NCBI RefSeq assembly: GCF_027595985.1
Contig: NC_073303.1
Coordinates: forward strand, 26,278,565-26,342,564
Reading direction: 5' to 3'
Length of the DNA: 64,000 nt
Source: Sorex araneus
Lineage: Eukaryota; Chordata; Mammalia; Eulipotyphla; Soricidae
The notes beneath the pieces were generated by a model. It saw nothing but the letters and a program-made list of their open reading frames with translations. It did no database searches and had not been told where the DNA came from. Both the position numbers and the translations under genes were made by a program. Position 1 is the stretch's first letter. Each line of letters begins with the position of its first letter. Shown here one piece after another: positions 1 through 64,000 of the stretch.

Positions 1-1466
1 TAAAAGAATAAGGGAAACACACCGCTGCCTGAAATTGCTCTTGGGGTCCCTCCTGATGACGAAGGGTAATTACCTAGTCTGTCAAGAACTCTCCCCTCTG
101 ATCTCCTCCTTTCTCTCTTCTCTCATTGTTTGCACAGCCTTGCATATAGGCACAAAGACGCCTGTCACCTTACACTGACTCTCTTGTGTCCCCACACCCA
201 TTAAATCCCGTATGTTGTGGAATATTCCAGAGCCCTGCCCATCCCCTTTATTTCCAGGGCTCTGATGGCACGTTCAGGACCAAGTGAGACGAATTACCCA
301 CAAGAGGGTCCTGGCTTCCCTTTGACACATGTCACTCTCCTCACTTCAATCCACCTGCAAATCCACAGTTGACTGCTTGCACTTCTAGTTCCTTATGCCA
401 TTCCACAGCTCAGAAACCCCTGGATCCGTTAGTAATCTCGGGTATCCTCACGACAAAAAGAAATCATTGTGAGTTAATATTTTATCCACTTCTCCCATCT
501 CCCATGGCCAAAACTGCAATCACAATACGATTCAGTTTTGAATCAGAAGTTTCCTCACTTCTGAAACCATCAAGTTCCTTCCTACTCTCTGACGCATTTT
601 GTTGCCCTTGCATCTGTTCACTTTGCCCGACGGAAGCCCCATCAAAGGAGCCTCTCCTCGCCACATCTCCCTCAGCTTCCGGCCTCCTCCTCTGAATTCC
701 TCTCGCATTTGTAGTCTGCATCAATTTGACATCAACAACACTGTCGAGTACTCAGCTGGTACCGGGCACCATTCCAAAGGCCCTACTTCCACTACTCCTT
801 GCTATCACCTGATTGGAATATTCTCATTTTTCAATGACACCTACTGAGACACACTTAAATGGGCCAGTTGGTGCAGTGAGCACCCAGATTCAACCTGATA
901 CCAGGGACCCCACTCCTCGCCTCTTTAGAATAAAGACAAGAGCTTCCTACTGCCTCCAGACTGTAAGATCCTTGACTCCCCCAAAGCCACTGAGAGCTCA
1001 CAGTTCCTATCTGATCACAGGAAACTCACTCCAGCCCCCAGCAGGGCTGGTTCTGGGTGTCTGTCAGTCCTTTCCCTAGGAGAGGATGGGGGTCACCATG
1101 ATGACAGGCTGTGGCTAAGTGGCAGCATTCTCTGAACCAGTTTCCCAAAGTGGGCAATACAACCTCCCCAGGGGTGCTGGGAAGCATTGGGATAGGGGTA
1201 GTGGCCTTGGGTGGCCCTGGGTCTTCTGTGTCTGATGAGGCAGGCAGGTTTCCAGGGGATGCTGAGTGTTTTATTTATTTTCCAGAAAGGGGGCAGAAGG
1301 CAGCCGGGGGGGCCCTCTGATTTAACTAATGTGTGACCAATGTGAGTGTGCCAAGAGCAAATCCACCTCCTCAAGTACCCAGACAGAATACACTGTGGCC
1401 GCCCTTGCGACTTTCACCTAAACTCCACAGAGGTGGCATCTGGTCTCTGCAGTAAGAATCACAAGG

Positions 1467-1644
1467 CCGGGGCTGGAGCGATAGCACAGTGGGTAGGGCA
1501 TTTACCTTGCACGCGGCCGACTGGGGTTCGATTCCCAGCATCCCATATGGTCCTCTGAGCACCCGCCAAGAGTAATTCCTGAGTGCAAAGCTAAGAGTAA
1601 CCCCTGAGCATCACTGGGTGTGACCCAAAAAGAAAAAAAAAAAA
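1467..1644 (+). mobile_element. SOR-type SINE
   Basis: Near-consensus copy with tRNA-like A and B boxes (GGTTCGATTCC) and an A-rich tail, flanked by perfect target duplications AAGAATCACAAGG at 1454-1466 and 1645-1657. Confidence 0.95.
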
Positions 1645-2794
1645 AAGAATCACAAGGTCTGCTGTGTGGGAGTCATACCCAGGGGGGGCTCAGTGCTTCA
1701 GGACTAGGTAGTGCCAACAATCAAAGCCTGACAAGCAAAGCCTGCGTTCAGTCTTCGAAGCACAAACCACATGTGTGAGCCGCATGGCACAGGTTAGAAG
1801 GGGTCACCAGGGCAGTTCAGGAAGTTTCATTGAGACTCAAGGGAGAAAAGCCCGTGGCTTCGTCCCCACCAAAGTCCAGGAACGAGATCACTAACCTCTA
1901 ATAACACTTCTCGGGAGACGCGGCTCTGGGAAGCTGCAACACTATACTTTCCAAAGACGCCAGTAATTCTGAGGGATTAGCTTTTCCCCCTGAAGCAGCC
2001 AATCGAAGGCACTGATGGTCTCGAGCGGCCACAGGTGGCCCCCAAAGAAGCCTCCAAACTACCACAGCTAAGATTCGCACGCTGCCCGAGTCCAGGGCTC
2101 TAGAACGCCCTGCCCTTCTCCCGGTGAGTTTCCCTCCCCCGTTTCCTCCGCAGGTGAATGGCAAAGCCTCATTACTGCAACTTGCGCTCATCCAAAGGTG
2201 AAAGCTGTAGCAGTGATGAAGCTACACGAATACCACCTTTGTCATGAGTTTTCTTCTTGTGAGAAAGGCACATCGGTAACAAGAGCTGAGTCCTTGGATA
2301 GCCCTCCCCGGCCGGCCCCTGAGTCTCTCCTGACGAACACCCTTCCAGACACGCCCCAAGGCAGGCTTCCCCCATTTTGCTGTTGTGGCGTTTGGGGCCA
2401 GATTCTTGGTGAGCCTTGACACGTATATCGTGCCTGGCCTGCAGTCATCAGACAAGCACCCAAGGCACCAGTTCACATCTCTGACTTGTGACAACAGACA
2501 GTACCATGCACTGTGGGGTGAGGAGAGCACTCCTGGTGGATAATTACCAAGATTTAAAAAAAAAAAAAATTTTTTTTTAAAAGCTCCCTTCATGTGGCGA
2601 ATGCCACTCCTGGCAAGCACTGCTCCAGAGTACACACAAGCACCACCCATGAAAGGGGCACGAGGTCTGGGGGGCACAAGTGCAGGACCCCCAGTGAGCA
2701 CCCACGTGCACCCCCAGCAGTGTCTGGAACCTGGTCACTGCGTCAGCAGCACAGGGGAAAGGGAAGAGGATGGAAGGAAGGAGAACTGCAAAGA

Positions 2795-2800
2795 GAGAGC

Positions 2801-2831
<31 letters not shown>

Positions 2832-2890
2832 GAGAGAATGGGCAGAGGGGAGACAGAGGGGAGGGAGAAGGGAGGAGAGAGCAATGTGTA
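2795..2890 (+). repeat. (GA)n / purine-rich low complexity
   Basis: GAGAGAGAGAGAGAGAGAGA followed by GGAGAGA and GGGAGG variants, about 95 nt of nearly pure purine in ANKS1A intron 1. Confidence 0.9.
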
Positions 2891-3593
2891 TATGGAGGGA
2901 GAGAGGAAGCACAAGCTCCTTTTGGTTAGAATCCCAGGGAGCACCCCCTCTATCCAGTTTCAAGCTAAACTTACTCTCCCACTGTTTCCCAAACCCCACA
3001 TGCTATTCTCCAGAATTCTATTGATAAAAATCACCATAAATCAGGGTCTCCAACTCCTGGAGAGAGGGTTCTCCTCCATGTCCTGTCACATAAGCGTCCT
3101 TTGTGGTTTCTCAGCCATTTCTCTAGAAAGGTTCTAACTTCGATCCCCGCCATCCCCTGGCCCCCGACTTATCCTCCAATCAAACACACAGTGAGAGGAA
3201 GCCTCTGTCCACGGCCCGAGGCCAGGCTCATGATCTGGCCACCATGAGGAACCGACCAGACTTTCCCAAATATCCTTGATGTCATATGTACCCACGGACC
3301 TCAGGAAAGCCACCCTATGAATAGAAAGTAGGCAGAGAAAAGTATACTAAAAGAGAGTCTAAGAAAGGCCCAAAGCAAATGACTCCTATTTTAGAATAAT
3401 CATTTACAGAGGAAAGGAAAGAAATCAAAATCATGGATTTTGAGGAAAAGAAAAGAATAACGTGAAACCACAACTTCAGTAAGGTATTAAAAAATATAAT
3501 TCTCCTTACAAATAAGCAGAAGGGAGACACATGAGAACACCTGAAAATCCAACAGAAACATCCTAACTGCTTAGTTATCATGAATAATATATA

Positions 3594-3768
3594 GGGAGCT
3601 GGAGAGAGTACAGCAGGGAGGGCGCTTGCCTCGAATGCAACAGACCCAAGTTCAATTCCCACCACCTCTTATGGTTTCCAGAGAACCTCCAGGAGTGATC
3701 TCTGAACAAAGAGTAAACCCTGAGCAGAGTCAGGTGTGGCCTGAAAACAAACAAACAAACAAAAAAAC
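3594..3768 (+). mobile_element. Older SOR-type SINE
   Basis: Diverged head GGAGCTGGAGAGAGTACAGC, body CCTCCAGGAGTGATCTCTGA and an (AAAC)n tail. Confidence 0.85.
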
Positions 3769-4699
3769 CCCAAGCAACAGCAAAATACACATACACACAC
3801 TTTATTTTTCTCCTCACAACAAAGAAGAACAGATTTACTTAATTAGGAGAAATAAAGATGTAACTAGAGGTGACAAACTCTTCTATGACCAGATCGTAGG
3901 AACTTACTAAGAGATTCTCAAGCTACTGTCTATAATATTTTGGTCTCCTCCTCCCCCTTCCTTGGTCATCTCACACTTTCCAGAATGGCAGGGGCCACCC
4001 ATCCAGAAACCCCCCAAGTGCCCATGGCTGCCAAACCACATACAGCAATAGCAGGGCAGGCCAGGGAAGACGAAACTGAACACCCCCCAAAGAATGTCTC
4101 CTTCCGAAAGGGTTACAGGCTGAGGAAAGCAGGAAGCTATACTTAGCTTTTTGGAAAGCAACCATATTCACCACTGGAGCAGCTTTTAAAGTAGAAAATG
4201 TGTGCACATCCTGAAGGCTTTCATGAGAACTAGCATGGAAACTGAGGGGTCTAGTCTCTGGGACCTATAAATACATTGACAGCAACAATAAACCTGAAGT
4301 TAGCGGAAAGAAAAACCAGAGAAAAGCAGATCTGAAAGCCAAGGCCCTGGCCAACTTCTCTCGGACTTCACAGATCTGGCTGAATGGTTCGTATTAACTC
4401 CCGTAAATACAGGAGAAAAGAAAAATATACACACCAAGCCACCCTCCACTCAAGCCAAGTTCTTGGGAGGCCGTGAGGCTGAGCCAGCATTCCCAGAGCA
4501 TTCGGGGTCTACAGAGCAGGCTTTTTCCAGCACCCCCGAGATGTCTGATGCCCCTGCCTCTGCAAAAGGACCAGAACCCGGGTGTGCAGGGGTGGGGGAG
4601 GCAGAAATCCTGCAGACAGCCACAGGCTCTCAGAGCAGCCAGGGGCTGTGTAGAGCCTTGAAAAGGGGCCCTAAAATGGATCAGTCTTCCCCTGTGCAG

Positions 4700-4866
4700 G
4701 AGCCAGAGTGCCAAGACAGCGGGTAGGGTAGTTTGCCTTGCACATAGCTGACCTAGGTTCGATCCCTGGCACTCCATATGGCCCCCGAGCACTGCCAAGA
4801 GTTACTGCTGAGTGCAGAGCCAGGAATAACCCCTGATCTCCACTGGGTGTGGCCCCCAAACAAACA
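4700..4866 (+). mobile_element. Older SOR-type SINE
   Basis: From ACAGCGGGTAGGGTAGTTTG to GTGTGGCCCCCAAACAAAC; the head is truncated. Confidence 0.85.
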
Positions 4867-4962
4867 ATGTTCCCCTTTCTAGCAGCACTCAAGAAGCCAT
4901 TCCTAGGACCTCAGCAGAGGACAGACACTTCTCTTCTGAGACTGCATCTCTCTTTAGATTTG

Positions 4963-5142
4963 TTTTTTTTTTTTTTTTTGCTTTTTGGGTCACACCCAGC
5001 GATGCTCAGGGGTTACTCCTGGCTTTGCACTCAGGAATTGCTCCTGGCAGTGCTTGGGGACCATATGGGATGCCGGGGATAGAACCCGGGTCATCCGAGT
5101 GCAAGGCAAACGCCCTACCCGTTGTGCTATCGCTCCAGCCCC
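4963..5142 (-). mobile_element. SOR-type SINE
   Basis: Young minus-strand copy with T15 tail. Target duplication TCTTTAGATTTG at 4951-4962 and 5143-5154. Confidence 0.95.
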
Positions 5143-5188
5143 TCTTTAGATTTGTTCACTCCACTAAATCTAGGCTGTTGTTTAATGG

Positions 5189-5462
5189 GCTGGAGCGACA
5201 ATACAGCAGGTATTGTCGCTGTATTGTCAAGCGTAATGCAAGGTAGGGCATTTGCCTTGCACGCGGACGACCCGGGTTCGACTCCTCCACCCCTCTCAGA
5301 GAGGCTGGCAAGCTACCGAGAGTATCTCGCCCGCACGGCAGAGCCTGGCAAGCTCCCCGTGGCGTATTCGATATGCCAAAAACAGTAACAACAAGTCTCA
5401 CAATGGAGATGTAACTGGTGCCCACTCAAGCAAATCGATGAGCAACAGGATGACAGTGACAC
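5189..5462 (+). mobile_element. Composite SINE (second family, no poly(A))
   Basis: The tRNA-like head is the same as SOR, but after the B box the body reads GGCAAGCTACCGAGAGTATC... CAAATCGATGAGCAACAGGA and stops at TGACAGTGACAC. Target duplication TTGTTTAATGG at 5178-5188 and 5463-5473. The head contains a local duplication (GACAATACAGCAGGTATTGTC). Confidence 0.92.
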
Positions 5463-5504
5463 TTGTTTAATGGACCTGGTTTTTAAACTCTACCTGAATG
5501 TAAA

Positions 5505-5665
5505 GCTGGGAGCATTCTGAGCTGGGGCAAGTGGCTGAAACACTAAGTCTCTGCCTTCCCATCAATAAAATGGGACATAGTGCCCTACTTTCAGGACTTC
5601 TGTGTAAATTACTAAGTATCTGGGCATGCAGGAAGCATTCAATGTGTGCTATTAGCATTCCCCAG
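5505..5665 (+). mobile_element. MIR (ancient mammalian SINE)
   Basis: GCAAGTGGCTGAAACACTAA... TCTGCCTTCCCATCAATAAAATGGG... GCATTCAATGTG follows the MIR layout (splice-like CAGTTTCCTCATCTGTAAAATGGG core and AATAAATG-type end). Confidence 0.7.
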
Positions 5666-6479
5666 CACCTGCCACTGCGCCCTGTCAGGTTCTACCACTG
5701 CCTTCACGTATGGTCAGAGGGGAGCACCCAAGAGAGGAAAAGGCAGTTGTGGGTGCCACTGCCCCCATACCAAGCCATCCTATTCGGGTCTTCCTACATC
5801 TGCCAGAGACTGGGAGTCGGAGTTCCGCCCCCAACTCAATGGCAACGGGCCTGCCATTGAGGCACCCTCCCCATGCACTTCAAGGGCTTCCGTCATCTTT
5901 CAGACAAGCCCCTAATCCGACGCCCCAGTCACTGAAGAACTCAACAGCGCTGACCAAACCTCTCTGTCAATTCTCCACCCCCCCCCCTTATCCCCCCCGC
6001 CCGGCTCTGTGATCACTACCCCCTGGCTGGCTCTCCTAGACTCTTCACTCCTTTTACTTCCTTCTGTGGGGGCTTCTCTGGCTCTTTCCCTCAGTCACCG
6101 CAGTGCTAAGTCTTGGGGCTCAGGTATGACACAAGCTGGCCCTCAGGGCATGCAGCCCCCCTCCCAGTGGCACTTCACCATCACCACAGTGAGGAGGACT
6201 GACAGCAAATGAGCCCAAGGGTCCTGATGGTGTGAGAAGGAAAACTAAGTCCCCTCAGGACCACTTTACTGGAGGTCCTCTGACTCGAGGGAAACTGAGA
6301 ATACCTTCACAACTACACCTGATGTCAGCTGAATGAAGTGCCAGAGAAAGGGACAGCGAACAGCCAAAGCCCTGAGCGACCTCTATTAGGCTTCAGAGCT
6401 CTTATTGAATGTTTCCACTAACTCCCATCAATAGAGGGGAAAGTATATGCAGCAAACGCTCCAAGGGAGGCAGAACCGC

Positions 6480-6650
6480 CGAAACGAACAGCAGGTGGAC
6501 AGCAGGCCGGCCACCAGCCTCGCACACAGCTGACCAGGCTGGACCCCAGCACCCCACCTGGTTCCCTGAGCCTGCCAGAAACACTCCCTGAGTGCAGAGT
6601 CAGGAGTAAGCTCTGAGCACTGCCCGGTGTCCAAAACCAAAATACATACA
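6480..6650 (+). mobile_element. Degenerate SOR-type SINE
   Basis: CACACAGCTGACCAGGCTGG, CCTGAGTGCAGAGTCAGGAG and GCACTGCCCGGTGTCC keep the SINE order with many substitutions. Confidence 0.75.
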
Positions 6651-6924
6651 TAAATAAACATAGGAAAGAGGGCGAAGAGCAATGCTTTCCCATAATCCCC
6701 GCGCAACAACCCAGGAGAAGGGAGCTCCCTACTCAGATCAACTACATGCATTTTATGAGTCTCATGCCCTCAATATTTGTCCACAAATTAATGTCCTCAT
6801 TTTTTTACTGGTTAATAGTTAACAGAAATTGCAAATCTGACTAGATGGAACCATTTCCAAAAAAGAATCTAAAAATTGGAAGGTTCGGGTGAACTCAAAA
6901 CACCAGTTGTGATTTGCTTTTGTC

Positions 6925-7091
6925 TTATTGTGGGGGGTAATACCTGGCAGTAGTCAGGGCTTACTCCTGCTCTATACTCAGGGATCACTCATGGTGGGCT
7001 CAGAGGACCATATGGACTTCCAGGAATCGAACCCGGGCTGCCATGTGCAAGGCAAGTGCCCAACCCGCTGTCCTGTATCACTCCAGCCCCC
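6925..7091 (-). mobile_element. Older SOR-type SINE
   Basis: Minus-strand copy from the tail near GGGGGGTAATACCTGGCAG to CCTGTATCACTCCAGCCCC. Confidence 0.88.
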
Positions 7092-7726
7092 TCAAAACAT
7101 CAGTTATTGCTGGCTATCACTTTTTGGGTGGGATGGGTGCACTCCCACAGGTGCCTGGGGTGGAACCATGCAGTGGTGGGGGTGAAACGGGGCTCCCATA
7201 TGCAAAGCAAATGCTGCAGTCCTTTGAAGGAATCTCCCCAGACCCAACGGTGGGCTTAGTGAAAAATAAATGCGATACCATTTTCTAATTAGGAAGTTTC
7301 AAGTCCTATAAATGTTATTTGAAATATACTGCCACATTAGAAAAAAAAGGCATATTAAACAAAAAAGATGTTAACATTTCTGAAGGACTTGAAAATCAAC
7401 AACCAAATTTCTCTCTCCTTTTTCCTGTATCTTCATAGTTGCCAGAGAATTTAAGAGCGAGGAGGACCCTCAAAGTCTTTAAAACCAGGGCCCAGGGCAG
7501 CAGTCACATTCAGAAACCCCTCTGGCCCTCGGCCTGGGTGAGTGACAGGAGCTTCCTTCAGAGCCGTGGCGGTAGCTGGCAGAGGCGCTGGAAAGAACCC
7601 AGCTGACAGGTGCTAATTAATCACAAGAGCGTGAGGTGGTGTTGGGCTTTTTAGTATATAAAGATTAATTAAAATGTAATGATGTTACAAAAGGCTGATC
7701 TGGTTCTAGAAAAGGCAGAATAACTG

Positions 7727-7862
7727 GGGCTGGGGCTCGAGCTAACTGATGAGGGCCGGAGCTAATCCCAACACCTCACGGTCCCCCAAGAACCACCAAG
7801 AGTGAATCCCCAGCACCACGGGTACAGCCCTAAGAGCAAACCCTCGCCTCCCTCCCCCTGAA
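7727..7862 (+). mobile_element. Degenerate SOR-type SINE
   Basis: GGGGCTGGGGCTCGAGCTAA, CACGGTCCCCCAAGAACCAC and CCCTAAGAGCAAACCC, in SINE order. Confidence 0.55.
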
Positions 7863-8565
7863 AAGCAGACATATTACTGTGATCTTACGCAGTCAGAGCT
7901 ACTCCTGCAGACCCTCAGTATTCATGCTCCTCTGAAGTGTTTTGGTTTAAAGAGCCGCCTCTACAGAGGGTGAAGGACAGCCCAAGTCACTGAACAGCAG
8001 GCTGGCAGGAGGCCCAGGCAAACCCAGCACCTCCAGGTGGTGGTAGGGCAAACCCCACCACCACCAGGTGTGGCACGTTAACAAAAACCAAAAGACATTT
8101 TCAGAAAAGAGGCGAGTCCTACTCTCTGACCAGTGGGATATCTGATGAAGTCTTTTACATTGACAGTACTGTTGTGTGTTCACTGTAATCAGAGATCCAG
8201 GCAGTCTTAGAAGGCATGATCAATTCTGCTTTTAACTTTTAGGCAAACTTAAATATGAAAATATTAAGATAGATGTTTCCCTGCTGCCTCCTCAATTTCC
8301 CCCAGTTTGTTGCTCCTAATCTTTATCTGCCTGAACAGCAGGCTCACTGTTTCATGTCATTTAAGGATTGTGGTTGCACAAGGTAAGACCATACCTAATC
8401 AGCATCTTCACAAGAGGAAAAAAAAAATCAATCCCTCTAATAATCACTTTTGGGGTCTAATTGCACTGCTCCCTAAAAGAAGCCCTGGAATAATTGTGTG
8501 GCAATGAAAAGAGCCAGCTGACTAGCCCTCAGCAAGCTAATAAGCACAGGGGAAAACCAGCACGC

Positions 8566-8722
8566 GGGGTCGTAAAGATAGGGGGTAAGGCCCTTTTGCC
8601 TTGCACACAGGTTCCATCCATTACTGCAAACCTGAGCATCCCAACGGTCACTCCTGAGAGCCGAGCCAGGAGCAGACCCTGAACAGCACCAGGTGTAACC
8701 CAGAACACCCAAACAAAACTAA
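8566..8722 (+). mobile_element. Older SOR-type SINE
   Basis: TTGCCTTGCACACAGG with a shortened B box, GAGAGCCGAGCCAGGAGCAG and CACCAGGTGTAACCCAGAAC. Confidence 0.75.
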
Positions 8723-8984
8723 ACCAAAACAGCTTGTGCCACTAAGCCAGAGAGGCTCAGACGTAGAGTTCAATTCTGATTTTCACTACATGGACCAACT
8801 CGGAGCTGGCCACACGTTAACACGTTAATCTTCACACCCCACTGGAAGGAGCAGGGGGTGAGCTAAGTAAGAATGCATGTAAAGAGATGTAATGTCTTTA
8901 ATGTAACACTATAAAGTGCGGCACAAGTAGGCTTGATATCACTTCCCACCCCCAAATCTTAGCGTCTTTTTTAAAAGCTACTCA

Positions 8985-9100
8985 AAGGCTGGAAATAAAG
9001 CATAACCTGCTGAGCACATACTTAGCATATGGGAGTCAGGACTGTATCAGGGAGACCCCACACAGAGTGCTGCAGGGTGCGGCCCCCAAACAAATAAAAA
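8985..9100 (+). mobile_element. Very degenerate SINE fragment
   Basis: GGCTGGAAATAAAGCATAAC at the start and GTGCGGCCCCCAAACAAAT at the end suggest an internally deleted SINE copy. Confidence 0.45.
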
Positions 9101-9436
9101 AACAAATAACGACAAAATGCTGCATTAATAAGGGGACAGGGCAACTCCCAAACCTCTCTACCTCCTGGTTCATAACAGAAAACAGCAATGACAAAACATT
9201 CACCAATAACTCTACAAAAGGTTAGCATCCCGTGTCTCTCTAAATCAGAGGAAACACCAAGCCTAACCTCTTAGGGCAGGGAAAGGAAGGCAACAGTGTC
9301 TACCCGGCAGTGAGTGGTCAGGAGACTGCGGACAAGAAAGAGTAAGCCCTTCCCCACAAGGGCCCGCACATGGGCAGTGCACAGACAACTTCCAACAGCA
9401 GGGCACAGGGAATGCCCGGAGTTTTAAAGCAGGGCT

Positions 9437-9592
9437 CTGGGGGCACGCGACAGTACAGTGGATAGGGTGTTTGCCTTGCACACGGTCGGTTCGATCGCTG
9501 GCATCCCTTATGGTCCCCTGTGCACCGCCAGGAGTAATGCCTGAATACAAAGGCAGGAGTAACCCAAAAAGCAAAAATAATTAAAGATAAAG
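9437..9592 (+). mobile_element. SOR-type SINE
   Basis: GACAGTACAGTGGATAGGGT to AGTAACCCAAAAAGCAAAAA, with small internal deletions in the tRNA-like part and before the tail. Confidence 0.88.
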
Positions 9593-9705
9593 AGGCAGCT
9601 CTGCCAGGAGGGAAGGGCCCGTGGGTAACAGTGGAGGGAGCCTGGCAGTCCGGTGTGGCCATGGGCACAGCAGCATTTCAAGTCTAGAATGGTAATGGTG
9701 GGGTT

Positions 9706-9930
9706 ATCATACTGTCACTGTCATCCCGTTGCTCATCGATTTGCTCGAGCGGGCACCAGTAACGTCTCCAATGTGAGACTTGTTGTTACTGTTTTTGGCA
9801 TATCGAATACGCCACGGGTAGCTAGCCAGGCTCCGCCATGCAGGCAAGATAATCTCGGCAGCTTGCCAGGCTCCGCCGTGTGGGGAGGATACTCTCGGTA
9901 GCTTGCCGGGCTCTCTGAGAGGGACGGAGG
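9706..9930 (-). mobile_element. Composite SINE (second family)
   Basis: Minus-strand copy starting at its TGTCACTGTCATCCCGTTGC end, through GTTTTTGGCATATCGAATAC to CTCTGAGAGGGACGGAGGAA, where it breaks into an inverted fragment of itself (see the inverted repeat). Confidence 0.9.
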
Positions 9931-9988
9931 AATTTTTTTTATATACCCTCCTGGAGAGCCAGGCAAGCTACCGAGAGTATCTCGCCCA
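9882..9988. repeat. Inverted repeat made of composite-SINE sequence
   Basis: Arms 9882-9917 and 9951-9988 (ATACTCTCGGTAGCTTGCC against GGCAAGCTACCGAGAGTAT), nearly perfect over about 36 bp with a T-rich spacer of about 33 bp. It could form a stem-loop or cruciform. Confidence 0.85.
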
Positions 9989-10154
9989 TTTATAATGGAC
10001 TTTAAAAAGCAGAGACAGTTTTAATAGCCATCTTTAAGAAACCTTGAAAGGATGTGCTAAGAAATGTGAGGCTTCTTGTGAAAATAACTCAGGAATACCT
10101 TCTTGCTGTCCTTTGACCTCATAATTTTTCTACAGAGGAATCAAGCGGTATAGG

Positions 10155-10308
10155 GGCCGGAATGACAGTAGGAGGCTTGCCTAGAACACGGCTGACCTGG
10201 TTCAATCACCGGCACCTCATATGGTCCCCCGAGCCCCGCCAGCAGTGATTCCTGGGCACAGAGCCAGAAGTATACCCTGGACACCACAGGCTGTGCCCCC
10301 AAAACCAA
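10155..10308 (+). mobile_element. Older SOR-type SINE
   Basis: GGGGCCGGAATGACAGTAGG to GGCTGTGCCCCCAAAACC. Confidence 0.85.
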
Positions 10309-10384
10309 TAATAATAATGAAAGAGGTGCATGAAAGAAAAACTTGCTGGCAAACAGTTGATCAGCCCCCCGACTTTATACTGTA

Positions 10385-10515
10385 TAAATTATATAGCTCA
10401 CATTTAATAAGCACATGGCATGTCAGGGGCCAGGAAGGTGAGAACTACTGTTGTCCCCATTTGGGAAGGAAACTGAGGCACAGCTGTTACGCAGAGTTGA
10501 CAGTTGCACCAACAG
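10385..10515 (-). mobile_element. MIR
   Basis: TGTCCCCATTTGGGAAGGAA and then ACTGAGGCACAGCTGTTACG match the reverse-orientation MIR core CCCCATTTTACAGATGAGGA followed by AACTGAGGCACAG. Confidence 0.7.
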
Positions 10516-10549
10516 CCCAAAAAGCTGCACTCCTCACCACAACAGGCTC

Positions 10550-10628
10550 TCCTCCCTCCTCCCTCCCCTCCCCCTCCCCTCTCCCCTTCCCCCCTGCCTT
10601 CCCCCTTCCCCTCCCTCTCTCTCCAACC
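10550..10628. repeat. C/T-rich (polypyrimidine) tract
   Basis: About 75 nt of almost pure pyrimidines (CTCCCTCCTCCCTCCCCTCC and similar). Low-complexity sequence. Confidence 0.85.
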
Positions 10629-12009
10629 CAACCTTTCAAATGAGAGCACCAATCCCAAGCCACATGCCACAGGTTTCAATACCCCTCTGCTTCTCGACCA
10701 GGAGGCGTTCCCACCGCAAAACCTCACTGGTTTCAAAAACCACTAAACTCTGTCTCTGGGAAGAGCAAGTGAAAGTTGGTTCCAGGAATCCAGCAAAAAG
10801 GGGAGAAGGGCGGTTTTACTGAGAGCCCGGGTCAGTGTGGGGGGGGGGGGTAACTGGCAACAAGACCACCTGAACATTCCAAGGACTGTGCAGTCTGGAA
10901 GTTGCTCGTGGGTGCCCCGGCACAGCTCCACCCAGTTGGCACAGCTCCACCCAGTTAGAACCCTGAGCAGCACCCAAACACCTCCAAGTCCCTAACTAGG
11001 GCAGCCTCAGGGCAGAGAGGAGGCGCCTCCAGGCCTCAGGTTCCCAGAACAATGCCCTGAGCAAGAAGGTGGACTGGAAAGTCAAGAATGGATTCTCGGG
11101 CGGGCAAGATGCCCTCCCTCCACCCAGCTGGAAGAAAGCAAAAAAAAAAAAGAGTTTGACTTGAAAAGATCTTCTCTGCTGCACACCATCCAACTTTTGG
11201 GTTAGCTCACAGGTAAAGAGGGCAGCAGAGCCACTTCCTTGGCACTTTAATGAATTCCATTATGAAAACTGGCCTTCTAACTTCAGGTCGCATGGAGCTT
11301 CTGCTAGGCATGGACCACTTAAGGGGGTGGACATACCTTTTCGGTGTGCAGATGACAGGTCACACAGAAGAAACCAAAGGGAAGCATCACAGACACCTAA
11401 GGGGCCCCTCCGTGAAAGCTGCTTTCCCCGGAACTCACAGGAAGAGCCTCTCCACCCAGATGGCCGGCCCCCTGGCTCCCCTGGCTCCGGCCACAGCTTG
11501 GCCGGCCTTGCTGGGGGCCAAGGAGAGGGCGTGCAGGCTGCAGAGGTGCCCTTCGCTCTTCCTCTTTGGGGAGAGATCCAATGGCGGACCCAGTAAAAGA
11601 AACCGCAGGGATGTTTGACCTTACCACCAACCCCCCACCCCACCACCCCCCAAAACGAATGCCCATTGCCAGGGCCTGCATCTGACTGCTGAGTGAGACC
11701 AGGGAGTACACTAAAGTGCTAAAGAAAACTTCCCAAACCTTTCCGGTCCAACAATACGTGTTTTCCCTGCTTTAATTTGATGTCATGCAGTCAAGCCTCG
11801 AGGAATTACAAAAAGCAGCTCCAAACGCTTGCTTTCAAGATGCATGGGAGCAGAGCATATTCGGGAGGCAAAGGGGAGATTTTCACAAGATACGAGAGGA
11901 GGAAATTTTTCTTAAAATGAGACATCTGGCAAACCTGGTGGTTTTATTTTCCTTGGTTGATGAGAAATTCTTGGGCCTGGGTTAGTCTCTGACTCAGTCT
12001 TCTTAGACT

Positions 12010-12095
12010 GTGGCTGGGGAGACGGCCTAGAGGACTAGACTCGTGCTTGGCACGCGGGGGCCCGGGGTTCAATCCCCGGTGCTGCTTGGTCTCCC
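12010..12095 (+). mobile_element. tRNA-like SINE head fragment
   Basis: GTGGCTGGGGAGACGGCCTA, then GGGGTTCAATCCCCGGTGCT resembles a tRNA-derived SINE head with a B box but no SOR body. Not a tRNA gene: no fold closing the acceptor stem. Confidence 0.5.
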
Positions 12096-12306
12096 AAATA
12101 GGAAAAGACGCTCAAACAAGAGGCTTTATAGGGAGCTTTCTGCCAACCTTTTCTTCCCCTGAGAGCTCCACTGAGGTAACAGAGACATTAGTCTTAACCC
12201 AAAGTAATTTCATTCTCATAGTAATTAATATTTTCACTCCAGCTCATCAGTATTTGTGGGAAAGTGCAGTGTGGTTGAGAATTCTGTCTCATCCTTGTAC
12301 GGTGCT

Positions 12307-12397
12307 ACCAAGCTCCTTTATCCTCAAATTCTTCCAAGCATTTTGTTTTTTTTTACCAAGCTCCTTTATCCTCAAATTCTTCCGAGCTTTTTTTTTT
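12307..12397. repeat. 48-bp tandem duplication
   Basis: ACCAAGCTCCTTTATCCTCA followed by AATTCTTCC(A/G)AGC and T-rich sequence occurs at 12307 and again at 12355. The second copy abuts the poly(T) side of the SINE at 12388. Confidence 0.9.
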
Positions 12398-12547
12398 TGG
12401 ATCACACCCCGAGATGCTCAGAGGTTACTTCTGGCTCTGCACTCAGGAATTACTCCTGGCACTGCTTGGGGACCATATGGGATGCTGAACCCAGGTTGGC
12501 TGCGTGCAAGGCAAACACCCTCCCCACTGTACTATCATCCAGCCCCT
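12388..12547 (-). mobile_element. SOR-type SINE
   Basis: TTTTTTTTGGATCACACCCC to ACTATCATCCAGCCCC, with a small deletion around the B box. Possible short target duplication TCTTC(C/T)GAG. Confidence 0.9.
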
Positions 12548-13724
12548 CTTCTGAGACTTCTAATCAGCTTCTCTTCTTTGCATCAAGAAAAGCAGCTCTG
12601 ACCTAAGCCGCTGTTTCCCTGAGCAATTTATTGCTGTTCCCAGGGTTTTGCTTCCCAGTACCGCTGTGAATTAGGAGTGGACCCCAACCAGCAGTGGGCA
12701 CAGCAGGCAAGTACTCAAGAACCCAGGTCAGGAAGGAGGGCCCTTGCAGACACGTACACAGCCAGCCATTCCTCTCGTTCCAGCAACACATTTTCTGCAG
12801 TGAAGCGAAGTTGGATGAAACCCTCAGAAGAAAATCCTGGGAACAGAAAAACCCAAAAATGTACCCTGAGAAAAACACTGCCCCGGCTCAAGGCAGCAGG
12901 GTGTTAACCCCGGCCCGGGCTAACGGGCAGCGTGTCTGCATTTCTTCCCCAGCCGCCTACAGTACAGACTGGGCTGGGGGTGGCCAAGTAGCTGGGCTGC
13001 CAAGAAGCTCTGAGCACGGAGGCACTGGAGAGCCAAACAGGAACAAGGTTTTGGCCCTCGGGGAGATTACATTCTGGTGAGCCAGACAGACTTCAAACGA
13101 TCCCCAAAGCAAAGGCTCATAAAGAGCTAGTGAGCGGCTCCTGCTACGGAGAGAAGGGCCTTCCCCATGTGCTACTTCAGAATTCCCTTTTCAAGTAAAA
13201 TATCACTCATTTTACCACAAAATGGGGATACCTAAGATAAACGAGGATTTATCTCGAATTCCAAAAGGCTGATTCCCATAAGGCTCCCACGCCCATGACC
13301 ACCCCGGGGCACCTCTGTCCTCTCACCACACACTTCCAGAAGCCCTGAGGAAGACCACCAGGGAGAAATCACTTCCCCATCCTGTTGCACGCTCCAAGCC
13401 CCGAGGCTGGCCTGGGTTCAAGAAACACTGCCTTGGATTCCACACTGCAATCTCAGGATGTTCTCACTGGACTGCTGGGGAGATCCCCCTCGGGTTCTTT
13501 AGAATCAATATATTAAACAGGGAGCCCAAAGGTTGTTTTCAAATAAGAAACTAAACTGGTTATTGGGCCCTAGAGCATTTCCAACTACAAGAAACTGGGC
13601 CAGCATTTCACCTTAATTCTGTTTTTTCCCATCCTGGTCAGCTTAATTTTCAAAACTGTTTCCTCCCCAATCTCAAAACATCTCACCATCTCCCCAGCAA
13701 ATTTTAAAAACCACATTGAACAGG

Positions 13725-13880
13725 GACCAGAAAGATGGCTCAAAAGGTTAGGGCATATGCTCTGCCAACGGGAGGCTCAGGTTTCAGCTCTGGCAACACG
13801 GTCCGCAAGCAGGGCTGGGTATAGGCCTGCGGATTCCCAGGCATCACCAGGTGGCCAAGAATCACTGGGAGTGGCCCCTA
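13725..13880 (+). mobile_element. Degenerate SINE
   Basis: GGGACCAGAAAGATGGCTCA, GGTTAGGGCATATGCTCTGC and CACTGGGAGTGGCCCC. Confidence 0.6.
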
Positions 13881-14132
13881 GGCACCTAGTCACTGCTTGA
13901 GAACATCCCCCCCACCCACCCTCCACACACAAATAAATTGTTTTTTATCTCACAGTGATTCAATAATAAAATTTTAAAGAAAAAATTCTTTTTACGGACC
14001 AGAGAGAGAGAGTTCAACAGGTCTGAGCATATGTTTTGCAAGTGGGAGGTCCCCCCAAAATAAAACAAACAAGTATCTTTTGATAGTCACAATCTCATAA
14101 GGTAGAACAGTCTAAGAATCATTTATATGAAT

Positions 14133-14303
14133 ATATTTTTTCTTTTTGGGTCACACCCGGCGTTGCACAGGGGTTACTCCTGGCTCTGCACTCAGGAATT
14201 ACTCCTGGCGGTGCTCAAAGGACCATATGGGATGCTGGGAATCGAACCTGGGTCAGCCATGTACAAGGCAAATGCCCTACCCACTGTGCTATCACTCCAG
14301 CCC
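14133..14303 (-). mobile_element. SOR-type SINE
   Basis: Young minus-strand copy: TTTTTCTTTTTGGGTCACAC to GTGCTATCACTCCAGCCC. Confidence 0.93.
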
Positions 14304-14544
14304 ACACATTTGTATGAATTCTTAATGTCTCCATAAACGCTTGGTATAGATGTCATCCTTCCTGATTGGTTTTAGAGTCAAATATTTGACTTATATTTTC
14401 CTAAGTAGTGAAAAGTTAGGAGCCAAGAGACTGCGGCTTCGGCTCAGCCATTACTACGATAGGCAATGGTTAGCAAATCAGCTCATCTCTTCCCGACTGG
14501 ATACGAGCACTGAAGCACATGAATGAGCTTTGCCAATTTGCTGG

Positions 14545-14700
14545 GGTGGAGACCACGGAAATAGCTCAACTGACTGGATTGGAGACATGATTTGCACATG
14601 GGAGGCCTGGGTTCGAATCCTGGAACCACAGTGTCCCCTACACACCATCAGGAGTGCTGAACTGAGAGTTGCTCCAGTCCTGCGAGCTGTAACCCCAAAA
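14545..14700 (+). mobile_element. Degenerate SINE
   Basis: TAGCTCAACTGACTGGATTG, CCTGGGTTCGAATCCTGGAA and GCTGTAACCCCAAAACAAA. Confidence 0.6.
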
Positions 14701-14939
14701 CAAAGGGTTCAGATAAGTGCAAAAAAAGCATTTTTCAAAAGCCAAGATATCTGCTCATGTTTACTGCGCCCGGCTCCTAGCTCAGGGCCAACCACAGAAC
14801 AGAAGCTGAGTAAACATTTGAAGACCAGACAAGGTCACATATGCAGAAAGTGACAGCATCCAGTAAACACAGAGGGGACCTCAGGGAACCAAATGGTGGG
14901 TCAGGTCACCTACCATAACAACAGGCTCCACACGGCCAG

Positions 14940-15640
14940 CAGGAGCACATGAATACACCCCATGCCAACGGCCCAACTCCACTGTTCTCAACTGTTCTCT
15001 GCAGAGACACCAAACCGATGAAAACTCCAGAGACACCGGAATTCAGGCTGAGAACTCTGGGGTCTTCTCAGAGTGGGGCAGGCAACTTCCTCCAACATCC
15101 ACCCCCCCCCCCCAGTAATTCTGGAAGCCCCAGGAACCACACTCACATCGCACAACTGTCATCATGTAAGCTCATGAGATCAGTCCTACAGATTCTAGAG
15201 TTTCGCCACACAACACTCCAAATTCCACAGTCCTGACATCCCAGCAGGAACACACCAAATGAAATGGGAAAGTAAAATAGATGCCAACTAAGCTCAGTAG
15301 ACAGAAACAATAACACAGAAGGGCTCTCAATTAAAACAAACAGCTTGATTAACCATCAGATAAGGATTTAATAACCCCATTGCGAGATAGAACAATTTTC
15401 ACAAATTTTCTTTGGAGAATTTTGTGATAATTCTATTAGCCATTTAGTTTACTATATTATAACGAGAGTTGCAATATAAAGCAATATAAATTATTTTGTG
15501 CCTGCCGTGGGCAGTGCTTGGAAAGGGAGACATGGTCAAAGGTCATTCAGGTGGTGGGAATTCAATCTATAATAACTGAATTGGGAACAACTTTGTAAAC
15601 CACAGTGCTTAAAGAAAAATAATAATAATAGAAGATTCTG
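14940..15640 (+). mobile_element. Unnamed retroelement, copy 1 (unit-repeat body plus AT-rich tail)
   Basis: Contains a unit GAGACACCAAACCGATGAAA... CTTCTCAGAGTGGGGCAGGC (from 15001) and a more degenerate second unit (from about 15155). An AT-rich tail beginning ATGCCAACTAAGCTCA follows (about 15280), ending in a short A-rich run after AAACCACAGTGCTTAAAG. The tail matches the copy at 17.7-18.0 kb. I have no name for it; possibly an L1 3' UTR subfamily. Confidence 0.65.
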
Positions 15641-15911
15641 CACCACCCAAAGCAGAACTGCCCCGCCCTGTATACTACATATGTACTAGGGCAGGCCAGA
15701 AAAGTCACTCAAAATAAAGTCTACTACTCCATCCACCCAAATCTTTGTTTTGAATTTGCAATGTGCATCTCATTTTCTAAGAGCCTATAACCAAAATACC
15801 AAGATATTCCTACAGGTATAGTTCTTTCTAACCCCAAATGAACTCTGTAGTAGAATATACCAGTTTCATACATAGTATATTGTTAAATTCTTACTGTTCA
15901 GTGAGAATTGT

Positions 15912-16075
15912 CTTTTTCTTTTTTAGGTCACATCTGATGATTATCAGGGGTTCCTCCTGGCTCTGCACTCAGGAATCACTCCTGAGAGTGCCCGGGAGAC
16001 CATCTGGGATGCTGGGGATCGAACCCAGGCTGGTCACGTGCAAGGCAAAATGCCCTTACTATTGCTCCGGCCCCA
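15912..16075 (-). mobile_element. SOR-type SINE
   Basis: TTTTTCTTTTTTAGGTCACA to CTATTGCTCCGGCCCC, moderately diverged. Confidence 0.92.
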
Positions 16076-16543
16076 ACTGATCTTTCTAGACGAGAGTCTG
16101 TTGCTGGGGCTTGTCAGGGCAGAAGAGCTTTGTATTTTTGGTGGTCCTCTTTCAAGTTCTTACCCATCTTTTTTGAATCTTTTGCTCCTGTTAAAGCTTC
16201 TCTCCTACGGGCACCCACACCAGTTTTATCAGGTCTCAGAATCTGCGTCCACAGAGGAGGTTCAGTTTTATGCTTTAGGGCTTCTGAGGGCGGATGATAG
16301 AATAACTTCTTTAGATCATTCTTGGGCATTTTGATGTACAACTCAAATCTGTAATACAACGTGTTGCTCACTCCACAGAGGTGAAAGGGCCTCTCCCTGC
16401 TCCCTGCCCCTGTCCATTCCTGGCTATCTGGGCTCAGGGTTTGGGGCACTAGCCCCCAGAATCAGGGGGAAGTCTCACAGGAGAGAGTTTGGGAGGCGAG
16501 AAAATGGACAGAGGATCATCCCCCTCTCCAGAGCGCTGAGGAA
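16076..16543. other. Unique block with an unexplained minus-strand ORF
   Basis: About 470 bp without recognisable repeat. The minus strand is open over 112 codons (16449-16114), reading ...YIKMPKNDLKKLFYHPPSEA and then LKHKTEPPLWT..., ending GKNLKEDHQKYKALLP. There is no ATG at the start of the open stretch and no family I recognise. It could be chance, or part of an old processed pseudogene. Confidence 0.35.
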
Positions 16544-16559
16544 GAGAATCTAGACTTTT

Positions 16560-16728
16560 CTTTTGTTTTTTGGGTCACACCCGGCGATGCACAGGGGTTA
16601 CTCCTGGCTTTGCACTCAGGAATTACCCCTGGCGGTGCTCAGGGGACCATATGGGATGCTGGGAATCGAACCTGGGTCGGCCGCATGCAAGGCAAATGCC
16701 CTACCCGCTGTGCTCTGGCTCCAGCCCT
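16560..16728 (-). mobile_element. SOR-type SINE
   Basis: Young copy with perfect 16-bp target duplication GAGAATCTAGACTTTT at 16544-16559 and 16729-16744. Confidence 0.95.
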
Positions 16729-17099
16729 GAGAATCTAGACTTTTGTGTTTTAACACAGTGGCACCAGAACACTAGTGAAGAATATCAGACTGAGAATTAT
16801 TCATGAAAAACGTTGACACTGACACTAAGTACAGATGCTGGAGACTGAATACTGTAATAAACAAGAAACTGTGAAAATTTCATTTGGCCATGTAAAAATT
16901 AATACAAATTATAGTCACTCATGTGAGCTGCCTACCTAATTACCATGCAGCACAAGAATGATCGTGCATACCCAAGTGTCCGATCCCCCTAGGAATGTTT
17001 GATTTTATCACACTGAACCAAGGCTACACGGCTTCAGCTTTTATCAACTGTTGCTCATACAGCATGCCTGTTTACTCATGTCTTAAAGGACCCACATCC

Positions 17100-18045
17100 C
17101 AGAGCCACCAACATGTAAACGGCCCATATTCACAACTCATCTCCGATGAGATGCCAAGCTGATGAGACTCAGGGGCACCCTAGTCTCCAGGCTGGAAACT
17201 CTGGGGGGGGGGGGCAGGCTGAGTCCCCGCGCTGCCAAAACCCCGACAGCCACACCCACACCCCACAGCCACTGCCACACAAGCGGCCTGTAAAACTTCT
17301 GCTTTGCAACTTTGCAAGGGACACCAAGTTGACAAAACTCCCAGGAATACGGGTTCGGGGCTGAAGCTCTTAGCATCTTCTCAGAGCAGCAGCCACGCTC
17401 TCCACCCTTCAACTGCCCCAGCAGCCAGACCTACACGCACAGTCGTTGCCACGGAAACAGCCCAGCCTCACAGCTTCACAACTAAGAGATGCTAAACCAA
17501 TGGAACTCAGCAAGCAGTGCACGGGTCTTCCGGCTGAAGGCCCTGTGGCCCCCTCGGAGAGGGCCAGGCTAAGAGTTGTCCTAGTTCTCCAGCTCCTACA
17601 GCGCCTGGAGTGCACGGCCGCACAAGCAGCCACACAATACCTACAAACCCCACAGTACTGAGGGCCCGTAGGGGCACAGATGCCAACTAAGCTCAATAAG
17701 CAAAAACAACACCACAGAATGCTCAACTAGCCACACAGCTCAGCAACTTCTCAATGACTTGAATAAGCCCATGGTGATCTGAGTATTTTCACAAACTTTC
17801 TTTTACTGAACTATTTTTAGATAATTCCACTTACCATTTTGTTGTCACAGCAATATAAGATAAAAATTTTTGTGCCTAACAAGGGGGCAGGTTTGGGGAT
17901 GGGTACGAAACTGGGGGAAATGGTGGAGGGAAGGTCACACTGGTGGTGAGATGGCTGTTGGAACGCTGAATACCTGGGACAACTGTATTATAAACTTTAT
18001 AAACCATGGTGTTTAAATAAAGGTTTTTATAATATATGTTTTTAA
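17100..18045 (+). mobile_element. Unnamed retroelement, copy 2 (three units of about 170 bp plus tail)
   Basis: Units begin near 17147 (GAGATGCCAAGCTGATGAGA), 17317 (GGGACACCAAGTTGACAAAA) and 17485 (AGAGATGCTAAACCAATGGA), each followed by a CTGAAG...CTCTGGGG-type segment and CTTCTCAGAG. The shared tail ATGCCAACTAAGCTCA (17680) follows, then AT-rich sequence and GGTGGTGAGATGGCTGTTGG... GTTTAAATAAAGG. The end resembles L1 3' ends in this window (GGTGG...TGTTGGAA). Confidence 0.65.
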
Positions 18046-18162
18046 GCTGAAAGATTAACTCAAGACAAGAACTTGAGTTAGTGCAAAGACATTAAAAGTC
18101 CTTAAGCATAATCTAAAATGTAGGAAGCTGAGATTTGTGAAGGCTTGACCACTATATAGAGA

Positions 18163-18392
18163 TTCTGTCACTGTCACTGTCATCCCGTTGTTCATCGATT
18201 TGCTCGAGTGGGCACCAGTAACGTCTCCATTGTGAGATTTGTTGTTACTGTTTTTGGCATATCAAATATACCATGGATAGCTTGCCAGGCTCTGCCGTGT
18301 GGGCAAGATACTCTTGATAGCTTGCCAGGCTCTCCAAGAAGGGCGGAGGAATCAAGCCCAGGTCACCCGCATGCAAGAGAAACACCCTGAAA
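18163..18392 (-). mobile_element. Composite SINE (second family)
   Basis: GTCACTGTCACTGTCATCCC to GGAATCAAGCCCAGGTCACC, with end repeats TGTCACTGTCACTGTCA, i.e. TGACAG units on its own strand. Confidence 0.9.
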
Positions 18393-18399
18393 AAAATAC

Positions 18400-18545
18400 A
18401 TCTCTCAATTTTTTGGAGGGGTCACACTTGGAGGTGCTCTGGGCTTATTCCTGTGGGGCTCAAGGGACCTTGGGGTACCAGAGATCAAACCCAGGTTGGA
18501 CACATGCAAGGCAAGTGTTCAACTGGCTATACTATCTCTTCCTTT
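18400..18545 (-). mobile_element. Older SOR-type SINE
   Basis: TTTTTTGGAGGGGTCACACT to GGCTATACTATCTCTTCC. Confidence 0.82.
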
Positions 18546-18757
18546 TTTCCATAACATATGACTCTATGCAAATCATTTCCTTCACTTAAATAAGGATTCT
18601 CCACCTCACCATATTCTTCATTCTAGACAGCCAAGGATTTACAGTAACAGAAAATTTGGAGTCTAGGGAGGCAGATGACTTGAATTTTGGCTGACAGGAA
18701 AGAAAAGCTTCCTCTCTGCATATAGGGTGTGGCTTGGGTTTCCTAAAGACCAACCAC

Positions 18758-18893
18758 AGGGGCCAGAGAGACAGCACAGTAGGTAAGATATTTGCCTTGC
18801 ACAAGGGCAATGTGGGTTGGCATCCCCAGTACCACATGAGGTTCCCTGAGCACCACAGACCATTCAGGTTCAGACTTGCCCATCACAGAGCCA
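18758..18893 (+). mobile_element. Older SOR-type SINE, truncated body
   Basis: GGGGCCAGAGAGACAGCACA, TTTGCCTTGCACAAGGGCAA and CCCTGAGCACCACAGACC. Confidence 0.8.
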
Positions 18894-19523
18894 AATAAAG
18901 CCAAAGGAACATGGTTGGCTTTTTTCTAGAAGTCTTCAGTCCTCTGCAGAGTCACTGAGCTTCAATCTCGCTGCAAAGGTAAGGACGTTCCGGGTGCCTA
19001 GACAATAACACTGTGGGTTTGAGGACCACTACACCACGGTCCTGCACACAGAGAAGGAGCTTATTTTCAGCAGACCACAGGTCAAAGCTAAAAACAGGGT
19101 TGGCTTTACAACCCTTAGAAGCAAAACTATACTCCATTTCACAAAGTTGCTGATTTGGCTTCCAGTACACGATTCAGTAAATAAGTAACTTTGAGTCCTG
19201 GAAAGGAGGTCTACCTTTCCCTTTTCCCTTCTCATGGATCTCGACCTCCGTCAAGAGCTGCTGGGTCTTCTCTCTGGAAATACCCACCTGGCGATTTCAC
19301 TTCCATCACGATAAACAGAGGAAGGTTAAAACAAACCAAAAGATTGATTGATATGGCTGAATTTTTTTTTAAGTTATTCCCCCAACTCTAAGCCTTCCTG
19401 TACAAACTTCTAAGGATGCCAAAAAAGTAATGGGAATATTCTAAAACAGGAGGACCATCAAAGAAAAAAAAATATTTCCATTACGAACAAAAACCCACTC
19501 CTGCATTTTAAAATCCAACTTAA

Positions 19524-19711
19524 GGGGCTGGAGTGATAGCACAGCGGGTAGGGCATTTTGCCTTGCATGCAGCCGACCCAGGTTCGATTCCCAGCATCCC
19601 ATATGGTCCCCTGAGCACCACCAGGAGTGATTCCTGAGTGCAAAGCCAGGAATAACCCCTGTGCATTGCCAGGTGTGACCCAAAAAAGAAATAAAAATAA
19701 AAATAAATAAA
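19524..19711 (+). mobile_element. SOR-type SINE
   Basis: Young copy with (AAAT)n tail and target duplication AAAATCCAACTTAA on both sides (19510-19523 and 19712-19725). Confidence 0.95.
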
Positions 19712-19725
19712 TAAAATCCAACTTA

Positions 19726-21300
19726 AATCCCACTTAGTGATAGGGGAGCTCAACCTCCCAACTGTATCAACGGCGCCAACTCTGTTCATGCCCCTTCCTG
19801 ACAGTCTTCCTGATGCGATGCGGCCTCCTCTTCACCCCACTATGCACTTAGTGCCTCCCCAGGCACGAAGCATTTGCAATCTCGGTCAATTACAAGCCCT
19901 TCATTCCAGTTCCCTGCCCCATTTCCACTTCGAGATTGCACTTTACATTAGTAGTCATATCTGGTCTAACACCCTCCCTTTCAGGAAAAAGAATTACTCC
20001 GTGCCTCCCTTGAAATCTACCTTCTCTAAGTGAACAAACATAAAGTGCCCCTGCCCCTAACTGCACTCAAGGCTGGTATCACCACGCTTGGTGCTGGGCA
20101 CTTTGGGAAACACTTGCAGTATGTCCCTCAACTCAGGGTTGTCTGTTTCCTCATGATTACACTGCAGCAGTGGTGTAGGGGAAGAATACCAGAAGCGAAA
20201 AGTATTTCTCATCACATCCTACAAGGGGAAACCACTGACTCATCACAGGTGATGTTAACTTTGACCGCTGGGTAACTTGGTGTCTGCCTGCATTTCCACT
20301 GTACCTGTGCTCCCTTTCCGTGTGCTAATGGGGCTCCAACACAGACCGCTGGCATGCAAAGCAAGGGGTTCCGCACAGTAAGCTATTTCTCTGGCCCCTC
20401 CAAGAACCTATTTGGAAGTCAGCTCCAAATGCAGCACACATTCGAGAGAAGGAAAATGAAATTTTACCTTATTTAAGGAATATGTTGAAAAGGGGCAGTA
20501 ATTAATAGGTGTTTTAGATGCTTCAAGATGCTTTGAAGACATGCTAACCTATTTCTCCTTAAACTGTCCCTCACTCATTTTAGCCCTCCTTGTGGATCTT
20601 GCCTGCAGCAATTATTACTATGGTGTTCTAATAAGGATTCTCTAGTCCCTTCATTTCTCTGCATTTATTAATTTTAATTCTTCAGAAAGGAAGAGCTAAC
20701 ACTCCTCTCCCACACTTACACACGACTCACATTTCTCCCACATTCATGCCATTCATTCACAGCTATATAATTCAGTACTATTTTTGTTTATTTTGTTGTT
20801 CAAATGGTTCCAGCTGTGGCCACTGAGAGTTCCTGGAGGCAGGCATCTATGTCCTTCTGAGATGACTCTGACTTTTCTTTCCCCCGCCCCAGTCCTGGAA
20901 CAACCATTTCTCCATGGAGCAGATGAGGCTGTTTCATCTACCACTATAAGCAAGTCCCTTTCTTAAGAAGCTGGAAGATTTTATATTCGTAAGTATCTCC
21001 TCCAATACTATGCTTAACAAATGGTAATTAGGCACTAATCAGTGTTTGTTTATGAAAGCATTGAGGACAGAGAGCAATAGTCCACGAACACGCTGGACAG
21101 TGAGGAGACAGACTTCCTCTTCTCCTGACCTACCGTGCTGGACAAGGGATCTAAAAGACATTAAACAGCTACCTGCATAGTAAGCTGACAGCAAGCTTCC
21201 TCTTCCCGGCCAGACTTTGAAGCCACCTTAAAACATGCAAATACACCTTCCTTGTGCTTCCTTGTGTTTCAACTTGCAAAAAATCAGTACAAGATCTATT
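19726..21300. other. Mostly unique intronic sequence
   Basis: No gene or young repeat recognised except a possible old minus-strand SINE end at 20325-20399 (GCATGCAAAGCAAGGGGTTC... TATTTCTCTGGCCCC). Confidence 0.5.
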
Positions 21301-21400
21301 TTATGGCCATGGAAATTAAGGTTCAAAAGTTTAAAAATATCTTCCCAAGATCTTTTAGCTAGACAGTGGATAAGGTGCCACTGGGCAGAAGGCCCCTGAA
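21300..21400 (-). mobile_element. MIR fragment
   Basis: ATGGAAATTAAGGTTCAAAA followed by TCTTCCCAAGATCTTTTAGC and TAGACAGTGG parallels GGAAACTGAGGCTCAGAGAG / CTTGCCCAAGGTCACACAGC / TAGTAAGTGG. Confidence 0.55.
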
Positions 21401-21580
21401 GTGAGAAGAAAGGTTCCCAAAGACAATATTTCCTGCAGGCTGTTTCTAGCCCATGTCCTCCTCCCTTCAGAGTTCAAATGTGGAGAAACCGAAGATAAAA
21501 GAGGCCTATGTACTTTTCAAACCCCAGGAATAAAGACACACCTATACAGAGCAAACACTATGAATAAGAACTTAAGGCTT

Positions 21581-21754
21581 GGGGCTGGAGCGATAGCACA
21601 GTGGGTAGGGCTTTGCCTTATACAAGGCTGACCCGGGTTCGATTCCCAGCATCCCATATGGTCCCCCGAGCACTGCCAGGAGTAATTCCTGAGTGCAGAG
21701 CCAGGAGTAACCCCTAAGCATTGCTGGGTGTGACCCAAAAGTAAAAAAAAAAAA
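21581..21754 (+). mobile_element. SOR-type SINE
   Basis: Young copy, tail A13, target duplication AAGAA(C/G)TTAAGGCTTG around 21566 and 21754. Confidence 0.94.
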
Positions 21755-21835
21755 AGAAGTTAAGGCTTGACTTAAATGTAAGGATTTTGCCCATGTGTCT
21801 AAACATGGGTAAAAAAAAAAAAACACCTAAAATAG

Positions 21836-22005
21836 CAGCTGGAGTGAAGGTACAGCAGGTAGGGCATTTGCCTTGCACACAGCCACCCTGGGTTCAATCC
21901 TCAGCATCCCATATGGTCCACTGAGCACCACCAGGAGTCATTTCTAAGCTCAGAGTCAGGAGTAACCCCTGAGCACTGCCAGGTATGACCGAAAACAAAA
22001 CAAAC
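21836..22005 (+). mobile_element. SOR-type SINE
   Basis: AGCTGGAGTGAAGGTACAGC to CAGGTATGACCGAAAACAAA, slightly older. Confidence 0.92.
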
Positions 22006-22118
22006 AAAACAGAAAACCCCTAAACTTCAAAAAATATCAATGAAAAGGGGAGAGATAAGACTTGGATTCTGTTCTACTTAAACTCAGATGGCCACAGAAA
22101 ACCAAATATCAGCCTAGC

Positions 22119-22121
<3 letters not shown>

Positions 22122-22176
<55 letters not shown>
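22122..22176 (+). repeat. (TG)n microsatellite, 27 units
   Basis: Perfect TG array followed by CG-alternating sequence GAGCGCGCATGCACGCGCGC, a strong purine-pyrimidine alternating stretch of about 75 bp. Confidence 0.97.
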
Positions 22177-22178
<2 letters not shown>

Positions 22179-22234
22179 GAGCGCGCATGCACGCGCGCCC
22201 ACACACACTTTGGGAGGGAAGGATGGGGGGAGAA

Positions 22235-22389
22235 AGTGGATCACACCTCAATGTGCCCGGGACTTGCTCTTGACTCTATGCTCAGGGCCAGTCCCGGTGG
22301 GCTCAGGGCACTATGGGGTTCTGAGAATCAACCCAGTTTGGCCATGTGCAAGGCGAATACCCGCCCCAATGTACTATCTCTCCAGCCCC
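22235..22389 (-). mobile_element. Older SOR-type SINE
   Basis: GTGGATCACACCTCAATGTG to GTACTATCTCTCCAGCCCC. Confidence 0.85.
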
Positions 22390-22399
22390 TAAGCCTACC

Positions 22400-22916
22400 T
22401 TCTTAGCATAAATACAAGTGAGCGATAAGAACTATGAGGTTAGAACAAGTATGAATCATAGTCAAAACAATCATTTTTTTTTTAAAAAAGCACTCTGTCA
22501 GGCTTCTATGTGTCAAAATCTTCCGAGTCCATGAGGCCGTGTACCTGGTAATGAGAAAGCCTAAAGCCAGCCAGATGCATCATATAATGACTCCAATGAC
22601 CTCATTATTTCATCACCAAAAGAAACTCAGATAACACCTTGAGCAATAGAAGTATTTTATATTTAGTGTCATATACACATATAGCATATGTAAATATATA
22701 CAAAACATACAAAAATACAATTATAAATTAATAAATATGTTGATGTATATCAACAGAGTATGTACGTGTATTCACATGACGGCATATTTTTTTGTTTTTA
22801 AAATATAAATGCATATGGGTGAGGAGCAAGGGTTGTGTTTACAGAAGCATGCCTATTTCTCACAGACTCCTACGTGTGGTCTGAACTCATAGCTGATCCA
22901 ATCCATCAAAAACTGT
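22400..22916. other. AT-rich unique block
   Basis: Contains an AT-rich stretch with many ATA/TAT steps (22660-22815). No gene seen. Confidence 0.5.
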
Positions 22917-23187
22917 TTTGGAGAACTGGGGAGATAGTAAAAGAGTCAGGGACATAGCAAAGGAGGTCAGGGACATAAACTTGACATGGGCTCCAGTGAA
23001 TCCTTGGCACACATGGCCCTCACCATCACTGCCAGGTGTGGCCCCGGTGGTACCCAGTACTGCAGACCCACAGTGCTGCACCCTCAGGCCTAGTGCTGAA
23101 CTATTCAGGGCCTGCACTCCCCACACCCCCACTGGCCAAGTGGGCTCCCCAAGTAATGCTTTAGAGGCCTCTGACCCCCCCCAAGTG

Positions 23188-23275
23188 TTTGGGGCTTGGA
23201 ATGTGGCTCAGCAGTAGCACACACGCCTTGCATGTGTGAGTCCCTGGGTTCAATCACTAGCACCACAATTTTTTT
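23188..23275 (+). mobile_element. tRNA-like SINE monomer
   Basis: GGAATGTGGCTCAGCAGTAG, CTTGCATGTGTGAGTCCCTG and GGTTCAATCACTAGCACCAC: A/B-box SINE head without SOR body. Confidence 0.6.
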
Positions 23276-23317
23276 TAAGGTTTTTCTATATAGCCATAAG
23301 ACTTTTATCTTTAATTA

Positions 23318-23495
23318 GACTGGTGAGATAGTTGAACGGGATGTGTGCAGTCATTGCATCCAGGAGGCCAAAGTTCAATCCCCAGCAACACAAAGTCCTC
23401 CCCCAGCACCACCGAGGTGACTTCCAAGGAGAGTCCAGGGTGACCCCACCCTCCACCCCACCAGCAATGCCAGCTGTGGCCCAATAACCAATAAT
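23318..23495 (+). mobile_element. Degenerate SOR-type SINE
   Basis: GACTGGTGAGATAGTTGAAC, AAAGTTCAATCCCCAGCAAC and TGCCAGCTGTGGCCC. Confidence 0.7.
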
Positions 23496-23757
23496 AAAGA
23501 AGTGGCTCTGGACACGTTCTCCACACTGGAGACTGGCGCACATCTGGACCTGTGATGTGTACTCTGGAGAAATCCACGTTCTCGCTTGAACACATCTATC
23601 TCTCCCCTCATATTTCTCTAAGTAAAACTACTTAACTTCAAATAATAGAAATTAAAAAAAAGGCTATGGGCAAACTCTATTAGAATAACAAACACCACAA
23701 TCAGCTGGAATGCATAAGCCAACAGGAATGTACCAATATTAAAATAAATACACACTT

Positions 23758-23937
23758 GGGGCTAGAGAGATAGTATAGCGGGTAGGGCGCTTGCCTTGCA
23801 CACAGTCAAGCCAGGTTTGATTCCCGGAACCCCGTGTGCCCTCCTCCCCACGTCCCCACAAGAGTGACTCCGGTGTGCAGAGCAAGGAGTAAGCCCTGAG
23901 TATCATGACATGTGGCCCCAAACCTTAAGAAAACCAA
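23758..23937 (+). mobile_element. SOR-type SINE
   Basis: GGGGCTAGAGAGATAGTATA to ATGTGGCCCCAAACC. Confidence 0.9.
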
Positions 23938-24064
23938 AATAAAACAGAATAAGCAATCAGTCTTATAGATTACAACAGGAATCCCCCCTCCACATGCCCC
24001 CGCCTCCAATGAATCTTGAGTTTAGCCTTCACTGTTATTTCTATATTTTGGATTTGGTTCGGGG

Positions 24065-24243
24065 AGTTTTTTGGTTTGGTTGTATTTTGGGGCCACACCC
24101 AGCAGTGCTCAGAGTTTACTCCTGGCTCTGCACTCAGGGATCCCTCCTGGCAGGACTCTGGGCACCATATGGGGTGCCAGGAATTGAACTCCAGGTCTGT
24201 CCAGGGCAAGCACTCTACCCCGCTATACTACTGCTCTGGCCCC
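24065..24243 (-). mobile_element. SOR-type SINE
   Basis: TTTTTTGGTTTGGTTGTATT to CTATACTACTGCTCTGGCCCC. Confidence 0.9.
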
Positions 24244-24479
24244 TCACTCTATCATTTCACTAATGCAGCAACATTATATCAAACTTAAAATTGTATCTAC
24301 TTTCCACTCAATGTTGCTATTGTGCTGGGTTTTTCCCTGGGCCTCCTGAGTGCCTTCAGGGCTACCATTAGCCGTCCTGAAGATGCTCTGTGCCGGGAAT
24401 CGAACCTGTGGCCCTCTCTAACTCAGGCATGCAATGCCAGTCCTTTGAGTTATCTGACTGGCCTCAGCACAGATGCAGG

Positions 24480-24622
24480 GAGGAGTGCTGAGATACACCG
24501 GGTGGTCAGAGGTGCTCCGGGCTCAATACTAGCAGTGCTCAGGAGACCATATATGTTTCTGGGAATCAAACAAAGACCAGCCATATGCAAGCAAATGCCT
24601 GAACCTTATCTTTCTGTCCACC
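24480..24622 (-). mobile_element. Older SOR-type SINE
   Basis: GTGCTCAGGAGACCATATAT, GGGAATCAAACAAAGACCAG and TTATCTTTCTGTCC. Confidence 0.7.
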
Positions 24623-24654
24623 AGCACAAATATTTTTGATTATGAAAATGTTAC

Positions 24655-24705
24655 TGGTGCCCGCTCAAGCAAATCGATGAGCAACAGGATGACAAGTGAT
24701 ACAGT
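24655..24705 (+). mobile_element. 5'-truncated composite SINE tail (about 50 bp)
   Basis: Only the last 50 nt of the second family (TGGTGCCCGCTCAAGCAAAT... GATGACAAGTGATACAG), between direct repeats TGAAAA(T)GTTAC at 24643-24654 and 24707-24717. Confidence 0.8.
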
Positions 24706-24737
24706 GATGAAAAGTTACCTAACAGAAGTGTCTCTTT

Positions 24738-25118
24738 AGGGCTGAAGAGATAATAGAGGGATTAAGGCACTTCACGTAGCCAACCCTGGTTTAATCCCCA
24801 GCAGTTCATAAGATTCCCTGAACACTGGGACTGGAGCGATAGCATAGCGGGTAGGGCATTTGCCTTGCACCCAGCCAACCTGGGTTCAAATCCCAGCATC
24901 CCATATGGTCCCCTGAGCACCACCAGGAGTAATTCCTGAGTGAAGAGCCAAGAGTAACCCCTGTGCATCGCCGGGTGTGACCCGAAAACCAAAATAAATC
25001 AATTAATTTAATTAAATTTAAAAATAAAAGATTCCCTGAGCACACCACCAGGAGTGATCCCTGAGCAAAGAACCAGGAGTAGGCCCTGAGCACAGCAAAA
25101 TGTGTCTCAAAATAAAAA
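24738..25118 (+). mobile_element. Older SOR-type SINE split by a younger one
   Basis: First part 24738-24826 (GGGCTGAAGAGATAATAGAG to GATTCCCTGAACAC), second part 25027-25118 (GATTCCCTGAGCACACCACC to AAAATGTGTCTC). The break falls exactly at a duplicated target. Confidence 0.9.
24827..25026 (+). mobile_element. Young SOR-type SINE nested in an older SINE
   Basis: TGGGACTGGAGCGATAGCAT to CGAAAACCAAAATAAATCAA with a long AT-rich tail. Target duplication AAGATTCCCTGA(A/G)CAC comes from the older SINE. Confidence 0.93.
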
Positions 25119-25254
25119 ATATAATTTAATTAAATAAAAATAATTGGCTTTTCATAAATGTCTCTGACTGAATCAGATGGATTTGTAGCTAAAAGCCCTG
25201 GGCTATCACCTCCATCAGTTCTTTCTATAAATGAAGCGCATATTTGACGAGGGA

Positions 25255-25452
25255 GTCAAGTTTCAGGGCAGAATGTAAGGCACCTGACTTACTTCAACCA
25301 ACACCTGTTCAATCCCTGGCACCTCATATAGATCCCCTGAGCACCAGCAGGAGTCACTCCTGAGAGTACCCAGGGAACTATATGTGGTGCTGGGGAGAGA
25401 ACAAAGGCCAGCATGCAAAGCAAGAGCCTTAACACCTGAACCTCTGGCCCCC
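25255..25452. mobile_element. Chimeric SINE: plus-strand half joined to minus-strand half
   Basis: 25255-25375 reads as a plus-strand copy (GTTCAATCCCTGGCACCTCA, GAGCACCAGCAGGAGTCACT). 25370-25452 reads as a minus-strand copy ending CTGAACCTCTGGCCCCC. Confidence 0.7.
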
Positions 25453-25552
25453 AAAGACTGAGTACCAAGGAAAAAAACTGAATGCAAAGGGTGGTAACTG
25501 CAGATAATAGTAAGTCTAACAGAACATTATACGTAAAGAAAAGACACTTTAG

Positions 25553-25727
25553 GGGCTAGAGCGATAGCACAGCAGGTAGGGCGTGTCTTGCACGAGGCTG
25601 ACCCAGATTCCATTCCCAGCATCCCATATGGTCCCCTGAGCACCGCCAGGGGTAATTCCTGAGTGCAGAGCCAGGAGTGACCCTGTGCATGGCTGGGTGT
25701 GACCCAAAAAGCAAAAAAAAAAAAAAG
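25553..25727 (+). mobile_element. SOR-type SINE
   Basis: Young copy with target duplication AAGACACTTTAG on both sides and an A14 tail. Confidence 0.94.
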
Positions 25728-25861
25728 ACACTTTAGAAAAAAAGATAGTTAATGCAGTAAATGCTAATTTCTTTATCTCTTATCCCATAACCCACAGTGG
25801 TGAGAATCAAGCCCAGGGCCTCACACACCCAACTGAGACCCAGAGCCAGCCTAGAGCACTT

Positions 25862-26032
25862 AATACATGTCACAGCCAGCACTGCTCAGGGTCCAGCCCA
25901 GGCTCTGTGCCCAGGGGCCACGCCTGGTGTTGCTCAGGGGTCTCTACGCAGTGTTGGAATCCAAACCAGTATGGCGGCCGGGGTGCATGCCGGGCAAACA
26001 CCTTCACCTTTGCACTATCTCTCCGGCCAAGC
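25862..26032 (-). mobile_element. Older SOR-type SINE
   Basis: GGCCACGCCTGGTGTTGCTC to TTGCACTATCTCTCCGGCC, with a second partial start at 25870. Confidence 0.75.
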
Positions 26033-26049
26033 ACTGCATGTTCCCTAGT

Positions 26050-26215
26050 TTGGGGGCCACACCCTGTGGTGCTCAGGCACTGCTTCCTGCTTGTTGCTCA
26101 GCGCTCATTTCCAGCAGTAGCAACCAGGGGACCCCCTGGCGCTGGAGGGACCCAGGATTCGCACAGGCAGAGCACACACACGAGCCCTTTGAGCTACCTC
26201 CCCATCCAGAAACCT
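26050..26215 (-). mobile_element. Degenerate SOR-type SINE
   Basis: TTTGGGGGCCACACCCTGTG to TTTGAGCTACCTCCCCATCC. Confidence 0.65.
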
Positions 26216-26559
26216 TTGGTCTGCTCTGGCTCTGCTGAAAATGGCAAAAAGCACTGCTGATAAGTTACTAGTGAGGAAACTAATCTCCAGATAGGTCTTT
26301 AACAGGCAATTAGGGAGACAGCTATAGATTAAAAAGTAACAAACCTGGAATCTCTGCCAATTTCAACAACTGAGGTATTTTCATTATAGGTAAAAGTAAA
26401 AGAGTTTCTCTACTGCTGCTCAATATACAGGACCCATAGGTGCTTTCAGAGATACTCAGCTAGACTATAATCTTTTCCTTCTACCTTATTAATAATACTT
26501 TTTCCTTCTAACTCTATCTGGTGACTTAAATATCCTTCTGGAGGCCATAAGCACCACAT

Positions 26560-26690
26560 AAAATAGGTTCCCAGGCCTTGCAAATGGAAAACTTCAGTAC
26601 TGGGCAAGTCACTTAACCACTTTCAATCACATGAGTAAACAGGGCTCTAATACCTGTATCACTGGATTGGGGTGATTGGCACACCTAGTT
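26560..26690 (+). mobile_element. MIR
   Basis: ACTGGGCAAGTCACTTAACC and CATGAGTAAACAGGGCTCTA followed by ATACCTGTATCACTGGATTG match the MIR core in order. Confidence 0.75.
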
Positions 26691-26876
26691 TTATGATAAA
26701 TAATATTTCCTGCCCCATATTCCCAGACTTTAAACTAGTATCAGCAATCCACTGAGCCAGCCAGATAATACTCTGGAAATCATTTTATAGACATATAACG
26801 ATTATTTGCAATGTAAATTTGGTCTTACTGAAAAGGAAGAGGAAGAAGCAAAACAGTCAAAAAGAATTTGACAGTA

Positions 26877-27015
26877 GGGCTGGAGCGATAACACAGCGTT
26901 TGCCCTGCATGTGGCCGACCCAGGTTCAATTCCCAGCATCCCATATGATCCCCTGAGCACTGCCAGAAGTAACCCCTGAGCACCGCTGGGTATGACCCAG
27001 AAAGAAAAAAAAAAA
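26877..27015 (+). mobile_element. SOR-type SINE with internal deletions
   Basis: Head shortened (CACAGCGTTTGCCCTGCATG) and body missing one AGGAGT repeat. Target duplication AAAGAATTTGACAG on both sides. Confidence 0.93.
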
Positions 27016-27159
27016 AAGAATTTGACAGCATAGTTAGAAATAAGCAAAAATACACAGAAATTCTGGTTTCTTGCCAATTGTTTAGATTTACTTCCTTGCA
27101 TATACTCTGACCTTGGTAACACATCTGGCAGTCTTGTATCCAAATAAATTTGCTTGTTT

Positions 27160-27327
27160 GTTTTTGGGTCACACCCGGCGATGCACAGGGGTTCCTCCTG
27201 GCTCATGCACTCAGGAATGACTCCTGGCCGTGCTCGGGGGACCATATGGAATGCTGGGAATCAAACCTGGGCCGGTGGCCGCATGCAAGGCAAACGCCCT
27301 ACCCACTGTGCTATCACTCCAGCCCCC
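27160..27327 (-). mobile_element. SOR-type SINE (subfamily with CTCATGCACTCAGG)
   Basis: TTTTTGGGTCACACCCGGCG to GCTATCACTCCAGCCCC. It shares a diagnostic insertion (GGCTCATGCACTC) with copies at 35.9, 37.3 and 39.0 kb. Confidence 0.94.
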
Positions 27328-27757
27328 CAAATTAAGTTTTTATCACTTTGAAGTTTTTACCACTTAAGGGGTCCACAGTTCTCTTATGGATAAAATTAAT
27401 TAAAGTGTAACCCTGCATAAAAGATAAGAACTTTATGGGGGGGAAGATTTAAAAAGCAATATAAATAAGAGGCTTTAATATAAGAGTTGCAGGGTAATCC
27501 CCTATATCCTCTAAATTAATAATACATAATTTGATGTTTAAAGGCATTCCTTCTTTTAACTTTTCTATTTTCCAGGGAAATTTAAAAAAGAATAATCTCT
27601 TTATTTATGTAGTCAAATAGACCTAAAGGAATTGTGCTTGGAGAAAGTGAAGATTCTCACTCCAGAGCCGGTCTAGCAAGACTTTAAACCAGATTCTATC
27701 AATTACTAACTTATTACATTGGGCGAGTGACGTGGCCTCACTGTGCTTCAATTTGGG

Positions 27758-28077
27758 GGAAATTTTATGGCACACCTTGTGGTACTCGGAAGTTACTCCT
27801 GGCTCTGCACTCAAAAATTACTCCTAAAGGGCTGGAGCAATAGCACAGCGGGGAGGGCGTTTGCTTTGCACGAGGCCAACCCGGGTTCGATTCCCAGCAT
27901 CCCATATGGTCCCCTGAGCACTGCCAGGAGTAATTCTGAGTGTAAAGCCAGGAGTAACCCCTGTGCATCGCCAGGTATGACCCAAAAAGCAAAAAAAAAA
28001 AAAAAAAAAATACTCCTAGAGGTGCTCAGGATATCATATGGGATGCCGGGAATCAAACCTGTTGGCAAGCCCAGCCC
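27758..28077 (-). mobile_element. Older SOR-type SINE inside MIR, itself split
   Basis: Parts 27758-27826 (TGGCACACCTTGTGGTACTC... TCTGCACTCAAAAATTACTC) and 28019-28077 (GGTGCTCAGGATATCATATG... GCAAGCCCAGCCC), in minus orientation. Confidence 0.85.
27828..28010 (+). mobile_element. Young SOR-type SINE inside the older SINE
   Basis: AGGGCTGGAGCAATAGCACA to A20 tail; target duplication TACTCCTA (27819-27826 and 28011-28018). Confidence 0.94.
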
Positions 28078-28356
28078 TCTGCTTAAGTTTCTTTATCAAA
28101 AAATAATACTTTTCCAAAAGAGTTGTTAAATAAAATGAGTTACTATTTTTAAAGTGCTTAGAACAGAATATGGTACAAAATAAGTTTAATAGAAGTAACT
28201 ATCAAAATAACAAAATCAAATCCTTTTTTTCTAATATCTAATTATATTCGGTATAATATTTGGTTAAATATTTATTACTTAACCATATAGTAAGAAATGT
28301 CTGGATTCCATACAAAGAAACTGAATCTCCAAGTGGTCAAATGTAGCACTTTTTCT

Positions 28357-28515
28357 TTGGGGAGGTTGTTACACCCAAAAATGCTGGGGGATATTCTGGG
28401 CTCTATGCTTAGGAGTCATTTGGATGGTGCTCAGGGAACTAGATGTGGTACCTGGGATTCAAATCGGGGTCAGTCACATGCAGGCCAAGTACCCTACTTC
28501 CAGTTCTCTCTCCCA
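28357..28515 (-). mobile_element. Older SOR-type SINE
   Basis: GGAGGTTGTTACACCCAAAA to TTCCAGTTCTCTCTCCC. Confidence 0.75.
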
Positions 28516-28619
28516 CAGGCAAATGAAGCACATTATAAGCAACAGTTTGGGGAGGGGAAGGGGGAAGATGGGGGGGGAGAGAGCGAGAAAGAAAGGAGAC
28601 AGCCTGACTAAACTACTAT

Positions 28620-28760
28620 GTGAGCCTGAGCTGGTGACTTAAACCCCTCCAACTTTTTGGTTCCTCATCTGTAAAATGGGAATAACAGCAATGACCTCAC
28701 AGGCATGCATGAAGGCAAAGTAGGAAAATGCAAGTAAGATTCTTGGTACAGAGCACTAGG
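28620..28760 (+). mobile_element. MIR
   Basis: GGTTCCTCATCTGTAAAATG and GGAATAACAGCAATGACCTC are the MIR core; the 3' part AGAGCACTAGGTGCTCAAGA corresponds to the GTGCTCAATAA end. Confidence 0.85.
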
Positions 28761-28984
28761 TGCTCAAGAAGTAAAACTCCCTCTCCCAAATACACATGTG
28801 CACGTGCACCTACAGCAAAATCTGGAGCAAGCAAGCTGTTGTGAGTTAATAAGCCCAAATACTGCCATATGAGTTAGACCTGGCATCACAGTTTGGGGGT
28901 TTTGCTTTTTCATTTGTTCCTTTTCCCTTTCTTGTCTCTGCAGTGACCAGAGCCCGCACTTGCTTGGTTGCAGAGCTTGCAAAT

Positions 28985-29190
28985 GTGCTCGGTGGGGTCA
29001 TACTCTATCGTAGTGCTTGAACACACTCGGTCATGGTGCAGAGATCACTTTGTTCTGGTCCCAGGAATCCCAAAGAGCAGTGTCTCCAGGACCTTGCTCA
29101 ACACAGGTGGGGTGGTGCCAGGGATCAAATTCTCAGCCTCACACTTGAAGGCAGGCTTACGCCACTGAATTATCCCTGAACCTTGGCACT
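28985..29190 (-). mobile_element. Degenerate SINE
   Basis: GTGGGGTCATACTCTATCGT, GTGCCAGGGATCAAATTCTC and GAATTATCCCTGAACC, in minus SINE order with extra sequence. Confidence 0.5.
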
Positions 29191-29794
29191 GAAGCCTTAT
29201 TATGACTGTTGGGCAACCTGAAGAAGCAAGAAGCAAGCAGCGGGACCCAATCAGAACAAGGATCAACGCACAGACTCCAGCGGGCTGAATCAGAAAGGAA
29301 AAGGCAAACAGGAATCTGCATGATGGTTATGACAAAGCCAAGATTCCAGGTCCAGCAAAGACCTAAACACCAAACACTAGCAACCAAGAATCTTCCAGTG
29401 ATTCTGGTAAATAGCCCTGAACGAATCTGTTTTAAAAACTAAGCTTTTCTGGTCACCAGACTTCTTGTAAGGAAGTCCAACTGTAATTCAAAAGGAAAAG
29501 GAACTTGAGAAGTGGTTAGAGTTAAAAGACAATCACAATGAATGCTTACTCAGAGGAAAGGAAGAAAGTCAACAGATGGGTCCATTCAGACAAAAATTAA
29601 GTATAGTATAAGCAGATCCCCTTTCAGAAGGTTCTTTCTAAGGTTAAATAAAATAACTCCTCTAAACAAACTAGTTAGTGTGGTTTGTAAAAAACTGAGC
29701 ACCATGATTTACAACAGTGTTAATATTAATGTTTCAGGTATATAAAGTCACTAGGGTTTTCTAAATATTTGATATCTCAAGTTAACAATTCCAC

Positions 29795-29968
29795 TTTTTT
29801 TCCCCCCCTGTCACACCCAATGATGCTCAGGGCTTACTGATGGCTCTGTGTACAGGAGTGTCTCCTGGCAGTGCTCAGGGGACTATATGGGATGCTGGGG
29901 ATTGAACCTGGGTCAGCCATGTGCAAGGCACACACACACCCTACCCGCAATACTATTGCTCTGGCCCC
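29795..29968 (-). mobile_element. SOR-type SINE
   Basis: TTTTCCCCCCCTGTCACACC to CAATACTATTGCTCTGGCCCC. Confidence 0.9.
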
Positions 29969-30089
29969 AAAAGTGCCACTTTTTCTACCTTTTCCCAGGT
30001 AAGAATAGCTTGCAAATTATTTCCAAAAATAAAATATCCCTTAGAAAATTTAAATTGCTAACACGTGAAAAAAAAACATTCTTAATTGC

Positions 30090-30225
30090 TGAGCCAGAAA
30101 GAGCTCCCCAGGCTGAGCACACGCACTGCATGACAGAGGCTAGGGTCTGATCCCTAGCACCGCATTACACATCAAGCACAGGACCCCACGAGCACCACTT
30201 GGATGTGGCCCCAAAGTCAAAAAGA
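30090..30225 (+). mobile_element. Degenerate SINE
   Basis: GCTGAGCCAGAAAGAGCTCC, GGGTCTGATCCCTAGCACCG and TTGGATGTGGCCCCAAAG. Confidence 0.6.
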
Positions 30226-30246
30226 AAAAACAAAATAAAATCACCA

Positions 30247-30497
30247 AGGGCTGGAGCGATAGCACAGTGGTTGGGCTTTCGCCTTTCACGCAGCCGACCC
30301 CAGTTCGATTCCTCCACCCCTCTCGAGAGCCCAGCAAGCTACCAAGTATCGAGCCCGCGAAGCAGAGCCTGGCAAGCTACCCGTGCATATTGGATATGCC
30401 AAAAACAGTAACAATAAGTCTCTCAATGAGAGACGTTACTGGTGCCCGCTCGAACAAATCGATGAGCAACGGGATGACAGTGACTGACAGTGTGACT
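30247..30497 (+). mobile_element. Composite SINE (second family)
   Basis: Full copy from GGGCTGGAGCGATAGCACAG to ATGACAGTGACTGACAGTGT. Target duplication AAATCACCAAG at 30238-30248 and 30498-30508. No poly(A). Confidence 0.94.
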
Positions 30498-30696
30498 GAA
30501 ATCACCAAGAGTCACCACAGACACACAGACGGATGCAAGCCTATATATATCTATATGTTCATATAGATATAGAGAGATAGATACTCTTTATTGCAGTGTT
30601 GAGGGTTGAACTTTAAACATGAAAAAAGTGTACTCTAATACTGAGTTACACTACTGACCACAAAGTTAACCTACGTTTTCCTATTTAATATTTTTT

Positions 30697-30829
30697 CGGG
30701 GGGTGCCACACCCAGTGATGCTCTGGGGTCATTACCGAAAGTGTGTAGGGAAACTTTGGTGCCAATACTGAACCCAGGCCTCTGGCATATAAAGCATGCA
30801 CTCAGCCCACTGAGCTCTTTCTGGCCCCA
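30697..30829 (-). mobile_element. Older SOR-type SINE
   Basis: GGTGCCACACCCAGTGATGC to GAGCTCTTTCTGGCCCC. Confidence 0.82.
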
Positions 30830-30924
30830 AAGTTCATCTTCCTAATCCTAGTAAAGACATGCACTTAAAAATGCCTTCCAAGATAAACTGATAAACATGA
30901 TAACCTTTCAGTACCTGTATTGCA

Positions 30925-30993
30925 AACTACAATGCCTGAAGGGGGTGGGGGAAGAGAGAAAGAGGAGAAAGAAAGAGGGGGAAGGGCGGGGGG

Positions 30994-31070
<77 letters not shown>

Positions 31071-31262
31071 CAGGCATCTGCCATAGAGGCAGGCTGAGAG
31101 ATGGAGGTGGCAGGAGGAAAATTGGGGACACTGGAATTGGGGACACTGGTGATGGTAGCAAACGTACACTGGTGAAGGAACGTGTGTTGGAACATTGTAC
31201 GAGTGAAACCCAATCATGAACAATTTTATAACTGTGTATCTTACGGTGACACAAAAAAAAAG
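30925..31262 (+). mobile_element. L1 LINE 3' UTR with polypurine tract
   Basis: The sequence from TGAAGGGGGTGGGGGAAGAG through a long GA array to AACATTGTACGAGTGAAACC and ACGGTGACAC plus A9 is an L1 3' end: 3' UTRs of mammalian L1s carry a G-rich polypurine stretch and this AATCATGAACAA end. It is 5'-truncated to a few hundred bp. Confidence 0.8.
30996..31067 (+). repeat. (GA)n microsatellite, about 36 units
   Basis: Uninterrupted GA repeat adjoining a G8 run and other purines. The purine-only stretch from about 30985 exceeds 80 nt. It appears to have grown from the L1 polypurine tract in which it lies. Confidence 0.95.
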
Positions 31263-31617
31263 AGGGGGGATGCCTTCCAAAGGTAAAAATTAATGCTACC
31301 AGTTATCAGTGAATACTCAGTAGATGCTGACAACTGGGAGCATTACTGGAGGGCCACTGCAGCCACAGAAAGGACTCACCCACTGGCCATCGTGCAGCAT
31401 CCTCCCCTCTGCCGAGGCTATGTGAACCATGTCACACAACCGGCAGACTCGTCACAAGCAAGGAGAGCCACAGGCGCAGTCCTGCAGGAGTCGCACACTG
31501 TCCAGCTCAGAGGTGCTGCTAACTCCCTGCTCTTCGGAGCTAAGTTTAGAAGCCCTTTCCTTCCACGGAACATGAGGTTCCACGGACTCCTCTGCTCTGG
31601 GTTTTTTCCCGACATAC

Positions 31618-31775
31618 CAGGTGATAGGCAGAGCTACCTCCTACCTCTGCACTCAAGGATCACTCTTGGTGGAGCTCGGGGGACCAACCGCATGTGGCAT
31701 GTGGTGCTGGGGACTGAATCTGGGTGGGCCGCATGCAAGGCAAGTGCCCTGCCTGCTGTATTATTATTTTTTTTC
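31618..31775 (-). mobile_element. Older SOR-type SINE
   Basis: GCAGAGCTACCTCCTACCTC to GCCTGCTGTATTATT. It lies inside a long chance ORF. Confidence 0.82.
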
Positions 31776-32017
31776 TTTTTCCTTTATTTTTCTTTTTTCA
31801 TCTTAACTAAGAACAGTGCTCTACAAAACTCCGAGGGCCCAGCACAAAGTGCTGTGAAACCAGTCAAGATGATGGAGCTGGATGCTGCCCCACCTAACAG
31901 CGGCCAAGACCTCAGAAGCAAAATCTTGAAGGCCCCAATCAATCACTACCAGAATGAAAACCAAGGAAGTGGTTGCAGGTACTGCTATCATTTTAAATGG
32001 ACTCTAACAGCTGGAAG

Positions 32018-32085
32018 GGGGCTGGGTGGTATAGTGCACACCTTGCTAAATGAGCCCTGGGTTCAATCCCCAGTACTGCAAGAAA
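32018..32085 (+). mobile_element. tRNA-like SINE head fragment
   Basis: GGGGGCTGGGTGGTATAGTG, then GGGTTCAATCCCCAGTACTG. Confidence 0.5.
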
Positions 32086-32226
32086 AATGGCCACTGGTTA
32101 ATTAAATTAACTCCACAGATAAAGCATTTTTATGGTCAGCCACTGGGGAACTCCAGGCCAAGGCTAAAGGCCCTGACCTCTCACTCCCACTTCAAACACA
32201 TAAAAACAGTGGATAAAATGACAAAA

Positions 32227-32400
32227 TGGGGCCAGAAGTATACTACAGCAGCTTGGGCGTTTGCAGTGCACACGACCGATGCAGATTTGATCCCCAGCAT
32301 CTCATCTGTTCCCCCGGGCACGGCCAAGAGTGACCACTTTGAGCAAAGCCAGGAGCACGTCCTGAGCACAGCTGGGTGTGGCCCAAAAACAAAACAAACA
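32227..32400 (+). mobile_element. Older SOR-type SINE
   Basis: TGGGGCCAGAAGTATACTAC to GGGTGTGGCCCAAAAACAAA. Confidence 0.87.
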
Positions 32401-32439
32401 AAATATGACAAAAGCCATGGGTTTTGTTCTTGTTGTCTT

Positions 32440-32592
32440 GTTTAGGGGCCACACCCCGGCAATTCTCAGGCTACTCCTGGCTCTGCATTCAGGGGTCACT
32501 CCTGGTGGAGCTCAAGGGACCATATGGGATGCCGGGATCCACCACCAGTGCCAGGCAAGCGCCGCCCTGCTACACCTTCTATCCAGCCCCCA
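32440..32592 (-). mobile_element. Older SOR-type SINE
   Basis: AGGGGCCACACCCCGGCAAT to TTCTATCCAGCCCCC. Confidence 0.85.
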
Positions 32593-32792
32593 GAAAGCCA
32601 TGTTTTCCTATACTGTGGAGCTATAATAAAGAACGGGGTATACACAGCTCTCAAAACAGGCACTGAGAGCTGTATGCACAAGCTCTGAATCCTCAGGCAG
32701 AAATCAATAATAAAACAGAAAAACGTGCTCAGAGTGCTGAGTAAGAGATCATTCAACTGTGTCTTCACTGCTTATATCAAAAAGTGTGACAA

Positions 32793-32968
32793 CAGGGCTG
32801 GAGAGATAGCACAGCGGGTAGGGCGTTTGCCTTGCACGCGGCCGACCCGGGTTCAAATCCCAGCATCCCATATGGTCCCCTGAGCACGGCCAGGGGTAAT
32901 TCCTGAGTGCAGAGCCAGGAGTAACCCCTGTGCATCGCCAGGTGTGACCCAAAAAGCAAAAAAAAAAA
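32793..32968 (+). mobile_element. SOR-type SINE (near consensus)
   Basis: AGGGCTGGAGAGATAGCACA with intact GCGGCCGACCCGGGTTC; target duplication AAAGTGTGACAACA on both sides. Confidence 0.95.
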
Positions 32969-32983
32969 AAGTGTGACAACATA

Positions 32984-33150
32984 GGGCTGGACACAGAGTA
33001 CACGGTAAAGCATTGCTTTGCATGCAGTCAACTCAACTTCAATCTCCAGTACCACATACGATCCCCTGAGCACCACCAGGAGTGATTGATTCCTGAGCAC
33101 AGAGCCAGGAGTAAGCCCTGAGCACCGCCAGCTGTAGCCAAAACCAAAAA
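32984..33150 (+). mobile_element. Older SOR-type SINE
   Basis: AGGGCTGGACACAGAGTACA to CAGCTGTAGCCAAAACC, directly after the target repeat of the preceding young copy. Confidence 0.87.
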
Positions 33151-33944
33151 CAAAGAAAATTAGAACACTCGATTTGCAGATGAACCCAAATAAGCTGGGG
33201 AGTCATTAGTAGAAATACCACTCAAGTAAAATAGACACACACCACCACTTCATTACGAACCATTTCAACAACTTTCCATACTAAAGTAAAATAATCAATG
33301 TCTAAATATCTCAGTGTATTTTTTAAAAGGTCCTTACTGAGAAGTTATATTTAAATATATAGGACTGCAATGATATTTACAAAGCAATGTTAAAATCCTA
33401 AAGGCTCATTGGGCCTCTCTAAAAGACTATTAGAAAACTAATTTCACCTGAAAGCTGGTAAGTAAGGGGAAAGAATCTAGCATTTAATTAAACTTTCCTG
33501 CGTAAACTATACCTCAGGGTAACTAAGTGATTGGTTGATAAGAGGTTTCTCTTTAAAAGTTATTCCTGTTATTAAGCAAAAAGGGTAAAACAGAATGACA
33601 ACATTGTCATTTTGCAAACCTAATTAACTCGTGGGTCTAAGGCAGTGATGCAATGGCTGCCAATATCCAACATCACAAAAGACTGCCCACCACAAGTATA
33701 CAACAGCCCCAAGAAGAAATCCTGTGAAAAATTTTGAACCTGAATCAGATTGAGCTTCCAGATCTGGTTCCTGGCCTATGGGAAATACAGGTGAGAGATG
33801 AACAGGCTAACTGATACCTCAAAGATGCAATTAGCAAATCCCAGATCGGAAAATGAGGCAAAGGACCATTGCTCTTCAATAAAAATGGAAAGAGAAAAAA
33901 GTGGCAGTAATGAAACGTATACTTTATTACATTTTTGTTTGTTT
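33151..33944. other. Unique AT-rich intronic block
   Basis: No repeat or gene recognised. It includes AT-rich stretches with TTAATTAA-like words (33485-33640) that could be conserved non-coding sequence. Confidence 0.4.
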
Positions 33945-34053
33945 GTTTCAGGGCTGTATCTGATGGTGTCAGGGCTTACTTCTGGCTCTGCATTCAGGGT
34001 CAAGTGTATGTAAGAAGTTATCCTACCTGCTGTTCTATCTCTCCAGACCCTGA
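33945..34053 (-). mobile_element. Truncated SOR-type SINE
   Basis: CAGGGCTGTATCTGATGGTG, TTCTGGCTCTGCATTCAGGG and TATCTCTCCAGACCC, with an internal deletion. Confidence 0.75.
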
Positions 34054-34349
34054 AAACACATTTTCTAAAGTAAAGAGTAAACTCACTTGACTATAAAATC
34101 TGATTTAAACTAATATGAAGTTGTTTCACGTTTATCCCACTTGGTATGATTAGTTACTAGCTCTACTGTAGAAACAGAAGGCTTCAGAGTGGTGGGTGCC
34201 CCATATATCGTAGGGGTTCAATTATCAGCTCCCAAAATCTGCAAAAGTCTAAACCATATTTAGCACCAAAGTTCTAGACATAAGATTACAAATCTCTCAG
34301 TTTGTGACTTTGCCACAAATTACCATATTTAAGCTTTAAAAACTGGAAC

Positions 34350-34440
34350 TCATGAGTTGCGGATGTAGCTCAGCGGTTGAGCAGTTGCCTTGCACGGAGG
34401 AGAAGGAGGAAGAAGAGGAGGAAGAGGAGAAAGAAGAAGG
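34350..34440 (+). repeat. tRNA-like head fused to (GGA/GAA)n purine repeat
   Basis: GCGGATGTAGCTCAGCGGTT and GCCTTGCAC run straight into about 50 nt of GGA/GAA triplets (34397-34445). Confidence 0.7.
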
Positions 34441-34501
34441 GGAGACTCAGACTTAAAGGGTGGGCACCTCTGCTAGCAATTATTACAAATTTTTTAGTGG
34501 C

Positions 34502-34665
34502 AGCATCAATTAGCACAGGGGTTAAGGTGCTTTTCTTGCATGCAGCTGGCCCCTGCTTGCATCCACAATACCTCATAAGGTCCTCTGAGCACTGCCAGGG
34601 GTCATTCCTGAGCACAGAACCAGGAGTAACCCGTGAGCACCCCAGGGCGTGGCCCCCAAAATTTT
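34502..34665 (+). mobile_element. Older SOR-type SINE
   Basis: TAGCACAGGGGTTAAGGTGC to CCCCAGGGCGTGGCCCCCAA. Confidence 0.82.
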
Positions 34666-34677
34666 GTAAAAGGTTCC

Positions 34678-34795
34678 TGGAGCCATACAGATAGTCCAAC
34701 AGGCTGAGCCCATGCTCGGCATGGGGGAGCTACAGTGGTCTCAATAGTGGTCTCTGAGCACCACTGGGCGTGAGCCCCGAACAAACAAACAAATA
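34678..34795 (+). mobile_element. Degenerate SINE
   Basis: GGAGCCATACAGATAGTCCA, CTCTGAGCACCACTGGGCGT and GAGCCCCGAACAAACAAAC. Confidence 0.6.
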
Positions 34796-34799
34796 AAAA

Positions 34800-35798
34800 A
34801 TATGTCTTTAACAAACAAGATTATCATTTCAGATTTATCACAGGTAGCAAGCCCCGGGCTGCCATCAAAGGACCCTGGCTGAGGTACCATGCCCTCAGCA
34901 TGTTCCAACAGAGTTACTGTGGGACCTTCCTCTCTGACTAGCTCTGGTGGCGCTGCTTTGGGAGACAGGCTGGATCCCAGAGGTCACAAGGCAGAGCCGG
35001 GTCAGAGCCTGATCACGAGTGGCCATCCTCAAGCCTGGAGCATGCCACTGTTCTCAACAGTGACAACAACATCACAAGCCAACCAGAGACAACTTGACTC
35101 GTTAAGATTCTTTTTGATTTGTAAAGTAAACAAACTTGATCTACAAATTACTGAGAAAGGATACATATGAAGCCGTACCATGTAATTTCCAGTATTACTC
35201 CCATTAACACGAACCACACCAAAGTTACTTGGAAATGTCCTATGAATGTAATGATATGATTTTCAGTACCACAGGAAGGCTCCCAGTAATCTTTTGGAAA
35301 TCACTGTGGGGAACGTTTTCTGAGATCTCTCCAGAACAGACCGAGTTCTTACCCGCCGCAGAGCCTAGCACTTCCAAGAATGAACTCTCCACTATCTACT
35401 TTGGGGTTTCCCTTGGTGTCTTTGGGTTATGAAACCCAGCAATTTACTGTCCCTACAAAAGAGCAGGGCAGGAACAGCTTTAACTTCCTCTCCGCAAATC
35501 GAAATTCACAGCTGTCTGGGGTGAACAAACCAAGGAGAACTTTTGGAAGGGATTTTTCTGGCCAAGGATACAACTTTCACTGAGACCAAAACCTTCCAGG
35601 CGAAGAGAACATGCTGAATCTAACTGGAAACAAATCAAATTCTTCAGACCACAAGACTATCTGTTTCCTGCCTCTAATTCCTGCAACTAAGAAGATTAAA
35701 AAACCAAACTTTAATTGCAGGACTCACAAAAAGAGAGCCATGACTTATCAAACTTCTGTTACATTATCTTTTACTACAAGTAGATGACCAAGGAAGTT
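34800..35798. other. Unique intronic block
   Basis: About 1 kb without recognised repeat or coding exon, ending at the truncated U6 insertion. Confidence 0.5.
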
Positions 35799-35816
35799 TA
35801 AAATTAGACACTTTCC

Positions 35817-35848
35817 GTGCTCGCTTCGGCAGCACATATACTAAAATT
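35817..35848 (+). pseudogene. 3'-truncated U6 snRNA insertion (nt 1-32)
   Basis: 32 nt identical to the first 32 nt of U6 snRNA (GTGCTCGCTTCGGCAGCACA and on to ACTAAAATT), with nothing of the remaining 75 nt. It is flanked by perfect 18-bp direct repeats TAAAATTAGACACTTTCC at 35799-35816 and 35842-35859. The second repeat overlaps the last 7 nt of the U6 part (TAAAATT), i.e. microhomology at the 3' junction. It lies in ANKS1A intron 1. Confidence 0.93.
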
Positions 35849-35865
35849 AGACACTTTCCCAAAAA

Positions 35866-36044
35866 CTTTTTTTTCTTTTGGTTTCTGGGTTTCACCCGGC
35901 GATGCACAGGGGTTACTCCTGGCTCATGCGCTCAGGAATTGCTCCTGGCAGTGCTCGGGGGACCATATGACATGCTGGGAATCGAACCCAGGTTGGCTAC
36001 GTGCAAGGCAAATGCCCTACCCGCTGTGCTATTGCTCCAGCCCC
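35866..36044 (-). mobile_element. SOR-type SINE (CTCATGC subfamily)
   Basis: CTTTTTTTTCTTTTGGTTTC to GTGCTATTGCTCCAGCCCC. Confidence 0.93.
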
Positions 36045-36054
36045 GAAAAAACTT

Positions 36055-36255
36055 TTTTGTTGTTTATTTTAGTTTTGGAGCCACACCTGGCTCGTGCTCA
36101 GGGATTACTTCTGACATCGGGGCTCAGGGGACCATATGGGCTATTGCTACCCAGGTTCAATACCCAACTCCCCAGATGGTACTCCAAGCCCACCAGGAGT
36201 GATCCCTGTGCACAGAGCCAGAAGTCCGAAGCATAGCCAGTGTGGCCCAAAAACA
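36055..36255. mobile_element. Chimeric SINE, minus half joined to plus half
   Basis: 36058-36145 is minus-oriented (GGAGCCACACCTGGCTCGTG to GGGGACCATATGGGC). 36150-36255 is plus-oriented (CAGGTTCAATACCCAACTCC to GTGTGGCCCAAAAAC), joined head to head. Confidence 0.75.
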
Positions 36256-36299
36256 AAAAACAAAAAAAAGAAAGAGAAAACCTTTTGAGAGGGTCAGTC

Positions 36300-36430
36300 A
36301 GGGGATGTGGGTTAGGAAGAATGTCTATCTTGCATGTGTGAGACCATGAGTTTAATCTTTGGCATCCCCCACATCACCCAGTGACATCCTCAGTAATGCC
36401 CTTTGACCCCTGGCACCCAAACAAGTGTTC
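36300..36430 (+). mobile_element. tRNA-like SINE monomer
   Basis: GGGGATGTGGGTTAGGAAGA, TTGCATGTGTGAGACCATGA and GTTTAATCTTTGGCATCCCC. Confidence 0.55.
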
Positions 36431-37248
36431 AAGCCCCAAACATTAAAACAACAAAGAGATGAGAGAAGAAAAAAAAATTAAAGTTTCAAAAAAGAGAATT
36501 AAAGCTGTCCTTATTGAATTACAGAGGCTTAGCAGGAGAGCCCAAAACTGCTATTGGGTAGCTGTGTTCTATTTTGTTATTGTGCTTTTACATTCTCTTT
36601 GAAGAGCAGAAACTTAAACAAGCGCCATGAGATCCTTCTTCCAGAAGCTGCATGCCACGCCCACATCCTTACAAGGCCACCCTCCTCCTTAGGATGTTAA
36701 AATCATTTTGCTCAAAATAGACACATTCAAAGAAATCTAACACAATAGAACAAAATAAAAGGGTTAGCATGACAAAAAAGGGCTGTCAAGTCATAATTTT
36801 CAAGCTACAGAACCATGAAGGAGGAGGAGTGGGGAGGGAACTAAAAGACATAAAAGCAATAAAATGGTCACACTACTTTTCTGTTTGAGGCCACATCCAC
36901 AAAAATAAGGGGGGGGGGGACAGAAGGTAAGTGAGTGGCTTAGGTAAGCATCCATGGTTGGTGTGCAAACTTAATCAATGATACTGCACGTGTATCAAGA
37001 GGCTCCTGACCACCCACTGGGCCCATCCCCTAGCCCCACCCCCTATCTGGAGCTCTCAACAAGAGAAAAAAAAAAATTTTAAGAAAGAAAAAGAAATTGT
37101 GACTCTCTTCAGAAAGGTCGTTAAATAAATGTCCTTTCTTCTGACCTTTGTAAAACTTGTTAGTGTCCCCAAATGGGAAGTCCGTTTTTCAAATGTTTTC
37201 ATGTTCTTATTCCCTATTTTGTATCATTGAGAAACTCGGTCTTTATTC

Positions 37249-37577
37249 AGGGTGGGGGCAGTGTGCCAGGAACCCAACCCAGGTGCGCACACATGCAAGA
37301 AAAGTGCTCTTGGGGGCTGGAGCAATAGCACAGCAGGTAGGGCGTTTGCCTTGCACGTGGCTGACCCGGGTTCGATTCCCAGCATCCCATACGGTCCCCC
37401 AAGCACCGCCAGGAGTAATTCCTGAGTGCATGAGCCAGGAGTAACTCCTGTGCATCACCGGGTGTGACCCAAAAACCAAAAAAAAAAAAAAAAAAAAGTG
37501 CTCTACTGTTACACTACATTCCAGGCCCTTTAGGTAAGTTTTTTGATGGTCCCCGACCACCACCACTCTACCCCGCC
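37249..37577. repeat. Segmental duplication copy A (carries a SINE)
   Basis: 37249-37311 plus 37497-37577 match 38208-38340: GGGTGGGGGCAGTG(TG)CCAG, AACCCAACCCAGG, then GTGCTCTA(C/T)TGTTACACTA and TAGGTAAGTTTTTTGATGGT. A young SINE interrupts it. Confidence 0.82.
37313..37497 (+). mobile_element. SOR-type SINE (CTCATGC subfamily)
   Basis: GGGGGCTGGAGCAATAGCAC to A22 tail; target duplication AAAGTGCTCT. Absent from the duplicate at 38.2 kb. Confidence 0.94.
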
Positions 37578-38084
37578 TCCCCCAGCAACACCCCTCCCTA
37601 AAGGGTAAAGCAAAATTTCCTTAGAGATCATAGCCACGTGACTGCTACTGTCTCTATGTTTTCAGATTTCCCCAGCAAGCCTCCTTGGCTTTTTACACAC
37701 TTTTCTCATGCTGTAGAAACTAAGTATGAAATTTTCCTAAACAATGACACAATCAACTCCTCAATGACTGTCTGGCTGAGTCTCCCTGTGCTTCTAAATC
37801 CTCAGGAATATAGGACCCTTGACATCACTTACATAATTCACCTACACCACCAGTATTTGGCTCACAATTCGATTGATAGTTTTAAGTTATAATACAAGAT
37901 ATGATATTTTCTTTTAAGACTTCATTTTCTTGGATCTTTTTTCCTTTTGGCTGTAGACATTCTTTTTTAACCCAAATGTTACTGCACTCTCCATAGAGAA
38001 GTCGCTTTCCTGGAAATAAAAGTTTTATGATAACCATAAGCATATCAAACTCCCCATATCAAACTCCAATTTGGGCTGTTTCCC

Positions 38085-38160
38085 CCCACTTTTATTTTTT
38101 ATATTTTTGGTCACCGTGAGATTATAAAGTTATTCATTATTGAGTTTCAGGGTTTTGTTT
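38085..38160 (-). mobile_element. L1 3' tail fragment
   Basis: TTTTATTTTTTATATTTTTGG followed by GTCACCGTGAGATTATAAAG and TTATTCATTATTGAGTTTCAG resembles the reverse complement of the L1 ends at 48.4 kb and 61.6 kb. Confidence 0.5.
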
Positions 38161-38207
38161 TGGGGCCACACCTGGCAGTGCGCAGGACTCAATCGTGGCT
38201 CAACTGG

Positions 38208-38340
38208 GGTGGGGGCAGTGCCAGGAACCCAACCCAGGGCCTCACACGGGCAAGGTAAGTGCTCTATTGTTACACTACATTCCTAAGCCCTTTGGGTAAG
38301 TTTTCTGATGGTCCCCCCCCACCTCCACAACTCTACCCAC
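38208..38340. repeat. Segmental duplication copy B
   Basis: SINE-free partner of 37249-37577. Its first 35 bp (ACTGGGG(T/A)GGGGGCAGTGCC) recur once more at 38344-38370, a partial third unit. Confidence 0.82.
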
Positions 38341-38384
38341 TTAACTGGGGAGGGGGCAGTGCCAGGAACTGCACCCAGGGATCA

Positions 38385-38485
38385 CTCCTGTCAGGCTTGG
38401 AGACCCACAGAAGGTAGCAGGGATGGTACCCAAGTCAGCGGCGGGTAAAGCAAACACCCTACCCACTGTAATACTGCTCTGACAC
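38385..38485 (-). mobile_element. Older SOR-type SINE fragment
   Basis: GATCACTCCTGTCAGGCTTG to CACTGTAATACTGCTCTGAC. Confidence 0.7.
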
Positions 38486-38544
38486 TCTTTTTACTTTTTA
38501 ACTTGGGTTCTGTAGGGACTAGACACTTTAGACAAATGATAATC

Positions 38545-38660
38545 TTTTTCCTTTGGGAGGGAGGTACATCCAGCAGTGCTCAAGGGACCATGCAGTACCA
38601 GGTAAGGAGCCCAAGTCTCCTTCCCGGAAGCATGCACCCTAGCCCTGTAAGCCAGCCCTA
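38545..38660 (-). mobile_element. Degenerate SINE
   Basis: CATCCAGCAGTGCTCAAGGG followed by CACCCTAGCCCTGTAAGCC. Confidence 0.5.
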
Positions 38661-38756
38661 CATCTATACCCTTTTATGCAACAACAAAATAAATCTCTGG
38701 ATCATTTTCAATAGAAATAATTCTCTCCTACTTTCATGAGCGAAATTTGATTTTTG

Positions 38757-38895
38757 GGGCTAGGAGAGATAGTGGAGTTGTTAAGTCTCTTGCCTTGCAA
38801 ATAGCTAACCTGGGTTTCATCTCCAACACAAGCCCTGCCACAAGTTAGACTTGAGTACAGAGACAGGAGCAGACCCCAAGCACTGCCAGGATGTG
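38757..38895 (+). mobile_element. Older SOR-type SINE
   Basis: GGGCTAGGAGAGATAGTGGA to AGCACTGCCAGGATGTGGCA, followed by a short GAGA/GACA repeat. Confidence 0.8.
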
Positions 38896-38956
38896 GCAGA
38901 GTGAGAGAAAGAGAGAGAGAGACAGACAGACACACAGACAGACACAGAGAGAGATT

Positions 38957-39141
38957 TTTTTCTCTTTTTTTTTTTTTCTTTTTGGGTCATACCCAGCGAT
39001 GCACAGGGGTTACTCCTGGCTCATGCACTCAGGAATTACTCCTGGCGGTGCTCGGAGGACCATATGACATGCTGGGAATCGAACCCGGGTCGGCCACGGT
39101 GCAAGGCAAATGCCCTATCCGCTATACTATCGCTCCAGCCC
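38957..39141 (-). mobile_element. SOR-type SINE (CTCATGC subfamily)
   Basis: TTTTTTTTTTTCTTTTTGGG to TATACTATCGCTCCAGCCCC; flanks share AGAGATTT. Confidence 0.94.
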
Positions 39142-41809
39142 CACAGAAAGAGATTTGATTGTTTCGATAGCAGAGAGCAATAATAAACAGAAATATAGAA
39201 CTCAGCTATAGTATAAGGATGTTTGGGACTTAAACAAGCAGCAGAGGGCTAGATATATCCTTATGTTACTGTTAGGCTAGATTTTAATTGCTTTTTCTAT
39301 CTTTTATCAATCTGTTGTAAAAATATGCCCACACCCCTCCGCCCATAAATGTTAGGAGGGAACAGACCATGTGTCAGGGGAGGGGCTGATTCTGACAGAG
39401 CACCAACTGTGTGCAAAGTCGGAAATAAATTCTGCGATGTGACTAGCAGTCAGCCTGGCAAGCGGAGATGATCGGTATACATTTGGCAACTGAATGGCAT
39501 TAACGTGCCTGCCTGAGCAGGTCTTCTCCCTTATTTATATTACTAATCTGCCCTGTCTTGGAAAGCAGACACCCCAGCATGAAAGAACGGCATTTAAGAT
39601 GAGCATGGCACAGTACGTGGCACGAAGCAGGGAGAGGCAAAAGCAGGACAGCTTACAGCGCTCACTTACAATGCGCCAGTATTCGGTTTATACACACACT
39701 ATCCAAGACACATTACTTATAACGCAGATCAGACAGTGCCCATTCTGCAGGTGCTGGAACTGAAGCTTAAAGGGATGGCATTTGGAGCAACTCACGCAGG
39801 AGACAGCAATGGAATGGGAATCTGGGAACAAGAGCTCTAATGTACAAAAATATACTGTCTGAATCCATGGAAATAGGCACTGGTTGGAAGTAAAAGTTCA
39901 AACCATTTTTCTTTTCCTAGTAGGAGTCTTCTTTGTTGATTTTCTGATCCTCAGGCCTATTCTCAATTGATAAGGGTCACTAAATGTCAAAAGTTTACCA
40001 ACAAGTCAAAATCACAAGTTACCAAAACTAGGCAAGCGAAGTATGAGTGAGTTGATGAGCTTGTGCACCCTTCCAATGACGGCTTTCAAAGTAGAAGCTG
40101 GAGAGACCTGTGTGCATTACCGCCCTGAGGGAGGGCTTTGGGATACCAGGGAAGAGGTGGAGAAGACCCCGCATGTGATTCATGAAAAGCAGAGACTTTG
40201 TGAAAGGGGGAGGTAGGGACTAGGTTATCAAGACAAATGAATAGACATAGTGTCCATTTGCAACATTTATATCCATTGAGGCCAAAAGCTCCTGCCCAGG
40301 CAGGCTGTACTTACTTGGTCACTAAAACCACCAAAAGAGAAGGAAGACAGTGGTTCTCCAGGGTAGGCAATTCAACCGCCAAATCTGTAGCTCAGATTCT
40401 GCAACGCTTGAAAAAACACTCCTAGAGGTCCTAGAGGTGGAGAGCCCGGGCACCCTCTATCCAACCCCCAAAAAAGGAGGACATGCTGACCTAGGATTAT
40501 TTAAATGCATGGTCTCATTTGTGCAGAAATCTTTCGCCAGGCTGAAGTAGCATCACGTCTAATTAATGACACGCCTGCTCTAACTAGCGCCTGCAGATCC
40601 TCCCTGCCCTGAGGAGTCTGCAGGAGACCTGGGCAGTACTCGTGTGTGCAGCAGGCGCAGAAACAAGTCCGGAGCCGTCAACTCTCTTGTGCAGGCAACG
40701 GAGACACCGTCCACTCTTGCCAACAGAGACTGGATATATTAGTATGAGGCCCCAAGTAAAATCGTGGTGCTCGACCAAGAGTTCTACGTCATATTTAATT
40801 AACTACGTGATAGCTAGATAGTCAAATTTCAAGTTTCCAAGTGAGCACTGAGAGTCACTGGATCTGCACTTGAAGGCAGAGATGATGTCTAAGTTCCAGT
40901 TCCCACCACGCTCTACTGGGGCTAAGGTGTCTGGAGCAAAACTCCAAACACTGCTGCTCTCACTCATCCCAGTCCAGACAGGCGCCACCAAACTTCCCAA
41001 GTCTCCCTCCCCCTCTCCGACATCACAAGTGCAACAGCCTCAAAGGAACACGATGCATGCATCCGGCACTGAGCACCTACCTGTGAGTCCGCAGGTACTG
41101 ACCAAGGGACTCACTAAAAACCGGAAGTGTGGCAGATATAATTAGTTCCCTAGACTGGGGCCCGATCACTCAGAACTCACCACCGGTGGATCTGCTCCAT
41201 CACCACCAAATCCATCACCACCAAATCTTTCCCACTTTCGTGACTCCGCTCAGGAGGGGCGCACGTACAACATTCTCAGGGTACTTCATCATCCCAAATC
41301 CTCGAACCCTGGAAGTTAACTCGCCTCCTCCTCCAGGCCCGGATCTCATCTCCTGGGGATGTTTCAAGTCCCTGAACTAACAGCCACAGCAAGGCCATCA
41401 GTTTCTTTGGAAATTGATCACTCTCTGGCGCTACTCATCAGCTGATCCTGCGCATCAATCATCCACAGCACTGCTCTAGGAGGGGAGAAATCCTGACAGT
41501 ACTGAGGGCTTGGTCTCCTATAAAAGCAGCTTACGGAAGGGGAAAACGTCCTCTGATTCCATATGTACCTGGGTTCACACCCAGCACCTGCCACCCAACA
41601 ATCTCACGGAACCCTGGATGTCTCTGATCCTCGCTCACTCGAAGTGAAGTTACACAAACTAATGGGGAACAAAAGCAAACGAAGCCATTTCTAAATGAAC
41701 TTCCACTTCTGAAGAAAAAAAAAAAAAAGAAAACCAACCACCTCAAAAGAACAAGGAAGGAAAAGAAAACAGGCTATGAAAGCGCTGCTGAACCAACACA
41801 TTTCACGCA
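39142..41809. other. SINE-free stretch upstream of the CpG island (within ANKS1A intron 1)
   Basis: About 2.7 kb with no shrew SINE, only a MIR fragment. Near 41.1-41.4 kb sequences become more GC-rich, with a small ATCACCACCA tandem (41190-41230). Low repeat density next to a promoter suggests regulatory sequence; no coding exon seen. Confidence 0.5.
39660..39830 (-). mobile_element. MIR
   Basis: GCCCATTCTGCAGGTGCTGG, then AACTGAAGCTTAAAGGGATG and GAGCAACTCACGCAGGAG parallel the reverse MIR core. Confidence 0.6.
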
Positions 41810-42519
41810 CCCTGACAAAGCGCCCCCCCTCCCCATCCTTCCTCCAAATCCCCACGGCGCGACCTTTCCCCCCATCCCCGCGGCCCGGGATTAAAGTGTT
41901 TATGCAAACTGCAGACCTGGGGGAAAGTTTCCGCGCCCGCCCCAAGCGAGGCTCGGCGCAGCTTTGTCTCTGCGGGAGCTCCCGCCCCCCAGGGTGCCTG
42001 CGCCACCGCACACCCGAATCCAGCGGGGTCCGCGGCGGCGAGGTGGGCGCACCCCTCCGCACGAGAGGGGGGCTGCCGGGGGGAGCCCCGGGCGGCGAGA
42101 CACCCCGAGCCGCCGGGAACAGACACAACAAAAGCCGGGTCCCGCCGGGCCCCGCGGGAGGCTCCGAGTTTCCCCGCGGACACCCGAGCGGGCGCGTTTC
42201 CCGCGGGGGGCGCGGACGGACGCGCGGTGCGTCGGGACCCCCCGCTCCGGGCTGGCCGCCGCGCCGCGACAGCTGGCACCCCGGGGCGGGCCGGGGTGCC
42301 GCCGCGCGCTGCCATGCGGCGGAGGCTGCCACCTGGGCACTCCCACCATTCTTCGCCGCCGGGAGGGCACGCGGGGCGAGGGGGATCCCCGCCGCCGCCC
42401 CGCCCGCCGCTCCCCCGGGCCCCGACGGCGCCGCCGACCCCCCGAGACGCGCGGAGGAGCCCAGGGGGCGCGGAGGGGGCGCCCCCGGACGGCGGCCCGG
42501 CCCCCCGCGCGGTACCCAC

Positions 42520-42725
42520 CTGAGCAGACTGGAGAGAGGGTGGCTGGAGGATCCCAGGCCGCCGCCGCCGCCGCCGCCCCCTGAGCCGCCGCCGCCGCCC
42601 CCCGAGCCGCCGCCGCCGCCGCCGCCCCCGAAGCCTGAGGAGAGCCGCTTCCCGGACAGGAGCTTCTCCACAGCCGGGAGGTGCCCGGTGCGGGCCGCCT
42701 CCAGCAGCTCCTGCTCCTTCCCCAT
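42520..42725 (-). CDS. ANKS1A: ANKS1A coding exon 1 (partial gene)
   Basis: Exon 1 of ankyrin repeat and SAM domain-containing protein 1A (ODIN), a cytoplasmic adaptor of EphA receptors and receptor tyrosine kinase trafficking with ankyrin repeats, two SAM domains and a PTB domain. The ATG is at 42725-42723 in the context GGGG-ATG-GGGAAG. The 68 encoded residues start [20 protein letters not shown], the first ankyrin-type helix pair, then [13 protein letters not shown] low-complexity tract (residues 33-56) reads Gly8-Ser-Gly6-Ser-Gly8, followed by [12 protein letters not shown]. The exon ends CTGCTCAG, followed by the donor GTGGGT, leaving 2 nt of a split serine/arginine codon, as in the human gene. 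Upstream codons are open for another 58 residues, but I chose this ATG because it matches known ANKS1A proteins. The remaining exons lie outside the window to the left. Confidence 0.96.
42558..42629 (-). repeat. GGC trinucleotide tracts coding polyglycine in ANKS1A
   Basis: Three runs of GGN codons, mostly GGC, separated by serine codons (Gly8-Ser-Gly6-Ser-Gly8). On the plus strand they read as GCC/CCG runs. Such GC-rich triplet tracts are prone to length change. The same tract with slightly different run lengths exists in human ANKS1A, so it is an old feature of the gene. Confidence 0.9.
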
Positions 42726-42869
42726 CCCCCGCGCCGCCGCCCCCTGGGCCCCCTCTCCCGGGCTGCCGCGGAGCCCGCTCGGGTGCCCAAACTTTCCGTC
42801 TCCGGGCAACGCACCCCCCAAACCGGCCGGGGACACCACCCCCCTCCCCCCCGCCTTTTTTGCCCCCCG

Positions 42870-42960
42870 CCGGCGCGTCACTTCCGGGATCTGCGTCACG
42901 CGTCACCGCGCCCCCGGGCCCCGCCCCCGGGCCCCGCCCCCGAGCCCACCTAGCGGGGCG
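42870..42960 (-). promoter_or_regulatory. ANKS1A: ANKS1A proximal promoter motifs (ETS, CRE-like, GC boxes)
   Basis: Between about 150 and 235 bp upstream of the ANKS1A start codon the plus strand holds an ETS-type core CTTCCGGG (42881-42888), three CGTCAC half-CRE motifs (around 42875, 42894 and 42901) and two CCCCGCCCCC Sp/KLF boxes (about 42920-42942). No TATA box is seen. The motif identities are read directly; the transcription start is not known. Confidence 0.55.
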
Positions 42961-43139
42961 GGGCTCTGCGGCGGGCGCAGGTGGCTCGGACCCACCCGGG
43001 GCCGCGGCCCGCGGTGCCCGGAGAGGCCTCCGGGCCAGAGGGCGGAGTGTCGGGCGGGCACCTGCCCTGCAGGTAGACGGGAACACGCAGGGTCTACCTG
43101 GACGTGCCTCCGAAGTGTGTCCCCGGCCCGAAGGTTTGG

Positions 43140-44170
43140 GGAGCCCACGGGTTGGGAAATACGGTAATTTATTCTGGCCGTTAGAAACAAAGAGAGAAAT
43201 GTGGTAACGCGCATCTACATTTCCGAGTCTATTCTTTCAGTAATCCTAAATTAAATTGGTAATGGGCGTGAGGGGTTAGTGGTAGAGTTCAGTGAACAAA
43301 ACGCTCCTCTCCGTATCTCAGTGAAAGAAGAGTTTTTTTTTAATAGAAATATTCCCAGTTTTTTGTGCCCCCCCATCCCTAACGTGACTCGTCCAAACGG
43401 AATTTTACACGAAAGACCTCGCGCCCATAGGATTCGCTTCCTTGCTTTGATAAGATTAGCCAGCCAGGCAGCCATAAAAAGTCATGTGTGATGGTCACGA
43501 AGGTGGTTTCCCCAGGGCTAGGCTTTTCCATTGCACTCCGACTGTGCCGACCCCTGCGATTTCGCCCAAACGTGAGGAGTTCCACAACATAATTTGTGGT
43601 GGTGGTGCGGGACTGAGTTCTCCCTTGAGGAGAGGAAAAAAAAAAAAGTCAGGTTTATGAAACTGGCCTGGGTCTTAAGTCCCGGTGAATAAGAAAAAGT
43701 CATTTGAGTCGAAGAGGTTTTATTTCTGTCCCTTGGCATTGTTCCTGCCTCGGAGGAAGCACTCAATAGTCGTGGATGAATAGATTCATTGGCTAAATTC
43801 TGTTCAAGCAATGACTTTTATTAGGTGCTAGAAGAACGAAAGAGAAATGCTAGCAAGTTCGTGTGAACACTGCGAAGGGGCTCCGGACGATTGGAATGTA
43901 CAAGGCTGGGCACAGGTGGCCTCCCGGCTCTCCAGGTAAGCGGATTCCAAGATACAGATTTGCAGAGGGTTGACTTTTCTCCCGTCTCCGAACATGAATG
44001 GGAAAAGCTGGTTAATGACGGGATTTAACTGGCGTTGCGTTTTTGGAAAGACAGAAGGAGGGGGGAGGCGGGGGAGGAAAAAGATCTTCCGTAAACAATA
44101 CAGCTCTCCTTTACAAACGCTGGCTTCCCGGCACCGAGAATCCACGATCGCACTCCACACCCTCAATTTT
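43140..44170. other. ANKS1A-TAF11 intergenic spacer, repeat-free
   Basis: About 1 kb of non-CpG-rich sequence separates two CpG islands. I see no SINE, L1 or coding signal in it, which is unusual for this SINE-dense window and suggests retained regulatory sequence. It lies between two divergent promoters. Confidence 0.6.
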
Positions 44171-44261
44171 CCCTCTCCCAACCGCTATCAAATCAGAGTA
44201 GACGGGAGCGCTGAAGCCCTCTGCGCGCGCCTCAGACTGTCCTCTCCGGGGCGCCGTAGGG

Positions 44262-44269
44262 TGACGTCA
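44262..44269. promoter_or_regulatory. TAF11: Perfect palindromic CRE (TGACGTCA)
   Basis: The full 8-bp CREB/ATF site TGACGTCA lies 93 bp upstream of the TAF11 ATG in the CpG island, a typical position for functional CREs in TATA-less promoters. The site is seen directly; occupancy is inferred. Confidence 0.65.
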
Positions 44270-44361
44270 TCGCCGCGCGACCGGGGCCGCGCTTTCTCGG
44301 CCGCCCCGCGGCGCGCGCCTCCCGGGCTCCCGAACGCCGTGGTGGTCTCTGGCCCTCGGCG

Positions 44362-44535
44362 ATGGAGAGTAAGTGCGAATCTCCCGCGGAGAAGGGTGAA
44401 GACGCTGGGGAGTCGGGGGAGGCGGCTGCTGCAGCCCCCGCAGCCCCCCGGGCTGCGGACACGGACGGAGTTCCGGAGGAGGCGGACGCGGACGGGGACG
44501 GCGACCCGAAGGAGGCCGTGGCCGAGGAGGGCGAG
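44362..44535 (+). CDS. TAF11: TAF11 coding exon 1
   Basis: ATG at 44362 (context GGCGATGG). It encodes 58 residues beginning [16 protein letters not shown] and ending AVAEEGE, with a donor GAG|GTGAGG in phase 0. Compared with human MDDAHESPSDKGG, the N terminus is diverged and gains an AAAAAPAAP run, as expected for a disordered region. Confidence 0.95.
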
Positions 44536-47500
44536 GTGAGGAGGGATGCGCGGACGGGCCCGGAGAGCGCCCCGAGCTCCGGCCCGCGCGCGGCCGCCTG
44601 GCTGCTGGGGTCTCGCCCGGGCTGCCACGACGCCACCTGGTCGCGACAGTGACCGAGGTCTAGAGCCGTGGAGGGCCGGGCACTGGGGGGTGGAGGGGCG
44701 GCGGCAAACACTTAACCTCCCCGTCTTCATTCCCCGCCCCCCCCCCCGCCCCCCGCAATCTGGAACCTCGGGGGCGGTTCCGGAGACCCCAGTAGAGGCC
44801 AAGCAATTGTCATCTCTGCCCGGAGGCAGTGAACGCCTCCTAAGGGGGCTTCCCACGGCTGTCTGGTCAGTCCCCGGCACCACCCCAGCCCAGCCGGAGT
44901 GGACCCCCGACTACCACAGGGTGTCGCCCCCAAACAAAACGAATCCCGCAAAAAGCATCTTGGTTTTCCTCGTGAGGAAACTGGGACCCGAAGTAAACCC
45001 TTGGCCTTGGTCCGAGCCAAAGCTGCCAGGATTCCCACGGTGCTTTTCACCGTCTTCCGTGTTCCTGAACACAACTTGGTCGCTCTTAAACACGGCTTTG
45101 CCTCACAGTCCATCAACGCTAACCAGAGCTAACGGGGAGATTTGTTAAAGGGTTCCAGCTTTAGTCACTATCTTCCCCTCTGGGGTGACTGTTGCCGGCG
45201 ACCTGGGTATAAGTGTCAGGGGTTCTCTGTAGCATAACATGCCACGCCCATTAAATTGTGTCACCTTACAAACTCTGCAGAGGGGCTGGGACAATAGTTG
45301 AGTGGGTAGGGCACTTGCCTTGCATGTGGCGGACCTGACTTGGATTGCCAGCATCCCATATGGTCCCCCAAGTACCGCCAGGAGTAATTCCTGTGTGCAG
45401 AGCACCGGGGTGTGGCCCCCAAAAAAAATAAACAAAAAAGCTAGAACTCAGCAGAGTTGCCTGTTTGAGGATCAGTCAGAATCTCTGAGTTCTCTGGGTT
45501 CCATTTCTAGAGAGAATGTTGGGATCTTATTACTGTCATCTACTTAATAGACTGGGGTGCAAACATTAGCACTGTAGCACTGTCGTCCAGTCCTGTTGTT
45601 CATTGATTTCTAGAGCAGGCACCAGTAACGTCTCCATTGTGAGACTTGTTACTGTTTTTGGTGTATTGAATATGCCATGGGTAGCTTGCCAGGCTCTGCT
45701 GTGCGGGCAGGATATTCTCGATAGCTTGCCGGGCTCTCTGAGAGGGATGGAAGAATTAAACCCAGGTCGATAGCAAACATTAGATTAAACGGAAATAGCC
45801 TTGGGGCCAGAGCGATAGTATAGCAGGTAGGACACATGCCTTGCAAGCAGCAGAACCCGCAGCCAACCTGGTTTGATCTTGGGCCAGGAGTTAGCCCCCA
45901 GCACAGCTGCCTGTGCCCCTCCCCCTGGAAAAGATCGTATATATGGAAAGAGCCTTTTACAGTATAAAGTTGCTTAGAAAATGATAGATCCCAACTATCC
46001 AAAATGAGAAAGAACTTTTAGAAAAAAGAAAAAAATGTCTTTAGACAAATGTCAAGGAGCCAGGGGTGTGATTCCCTGGGTGAAGGACCTGGGTTTGATT
46101 CCTAGCACAGCTAGCAAAACTTGCTCCATAAATAACCTCAGGACAAAAACACTTAGAAATTGGTCATGCAAGGCTGGAGAGATAATACAGTGGATAGGGT
46201 GCTTGCCTTGTATGCAGCCGGCCTGCTTCTATCACGGGCTCTCCATATGTTCTCCTGCGTCCCACCAGGAATTATCCCTGAGTGCAGAGCCAGGAATTAG
46301 CCCTGAGCACTGCTGGGGGTGATCCCTCCCAAATTAAAATAATAAAAATAAAACTTGATCATACATTAGACCACCAAAAAATATGTAGTTTAGAGGCAGA
46401 AGAACTGGATGAAAGGACCCGACCCTCCAAAAGCATGAGATCAGGAGAATGGATTCAAGAAGAGTAGTTTCCTGATCATTGGCATTTCATTGTCCTTTGT
46501 TTACAAGGGATACTAGAGCTGTGATCAGAGTCACACATTCTGATTTTTTTTTTGGAGGGGGGCCCATACCTGGCACTGCTCAGGGTTTGTCCTGGCTCTG
46601 TGCTCAGGGATTACTCCTGGAGGGGCTCCAGAGACCATTTGGGGTGCCAGGAATCGAACCCAGGTTGGCCACATATAAGGCAAGCACCCTGTTCACTGTG
46701 CTATTACTCCAGCCCCCATTCATCCTGATTTAACTGGTTTCCTTTCCACGGCAGGTTAGAAACTGCATTAGGAAAGATAGTGTATGTTATGCTTGATGGT
46801 ACAGTCAATATCTAGAACCAGAAAATTGAACAAATATCTTACTCTGTAATGAGGTTGGCTTCTTACCATGTCCAGTCTGGAAAGCACGCCACACCAGTTA
46901 CATTAAAGGGTTTCTTTCATTTTCTCAGCTCAAGAGTCAGGACATCTCAGATTTAACAGCAGCTGAAAGGGAAGACCCATCATTACTTACTCCTGCAGCC
47001 AAAAAACTGAAAATAGATACCAAAGAGAAGAAAGAGAAGAAGCAGAAAGTGGATGAAGATGAGATTCAAAAGATGCAGTAAGTCATTTTCGGCTCAGTGT
47101 ATGTATTTTCACGGTCTTTAAATTTTTTGCTTTTTTAAACTCAAAGCAATACATTATGTACATTATAGAAAATATAAATAGGGGCCGGAGAAATGGTACA
47201 GTTGGTAAGGCAGTTGCCTTGTATGCAGCTGACTTGGATTCAGTTTCCAGCATCCCCTATGGTTCCTGAGCACAACCAGGAGTAATTCTGAATGTAGAGC
47301 CAAGAGGAACCCCTGAGTATTGCCAGGTGTGACCCAAAAAGAAAAAAAGAAAATATAGATAATAAACAGCTTACCACCCAAGATAAGTGTGGTTAATATT
47401 CAAATACGGGGTCTTCTAAGGTTTTTTCTATACATTTATGTCTCTGCATACCAATGAAATACGTTTTTCCAAAGTTGTTAAATACTGTTTGTAAATTTTC

Positions 47501-50500
47501 TCACACTATATATAGGTAGATGTTTTCCCTTGTGATGTTCACACTATCTGGGCAAATGTTTTCCATGAATAACTCTGCATTAAGGTAGTTTTCTTTAAAT
47601 ACAAATAGTGGCCGTGCTTGCTTCAGCAGTGCATGATTGCAAGGATACAGAAAAGATTCACAAGGCCCCTGCGCAAGGATGACACGCAAATTCTGAAATG
47701 TTCCACATCTTTAACAAATTTTAAAAATCCAGAAAAATAAAATGCAAATAGTAGAACAGGAGAGATAGTACAGCGGGTGCTTGCCTTGAATGCAGATCAC
47801 CCAGGTTCAATTCCCAAGCCCCACCAGGAGTGATCCCTAAGCACAGAGCCAGGACTAAACCCTGAACACCAGCAGATATGGGCCAAAATCCAGTAGTAAA
47901 TAAAAAGCAAGTCATGGGACTGGAGTTGTAACACAGGGCTTGGGCTGCCTGACTGGGTTAGATCCCTAACACCACTTGACTCCAGCATCACTGGGTGTGG
48001 CGTGGGTGCTCCCGGTCCCCAGCACAGTGTGGGGTAGTCTGGCACCACGAACCCAGACAGCACTACCATCCTTGGACCCTTGCATCAAACTGTCAGCCCT
48101 TGAGGCAGCGTATCACCAGAAATCTGAAGCCCCTTGAGCTCCACTCAGGAATCCAAAAGCAAAATTTTAAAGTTTTATTATGTTTAATCAGCTTAATCAA
48201 TGGCTGAATAAATAGCAGTACTCCTACACTATATATAAAAAAAAAAAAAATTTCTTTTTCGGTCACACCTGGCGATGCTCAGGGGTTAGTCCTGGCTCTG
48301 TACTCAAGAATCACTCCTGGTATAGCTCGGGGAACCATATGGGATGCCAGGTATCGAACACGGTCAGCAGTGTGCAAGGCAAATGCTGTACCTACTGTAT
48401 GACTCCAGCCCCCTCATTATATTTTATTTTTTGTTTTTCTCCCTTTTTTATTGAATCACCATGAGATAGACAATTTCAAAGTTTTTCATGATTAGGTTTC
48501 AGTCATACAGAGTTCCAACACCCATCCCTTTACCAGTGTACATTTCCCACCACCAAATGTCCCTGGTTTCTCTCCTGCCACCTCTCTGGCAAGCACTTTG
48601 CTTCTTTCATTCTTGTCCAGAGTGATCATTTCCAATTATCATTGTCATTTTGGTCTCTTCTCTGCCCTAACACTCTCCCTCACTTGTGAATATACCCTAG
48701 GGTATATTCCAACTGTGTGGATCAGTCCACCTGACCCGTGTTTCTACCGTCTTTGGGTATTAGTCTCATACTGTATTTTTTTTTATAGCCCACAAGTGAG
48801 TGCAGCCATTCTATGTCTGCCCCTCTCCCTCTGGCTCATTTATTTTATTCATCATGATACATTCTATGTCCATCCATGTGTGAGCAAATTTCATGACTTC
48901 ATTTTTCCCAGTGGCTGCATAGTATTCCATTGTGTAGATGTACCATAGTTTCTTTATCCAGTCGTCTGTTCTGGGCACTCAGGTTGTTTCCAGATTCTGT
49001 CTATTGTGCATAGAGCTGCAGTGAACATAGGAGTGCAGATGGCTTTTCTGTACTTTGTCTTTAGACCCCCCAAGGTATATTCCCAGGAGTGGTATTGCTG
49101 GGTCATTATGGAAGCTCAATTTCTAGTTTTTTTGTGGAATGTCATTGTTTTCCATAAAGGCTGAACCAGTCAGCATTAACACCAGAATGAATGAGAGTCC
49201 CTTTCTCTCCGCATCCTTGCCAACCATGGTTGTTCTTACTCTTTTGATGTGTGCCAATCTCTGTGGTGTGAGATATCTCATTATCTTGATTTGCATTTTC
49301 CTGATATAGAGCATTTTTCATGTGTATTTCTTCTTTGAGGAAGTTTCTGTTCATTTCTTCTCCTATTTTTTTGATGGGGTTGGCTTTTTTTTTTTCCTTG
49401 AAAAGCTATACCAGTGCCTTATATATCTTTGGTGTTAATCCCTTTTTAAATGGGTGTTAGGTAAATAAATTTTCCCATTCTATGGGCTGTCTTTGTATCC
49501 TGGTCATTGTTTCTTTTGAGGTGCAGGAACTTCTTAGTTTAATGTAGTCCGACTTGTTTATCTTTGCTTCCACCTCCTTGGTCAGTGGTGTTTCAGCCTT
49601 GAAGATGATTTTTTCTTTTTTTGCTTTTTTGCTTTTTTTGGGTCACACCTGGCGCTGCTCAAGGGTTACTCCTGGCTTTGCACTCAGGAATTACTCTTGG
49701 CAGTGCTCAGGGGACCATATGGGATGCTGGGGATCGAACCTGGGTCGGCTGCATGCAAGGCAAACGCCCTACCAGCTGTGCTATTGCTCCAGCCCCTTGA
49801 AGATGACTTTAGCTTCAGTCTCATGGAGAGTTCTGCCTACGTTTTCCTCTACGTACCTTATGTATTCAGACATTTATGTTTTGTGATTGTAGAAGTATAT
49901 AAAAGCCCAATATTTATAACTTAAAGTGCGGAAAAAGAAAGCCAATAACTGCCTGTAATCCCACCACCTGGACCTTAAGTACAAAATTTTTCAGATTCTT
50001 GTATTTTGGGGTCTGAGTGGGGAGCCCACACGTGGCAGTGCTCAGGGGCTACTCCAGGCTTTGTGTTTAAAGGGCCATGGACCATGCAATGTCAGGGATG
50101 GAAGCCAGAAGCCCCACAGGCAAAGCATTCACTCCAGCCCTTTGAGCTTTGTGGATCTCCCCCGGCCAATTTGATATGTATAGCTGAATATTTTCATGCC
50201 AGCAAATATACCAGAAATTATCATTTGTTTGGTTGGTCATATGAGAGGTGTTGGGGGAGTGAGAGGGAAAACACCATATGGCACCAAGGATTGAACCTCA
50301 TGTAAATCATTATGGCTGAAATGTGGATAAACTAATTTAGCCGATCCCAATAGCTGTTCTGATTTGGGGGGTTTTCTTCTAATAACATAAATATGTTTGA
50401 GTATTTGCATACTTAGCTATTTACTTCCGAAGGTCAAATCCTAGCAGTGTAATTGCTAATTCAGACACTACAAACCTTCACAAAGGCTTTTCATACACAT

Positions 50501-52838
50501 TTCCCAGTTCTCCAAAACAGGTGTTCATGTCTCTGTGTTCGCCCATCTCACTAAACTAACACTCATTTTTAATAATTGATTTATAGAAATGATATTTTAT
50601 AAAAATGATTTATGTTTCAATCATTTTCTTTAGTTGATACTAATCTATTTTTTTCCTTGTGTTTTTTGTTTTTTGATTGATTTGGGGCTGGGAAGATAGG
50701 AGTGCCAAAGTGGTACTTTAGGGAGCTCATGGGCCATTCCTGATGATGCCTGGCTAAGAGAACGGGCATCAATGTGATGACCATCTGGATTACTTGGTCC
50801 ATTCTGGTGGCAAGATTGTAGGGCCTCCAAGAGGTACACCTGGTGACACTTGGGGCACCACATGGTATCAGGGTGAGCCGCTGTACTATCTCCAGCCCTT
50901 TTTTCCTGGATCTTTATTGGCCATCGGTACCTGAATCTTTCTGTTCATATCATTTATTTGCTAAAACTGGCATGACTATCTTTTTAGAGGATTATATGTT
51001 ATTAGTATTAACTTTTTTCCATATATTTTATAAATGTTGTCCCCTAAATTTGTTCATGTTTAAGACTGCTTTGAACATAAGTTTATATATTAAATTTTTA
51101 GCATCAATGTGAAGAGTAGTAAGAGTCATGAAGAGAGGCTAATATGATAAACAGTGTTGTACATCGACCCAATTTTAAGCTTTTGTTCTTGTTTTTTTTT
51201 TTCTTTTTGGGTCACACCTGGCAATGCATAGGGGTTACTCCTGGCTCTGCACTCAGGAATTACTCTGGCGGTGCTCAGGGGACCATATGGGATGCTGGGA
51301 ATCGAATCTGGGTTGGCCGAGTGCAAGACTAACGCCCTACCTGCTGTGCTATTGCTCCAGCCCTAAGCTTTTGTTCTTGATGGAGAAAATGGTGTTTCAC
51401 TTTTTCTTTAGTTCTTCATAAGATCTAGACTATTCCTAATTGAATCCCTAAAAGATAATTTCCTAATTGCCTGAGACTCACTTGTATTGACAAAATAACA
51501 TAGCTTAAGCACCAGCCAACTTAATTATCTGCATCTTTGTCTAGGATCCTGGTTTCTTCTTTTTCTGAGGAACAGCTGAACCGTTATGAAATGTACCGCA
51601 GGTCAGCTTTCCCTAAGGCGGCCATTAAAAGGGTAAGGATGCACTGGGCTTCATTGCCATCACATACGAGAACTGAACTGTAATTAGAAGAGCAACGTGC
51701 TTTGGTATTTTGAAGTCAGATATTATGCAAATGGGTTTGGTTTTGTGTGCGTGCCATGGGGGATGGGGAGCCCGGGAGTGCAGGTTTGACGGCATCAGGG
51801 ATCAAACCCAAAGTTTCATGTAAGCGAAACGCATACTCTGCCTCTGAGCTAGATCCCTGGCTGATTTGGGTGCATTATTTAGGCAGGGAAATAAAAATAG
51901 CCATCTGAATGATTTGGCCCAGTTTTGGGTTTGTATTCTGAGTTAGAGTCTCAGCTTATATAGTTCCTGACACATCTGAATCCATGTTTTAAAGGTCTCA
52001 ATTTCAACACCTAGCCTTAGTAAACTCTTTCAGTGCAATCCTTTATGAGTGCATGTTCCCAAACCAGGCCTTGACTATCTTCACCTCTCTTTCTCCCTGC
52101 TCTCAGTTGATCCAGTCCATCACTGGCACCTCTGTGTCTCAGAATGTCGTGATCGCAATGTCTGGTATTTCCAAGGTTTTCGTCGGGGAGGTAGTCGAAG
52201 AAGGTGAGTATTAATGGTCCAGATACTAGCCTGACCATCCAGGGGTCTGGTTTTCAGACATGCCTGCCCTGGACTTATTGAGGCACCTGTGGGCGTCAGT
52301 CTCCATTTGCATTAGTGGTTGGCCAAGTGGGGACCAGGATCCTTGTATTTGGGGAGCAGGATCATTAATTCCACACAATAAAATTACAGTTAAGCTGCCA
52401 CTGAGGCCTGCCATTGTGGTGTAGTGGAGCTGATCCCAAGGCCACGGGTCCAGTTCCTGTTCTTAAGTAGAAGTGTTTTTCTTGGTAAAGCCTGTTGTGG
52501 GTATGACACCACAGCTACAGTGTGTCTGCCGCATCACAGGACAGCCAGGATACATTTTATAGCCTATTAAGGAAAGTGCCTTAGTTTATTACCCTCGCAA
52601 ATTAAGAGCAGCTGCCTAGAGAAGCGCAGGTGTCAAAAGGATGCTGTAAATCACAAGCTCTTCTGTGACCAAATACACTTTCTCCTTGCCCCTCCTCCCC
52701 CATTTAGCACTGGACGTGTGTGAGAAGTGGGGAGAAATGCCACCCCTGCAGCCCAAGCACATGCGGGAGGCTGTTCGGAGACTCAAGTCGAAAGGGCAGA
52801 TCCCTAACTCGAAACACAAGAAAATCATCTTCTTCTAG
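44362..52838 (+). CDS. TAF11: TAF11, TFIID subunit 11 (complete, 5 coding exons)
   Basis: TBP-associated factor 11 (TAFII28) is a nuclear TFIID subunit. It forms a histone-fold heterodimer with TAF13 that contacts TBP. Joined coding segments are 44362-44535, 46929-47077, 51545-51632, 52107-52203 and 52708-52838: 639 nt, 212 residues plus TAG, compared with 211 in human. Residues 1-58 are acidic and Ala-rich and diverged from human. Residues about 59-108 hold a lysine-rich stretch ([20 protein letters not shown]). Residues about 112-200 are the histone-fold domain, starting [20 protein letters not shown] and essentially identical to human, and the protein ends SKHKKIIFF. All introns are GT-AG, and the reading frame is open across every junction. 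Introns are about 2.4, 4.5, 0.5 and 0.5 kb. There is no sign of a processed copy: this is the functional gene. Confidence 0.98.
44770..44940 (+). mobile_element. Degenerate SINE just downstream of TAF11 exon 1
   Basis: CTGTCTGGTCAGTCCCCGGC, CACCCCAGCCCAGCCGGAGT and GGTGTCGCCCCCAAACAAAA keep the SINE order at the edge of the CpG island. Confidence 0.55.
45283..45436 (+). mobile_element. SOR-type SINE
   Basis: GGGGCTGGGACAATAGTTGA to GGGGTGTGGCCCCCAAAAAA, with a body deletion. Confidence 0.9.
45570..45771 (-). mobile_element. Composite SINE (second family), 5'-truncated
   Basis: CACTGTAGCACTGTCGTCCA to AATTAAACCCAGGTCGATA. Target duplication GCAAACATTAG at 45559-45569 and 45772-45782. The head beyond the B box is missing. 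Confidence 0.92.
45803..45935 (+). mobile_element. Older SOR-type SINE
   Basis: GGGGCCAGAGCGATAGTATA to CTGTGCCCCTCCCCC, internally deleted. Confidence 0.8.
46172..46345 (+). mobile_element. SOR-type SINE
   Basis: AGGCTGGAGAGATAATACAG to GGGGTGATCCCTCCCAAATT. Confidence 0.9.
46543..46716 (-). mobile_element. SOR-type SINE
   Basis: TTTTTTTTTGGAGGGGGGCC to GCTATTACTCCAGCCCCC; about 210 bp upstream of TAF11 exon 2. Confidence 0.9.
46929..47077 (+). CDS. TAF11: TAF11 coding exon 2
   Basis: The acceptor TTTTCTCAG is followed by CTCAAGAGTCAGG, coding [16 protein letters not shown], and then the basic [16 protein letters not shown] stretch, a probable nuclear localisation signal. It ends AAGATGCA before the donor GTAAGT, splitting a glutamine codon. 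Length 149 nt. Confidence 0.95.
47183..47354 (+). mobile_element. SOR-type SINE
   Basis: GGGGCCGGAGAAATGGTACA to GTGTGACCCAAAAAGAAAAA; flanks share AAAATATA(A/G)AT. Confidence 0.92.
47614..47712 (+). pseudogene. U6 snRNA retropseudogene (full-length, degenerate)
   Basis: Matches U6 snRNA from GTGCTTGCTTCAGCAG to the 3' end, including the intact core CCCCTGCGCAAGGATGACAC, but with many substitutions and small deletions, for example the ACATATACTAAAATT region. It lies in TAF11 intron 2 and is flanked by a direct repeat AAAT(A/G)CAAATAGT (47597-47609 and 47740-47752), with an A-rich tail between the U6 end and the second repeat. That marks an L1-type retrotransposed copy. No promoter (PSE/TATA) is expected or seen, so it is not functional. 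Confidence 0.92.
47753..47895 (+). mobile_element. Older SOR-type SINE
   Basis: AACAGGAGAGATAGTACAGC to CAGATATGGGCCAAAATCC, next to the U6 pseudogene. Confidence 0.8.
47915..48010 (+). mobile_element. Degenerate SINE
   Basis: GGGACTGGAGTTGTAACACA to GCATCACTGGGTGTGGCG. Confidence 0.6.
48243..48413 (-). mobile_element. SOR-type SINE
   Basis: TTTCTTTTTCGGTCACACCT to ACTGTATGACTCCAGCCCC. Confidence 0.92.
48444..49870 (-). mobile_element. L1 LINE 3' end (ORF2 C-terminus and 3' UTR), interrupted by a SINE
   Basis: Minus-strand L1 remnant in TAF11 intron 2. The plus strand starts with a poly(T) tail, then the L1 3' UTR (reverse complement of GGGTGTTGGAACTCTGTATG), then ORF2 C-terminal sequence. 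In broken frames the minus strand codes [20 protein letters not shown] and [11 protein letters not shown], matching the conserved L1 ORF2 C-terminal region (REMQIKTTMRYHLTP and RGCGEIGTLLH in human L1). Frameshifts make it inactive. It is split at 49613-49796 by a SINE. Confidence 0.9.
49613..49796 (-). mobile_element. SOR-type SINE inserted into L1
   Basis: Full-length minus-strand copy, from T-rich tail to GCTATTGCTCCAGCCCC. The target site is duplicated: CCTTGAAGATGA(T/C)TTT occurs on both sides and belongs to the L1 sequence, so the SINE is younger than the L1. Confidence 0.92.
50008..50165 (-). mobile_element. Degenerate SOR-type SINE
   Basis: GAGCCCACACGTGGCAGTGC to TTTGTGGATCTCCCCCGGCC. 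Confidence 0.7.
50684..50900. mobile_element. Degenerate SINE pair
   Basis: Plus-like start TGGGGCTGGGAAGATAGGAG (50684) and minus-like end TGGTATCAGGGTGAGCCGCT... TACTATCTCCAGCCC (50860-50899). Confidence 0.45.
51191..51363 (-). mobile_element. SOR-type SINE
   Basis: Young copy; target duplication TAAGCTTTTGTTCTTG at 51177-51192 and 51365-51380. About 180 bp upstream of TAF11 exon 3. Confidence 0.95.
51545..51632 (+). CDS. TAF11: TAF11 coding exon 3
   Basis: An 88-nt exon after acceptor TTTGTCTAG, coding [20 protein letters not shown] and then AFPKAAIKR, the first helix of the histone fold. The donor is AGG|GTAAGG. The protein is identical to human as far as I know it. Confidence 0.95.
51742..51882 (-). 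mobile_element. Degenerate SINE
   Basis: GGCATCAGGGATCAAACCCA and CTCTGAGCTAGATCCCTGGC, an ID-like minus head. Confidence 0.55.
52107..52203 (+). CDS. TAF11: TAF11 coding exon 4
   Basis: A 97-nt exon after a polypyrimidine-CTCTCAG acceptor, coding [20 protein letters not shown] followed by [12 protein letters not shown], the long central helix of the histone fold. Donor GAAGAAG|GTGAGTA. Confidence 0.95.
52708..52838 (+). CDS. TAF11: TAF11 coding exon 5 (terminal)
   Basis: Acceptor CCATTTAG, then [20 protein letters not shown] and [23 protein letters not shown] followed by TAG at 52836-52838. This is the C-terminal part of the histone fold plus the conserved basic tail. Confidence 0.95.
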
Positions 52839-53221
52839 CCAGAGCCTAGGAAGGCCCGAAGGAAGGAGGGTCCCAGACTTGGAGCTATGAGACTTTCTGC
52901 ACTGGTGCTTGATTTCCACAGTCCTCCGAGGAATTCCATCATGGTTTTTAGTGTCTTCCTCAAAACTCGGATACTCACCACCACACCTAGAAGGCTCGCA
53001 GCCTATCTCACATTTGCATTGACTGAATATTGGATGCGGGGCATGTTGAGATATTGAACTATTTCTTGAATTGGTGGAAGAACAGTGCCAGGGCCTTAAT
53101 CATCTTCTGGACAAGGGAGCTGCTTTCGGAGAAAAAACATTTCCAAGAAAGCATTGGCAGTTTCATATTGAAACTAGAAGTTGTGTGACTTGGGAGGTTT
53201 CTTATGTCTGGTTTGAGGTAG

Positions 53222-53227
53222 AATAAA
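53222..53227 (+). terminator. TAF11: AATAAA, candidate proximal poly(A) signal of TAF11
   Basis: Canonical hexamer 384 nt downstream of the TAF11 stop codon. An alternative is the ATTAAA at 53347-53352. Confidence 0.45.
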
Positions 53228-53346
53228 CCACTAGAAACTTTTGACTTGTGGTACTCTACCATGAAGAATATGGTGATAGCAGGAGTGGTGGAATAGTTTG
53301 TCCCAGGGAGCTTTTAAACTATTCCTGTGGATTTTGGTAAGTGATC

Positions 53347-53352
53347 ATTAAA
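53347..53352 (+). terminator. TAF11: ATTAAA, candidate distal poly(A) signal of TAF11
   Basis: Common variant hexamer followed within about 20-40 nt by T-rich and GT-rich sequence. The next SINE starts at 53418, consistent with the end of conserved exon sequence. Confidence 0.5.
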
Positions 53353-53417
53353 TTTTTTTTCCAACTTACCTTTTGTGTACTCATTTTCTGTCTGGCTGGT
53401 TAAAATGGGGAGAAACT

Positions 53418-53560
53418 GGGGCTAAAGAGATGGCACAGCAGGTAGGGCGCTTGCTTTGCACACAGATAAACCCACATTCAATCTCTGACACCCCATCTGG
53501 TCCCCCAGCACACCAGGAGTGATCCCTGAGCACTGCCAGGTATGCCCTCCTCAAAAGGGC
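53418..53560 (+). mobile_element. SOR-type SINE
   Basis: CTGGGGCTAAAGAGATGGCA to CTGCCAGGTATGCCCTCC, just after the inferred TAF11 end. Confidence 0.88.
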
Positions 53561-53577
53561 AAGGGGGTATTATTCAC

Positions 53578-53923
53578 TTCTGAGTTTACTATCTTCCGTT
53601 GAAACTCTTGGGTTTAAAATGGAAAAGGGGCTTGAGCAATAGCACAGCAGGTAGGGCATTTGTTTTGTGTGTGGCTGACTCGGGTTCGATTCCCAGACTC
53701 ATTTATAGTGCCCCAAGCACCACCAGAAGTGGTTCTTGAGTGCAAAGCCAGGAGTAACCCCTGTGCATCACTGGGTATGATCCAAAAAGAAAAAAAAAAA
53801 AAAGGGAGAGAGAGGGAGAGAGAGAGAAAGAAAAGTCAGTATAGGCATTCCATAAAGAAGTGTTCGGGCTAAAACTTAGTGACCAAAAACTAATCAGCTG
53901 GGAAGGAAAAAAATGAAACAGTA
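53578..53923. repeat. Segmental duplication copy A (interrupted by a SINE)
   Basis: 53578-53626 and 53831-53923 together match 54447-54583 (TGAGTTTA to ATGAAACAGTA) at roughly 90% identity. The two parts are separated by a SINE that copy B lacks, so the duplication is older than the SINE, or copy B shows the empty site. Confidence 0.85.
53627..53830 (+). mobile_element. SOR-type SINE in duplication copy A
   Basis: GGGGCTTGAGCAATAGCACA to A14, followed by a (GGGAGA)n-like tail to 53830. Missing at the same place in copy B. Confidence 0.92.
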
Positions 53924-54236
53924 ACAGAATAAAACTGGCCTTGGCTTTTCTGTGAAAATTTGAGTCCTTCCCATTTTATATGAGAACACTCAGTTTTTAT
54001 CTCATAAAATAAGCACTTAAATATAGTGTGGAAGTCTATATATAATTCCTACAGATATACCACAACCAGTACTGTTCAATAAGTTTAATTTGCATTTTTC
54101 AGATGGTTCACAGAACCAGTACACTCAAGGTTTGATTAGATATTGCAACATTAAAATTTCCCAATACTGACCAGTATTCCAGTTAATCAGATACATTCTC
54201 ATTGTTTTCCTCAAGTAGAGGGGAAAGGTGTAACCT

Positions 54237-54242
54237 TTTATT
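54237..54242 (-). terminator. BLTP3A: AATAAA, candidate poly(A) signal of BLTP3A
   Basis: Plus-strand TTTATT in CCTTTTATTGAC. It would end the BLTP3A mRNA near 54215, leaving about 0.85 kb to the inferred TAF11 end. Weaker TTTAAT (ATTAAA) alternatives exist near 54083, 54980 and 57056. Confidence 0.4.
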
Positions 54243-54446
54243 GACAGTGATTAGCAGTAATAAGGCTACTGAATACAATTGGCAATCCCCAAGAATTCTT
54301 CCCTCTATCATTCAGTGTCATAGGGAGAAATTGTTCTTTTTTTGAAGCTTTCCTGAGCATGTCTTAGGAGCATTTCTTAGTAAAGAGTCCAATTCTGCTT
54401 AGCACCCTGAGTGGGGGGAACAGCTGGGCTCACAAAGCTGGGCAAA

Positions 54447-54583
54447 TCTGAGTTTAGTATCTTCTGTTCAGACTCTTGGGTTTGAAATGGGAAAGTCAGT
54501 GTAGGCATTCCATAAAGAAGTGCTCAGACTACAACTTAGTGACCAAAAACTAATTAGCTGGGGAGAAAAAAAATGAAACAGTA
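54447..54583. repeat. Segmental duplication copy B (SINE-free)
   Basis: Uninterrupted partner of 53578-53923, about 0.8 kb downstream. It includes the shared string GGCATTCCATAAAGAAGTG and the shared GACCAAAAACTAAT, none of which belongs to the SINE families of the window. Confidence 0.85.
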
Positions 54584-56757
54584 TTATCTCAACTTTAGGA
54601 ATTATTTAGTAGCAACTTACAACCTACTGCAATTTAAGTGACAGGATAAAGCTGAAACTTACAGGTAACAAGGGACAAAGATCACATCCAATTTTGGGCA
54701 GTTAGTGAGCTCTCACAGTTGAAGGTTTCCAAGAATGTTTCCACGTATGTTGACTGTGAGCAGCTGGGAGAAACAGCCTATTCAACAATAGCTTCTCTCC
54801 ATGCCTACCCTAGAACTCCCATACTAGCAAAAGATAGGCCAAGAGAGAGGAAGACCCCAGTTTCTGAAAGGAAAACATACCAAAGTTTTTTGAAATACTT
54901 CAGAATAACAATGGTATATCACAAGGCTGTGACACAGCTTTCATAAATCTCAAATACCAATTTGCAATTTTGGTATTTGATTTAATTTCAGTTGCTAGCT
55001 ACTGAAACTGCTCATTCAGTTGTTTCCGTCTTTTTATGTTCTTACTATAAATGATCTTAGAAATTGAGACGTGTATTAAATACCTGAGAAAAAAATCTTT
55101 GTGTGTGTGTGTGTAAAGGTCTGGAATGGATAGTATTACCCATATCAAAGTGACAAATTTTCAGACTATCTTCTTTCCCAGACCCATGAACTAGCCTAAG
55201 GGAAAACTAATATAAGTGGGTTACATGGAAGCTTTAGGCCATGAGGCATGTGATGGGTGGTGTTTATCCCTTGTGTGTTCATTAACAGGAACTATTTAGA
55301 ACCATGAAGTATATGAAGAATGATGCCTGTGGCAAAGTGTCAGACTAAATATACAGCACAAACACCATCAGGAGATTAGAGCCCATTCTTCTGTCTTAAG
55401 CCCAGAACACTAATATTCCAGTGAGCTAGTAACAGATTTTGAGATTAATAATCATCCCTGCATCCAACCAGAGAGATTTACTGGTCCACTTGCCGTAAAA
55501 CACAGCTCTGCTGCAGCCATGTAAACAGAAAACCTAGATAATCAGAGATGACACATGGTTGTAAATTCTTCACCGCTGAAGTGAAGCGCAGTGGCTTAAG
55601 TCTTTAAGGGATAGCAGTGCTATCACTCAGTTTTCTTGAGGTATTGGTATTTCTTCTTCAGTCTTACAGCTCCAAGGCAGAAATCATAAACATTTAAAAG
55701 GAGTTGACAGTTTTCCCCCTTATACTTATCATGAGGACGACTGACTAGTTCACATTTCTTAATTATGAAAGTCTTCCTTCCCCCAGTGAGTGAAGTTATA
55801 CAAGGTGATTTTACTAAAATTCCATGGGACAGTGGTCCCTGCTACTTTTCCTGAGGGAGGATTTTAAGATATAATGGTCAAACCTACCACATCAAGGAAG
55901 ACATTCTTGGGTTCCACTGATCACATAAAGGAGAAATCCCAAGGAGCCGTGACACCCAACTGAGCTCGGAGTAAGGGATTTGCCTTGGTGCTTGGAGAAC
56001 CCTTGTCTAATGTCTCCTGCCAAGCACGAGCTTAAGGTGCAGGAACACCAAGTCGCACCTACTGTGGGTCTGTTCTTTCCGGAGGATACCATGGAGGGGT
56101 GTGTGGGAGGGGGAGAGGAAGAATGCCATTTCAGACCAATCGGGCTCTCCCTCCTCCCACCAAGTGCTACTGAGAGGGTCAGTGACTCATTGTTGGACAC
56201 TCCCTTCGCCTCTGAAAGCAGCACTGAGGAGCATCTGTCAAGGGACACAGTCACTGTCCTCTATCACCAAGCAGCTCTGGTTTCTGTAATCCCTTTCAGA
56301 AAGCTGCTGTTCAAGGGTGCCTCTGAAGTTTCTGCACCCACACACAGATTCTGCCAGCAAGACTGGAACGAAAGTTTCTGAGTTGCTCTGAGAAGTGCTT
56401 CCATTTACCTCAGGCTCTACAGCTAGTATGTCAGGACCTTCTGCACATGCCCTTGGTCTTGACTAAAGAGATTTATCACTAGTCCCCTCCCGTTTCTGCT
56501 CTCTGTGGGAGCCATGTGGAACAGTGCTATGGAAGATGACTGGCAGTGGAAAGACGAAGCCATCACTGAACTCAGTGCTCGGTCCTGCTGTGTGCTCAGT
56601 GCTGACGTCACAGCAGTCCTCAGTCCTCCCTCTCAAGCAGTGCCTGGTGGCTTTTCCGAGTTCTCACAGAGCGCACTACCTCCAAGTCAGCGCTGATTCT
56701 TCTACTGCCCACACAGAATCTGTCACTGTCCCGAGTTTCTGTGATTCAGATTCTACC

Positions 56758-56759
<2 letters not shown>

Positions 56760-56789
<30 letters not shown>
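56760..56789 (+). repeat. (TG)n microsatellite, 15 units
   Basis: Perfect TG array inside the inferred BLTP3A 3' UTR (CA repeat on the transcript). Confidence 0.95.
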
Positions 56790-56791
<2 letters not shown>

Positions 56792-58350
56792 TTCAAATCT
56801 CTCTGGTTTACTTTACACTGCCTGGAAGAAGTGCCATCAGATGGCACTGTAATACCCAGATTTCCGTTTCAGTGTTATTTTAAAAAAATCTTACTAAGGT
56901 TAAACCAAATGTTAGAAAATTTTCCATTACTGTTCTCTCCAGAAAGACTCTATAGCCAGATCATAATCTGACAGTGACCAAGGTTTTGAAAAATAATTGA
57001 CAAAAGTTCTTTATAAGTCTGGACAAATCTTTTTTCCTTCCTGAATGCACTGTTTTTTAATCCTAAAAAAAAAAAAGAAAACAAAAACCCACAACATCAG
57101 CATGATTTCCCACAAAGGAAACCATTTTATGTATCCTCCAATAGGTCATGTGTGATTAAGACTTTAGTGACACAACTAATCATTATTTTACTCGTGCCAA
57201 TTCAAAGGGAGTTTGCTGATGAACTGCTGTCCAACTGGCGCAACTCAGAAGTGTTTTGCGGAGCAGCCTGGGTGAAGCACGGGGCAAGAACTAGGTATTA
57301 AAGAGGACGATCGAGCTCTTCCCTATGGTGGGGCAGAATCCAGCTAGGCTGAAGGGTTTTTTTCACTTTAAATGACATGATTTTTGAAAGCCAGTGGTGG
57401 AGACAGGTGAGAGGCCAGGAGAGAGATGTTTATGTCACGGCTGAAACCCTCTGCCCTTTCAGCTCCCAATCCACCCGGTGCTAAGGAGAATGCCCGGGCC
57501 CCAGCAGGGAAGGTATCTCTGAGGCATTCCTGTGGCTGCCGCGGGACTCCACACGGCCAGAGGGGCTCAGAATCAAGCTCCCCTGCTGATCCCTCCTGAC
57601 CCCAGTATGCCTTCAATCTAGCTCCGAGTATTTTTTCCTTGATTTAAGTTTCACACAAACTGTCACTGAGGGGAACTGACAGTACCAACCTACTGCTATT
57701 GCTTACTCAGAATCACAGCAGCACAAGGATGAAAGAGAAGAGAGAAGCTTAGTCCCAAAGAATCTGATTGTAAAGTCCACGACAGGAGCTTGGGTCCCTT
57801 CGCCAGGAGGCGGAGTGCAGGCTGCCTGTGCCTGGTGCCGCTCTCGCCTCCTGTCTCACGGCTATTTCCTGTCCACTGCACTGCCACAGCCAAAGCTCAA
57901 GCTTCTCGGGTTCGGGTCTGCTACAGGAAGCTCTGGGCCAAAGAATCTTTGGTGGCTCCGAGGAGGGATGACTGAGGAGATGGAGTCCTGCCGTGGGTGA
58001 GGAGGAAGCAAATGGCTCTGCCATGTAACCAGGCGCGGAAATGGCTCTACAGTGTTGAGAACGTTGCACCGAGTGGACAGAGGGCCGGAGGCTTTCTGCA
58101 GGCCAGCATGACGCCGCAGCCACACACAGAGCTGGCCCCGGGCTGCTGGAACACAGTCCGGCAGCGCCCTGCCTTCCGTCCAAGTCTGAACAGCTCGTGC
58201 AAAGGACACCACAGGGAGGGAGGCGGGCACCCGCTTCATCCCTCTGGCATCCTTGGCAGACTCGTTCCCCACCGGACAGGGTCTGCTGCCCTAGGTGGTA
58301 CTATTGCTGGTGATCTCTTCCTCTCCTTGGCACACACGGCTGAGCCGCTA

Positions 58351-58476
58351 TCAGAGCTCAAAGAGGGGGTTGTATTTCCTGATTTCCTGAAGAAGTCTTT
58401 CTCGGTCCTGGTTGGCACTGGCCAGGGCTGCTCTGGTGTCCGCAAGTTCCTTCTGCAGAGTAGGTAGTTCTTTCTC
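58351..58476 (-). CDS. BLTP3A: BLTP3A last coding exon
   Basis: 126 nt including TGA (minus-strand stop at 58353-58351), after acceptor GTCCCTCAG. It codes EKELPTLQKELADTRAALAS, then ANQDRERLLQEIRKYNPLFEL. Heptad-like spacing of Leu and Ala suggests a coiled coil. The C terminus NPLFEL matches the conserved NPFFEL end of mammalian proteins. Confidence 0.96.
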   Translation of the reverse strand, partial: EKELPTLQKELADTRAALASANQDRERLLQEIRKYNPLFEL

Positions 58477-60502
58477 CTGAGGGACAGCAAGTAATTCACA
58501 GCTGATGAAAACATCCAGTAAAGGAACAAAGGAAAACTTTTAAGCAGAAAAATGCACAAGTTGGTCAATGATCAAGAGAAACCAGACGGGGCAGGAGGAC
58601 AGTTTAGTGACTTAGGTGCTTGTCTGGCAAATGCACAGTCAAGAGTTCAAATCCCAGGGCTGGAGCGATAGCATAGCAGGTAGGACATTTGCCTTGCGGC
58701 TGACCCAGGTTCGATTCCCAGCATCCCAGATGGTCCCCCGAGCACCACCAGGAGTAATTCCTGAATGTAAAGCCAGGAGTAACCCCTGTGCATTTCTGGG
58801 TGTGACCCAAAAAGCAAAAAAAAAAAAAAAAAAGTTCAAATCCCCATGCTGCCACCTGCATGGAAGTGGCTGACAGGGATCCCCAGGAACGAAGTGCCCA
58901 GAAGATGCTCCATGGCTTAGAAAGCGCCCGGGGTGAGTGTGAGGGCCTGAGCTTAGTCCTTAATACCACCATGCCCGTGCCAAGGTGATCCCGACCACCC
59001 AGTCTAGGGTCGCAGTCAGGGGTGAAAAAACAAGCGATTCCAACCAGACCGCCAGGAAGCTCGAGACCCCTCTTTTGGCTGACGGTCACGGGACAGCAGT
59101 CTCAGGATGGGAAGCAGTAACCTTTACCCGACGCCTCCTTGGTTGCCCCTCAATTTCTAGAAGCTGTGCTCTGGTAAAGGGGCCCAGACCACCAACGGCA
59201 CACGGCACACACAATCTTAGCAACTGAGGCCTTTCGGCGTGTGAACTGTGAGCATCAGAGGTTTATCGGGAAGAGACTGTTCAGGCCGCTCCTTACCTGC
59301 TCTCCAAAAGCCTCCCTCGTAGGCACCAAAAACACCTGTTCCTCTGGGACCTGCCGCTCCTCACTTTTAGGTGCTTCAGCAGACGGTCTGTCCTGAGCAG
59401 CAGCTGCAGAGAAAAGTCAAGGTTCTCAATGTCCAAGTGCTGCCCACGGACGAGCAACTTCCGCCTGTCACCTGGTCCCTTGCAGGAGAAAAGAGCGACC
59501 GGCCCCCTCACCTCCTACGTGGCACACGCTGTCGTCCTTCCGCTCTCGACCGGCCCCCTCACCTCCTATGTGGAACACGCCATCGTCCTTCCGCTCCAGC
59601 ACAACATGCTCCATGGCCACGGTGATAGGGACAGGACCGGGAGACGTGGGATAGATGGGGGGGATGTCATCCTGCAAGACAAAGGGGAGGCAACATCATG
59701 CCCCCAACAGCTCAGAACAACTGAGTTCACAATCCTGCTAAACACACTTTTTTTTTTTTTGGTTTTGGGGCCATACCCAGCAGTGCTCAGGGCTTCTCAC
59801 TCTGCATTTGGGACTCTCTCCTGGTGGTGGTCCGAGGACCACATGGGGAGCCAGTGAATAGAAGGTAGGTCAGCTAAGGCAAGTGCCCCACTTGCTGTAC
59901 TATCACTCTGGCCCCGAGAAGCATGTTTTATGTCACTGTTTGGCCAGCCATCGTGCTAAGTTCTGGTAACTCAGCCTCTCCCATTCTAGACAGGGTGAAA
60001 CCCAGGATCAAATAACTTAACAGACTGGCCTGGACAGGCCAGACTCAAGGTCCATTCCCCTGCATCCAGGACTTTCTGACAGCAGCATACATGGAACATA
60101 CCAACACCACCAAAGGCTCCTGCACTCCCCCCTTGGTTCTCACCACGTTCGCACAGAGACCGGGAAGAGGTCAGTGGCTGTCCCTGCCAGGACTTCTTGC
60201 CTGCCCAAGTCTAGGGTAAAAGCCCAAAGATCCTCTCACCTTCAAGGTGACCCTGGAGTCGAGGAGCTCAATCTTCATGGGAACTACCTCTGGGATCTCC
60301 TCATCTTCCAAGAAAGGCCCCAGGCCATTGAGCACCGAAGTCAGCAGCTCAAGGTCACAGCCACGAAGCAAGAGGTGCAGGAAGCCATTCTGGGTGGCCA
60401 GCGGGGAATGGACAGCTGCGCCAGGCCCCACCTCGAAACGAAGGCCCACGGCTGGTCTAAGGCGACTGGACTTCAAGACTGATGATTCTGCATAGGCCGT
60501 AT
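58351..60502 (-). CDS. BLTP3A: BLTP3A (UHRF1BP1), last four coding exons
   Basis: C-terminal part of bridge-like lipid transfer protein family member 3A (UHRF1-binding protein 1), a member of the repeating beta-groove (VPS13-like) lipid-transfer family working at organelle contact sites. Joined minus-strand segments are 60502-60240, 59671-59563, 59403-59297 and 58476-58351. They give DTAYAESSVLKSSRLRPAVG through the DDIPPIYPTSPGP segment and the AAAQDRPSAEAPKSEERQVP segment, to a terminal coiled coil ELPTLQKELADTRAALASAN ending in KYNPLFEL and TGA. Human ends KYNPFFEL. Exon phases join without frameshift and all splice sites are GT-AG. The preceding exons lie beyond position 64000. One exon carries a duplicated splice donor (see findings). 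Confidence 0.97.
58596..58980 (+). mobile_element. Older SINE split by a younger SINE
   Basis: 58596-58656 (GGGGCAGGAGGACAGTTTAG... GAGTTCAAATCCC) continues after the insertion at 58833 (TTCAAATCCCCATGCTGCCA). Confidence 0.65.
58657..58832 (+). mobile_element. Young SOR-type SINE
   Basis: AGGGCTGGAGCGATAGCATA to A18; target duplication AGTTCAAATCCC on both sides. It lies between the last two BLTP3A exons. Confidence 0.94.
59297..59403 (-). CDS. BLTP3A: BLTP3A second-last coding exon
   Basis: 107 nt between acceptor CTCTGCAG and donor GAGCAG|GTAAGG. It codes AAAQDRPSAEAPKSEERQVP, then EEQVFLVPTREAFGEQ. It corresponds to human AAQDKPSAEV through VFLVPTGEVFEQQ. The segment is hydrophilic and probably a linker before the terminal coiled coil. 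Confidence 0.94.
59497..59598. repeat. 51-bp tandem duplication spanning a BLTP3A splice donor
   Basis: Two copies with a period of exactly 51 bp (59497-59547 and 59548-59598), differing at about six positions. Each contains the exon end ERKDD(G/S)V(F/C)H(I/V)G followed by donor GTGAGGGGG. The copy nearer the upstream exon is the ancestral-looking one, because its peptide matches mammalian proteins. Confidence 0.93.
59563..59671 (-). CDS. BLTP3A: BLTP3A third-last coding exon (proximal donor form)
   Basis: 109 nt from acceptor CTTGCAG to donor ATAGGAG|GTGAGG. It codes DDIPPIYPTSPGPVPITVAM, then EHVVLERKDDGVFHIG and the first base of the next codon. With this donor the protein continues into AAAQDRPSAE as in human. 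A second, almost identical donor lies 51 nt downstream at 59512, and the reading frame stays open to it. Confidence 0.92.
59757..59917 (-). mobile_element. Older SOR-type SINE
   Basis: TTTTGGTTTTGGGGCCATAC to CTGTACTATCACTCTGGCCCC. Confidence 0.88.
60240..60502 (-). CDS. BLTP3A: BLTP3A fourth-last coding exon
   Basis: 263 nt between acceptor TTCTCAAAG and donor CTTGAAG|GTGAGAGG. It codes (D)TAYAESSVLKSSRLRPAVG, then GLRFEVGPGAAVHSPLATQN, GFLHLLLRGCDLELLTSVLN and the EIPEVVPMKIELLDSRVTLK segment, a beta-rich stretch of the C-terminal lipid-transfer region that is nearly identical to human. Confidence 0.95.
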
Positions 60503-60544
60503 CTTTGAGAAGAAAGACAAAAATAATTAAGAGCCAGAGACAGC

Positions 60545-60935
60545 TCTAAACACATATATATTTAATATGTCTAACAACTTTACACCAAAAAGCATTATCA
60601 TCACTATCTTAGAGGTGAAGAAACTGAGTATAAAAAAATAACTGGGCAAGGGCTGGTGAGGTGGCTGACAGGGTTACGGCATGTGCTTTGCATGCAGGAG
60701 ACCCAAGTCTGGTCACTGGCACCACACAGGTGGTACCTGAGCACCACTGGGAGTGACACCCCCCTCCTCCCCCAAACAATAAGAGCCTCCCAGCAATGCC
60801 CGGTGTGCCCCCACCCTACAAGAGGCAAACTGAACTGAAGTTATACTACTCGTTAATAGTGAGCACAGAACTGGGACATGGACGCACTGCCTGCAGAGTC
60901 CGAGGGCCTAGCCACTTCGATATAGCTGGCAAATG
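60545..60935 (-). mobile_element. MIR split by a SINE
   Basis: Left part 60545-60650 (GAGGTGAAGAAACTGAGTAT). Right part 60839-60935 (GAGCACAGAACTGGGACATG... GCCTAGCCACTTCGATATAG) matches the tRNA-derived end of MIR in reverse. Confidence 0.75.
60651..60838 (+). mobile_element. Older SINE nested in MIR
   Basis: GGGCTGGTGAGGTGGCTGAC to CGGTGTGCCCCCACCC. Flanks share CTGAGTAT/CTGAAGTTAT only weakly. Confidence 0.75.
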
Positions 60936-60970
60936 CCTCTCATGGTGCAGGGGAGGTTAAGGACCAATAA

Positions 60971-61140
60971 GGGCCGGAGCAATAGCACAATGGGCAGGGT
61001 GCTTGCTTTGCACGATCAACCCACATTCCATCTCCAGCATCCCATACGGTCCTCTGAGCCCGCCAGGAGTGATTCCTGAGTGTAGAGCCAAGAGTAACCA
61101 GGAGCACTACCAGGTGTGGCCCAATAACAACAACAATAAA
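60971..61140 (+). mobile_element. SOR-type SINE
   Basis: GGGCCGGAGCAATAGCACAA to CAGGTGTGGCCCAATAACAA. Confidence 0.9.
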
Positions 61141-61216
61141 AGGAACAATACAAAGCAGGCTTCCCATGCACCAGAGGCACTGAATGAATAGGGAAGCTCT
61201 TAAAATATAGAATCCT

Positions 61217-61322
61217 GGGCCAGACAGTGCAAGGGTTACAGCACTCGCCTTGCGTGCAGGTTAGATCAATCCCAGTTTGACTGATCCCTAACATCTCCTG
61301 GTCCACCAAGCAGTGCCTGGAT
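61217..61322 (+). mobile_element. Truncated SOR-type SINE
   Basis: GGGCCAGACAGTGCAAGGGT to CAAGCAGTGCCTGG. Confidence 0.75.
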
Positions 61323-61735
61323 AAATTAAAAAGTTAGTATTTTTTATTTTATTTTTATAAAGTTGTTCACTGTCACTGTCATCCTGTTGCTCATCAATTT
61401 GTTCGAGCAGGCACCAGTAATGTCTCTCATTGAGAGACTTATTGTTACTGTTTTTGGCATATCCAATACTCATGGGTAGCTTGCCAGACTCTACCATGCG
61501 GGCTCAATACTCTTGGTAGCTTGCCGGGCTCTCCAAGAGGAGCGGAGGAATCGAACACGGGTCAGCCGCGTGAAAGGCGAACGCCTAACCACTGTCTATC
61601 GCTCCAGCCCCATAAAGTTATTCACAATATTTAATTACATTTAATATTCAAATACCAATCCCACCACCATTACACCCCACCACCATATTTCCATCCCAAA
61701 CCCTAAACTTGCTCCCAAAACAGAACCAAAATTGT
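61323..61735 (-). mobile_element. L1-like 3' tail, minus strand (split by composite SINE)
   Basis: T-rich start, then TTCACAATATTTAATTACAT... CCAATCCCACCACCATTACA, the reverse complement of the element end at 61950-62065. Interrupted at 61365-61611 by a composite SINE with duplicated target ATAAAGTT(G/A)TTCAC. Confidence 0.7.
61365..61611 (-). mobile_element. Composite SINE (second family), full length
   Basis: CACTGTCACTGTCATCCTGT to CTATCGCTCCAGCCCC. Inserted in an L1-like tail with target duplication ATAAAGTT(G/A)TTCAC. Confidence 0.94.
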
Positions 61736-61949
61736 TTATTTTGTATTGCTTATTATGAATAATCCACTAAAACTGAGACAAAAAAAGGTTCCTTAGAAAA
61801 AAGTATGTGAAGATTGTTGTTTTTCACCTAGGAGCCAACAAAATTAATTTTTTAGGAACTGCTTTTGGGGCAGGATTGTGTGGTGAGAGGAAAATTCAAA
61901 GTAATGATGGAGGAAAGGTATATCTGCCCTTGGGGCAGGCATGGGTGGT

Positions 61950-62065
61950 GGTAAGAAAACCTAAAATAATATTATGGTGGTGAGAAGGTGTAATGGTGGT
62001 GGGATTGGTGTTGGAATACTGAATGTAATAAATTATTAACAACCTTATAAAAATAAATAAAACCC
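61950..62065 (+). mobile_element. L1-like 3' tail, plus strand
   Basis: GGTGTAATGGTGGTGGGATT followed by GGTGTTGGAATACTGAATGT and an A-rich end. Together with 61621-61676 it forms an inverted repeat with arms of about 55 bp. Confidence 0.7.
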
Positions 62066-62225
62066 ATGGAGAAGCTTTCTTTCATGTACAGGAGGCATGT
62101 ATGAACATGTACAAGGATATTCAGGCAACATCATTTGAAACAGCAAAACAAAGTAACTGGAACAAGTCCAAACATATTTAGAACAAACCATGACAGATAC
62201 ACAGAATACAGAACAGACTGTCCCT

Positions 62226-62419
62226 AGTGGATATTCCTCCGCCCCTCTCAGAGAGCCCGGCAAGCTACCAAGAGTATCTCCCCTGCATGGCAGAGCCTGA
62301 AAAGCTACCCATGGCATATTCAACATGACAAAAACAGTAACAAACAAGTCTCACAATGGAGACGTTACTGTGGTGCCTGCTTGAGCAAATCAATGAGCAA
62401 TGGGATGACAGTGACAGTG

Positions 62420-62420
<1 letters not shown>
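62226..62420 (+). mobile_element. Composite SINE (second family), 5'-truncated
   Basis: ATATTCCTCCGCCCCTCTCA to GATGACAGTGACAGTGATG, followed directly by a (TG)n array. Confidence 0.9.

Positions 62421-62467
<47 letters not shown>
62421..62467 (+). repeat. (TG)n microsatellite, 23 units
   Basis: Perfect TG array starting exactly at the 3' end of a composite SINE; the GTGACAGTGATG end may have seeded it. Confidence 0.96.
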
Positions 62468-62470
<3 letters not shown>

Positions 62471-62520
62471 GATACACACAGAACAGACCAACCCAAGTGG
62501 GTTTAAAGATATATAAAACA

Positions 62521-62680
62521 GGGCCAGAATGATAATACAGCATTGCCTTGCATGCGGCCAATCCAGGTTCAATCCTCAGCACCCCATATGGTTTCCTGAG
62601 CACCACCCGGAGGAATTCCTGAGTGCAGAGCCAGGAGTAACCCCTGAGAATTGCTAGATGTGGCCCAAAAAAACAAACAA
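62521..62680 (+). mobile_element. SOR-type SINE
   Basis: CAGGGCCAGAATGATAATAC to GATGTGGCCCAAAAAAACAA; target duplication AAAGATATATA. Confidence 0.92.
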
Positions 62681-62849
62681 AAGATATATAGGAAAAACTG
62701 TCCCTAGTGGGCCTCAGTGGCAGTGAGGGCAGCTACTCCAAAAACTTACTACAATGGATTGACCTACATGCTTACAAGGAGTAAATTTCAGGCTATTCAA
62801 ATTATAGCTCAGAAAAACTGTTTTTACAGAATGAAAAAAAAAACAAAGG

Positions 62850-63012
62850 AGTGGAGAGATAGTACAAGGAAGAAGGCACTTGCATTGAGATGACCCAGAT
62901 TCAATCCTGGCACCCCAAATGGTACCCCAGGAACTTCCAGGAGTGACCCTGAGCGCAGAGCCGAGAGTAAGCCCTGCCCACCACTGGGCATGGTACAAAC
63001 CATCCCCCCCAA
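62850..63012 (+). mobile_element. Older SOR-type SINE
   Basis: GGAGTGGAGAGATAGTACAA to GGGCATGGTACAAACCATCC. Confidence 0.85.
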
Positions 63013-63399
63013 AAGAAAAAAAAAGTATAAACAAAAAAGTAGTCTATTTTTACAATAGACTATAATACAGCCGTAAAAATGAATAAATTACAGCTAATTC
63101 AACGACCTAGAAGAACTGAAGAATATCATGTAACTTTAGAGCAAAAGTAACAAAAACTAATTCTGTTTAGAAAAACCAAAAAAAAATGGCTTTACATGGA
63201 AAAAATGGTAAAGCCCAGCAAAGGAGTAATACACACAAAACTCAGAATGTATTTTCTGTGACAGATTAAGAGGCAAAGGAAGATTCAGGAAAAGAGTTCT
63301 CAAGGACTGAGAAGTTTTAGATATTGTTTTATTCGTGAAGCTTGCTGGTGGGCTCATAAAGCCTTGTCATTTTTGTCAGACCTTACCGATGGTTCATTT

Positions 63400-63505
63400 T
63401 ATTTCTCTGCCAGTGACACCACCAGGGCTTCAGGGCCCTGCACATGCCAGAGACGTTCTACCTACCACTCGAGCCGTATCCCCAGCCCTCCCCTCCATCT
63501 GTCTT
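63400..63505 (-). mobile_element. Degenerate SINE fragment
   Basis: CTGCACATGCCAGAGACGTT followed by CTCGAGCCGTATCCCCAGCCC. Confidence 0.4.
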
Positions 63506-63607
63506 CTAACAACACTGGGAATCAAACCGAGAGTCTCACATATGCAAGTCAAGTTTGTATTTCTTATACATAGATTATAAACATTTTTAGAATTTATTCA
63601 ATGTTTC

Positions 63608-63782
63608 TTTTTTTTTTTTGCTTTTTGGGTCACACCCAGCGATGCTCAGGGGTTACTCCTGGCTTTGCACTCAGGAATTACTCCCGGCAGTGCTTGGGGG
63701 ACCATATGGGATGCCGAGGATCGAACCCAGGTCGGCCACGTGCAAGGCAAACGCCCTACCCGCTGTGCTATCGCTCCGGCCC
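63608..63782 (-). mobile_element. SOR-type SINE
   Basis: Young copy with T11 tail; target duplication TCAATGTTTC on both sides. Confidence 0.95.
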
Positions 63783-63844
63783 CTCAATGTTTCTTTTTTG
63801 TTTTCGGTTTTCTGGGGGTTATTTATTTATATAGTTAGGTTCGT

Positions 63845-64000
63845 TTGGGGGCCACATCCAGCAGTGCTCCGGGCTTACCCGTGGCTCTGCACTCAGCGAT
63901 CATCCTAGGCAGGCTCAGGGGACCATATGGGTGCCAGGGATCAAACTCGATCTGCCACACGCAAGGCAAGCACTTATGCACTGACTATCTCACCAGCCCC
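63845..64000 (-). mobile_element. Older SOR-type SINE at window edge
   Basis: GGGGGCCACATCCAGCAGTG to ACTATCTCACCAGCCCC; the element end coincides with the window end. Confidence 0.87.

Follow-up and report, generated by a model that had tools for sequence, protein, structure and literature searches.

A diverged 51-bp tandem duplication copies an exon end and its splice donor in shrew BLTP3A

The 64-kb window, the whole stretch of Sorex araneus DNA analysed here, contains four successive minus-strand exons of BLTP3A (Table 1), which are flanked by AG acceptors and, in the first three, by GT donors. The joined exons form a single reading frame terminating in NPLFEL and a stop codon. The 201-residue C-terminal part is matched by Pfam PF24917 (BLTP3A_B) with 218.3 bits against a cut-off of 24, and this family takes in both BLTP3A and BLTP3B. 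In tblastn searches with human protein pieces, TAF11 is located at 51576-52835 on the plus strand (three stretches, 91-100%) and the first exon of ANKS1A at 42725-42642 on the minus strand (100% over 28 aa); a piece of SNRPC found no match by tblastn in the 64-kb window. Because TAF11 and ANKS1A fit the human gene order, in which we take both to be neighbours of BLTP3A (UHRF1BP1), the gene is assigned to BLTP3A and not to BLTP3B. The family match and these two neighbours support the gene identity proposed by the initial annotation. The first exon of ANKS1A (42500-42725, minus strand) also carries a GC-rich tandem repeat at 42564-42620 (21-bp unit, 97% matches), which encodes a long glycine-serine run.

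Table 1. Positions in the window of the BLTP3A exons, repeat copies and donors
Feature	Position	Strand	Basis
Preceding BLTP3A exon	60240..60502	-	frame join
BLTP3A exon ending at donor 1 (short form; 109 nt; corresponds to human residues 1328-1363)	59563..59671	-	
BLTP3A exon, putative long form (donor 2), 160 nt, +17 in-frame codons	59512..59671	-	sequence
Copy 1: exon end, donor 1, 16 nt beyond	59547..59597	-	repeat finders, direct comparison
GT of donor 1, 9-mer GAG/GTGAGG	59561..59562	-	sequence, matrix score
Copy 2: exon end (diverged), donor 2 and 16 nt beyond	59496..59546	-	repeat finders, direct comparison
GT of donor 2, 9-mer identical to donor 1	59510..59511	-	sequence, matrix score
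Next BLTP3A exon, linker to C-terminal helix; same phase from both donors	59297..59403	-	
Final coding exon of BLTP3A, with the C-terminal helix and the stop codon	58351..58476	-	

At the end of the second of these exons, a 51-bp unit is repeated head to tail on the minus strand, and 46 of the 51 bases are identical between the two copies. Tandem Repeats Finder reports the repeat at 59496-59596 (period 51, 2.0 copies, 92% matches) with a score of 174, the highest among its 31 rows for the 64-kb window, and a repeat search finds two 50-nt copies with 92% identity at a spacing of 51. By direct comparison, the five mismatches are located at unit positions 0, 15, 16, 23 and 28 (0-based), all of them in the 35 nt that are exonic in copy 1; four fall within the 50-nt match and the fifth is the junction base. 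The final 22 nt, TAGGAG followed by GTGAGGGGGCCGGTCG (6 exon and 16 intron bases), are the same in both copies. When 14-mers of the two copies were searched across the window on both strands, none was found elsewhere, and chance similarity between the copies is excluded in practice. The head-to-tail duplication of a BLTP3A exon end and donor noted in the initial annotation is thus confirmed by the repeat finders and by direct comparison; its divergence also stands, whereas the count of differing sites is five and not about six. Another two-copy tandem duplication is present in the window at 12306-12398 (48-bp unit, 93% matches, score 161).

As a consequence of the duplication, the exon possesses two identical donors, with 59563 as the last exon base from donor 1 and 59512 from donor 2. 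Scored with a donor matrix, they are the two strongest GT sites in 59400-59700 (6.27, compared with 2.82 for the next), and a score of 6.27 is reached by only 5 of the 1079 minus-strand GT sites in 43000-64000, these two included. Use of donor 2 would append GEGAGRERKDDSVCHVG, which is 17 residues without a stop, and either donor leads in a common phase into the next exon, across an intron of 159 nt from donor 1 or 108 nt from donor 2 by the coordinates. The exon end, with two apparently competent in-frame donors and one downstream acceptor, therefore qualifies as a candidate alternative 5’ splice site. Identical donors, exon coordinates, 17 in-frame codons, absence of a stop and a common phase had all been described before and are correct by the sequence. 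Because an in-frame length arises by chance in about one case in three, the open frame would not in itself be evidence of selection.

To place the extra residues in the protein, the exon was compared with published human BLTP3A constructs. The C-terminal helix of the human protein spans residues 1394-1440, and a truncation to residues 1-1327 is reported to lose VAMP7-vesicle clustering while residues 1-1364 keep it (PMC12583604). Counting back the 77 residues of the short form, with 1440 taken as the last residue and no indel assumed within the last 113 residues, equates the shrew short-form exon with human residues 1328-1363. The exon is thereby predicted to coincide with the segment required for vesicle clustering, and this predicted placement, between the published truncation borders 1327 and 1364, is new. 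The extra 17 residues would directly follow the vesicle-clustering segment and open the linker to the C-terminal helix. They repeat ERKDDGVFHIG as ERKDDSVCHVG, and the insert appears to duplicate the last beta-strand in degenerate form.

Consistent with a conserved short form, the exon aligns to the PF24917 profile without gaps (profile positions 1293-1328). This alignment and the published construct borders support the earlier proposal that the upstream donor would give the usual mammalian protein. From the exon to the block matched next, 33 profile positions stand against 9 residues of the short form, and inclusion of the real insert raised the score from 218.3 to 232.2 bits. Three control inserts, two of them one residue longer, gave 226.1, 227.1 and 227.1 bits over the same baseline. 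Because the controls also raise the score, most of the gain of the real insert reflects tolerance of length at this site. The further 5 to 6 bits by which it exceeds these three controls could stem from some likeness to longer members of the family. Neither a 72-residue nor a 201-residue query matched a solved structure at E values up to 10.

The profile also distinguishes the two copies. With copy-1 residues the family score was 180.6 bits; exchange for the copy-2 residue lowered it to 177.3 in the case of G to S, to 176.5 for F to C and to 179.2 for I to V, and to 171.7 when all three were exchanged jointly, corresponding to changes of -3.3, -4.1, -1.4 and together -8.9 bits. Since each of the three changed residues of copy 2 lowers the score, copy 1 is judged from the profile to be the conserved copy that keeps the inherited protein, and copy 2 the one that has drifted. 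Three of the four differences within the 50-nt match alter a residue, as expected without constraint. The distance K between the copies is 0.085 (4/50) or 0.105 (5/51), which at substitution rates of 2.2-6e-9 per site per year corresponds to an age of about 7-24 My, with 95% limits of about 0 to 45 My that are too loose for placement on the shrew tree; the shrew family is reported to be about 30 My old (PMC11544316). We read this divergence of about 10% as that of an older local duplication, in agreement with the previous remark that the repeat is not brand new. The clustering of mismatches in the exon part was not significant (Fisher 0.17, 35 exon nt against 16 intron nt), and two splits chosen after seeing the data gave 0.06 (29/22 split) and 0.12. 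The unchanged surroundings of donor 2 hint that it was retained, though not at a significant level.

We favour, with a probability of roughly 0.6, the reading that an older duplication has been tolerated because the upstream donor still gives the usual protein, the putative +17 form being minor and near-neutral. Since donor 1 retains the original exon and frame, the duplication would have cost little and could have persisted. Donor 1 would supply the bulk of the mRNA by the first-come preference of equal tandem donors, and donor 2 at most a minor form whose 17 additional residues, probably a nearly neutral insert, would open the flexible linker that leads to the C-terminal helix. The identical donors, the gap-free fit of copy 1 in the family, the lower score of each copy-2 residue, the three residue-altering differences and the tolerance of length at the insert site argue for this reading. 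Against it stand the unchanged donor 2, the non-significant clustering of differences in the exon part, the 5 to 6 bits by which the insert exceeds the controls, and older experiments, which favour the intron-proximal of two donors. In a reporter library derived from 81 native tandem-donor contexts, the first donor was reported to be predominantly used when both matched the consensus; the same study mentions earlier conflicting evidence and attributes the rule-breaking cases to sequence distant from the site (PMC6783452). Predominant use of donor 1 in BLTP3A is expected because the order favours it, the immediate context being duplicated and only the outer flanks differing.

The main rival, possible though doubtful, is a lineage-specific isoform that is in actual use, with both donors, or mainly donor 2, being spliced. 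A substantial share of shrew BLTP3A would then have the last beta-strand a second time, next to the vesicle-binding segment, and altered reach or VAMP7-vesicle binding might follow. This rival gains from the equality of the donors, from the duplication of the full 51-nt neighbourhood including a purine-rich exon stretch, from two introns that are both workable in length, from an insert lying in frame directly after the vesicle-clustering segment, and from the 22 unchanged nt around donor 2. The intron-proximal preference in older experiments and the exceptions set by distant sequence in the reporters keep this alternative alive. By comparison, the upstream-first behaviour of the reporters (PMC6783452), the drift of copy 2, whose three changed residues each depart from the family profile, and the one-in-three chance of an in-frame length weigh against it. 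The alternative isoform put forward in the initial annotation accordingly stands as a candidate, whereas the first two of these points argue against its being predominant or under selection. Should the long form be produced, the protein would be altered directly beside the segment reported necessary for BLTP3A vesicle clustering. That selection has preserved donor 2 despite changes in its coding part, yielding a shrew BLTP3A with a repeated final beta-strand that is perhaps tissue-limited, is unlikely; if true, the selected isoform would mean that a bridge-like lipid transfer protein can be switchably altered at the end that faces the membrane.

An assembly artefact, with two haplotypes or a mis-joined read placed in tandem at a locus that is truly single-copy, is very unlikely. 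Nothing was seen in its favour, the flanks are unique, and the window holds no further copy. In addition, 5 differences in 51 bases would far exceed the usual allelic divergence, and at about 10% a false tandem of two alleles is improbable, which agrees with the earlier judgement that the repeat is no trivial assembly stutter. An incipient gain of an intron or recursive splicing, in which the 51 nt between the donors function as a very short intron or as a point of recursive splicing, is hardly credible, as 51 nt lie under the usual minimum length of mammalian introns. These 51 nt do start with GT and end with AG directly before donor 2, and AGGT is duplicated (GAG/GTG in both copies) as in the Rogers model (PMC4974935), but the bases preceding the second AG, GACGACAGCGTGTGCCACGTAGGAG, contain no pyrimidine tract, for which reason both AGGT intron gain and recursive splicing at the duplicated AG/GT were rejected.

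RNA structure as a donor switch was also set aside, since the donor folds are mostly no better than those of shuffles. Donor 2 pairs locally with a CU-rich stretch downstream (z -1.24; equalled or bettered by 24 of 200 shuffles), and within a 123-nt context this CU-rich stretch downstream of donor 2 is also open to pairing with donor 1. The remaining two folds did not surpass the shuffles (z 0.73 and 0.24). For the two donors, the unpaired probability is on average alike (about 0.21 and 0.18).

The BLTP3A repeat is of a known kind, an internal tandem duplication leading to a possible alternative 5’ splice site; internal gene duplications are called commonly observed (PMC4974935). Mammalian tandem 5’ splice sites, as reported for GYNGYN donors, STAT3 Ser-701 and glucocorticoid receptor gamma, likewise offer two in-frame donors that add or remove a few residues. 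Their donors lie a few bases apart, whereas in BLTP3A the whole donor and its context are copied 51 bp away and use of both is putative. The designed tandem-donor reporters place an identical donor at both positions, as in BLTP3A, and its 51-nt spacing falls within the 2-77 nt range of their RNA-seq-derived contexts (PMC6783452). BLTP3A differs from them in being natural and in frame and in having its flanking context duplicated as well. In the intron gains described by the Rogers model (ATP2A1 and potato RdRp; PMC4974935), an internal tandem duplication also copies splice signals; by comparison, that model yields a new intron, while the BLTP3A duplication doubles an existing donor and copies no acceptor with a pyrimidine tract. 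Among the matches listed from titles and abstract starts of the open-licence literature, none concerned this BLTP3A duplication and none a natural whole-donor tandem duplication in a mammal, which leaves absence from print unproven, and no BLTP3A title among those listed was on shrews. The available parts of PMC8724738 and PMC1877881 contain nothing that decides the BLTP3A case. The repeat reproduces in nature a standard design of splicing experiments, with identical donors and neighbourhoods 51 nt apart in an open frame, and the choice of donor in shrew RNA would show whether the first-come rule extends beyond reporters.

The repeat content of the window was compared with published oligonucleotides. 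None of 10 oligonucleotides for mouse, rabbit, vole, squirrel and cat repeats matches the window at up to two mismatches; at three mismatches, the vole F oligonucleotide has two matches and the squirrel R oligonucleotide one. A shrew SINE recurs many times in the window: three oligonucleotides for it (PMC8608897) match the window exactly 7, 6 and 1 times, and 20, 28 and 10 times at up to two mismatches. A shrew genome, at the level of the family, is supported by this SINE content.
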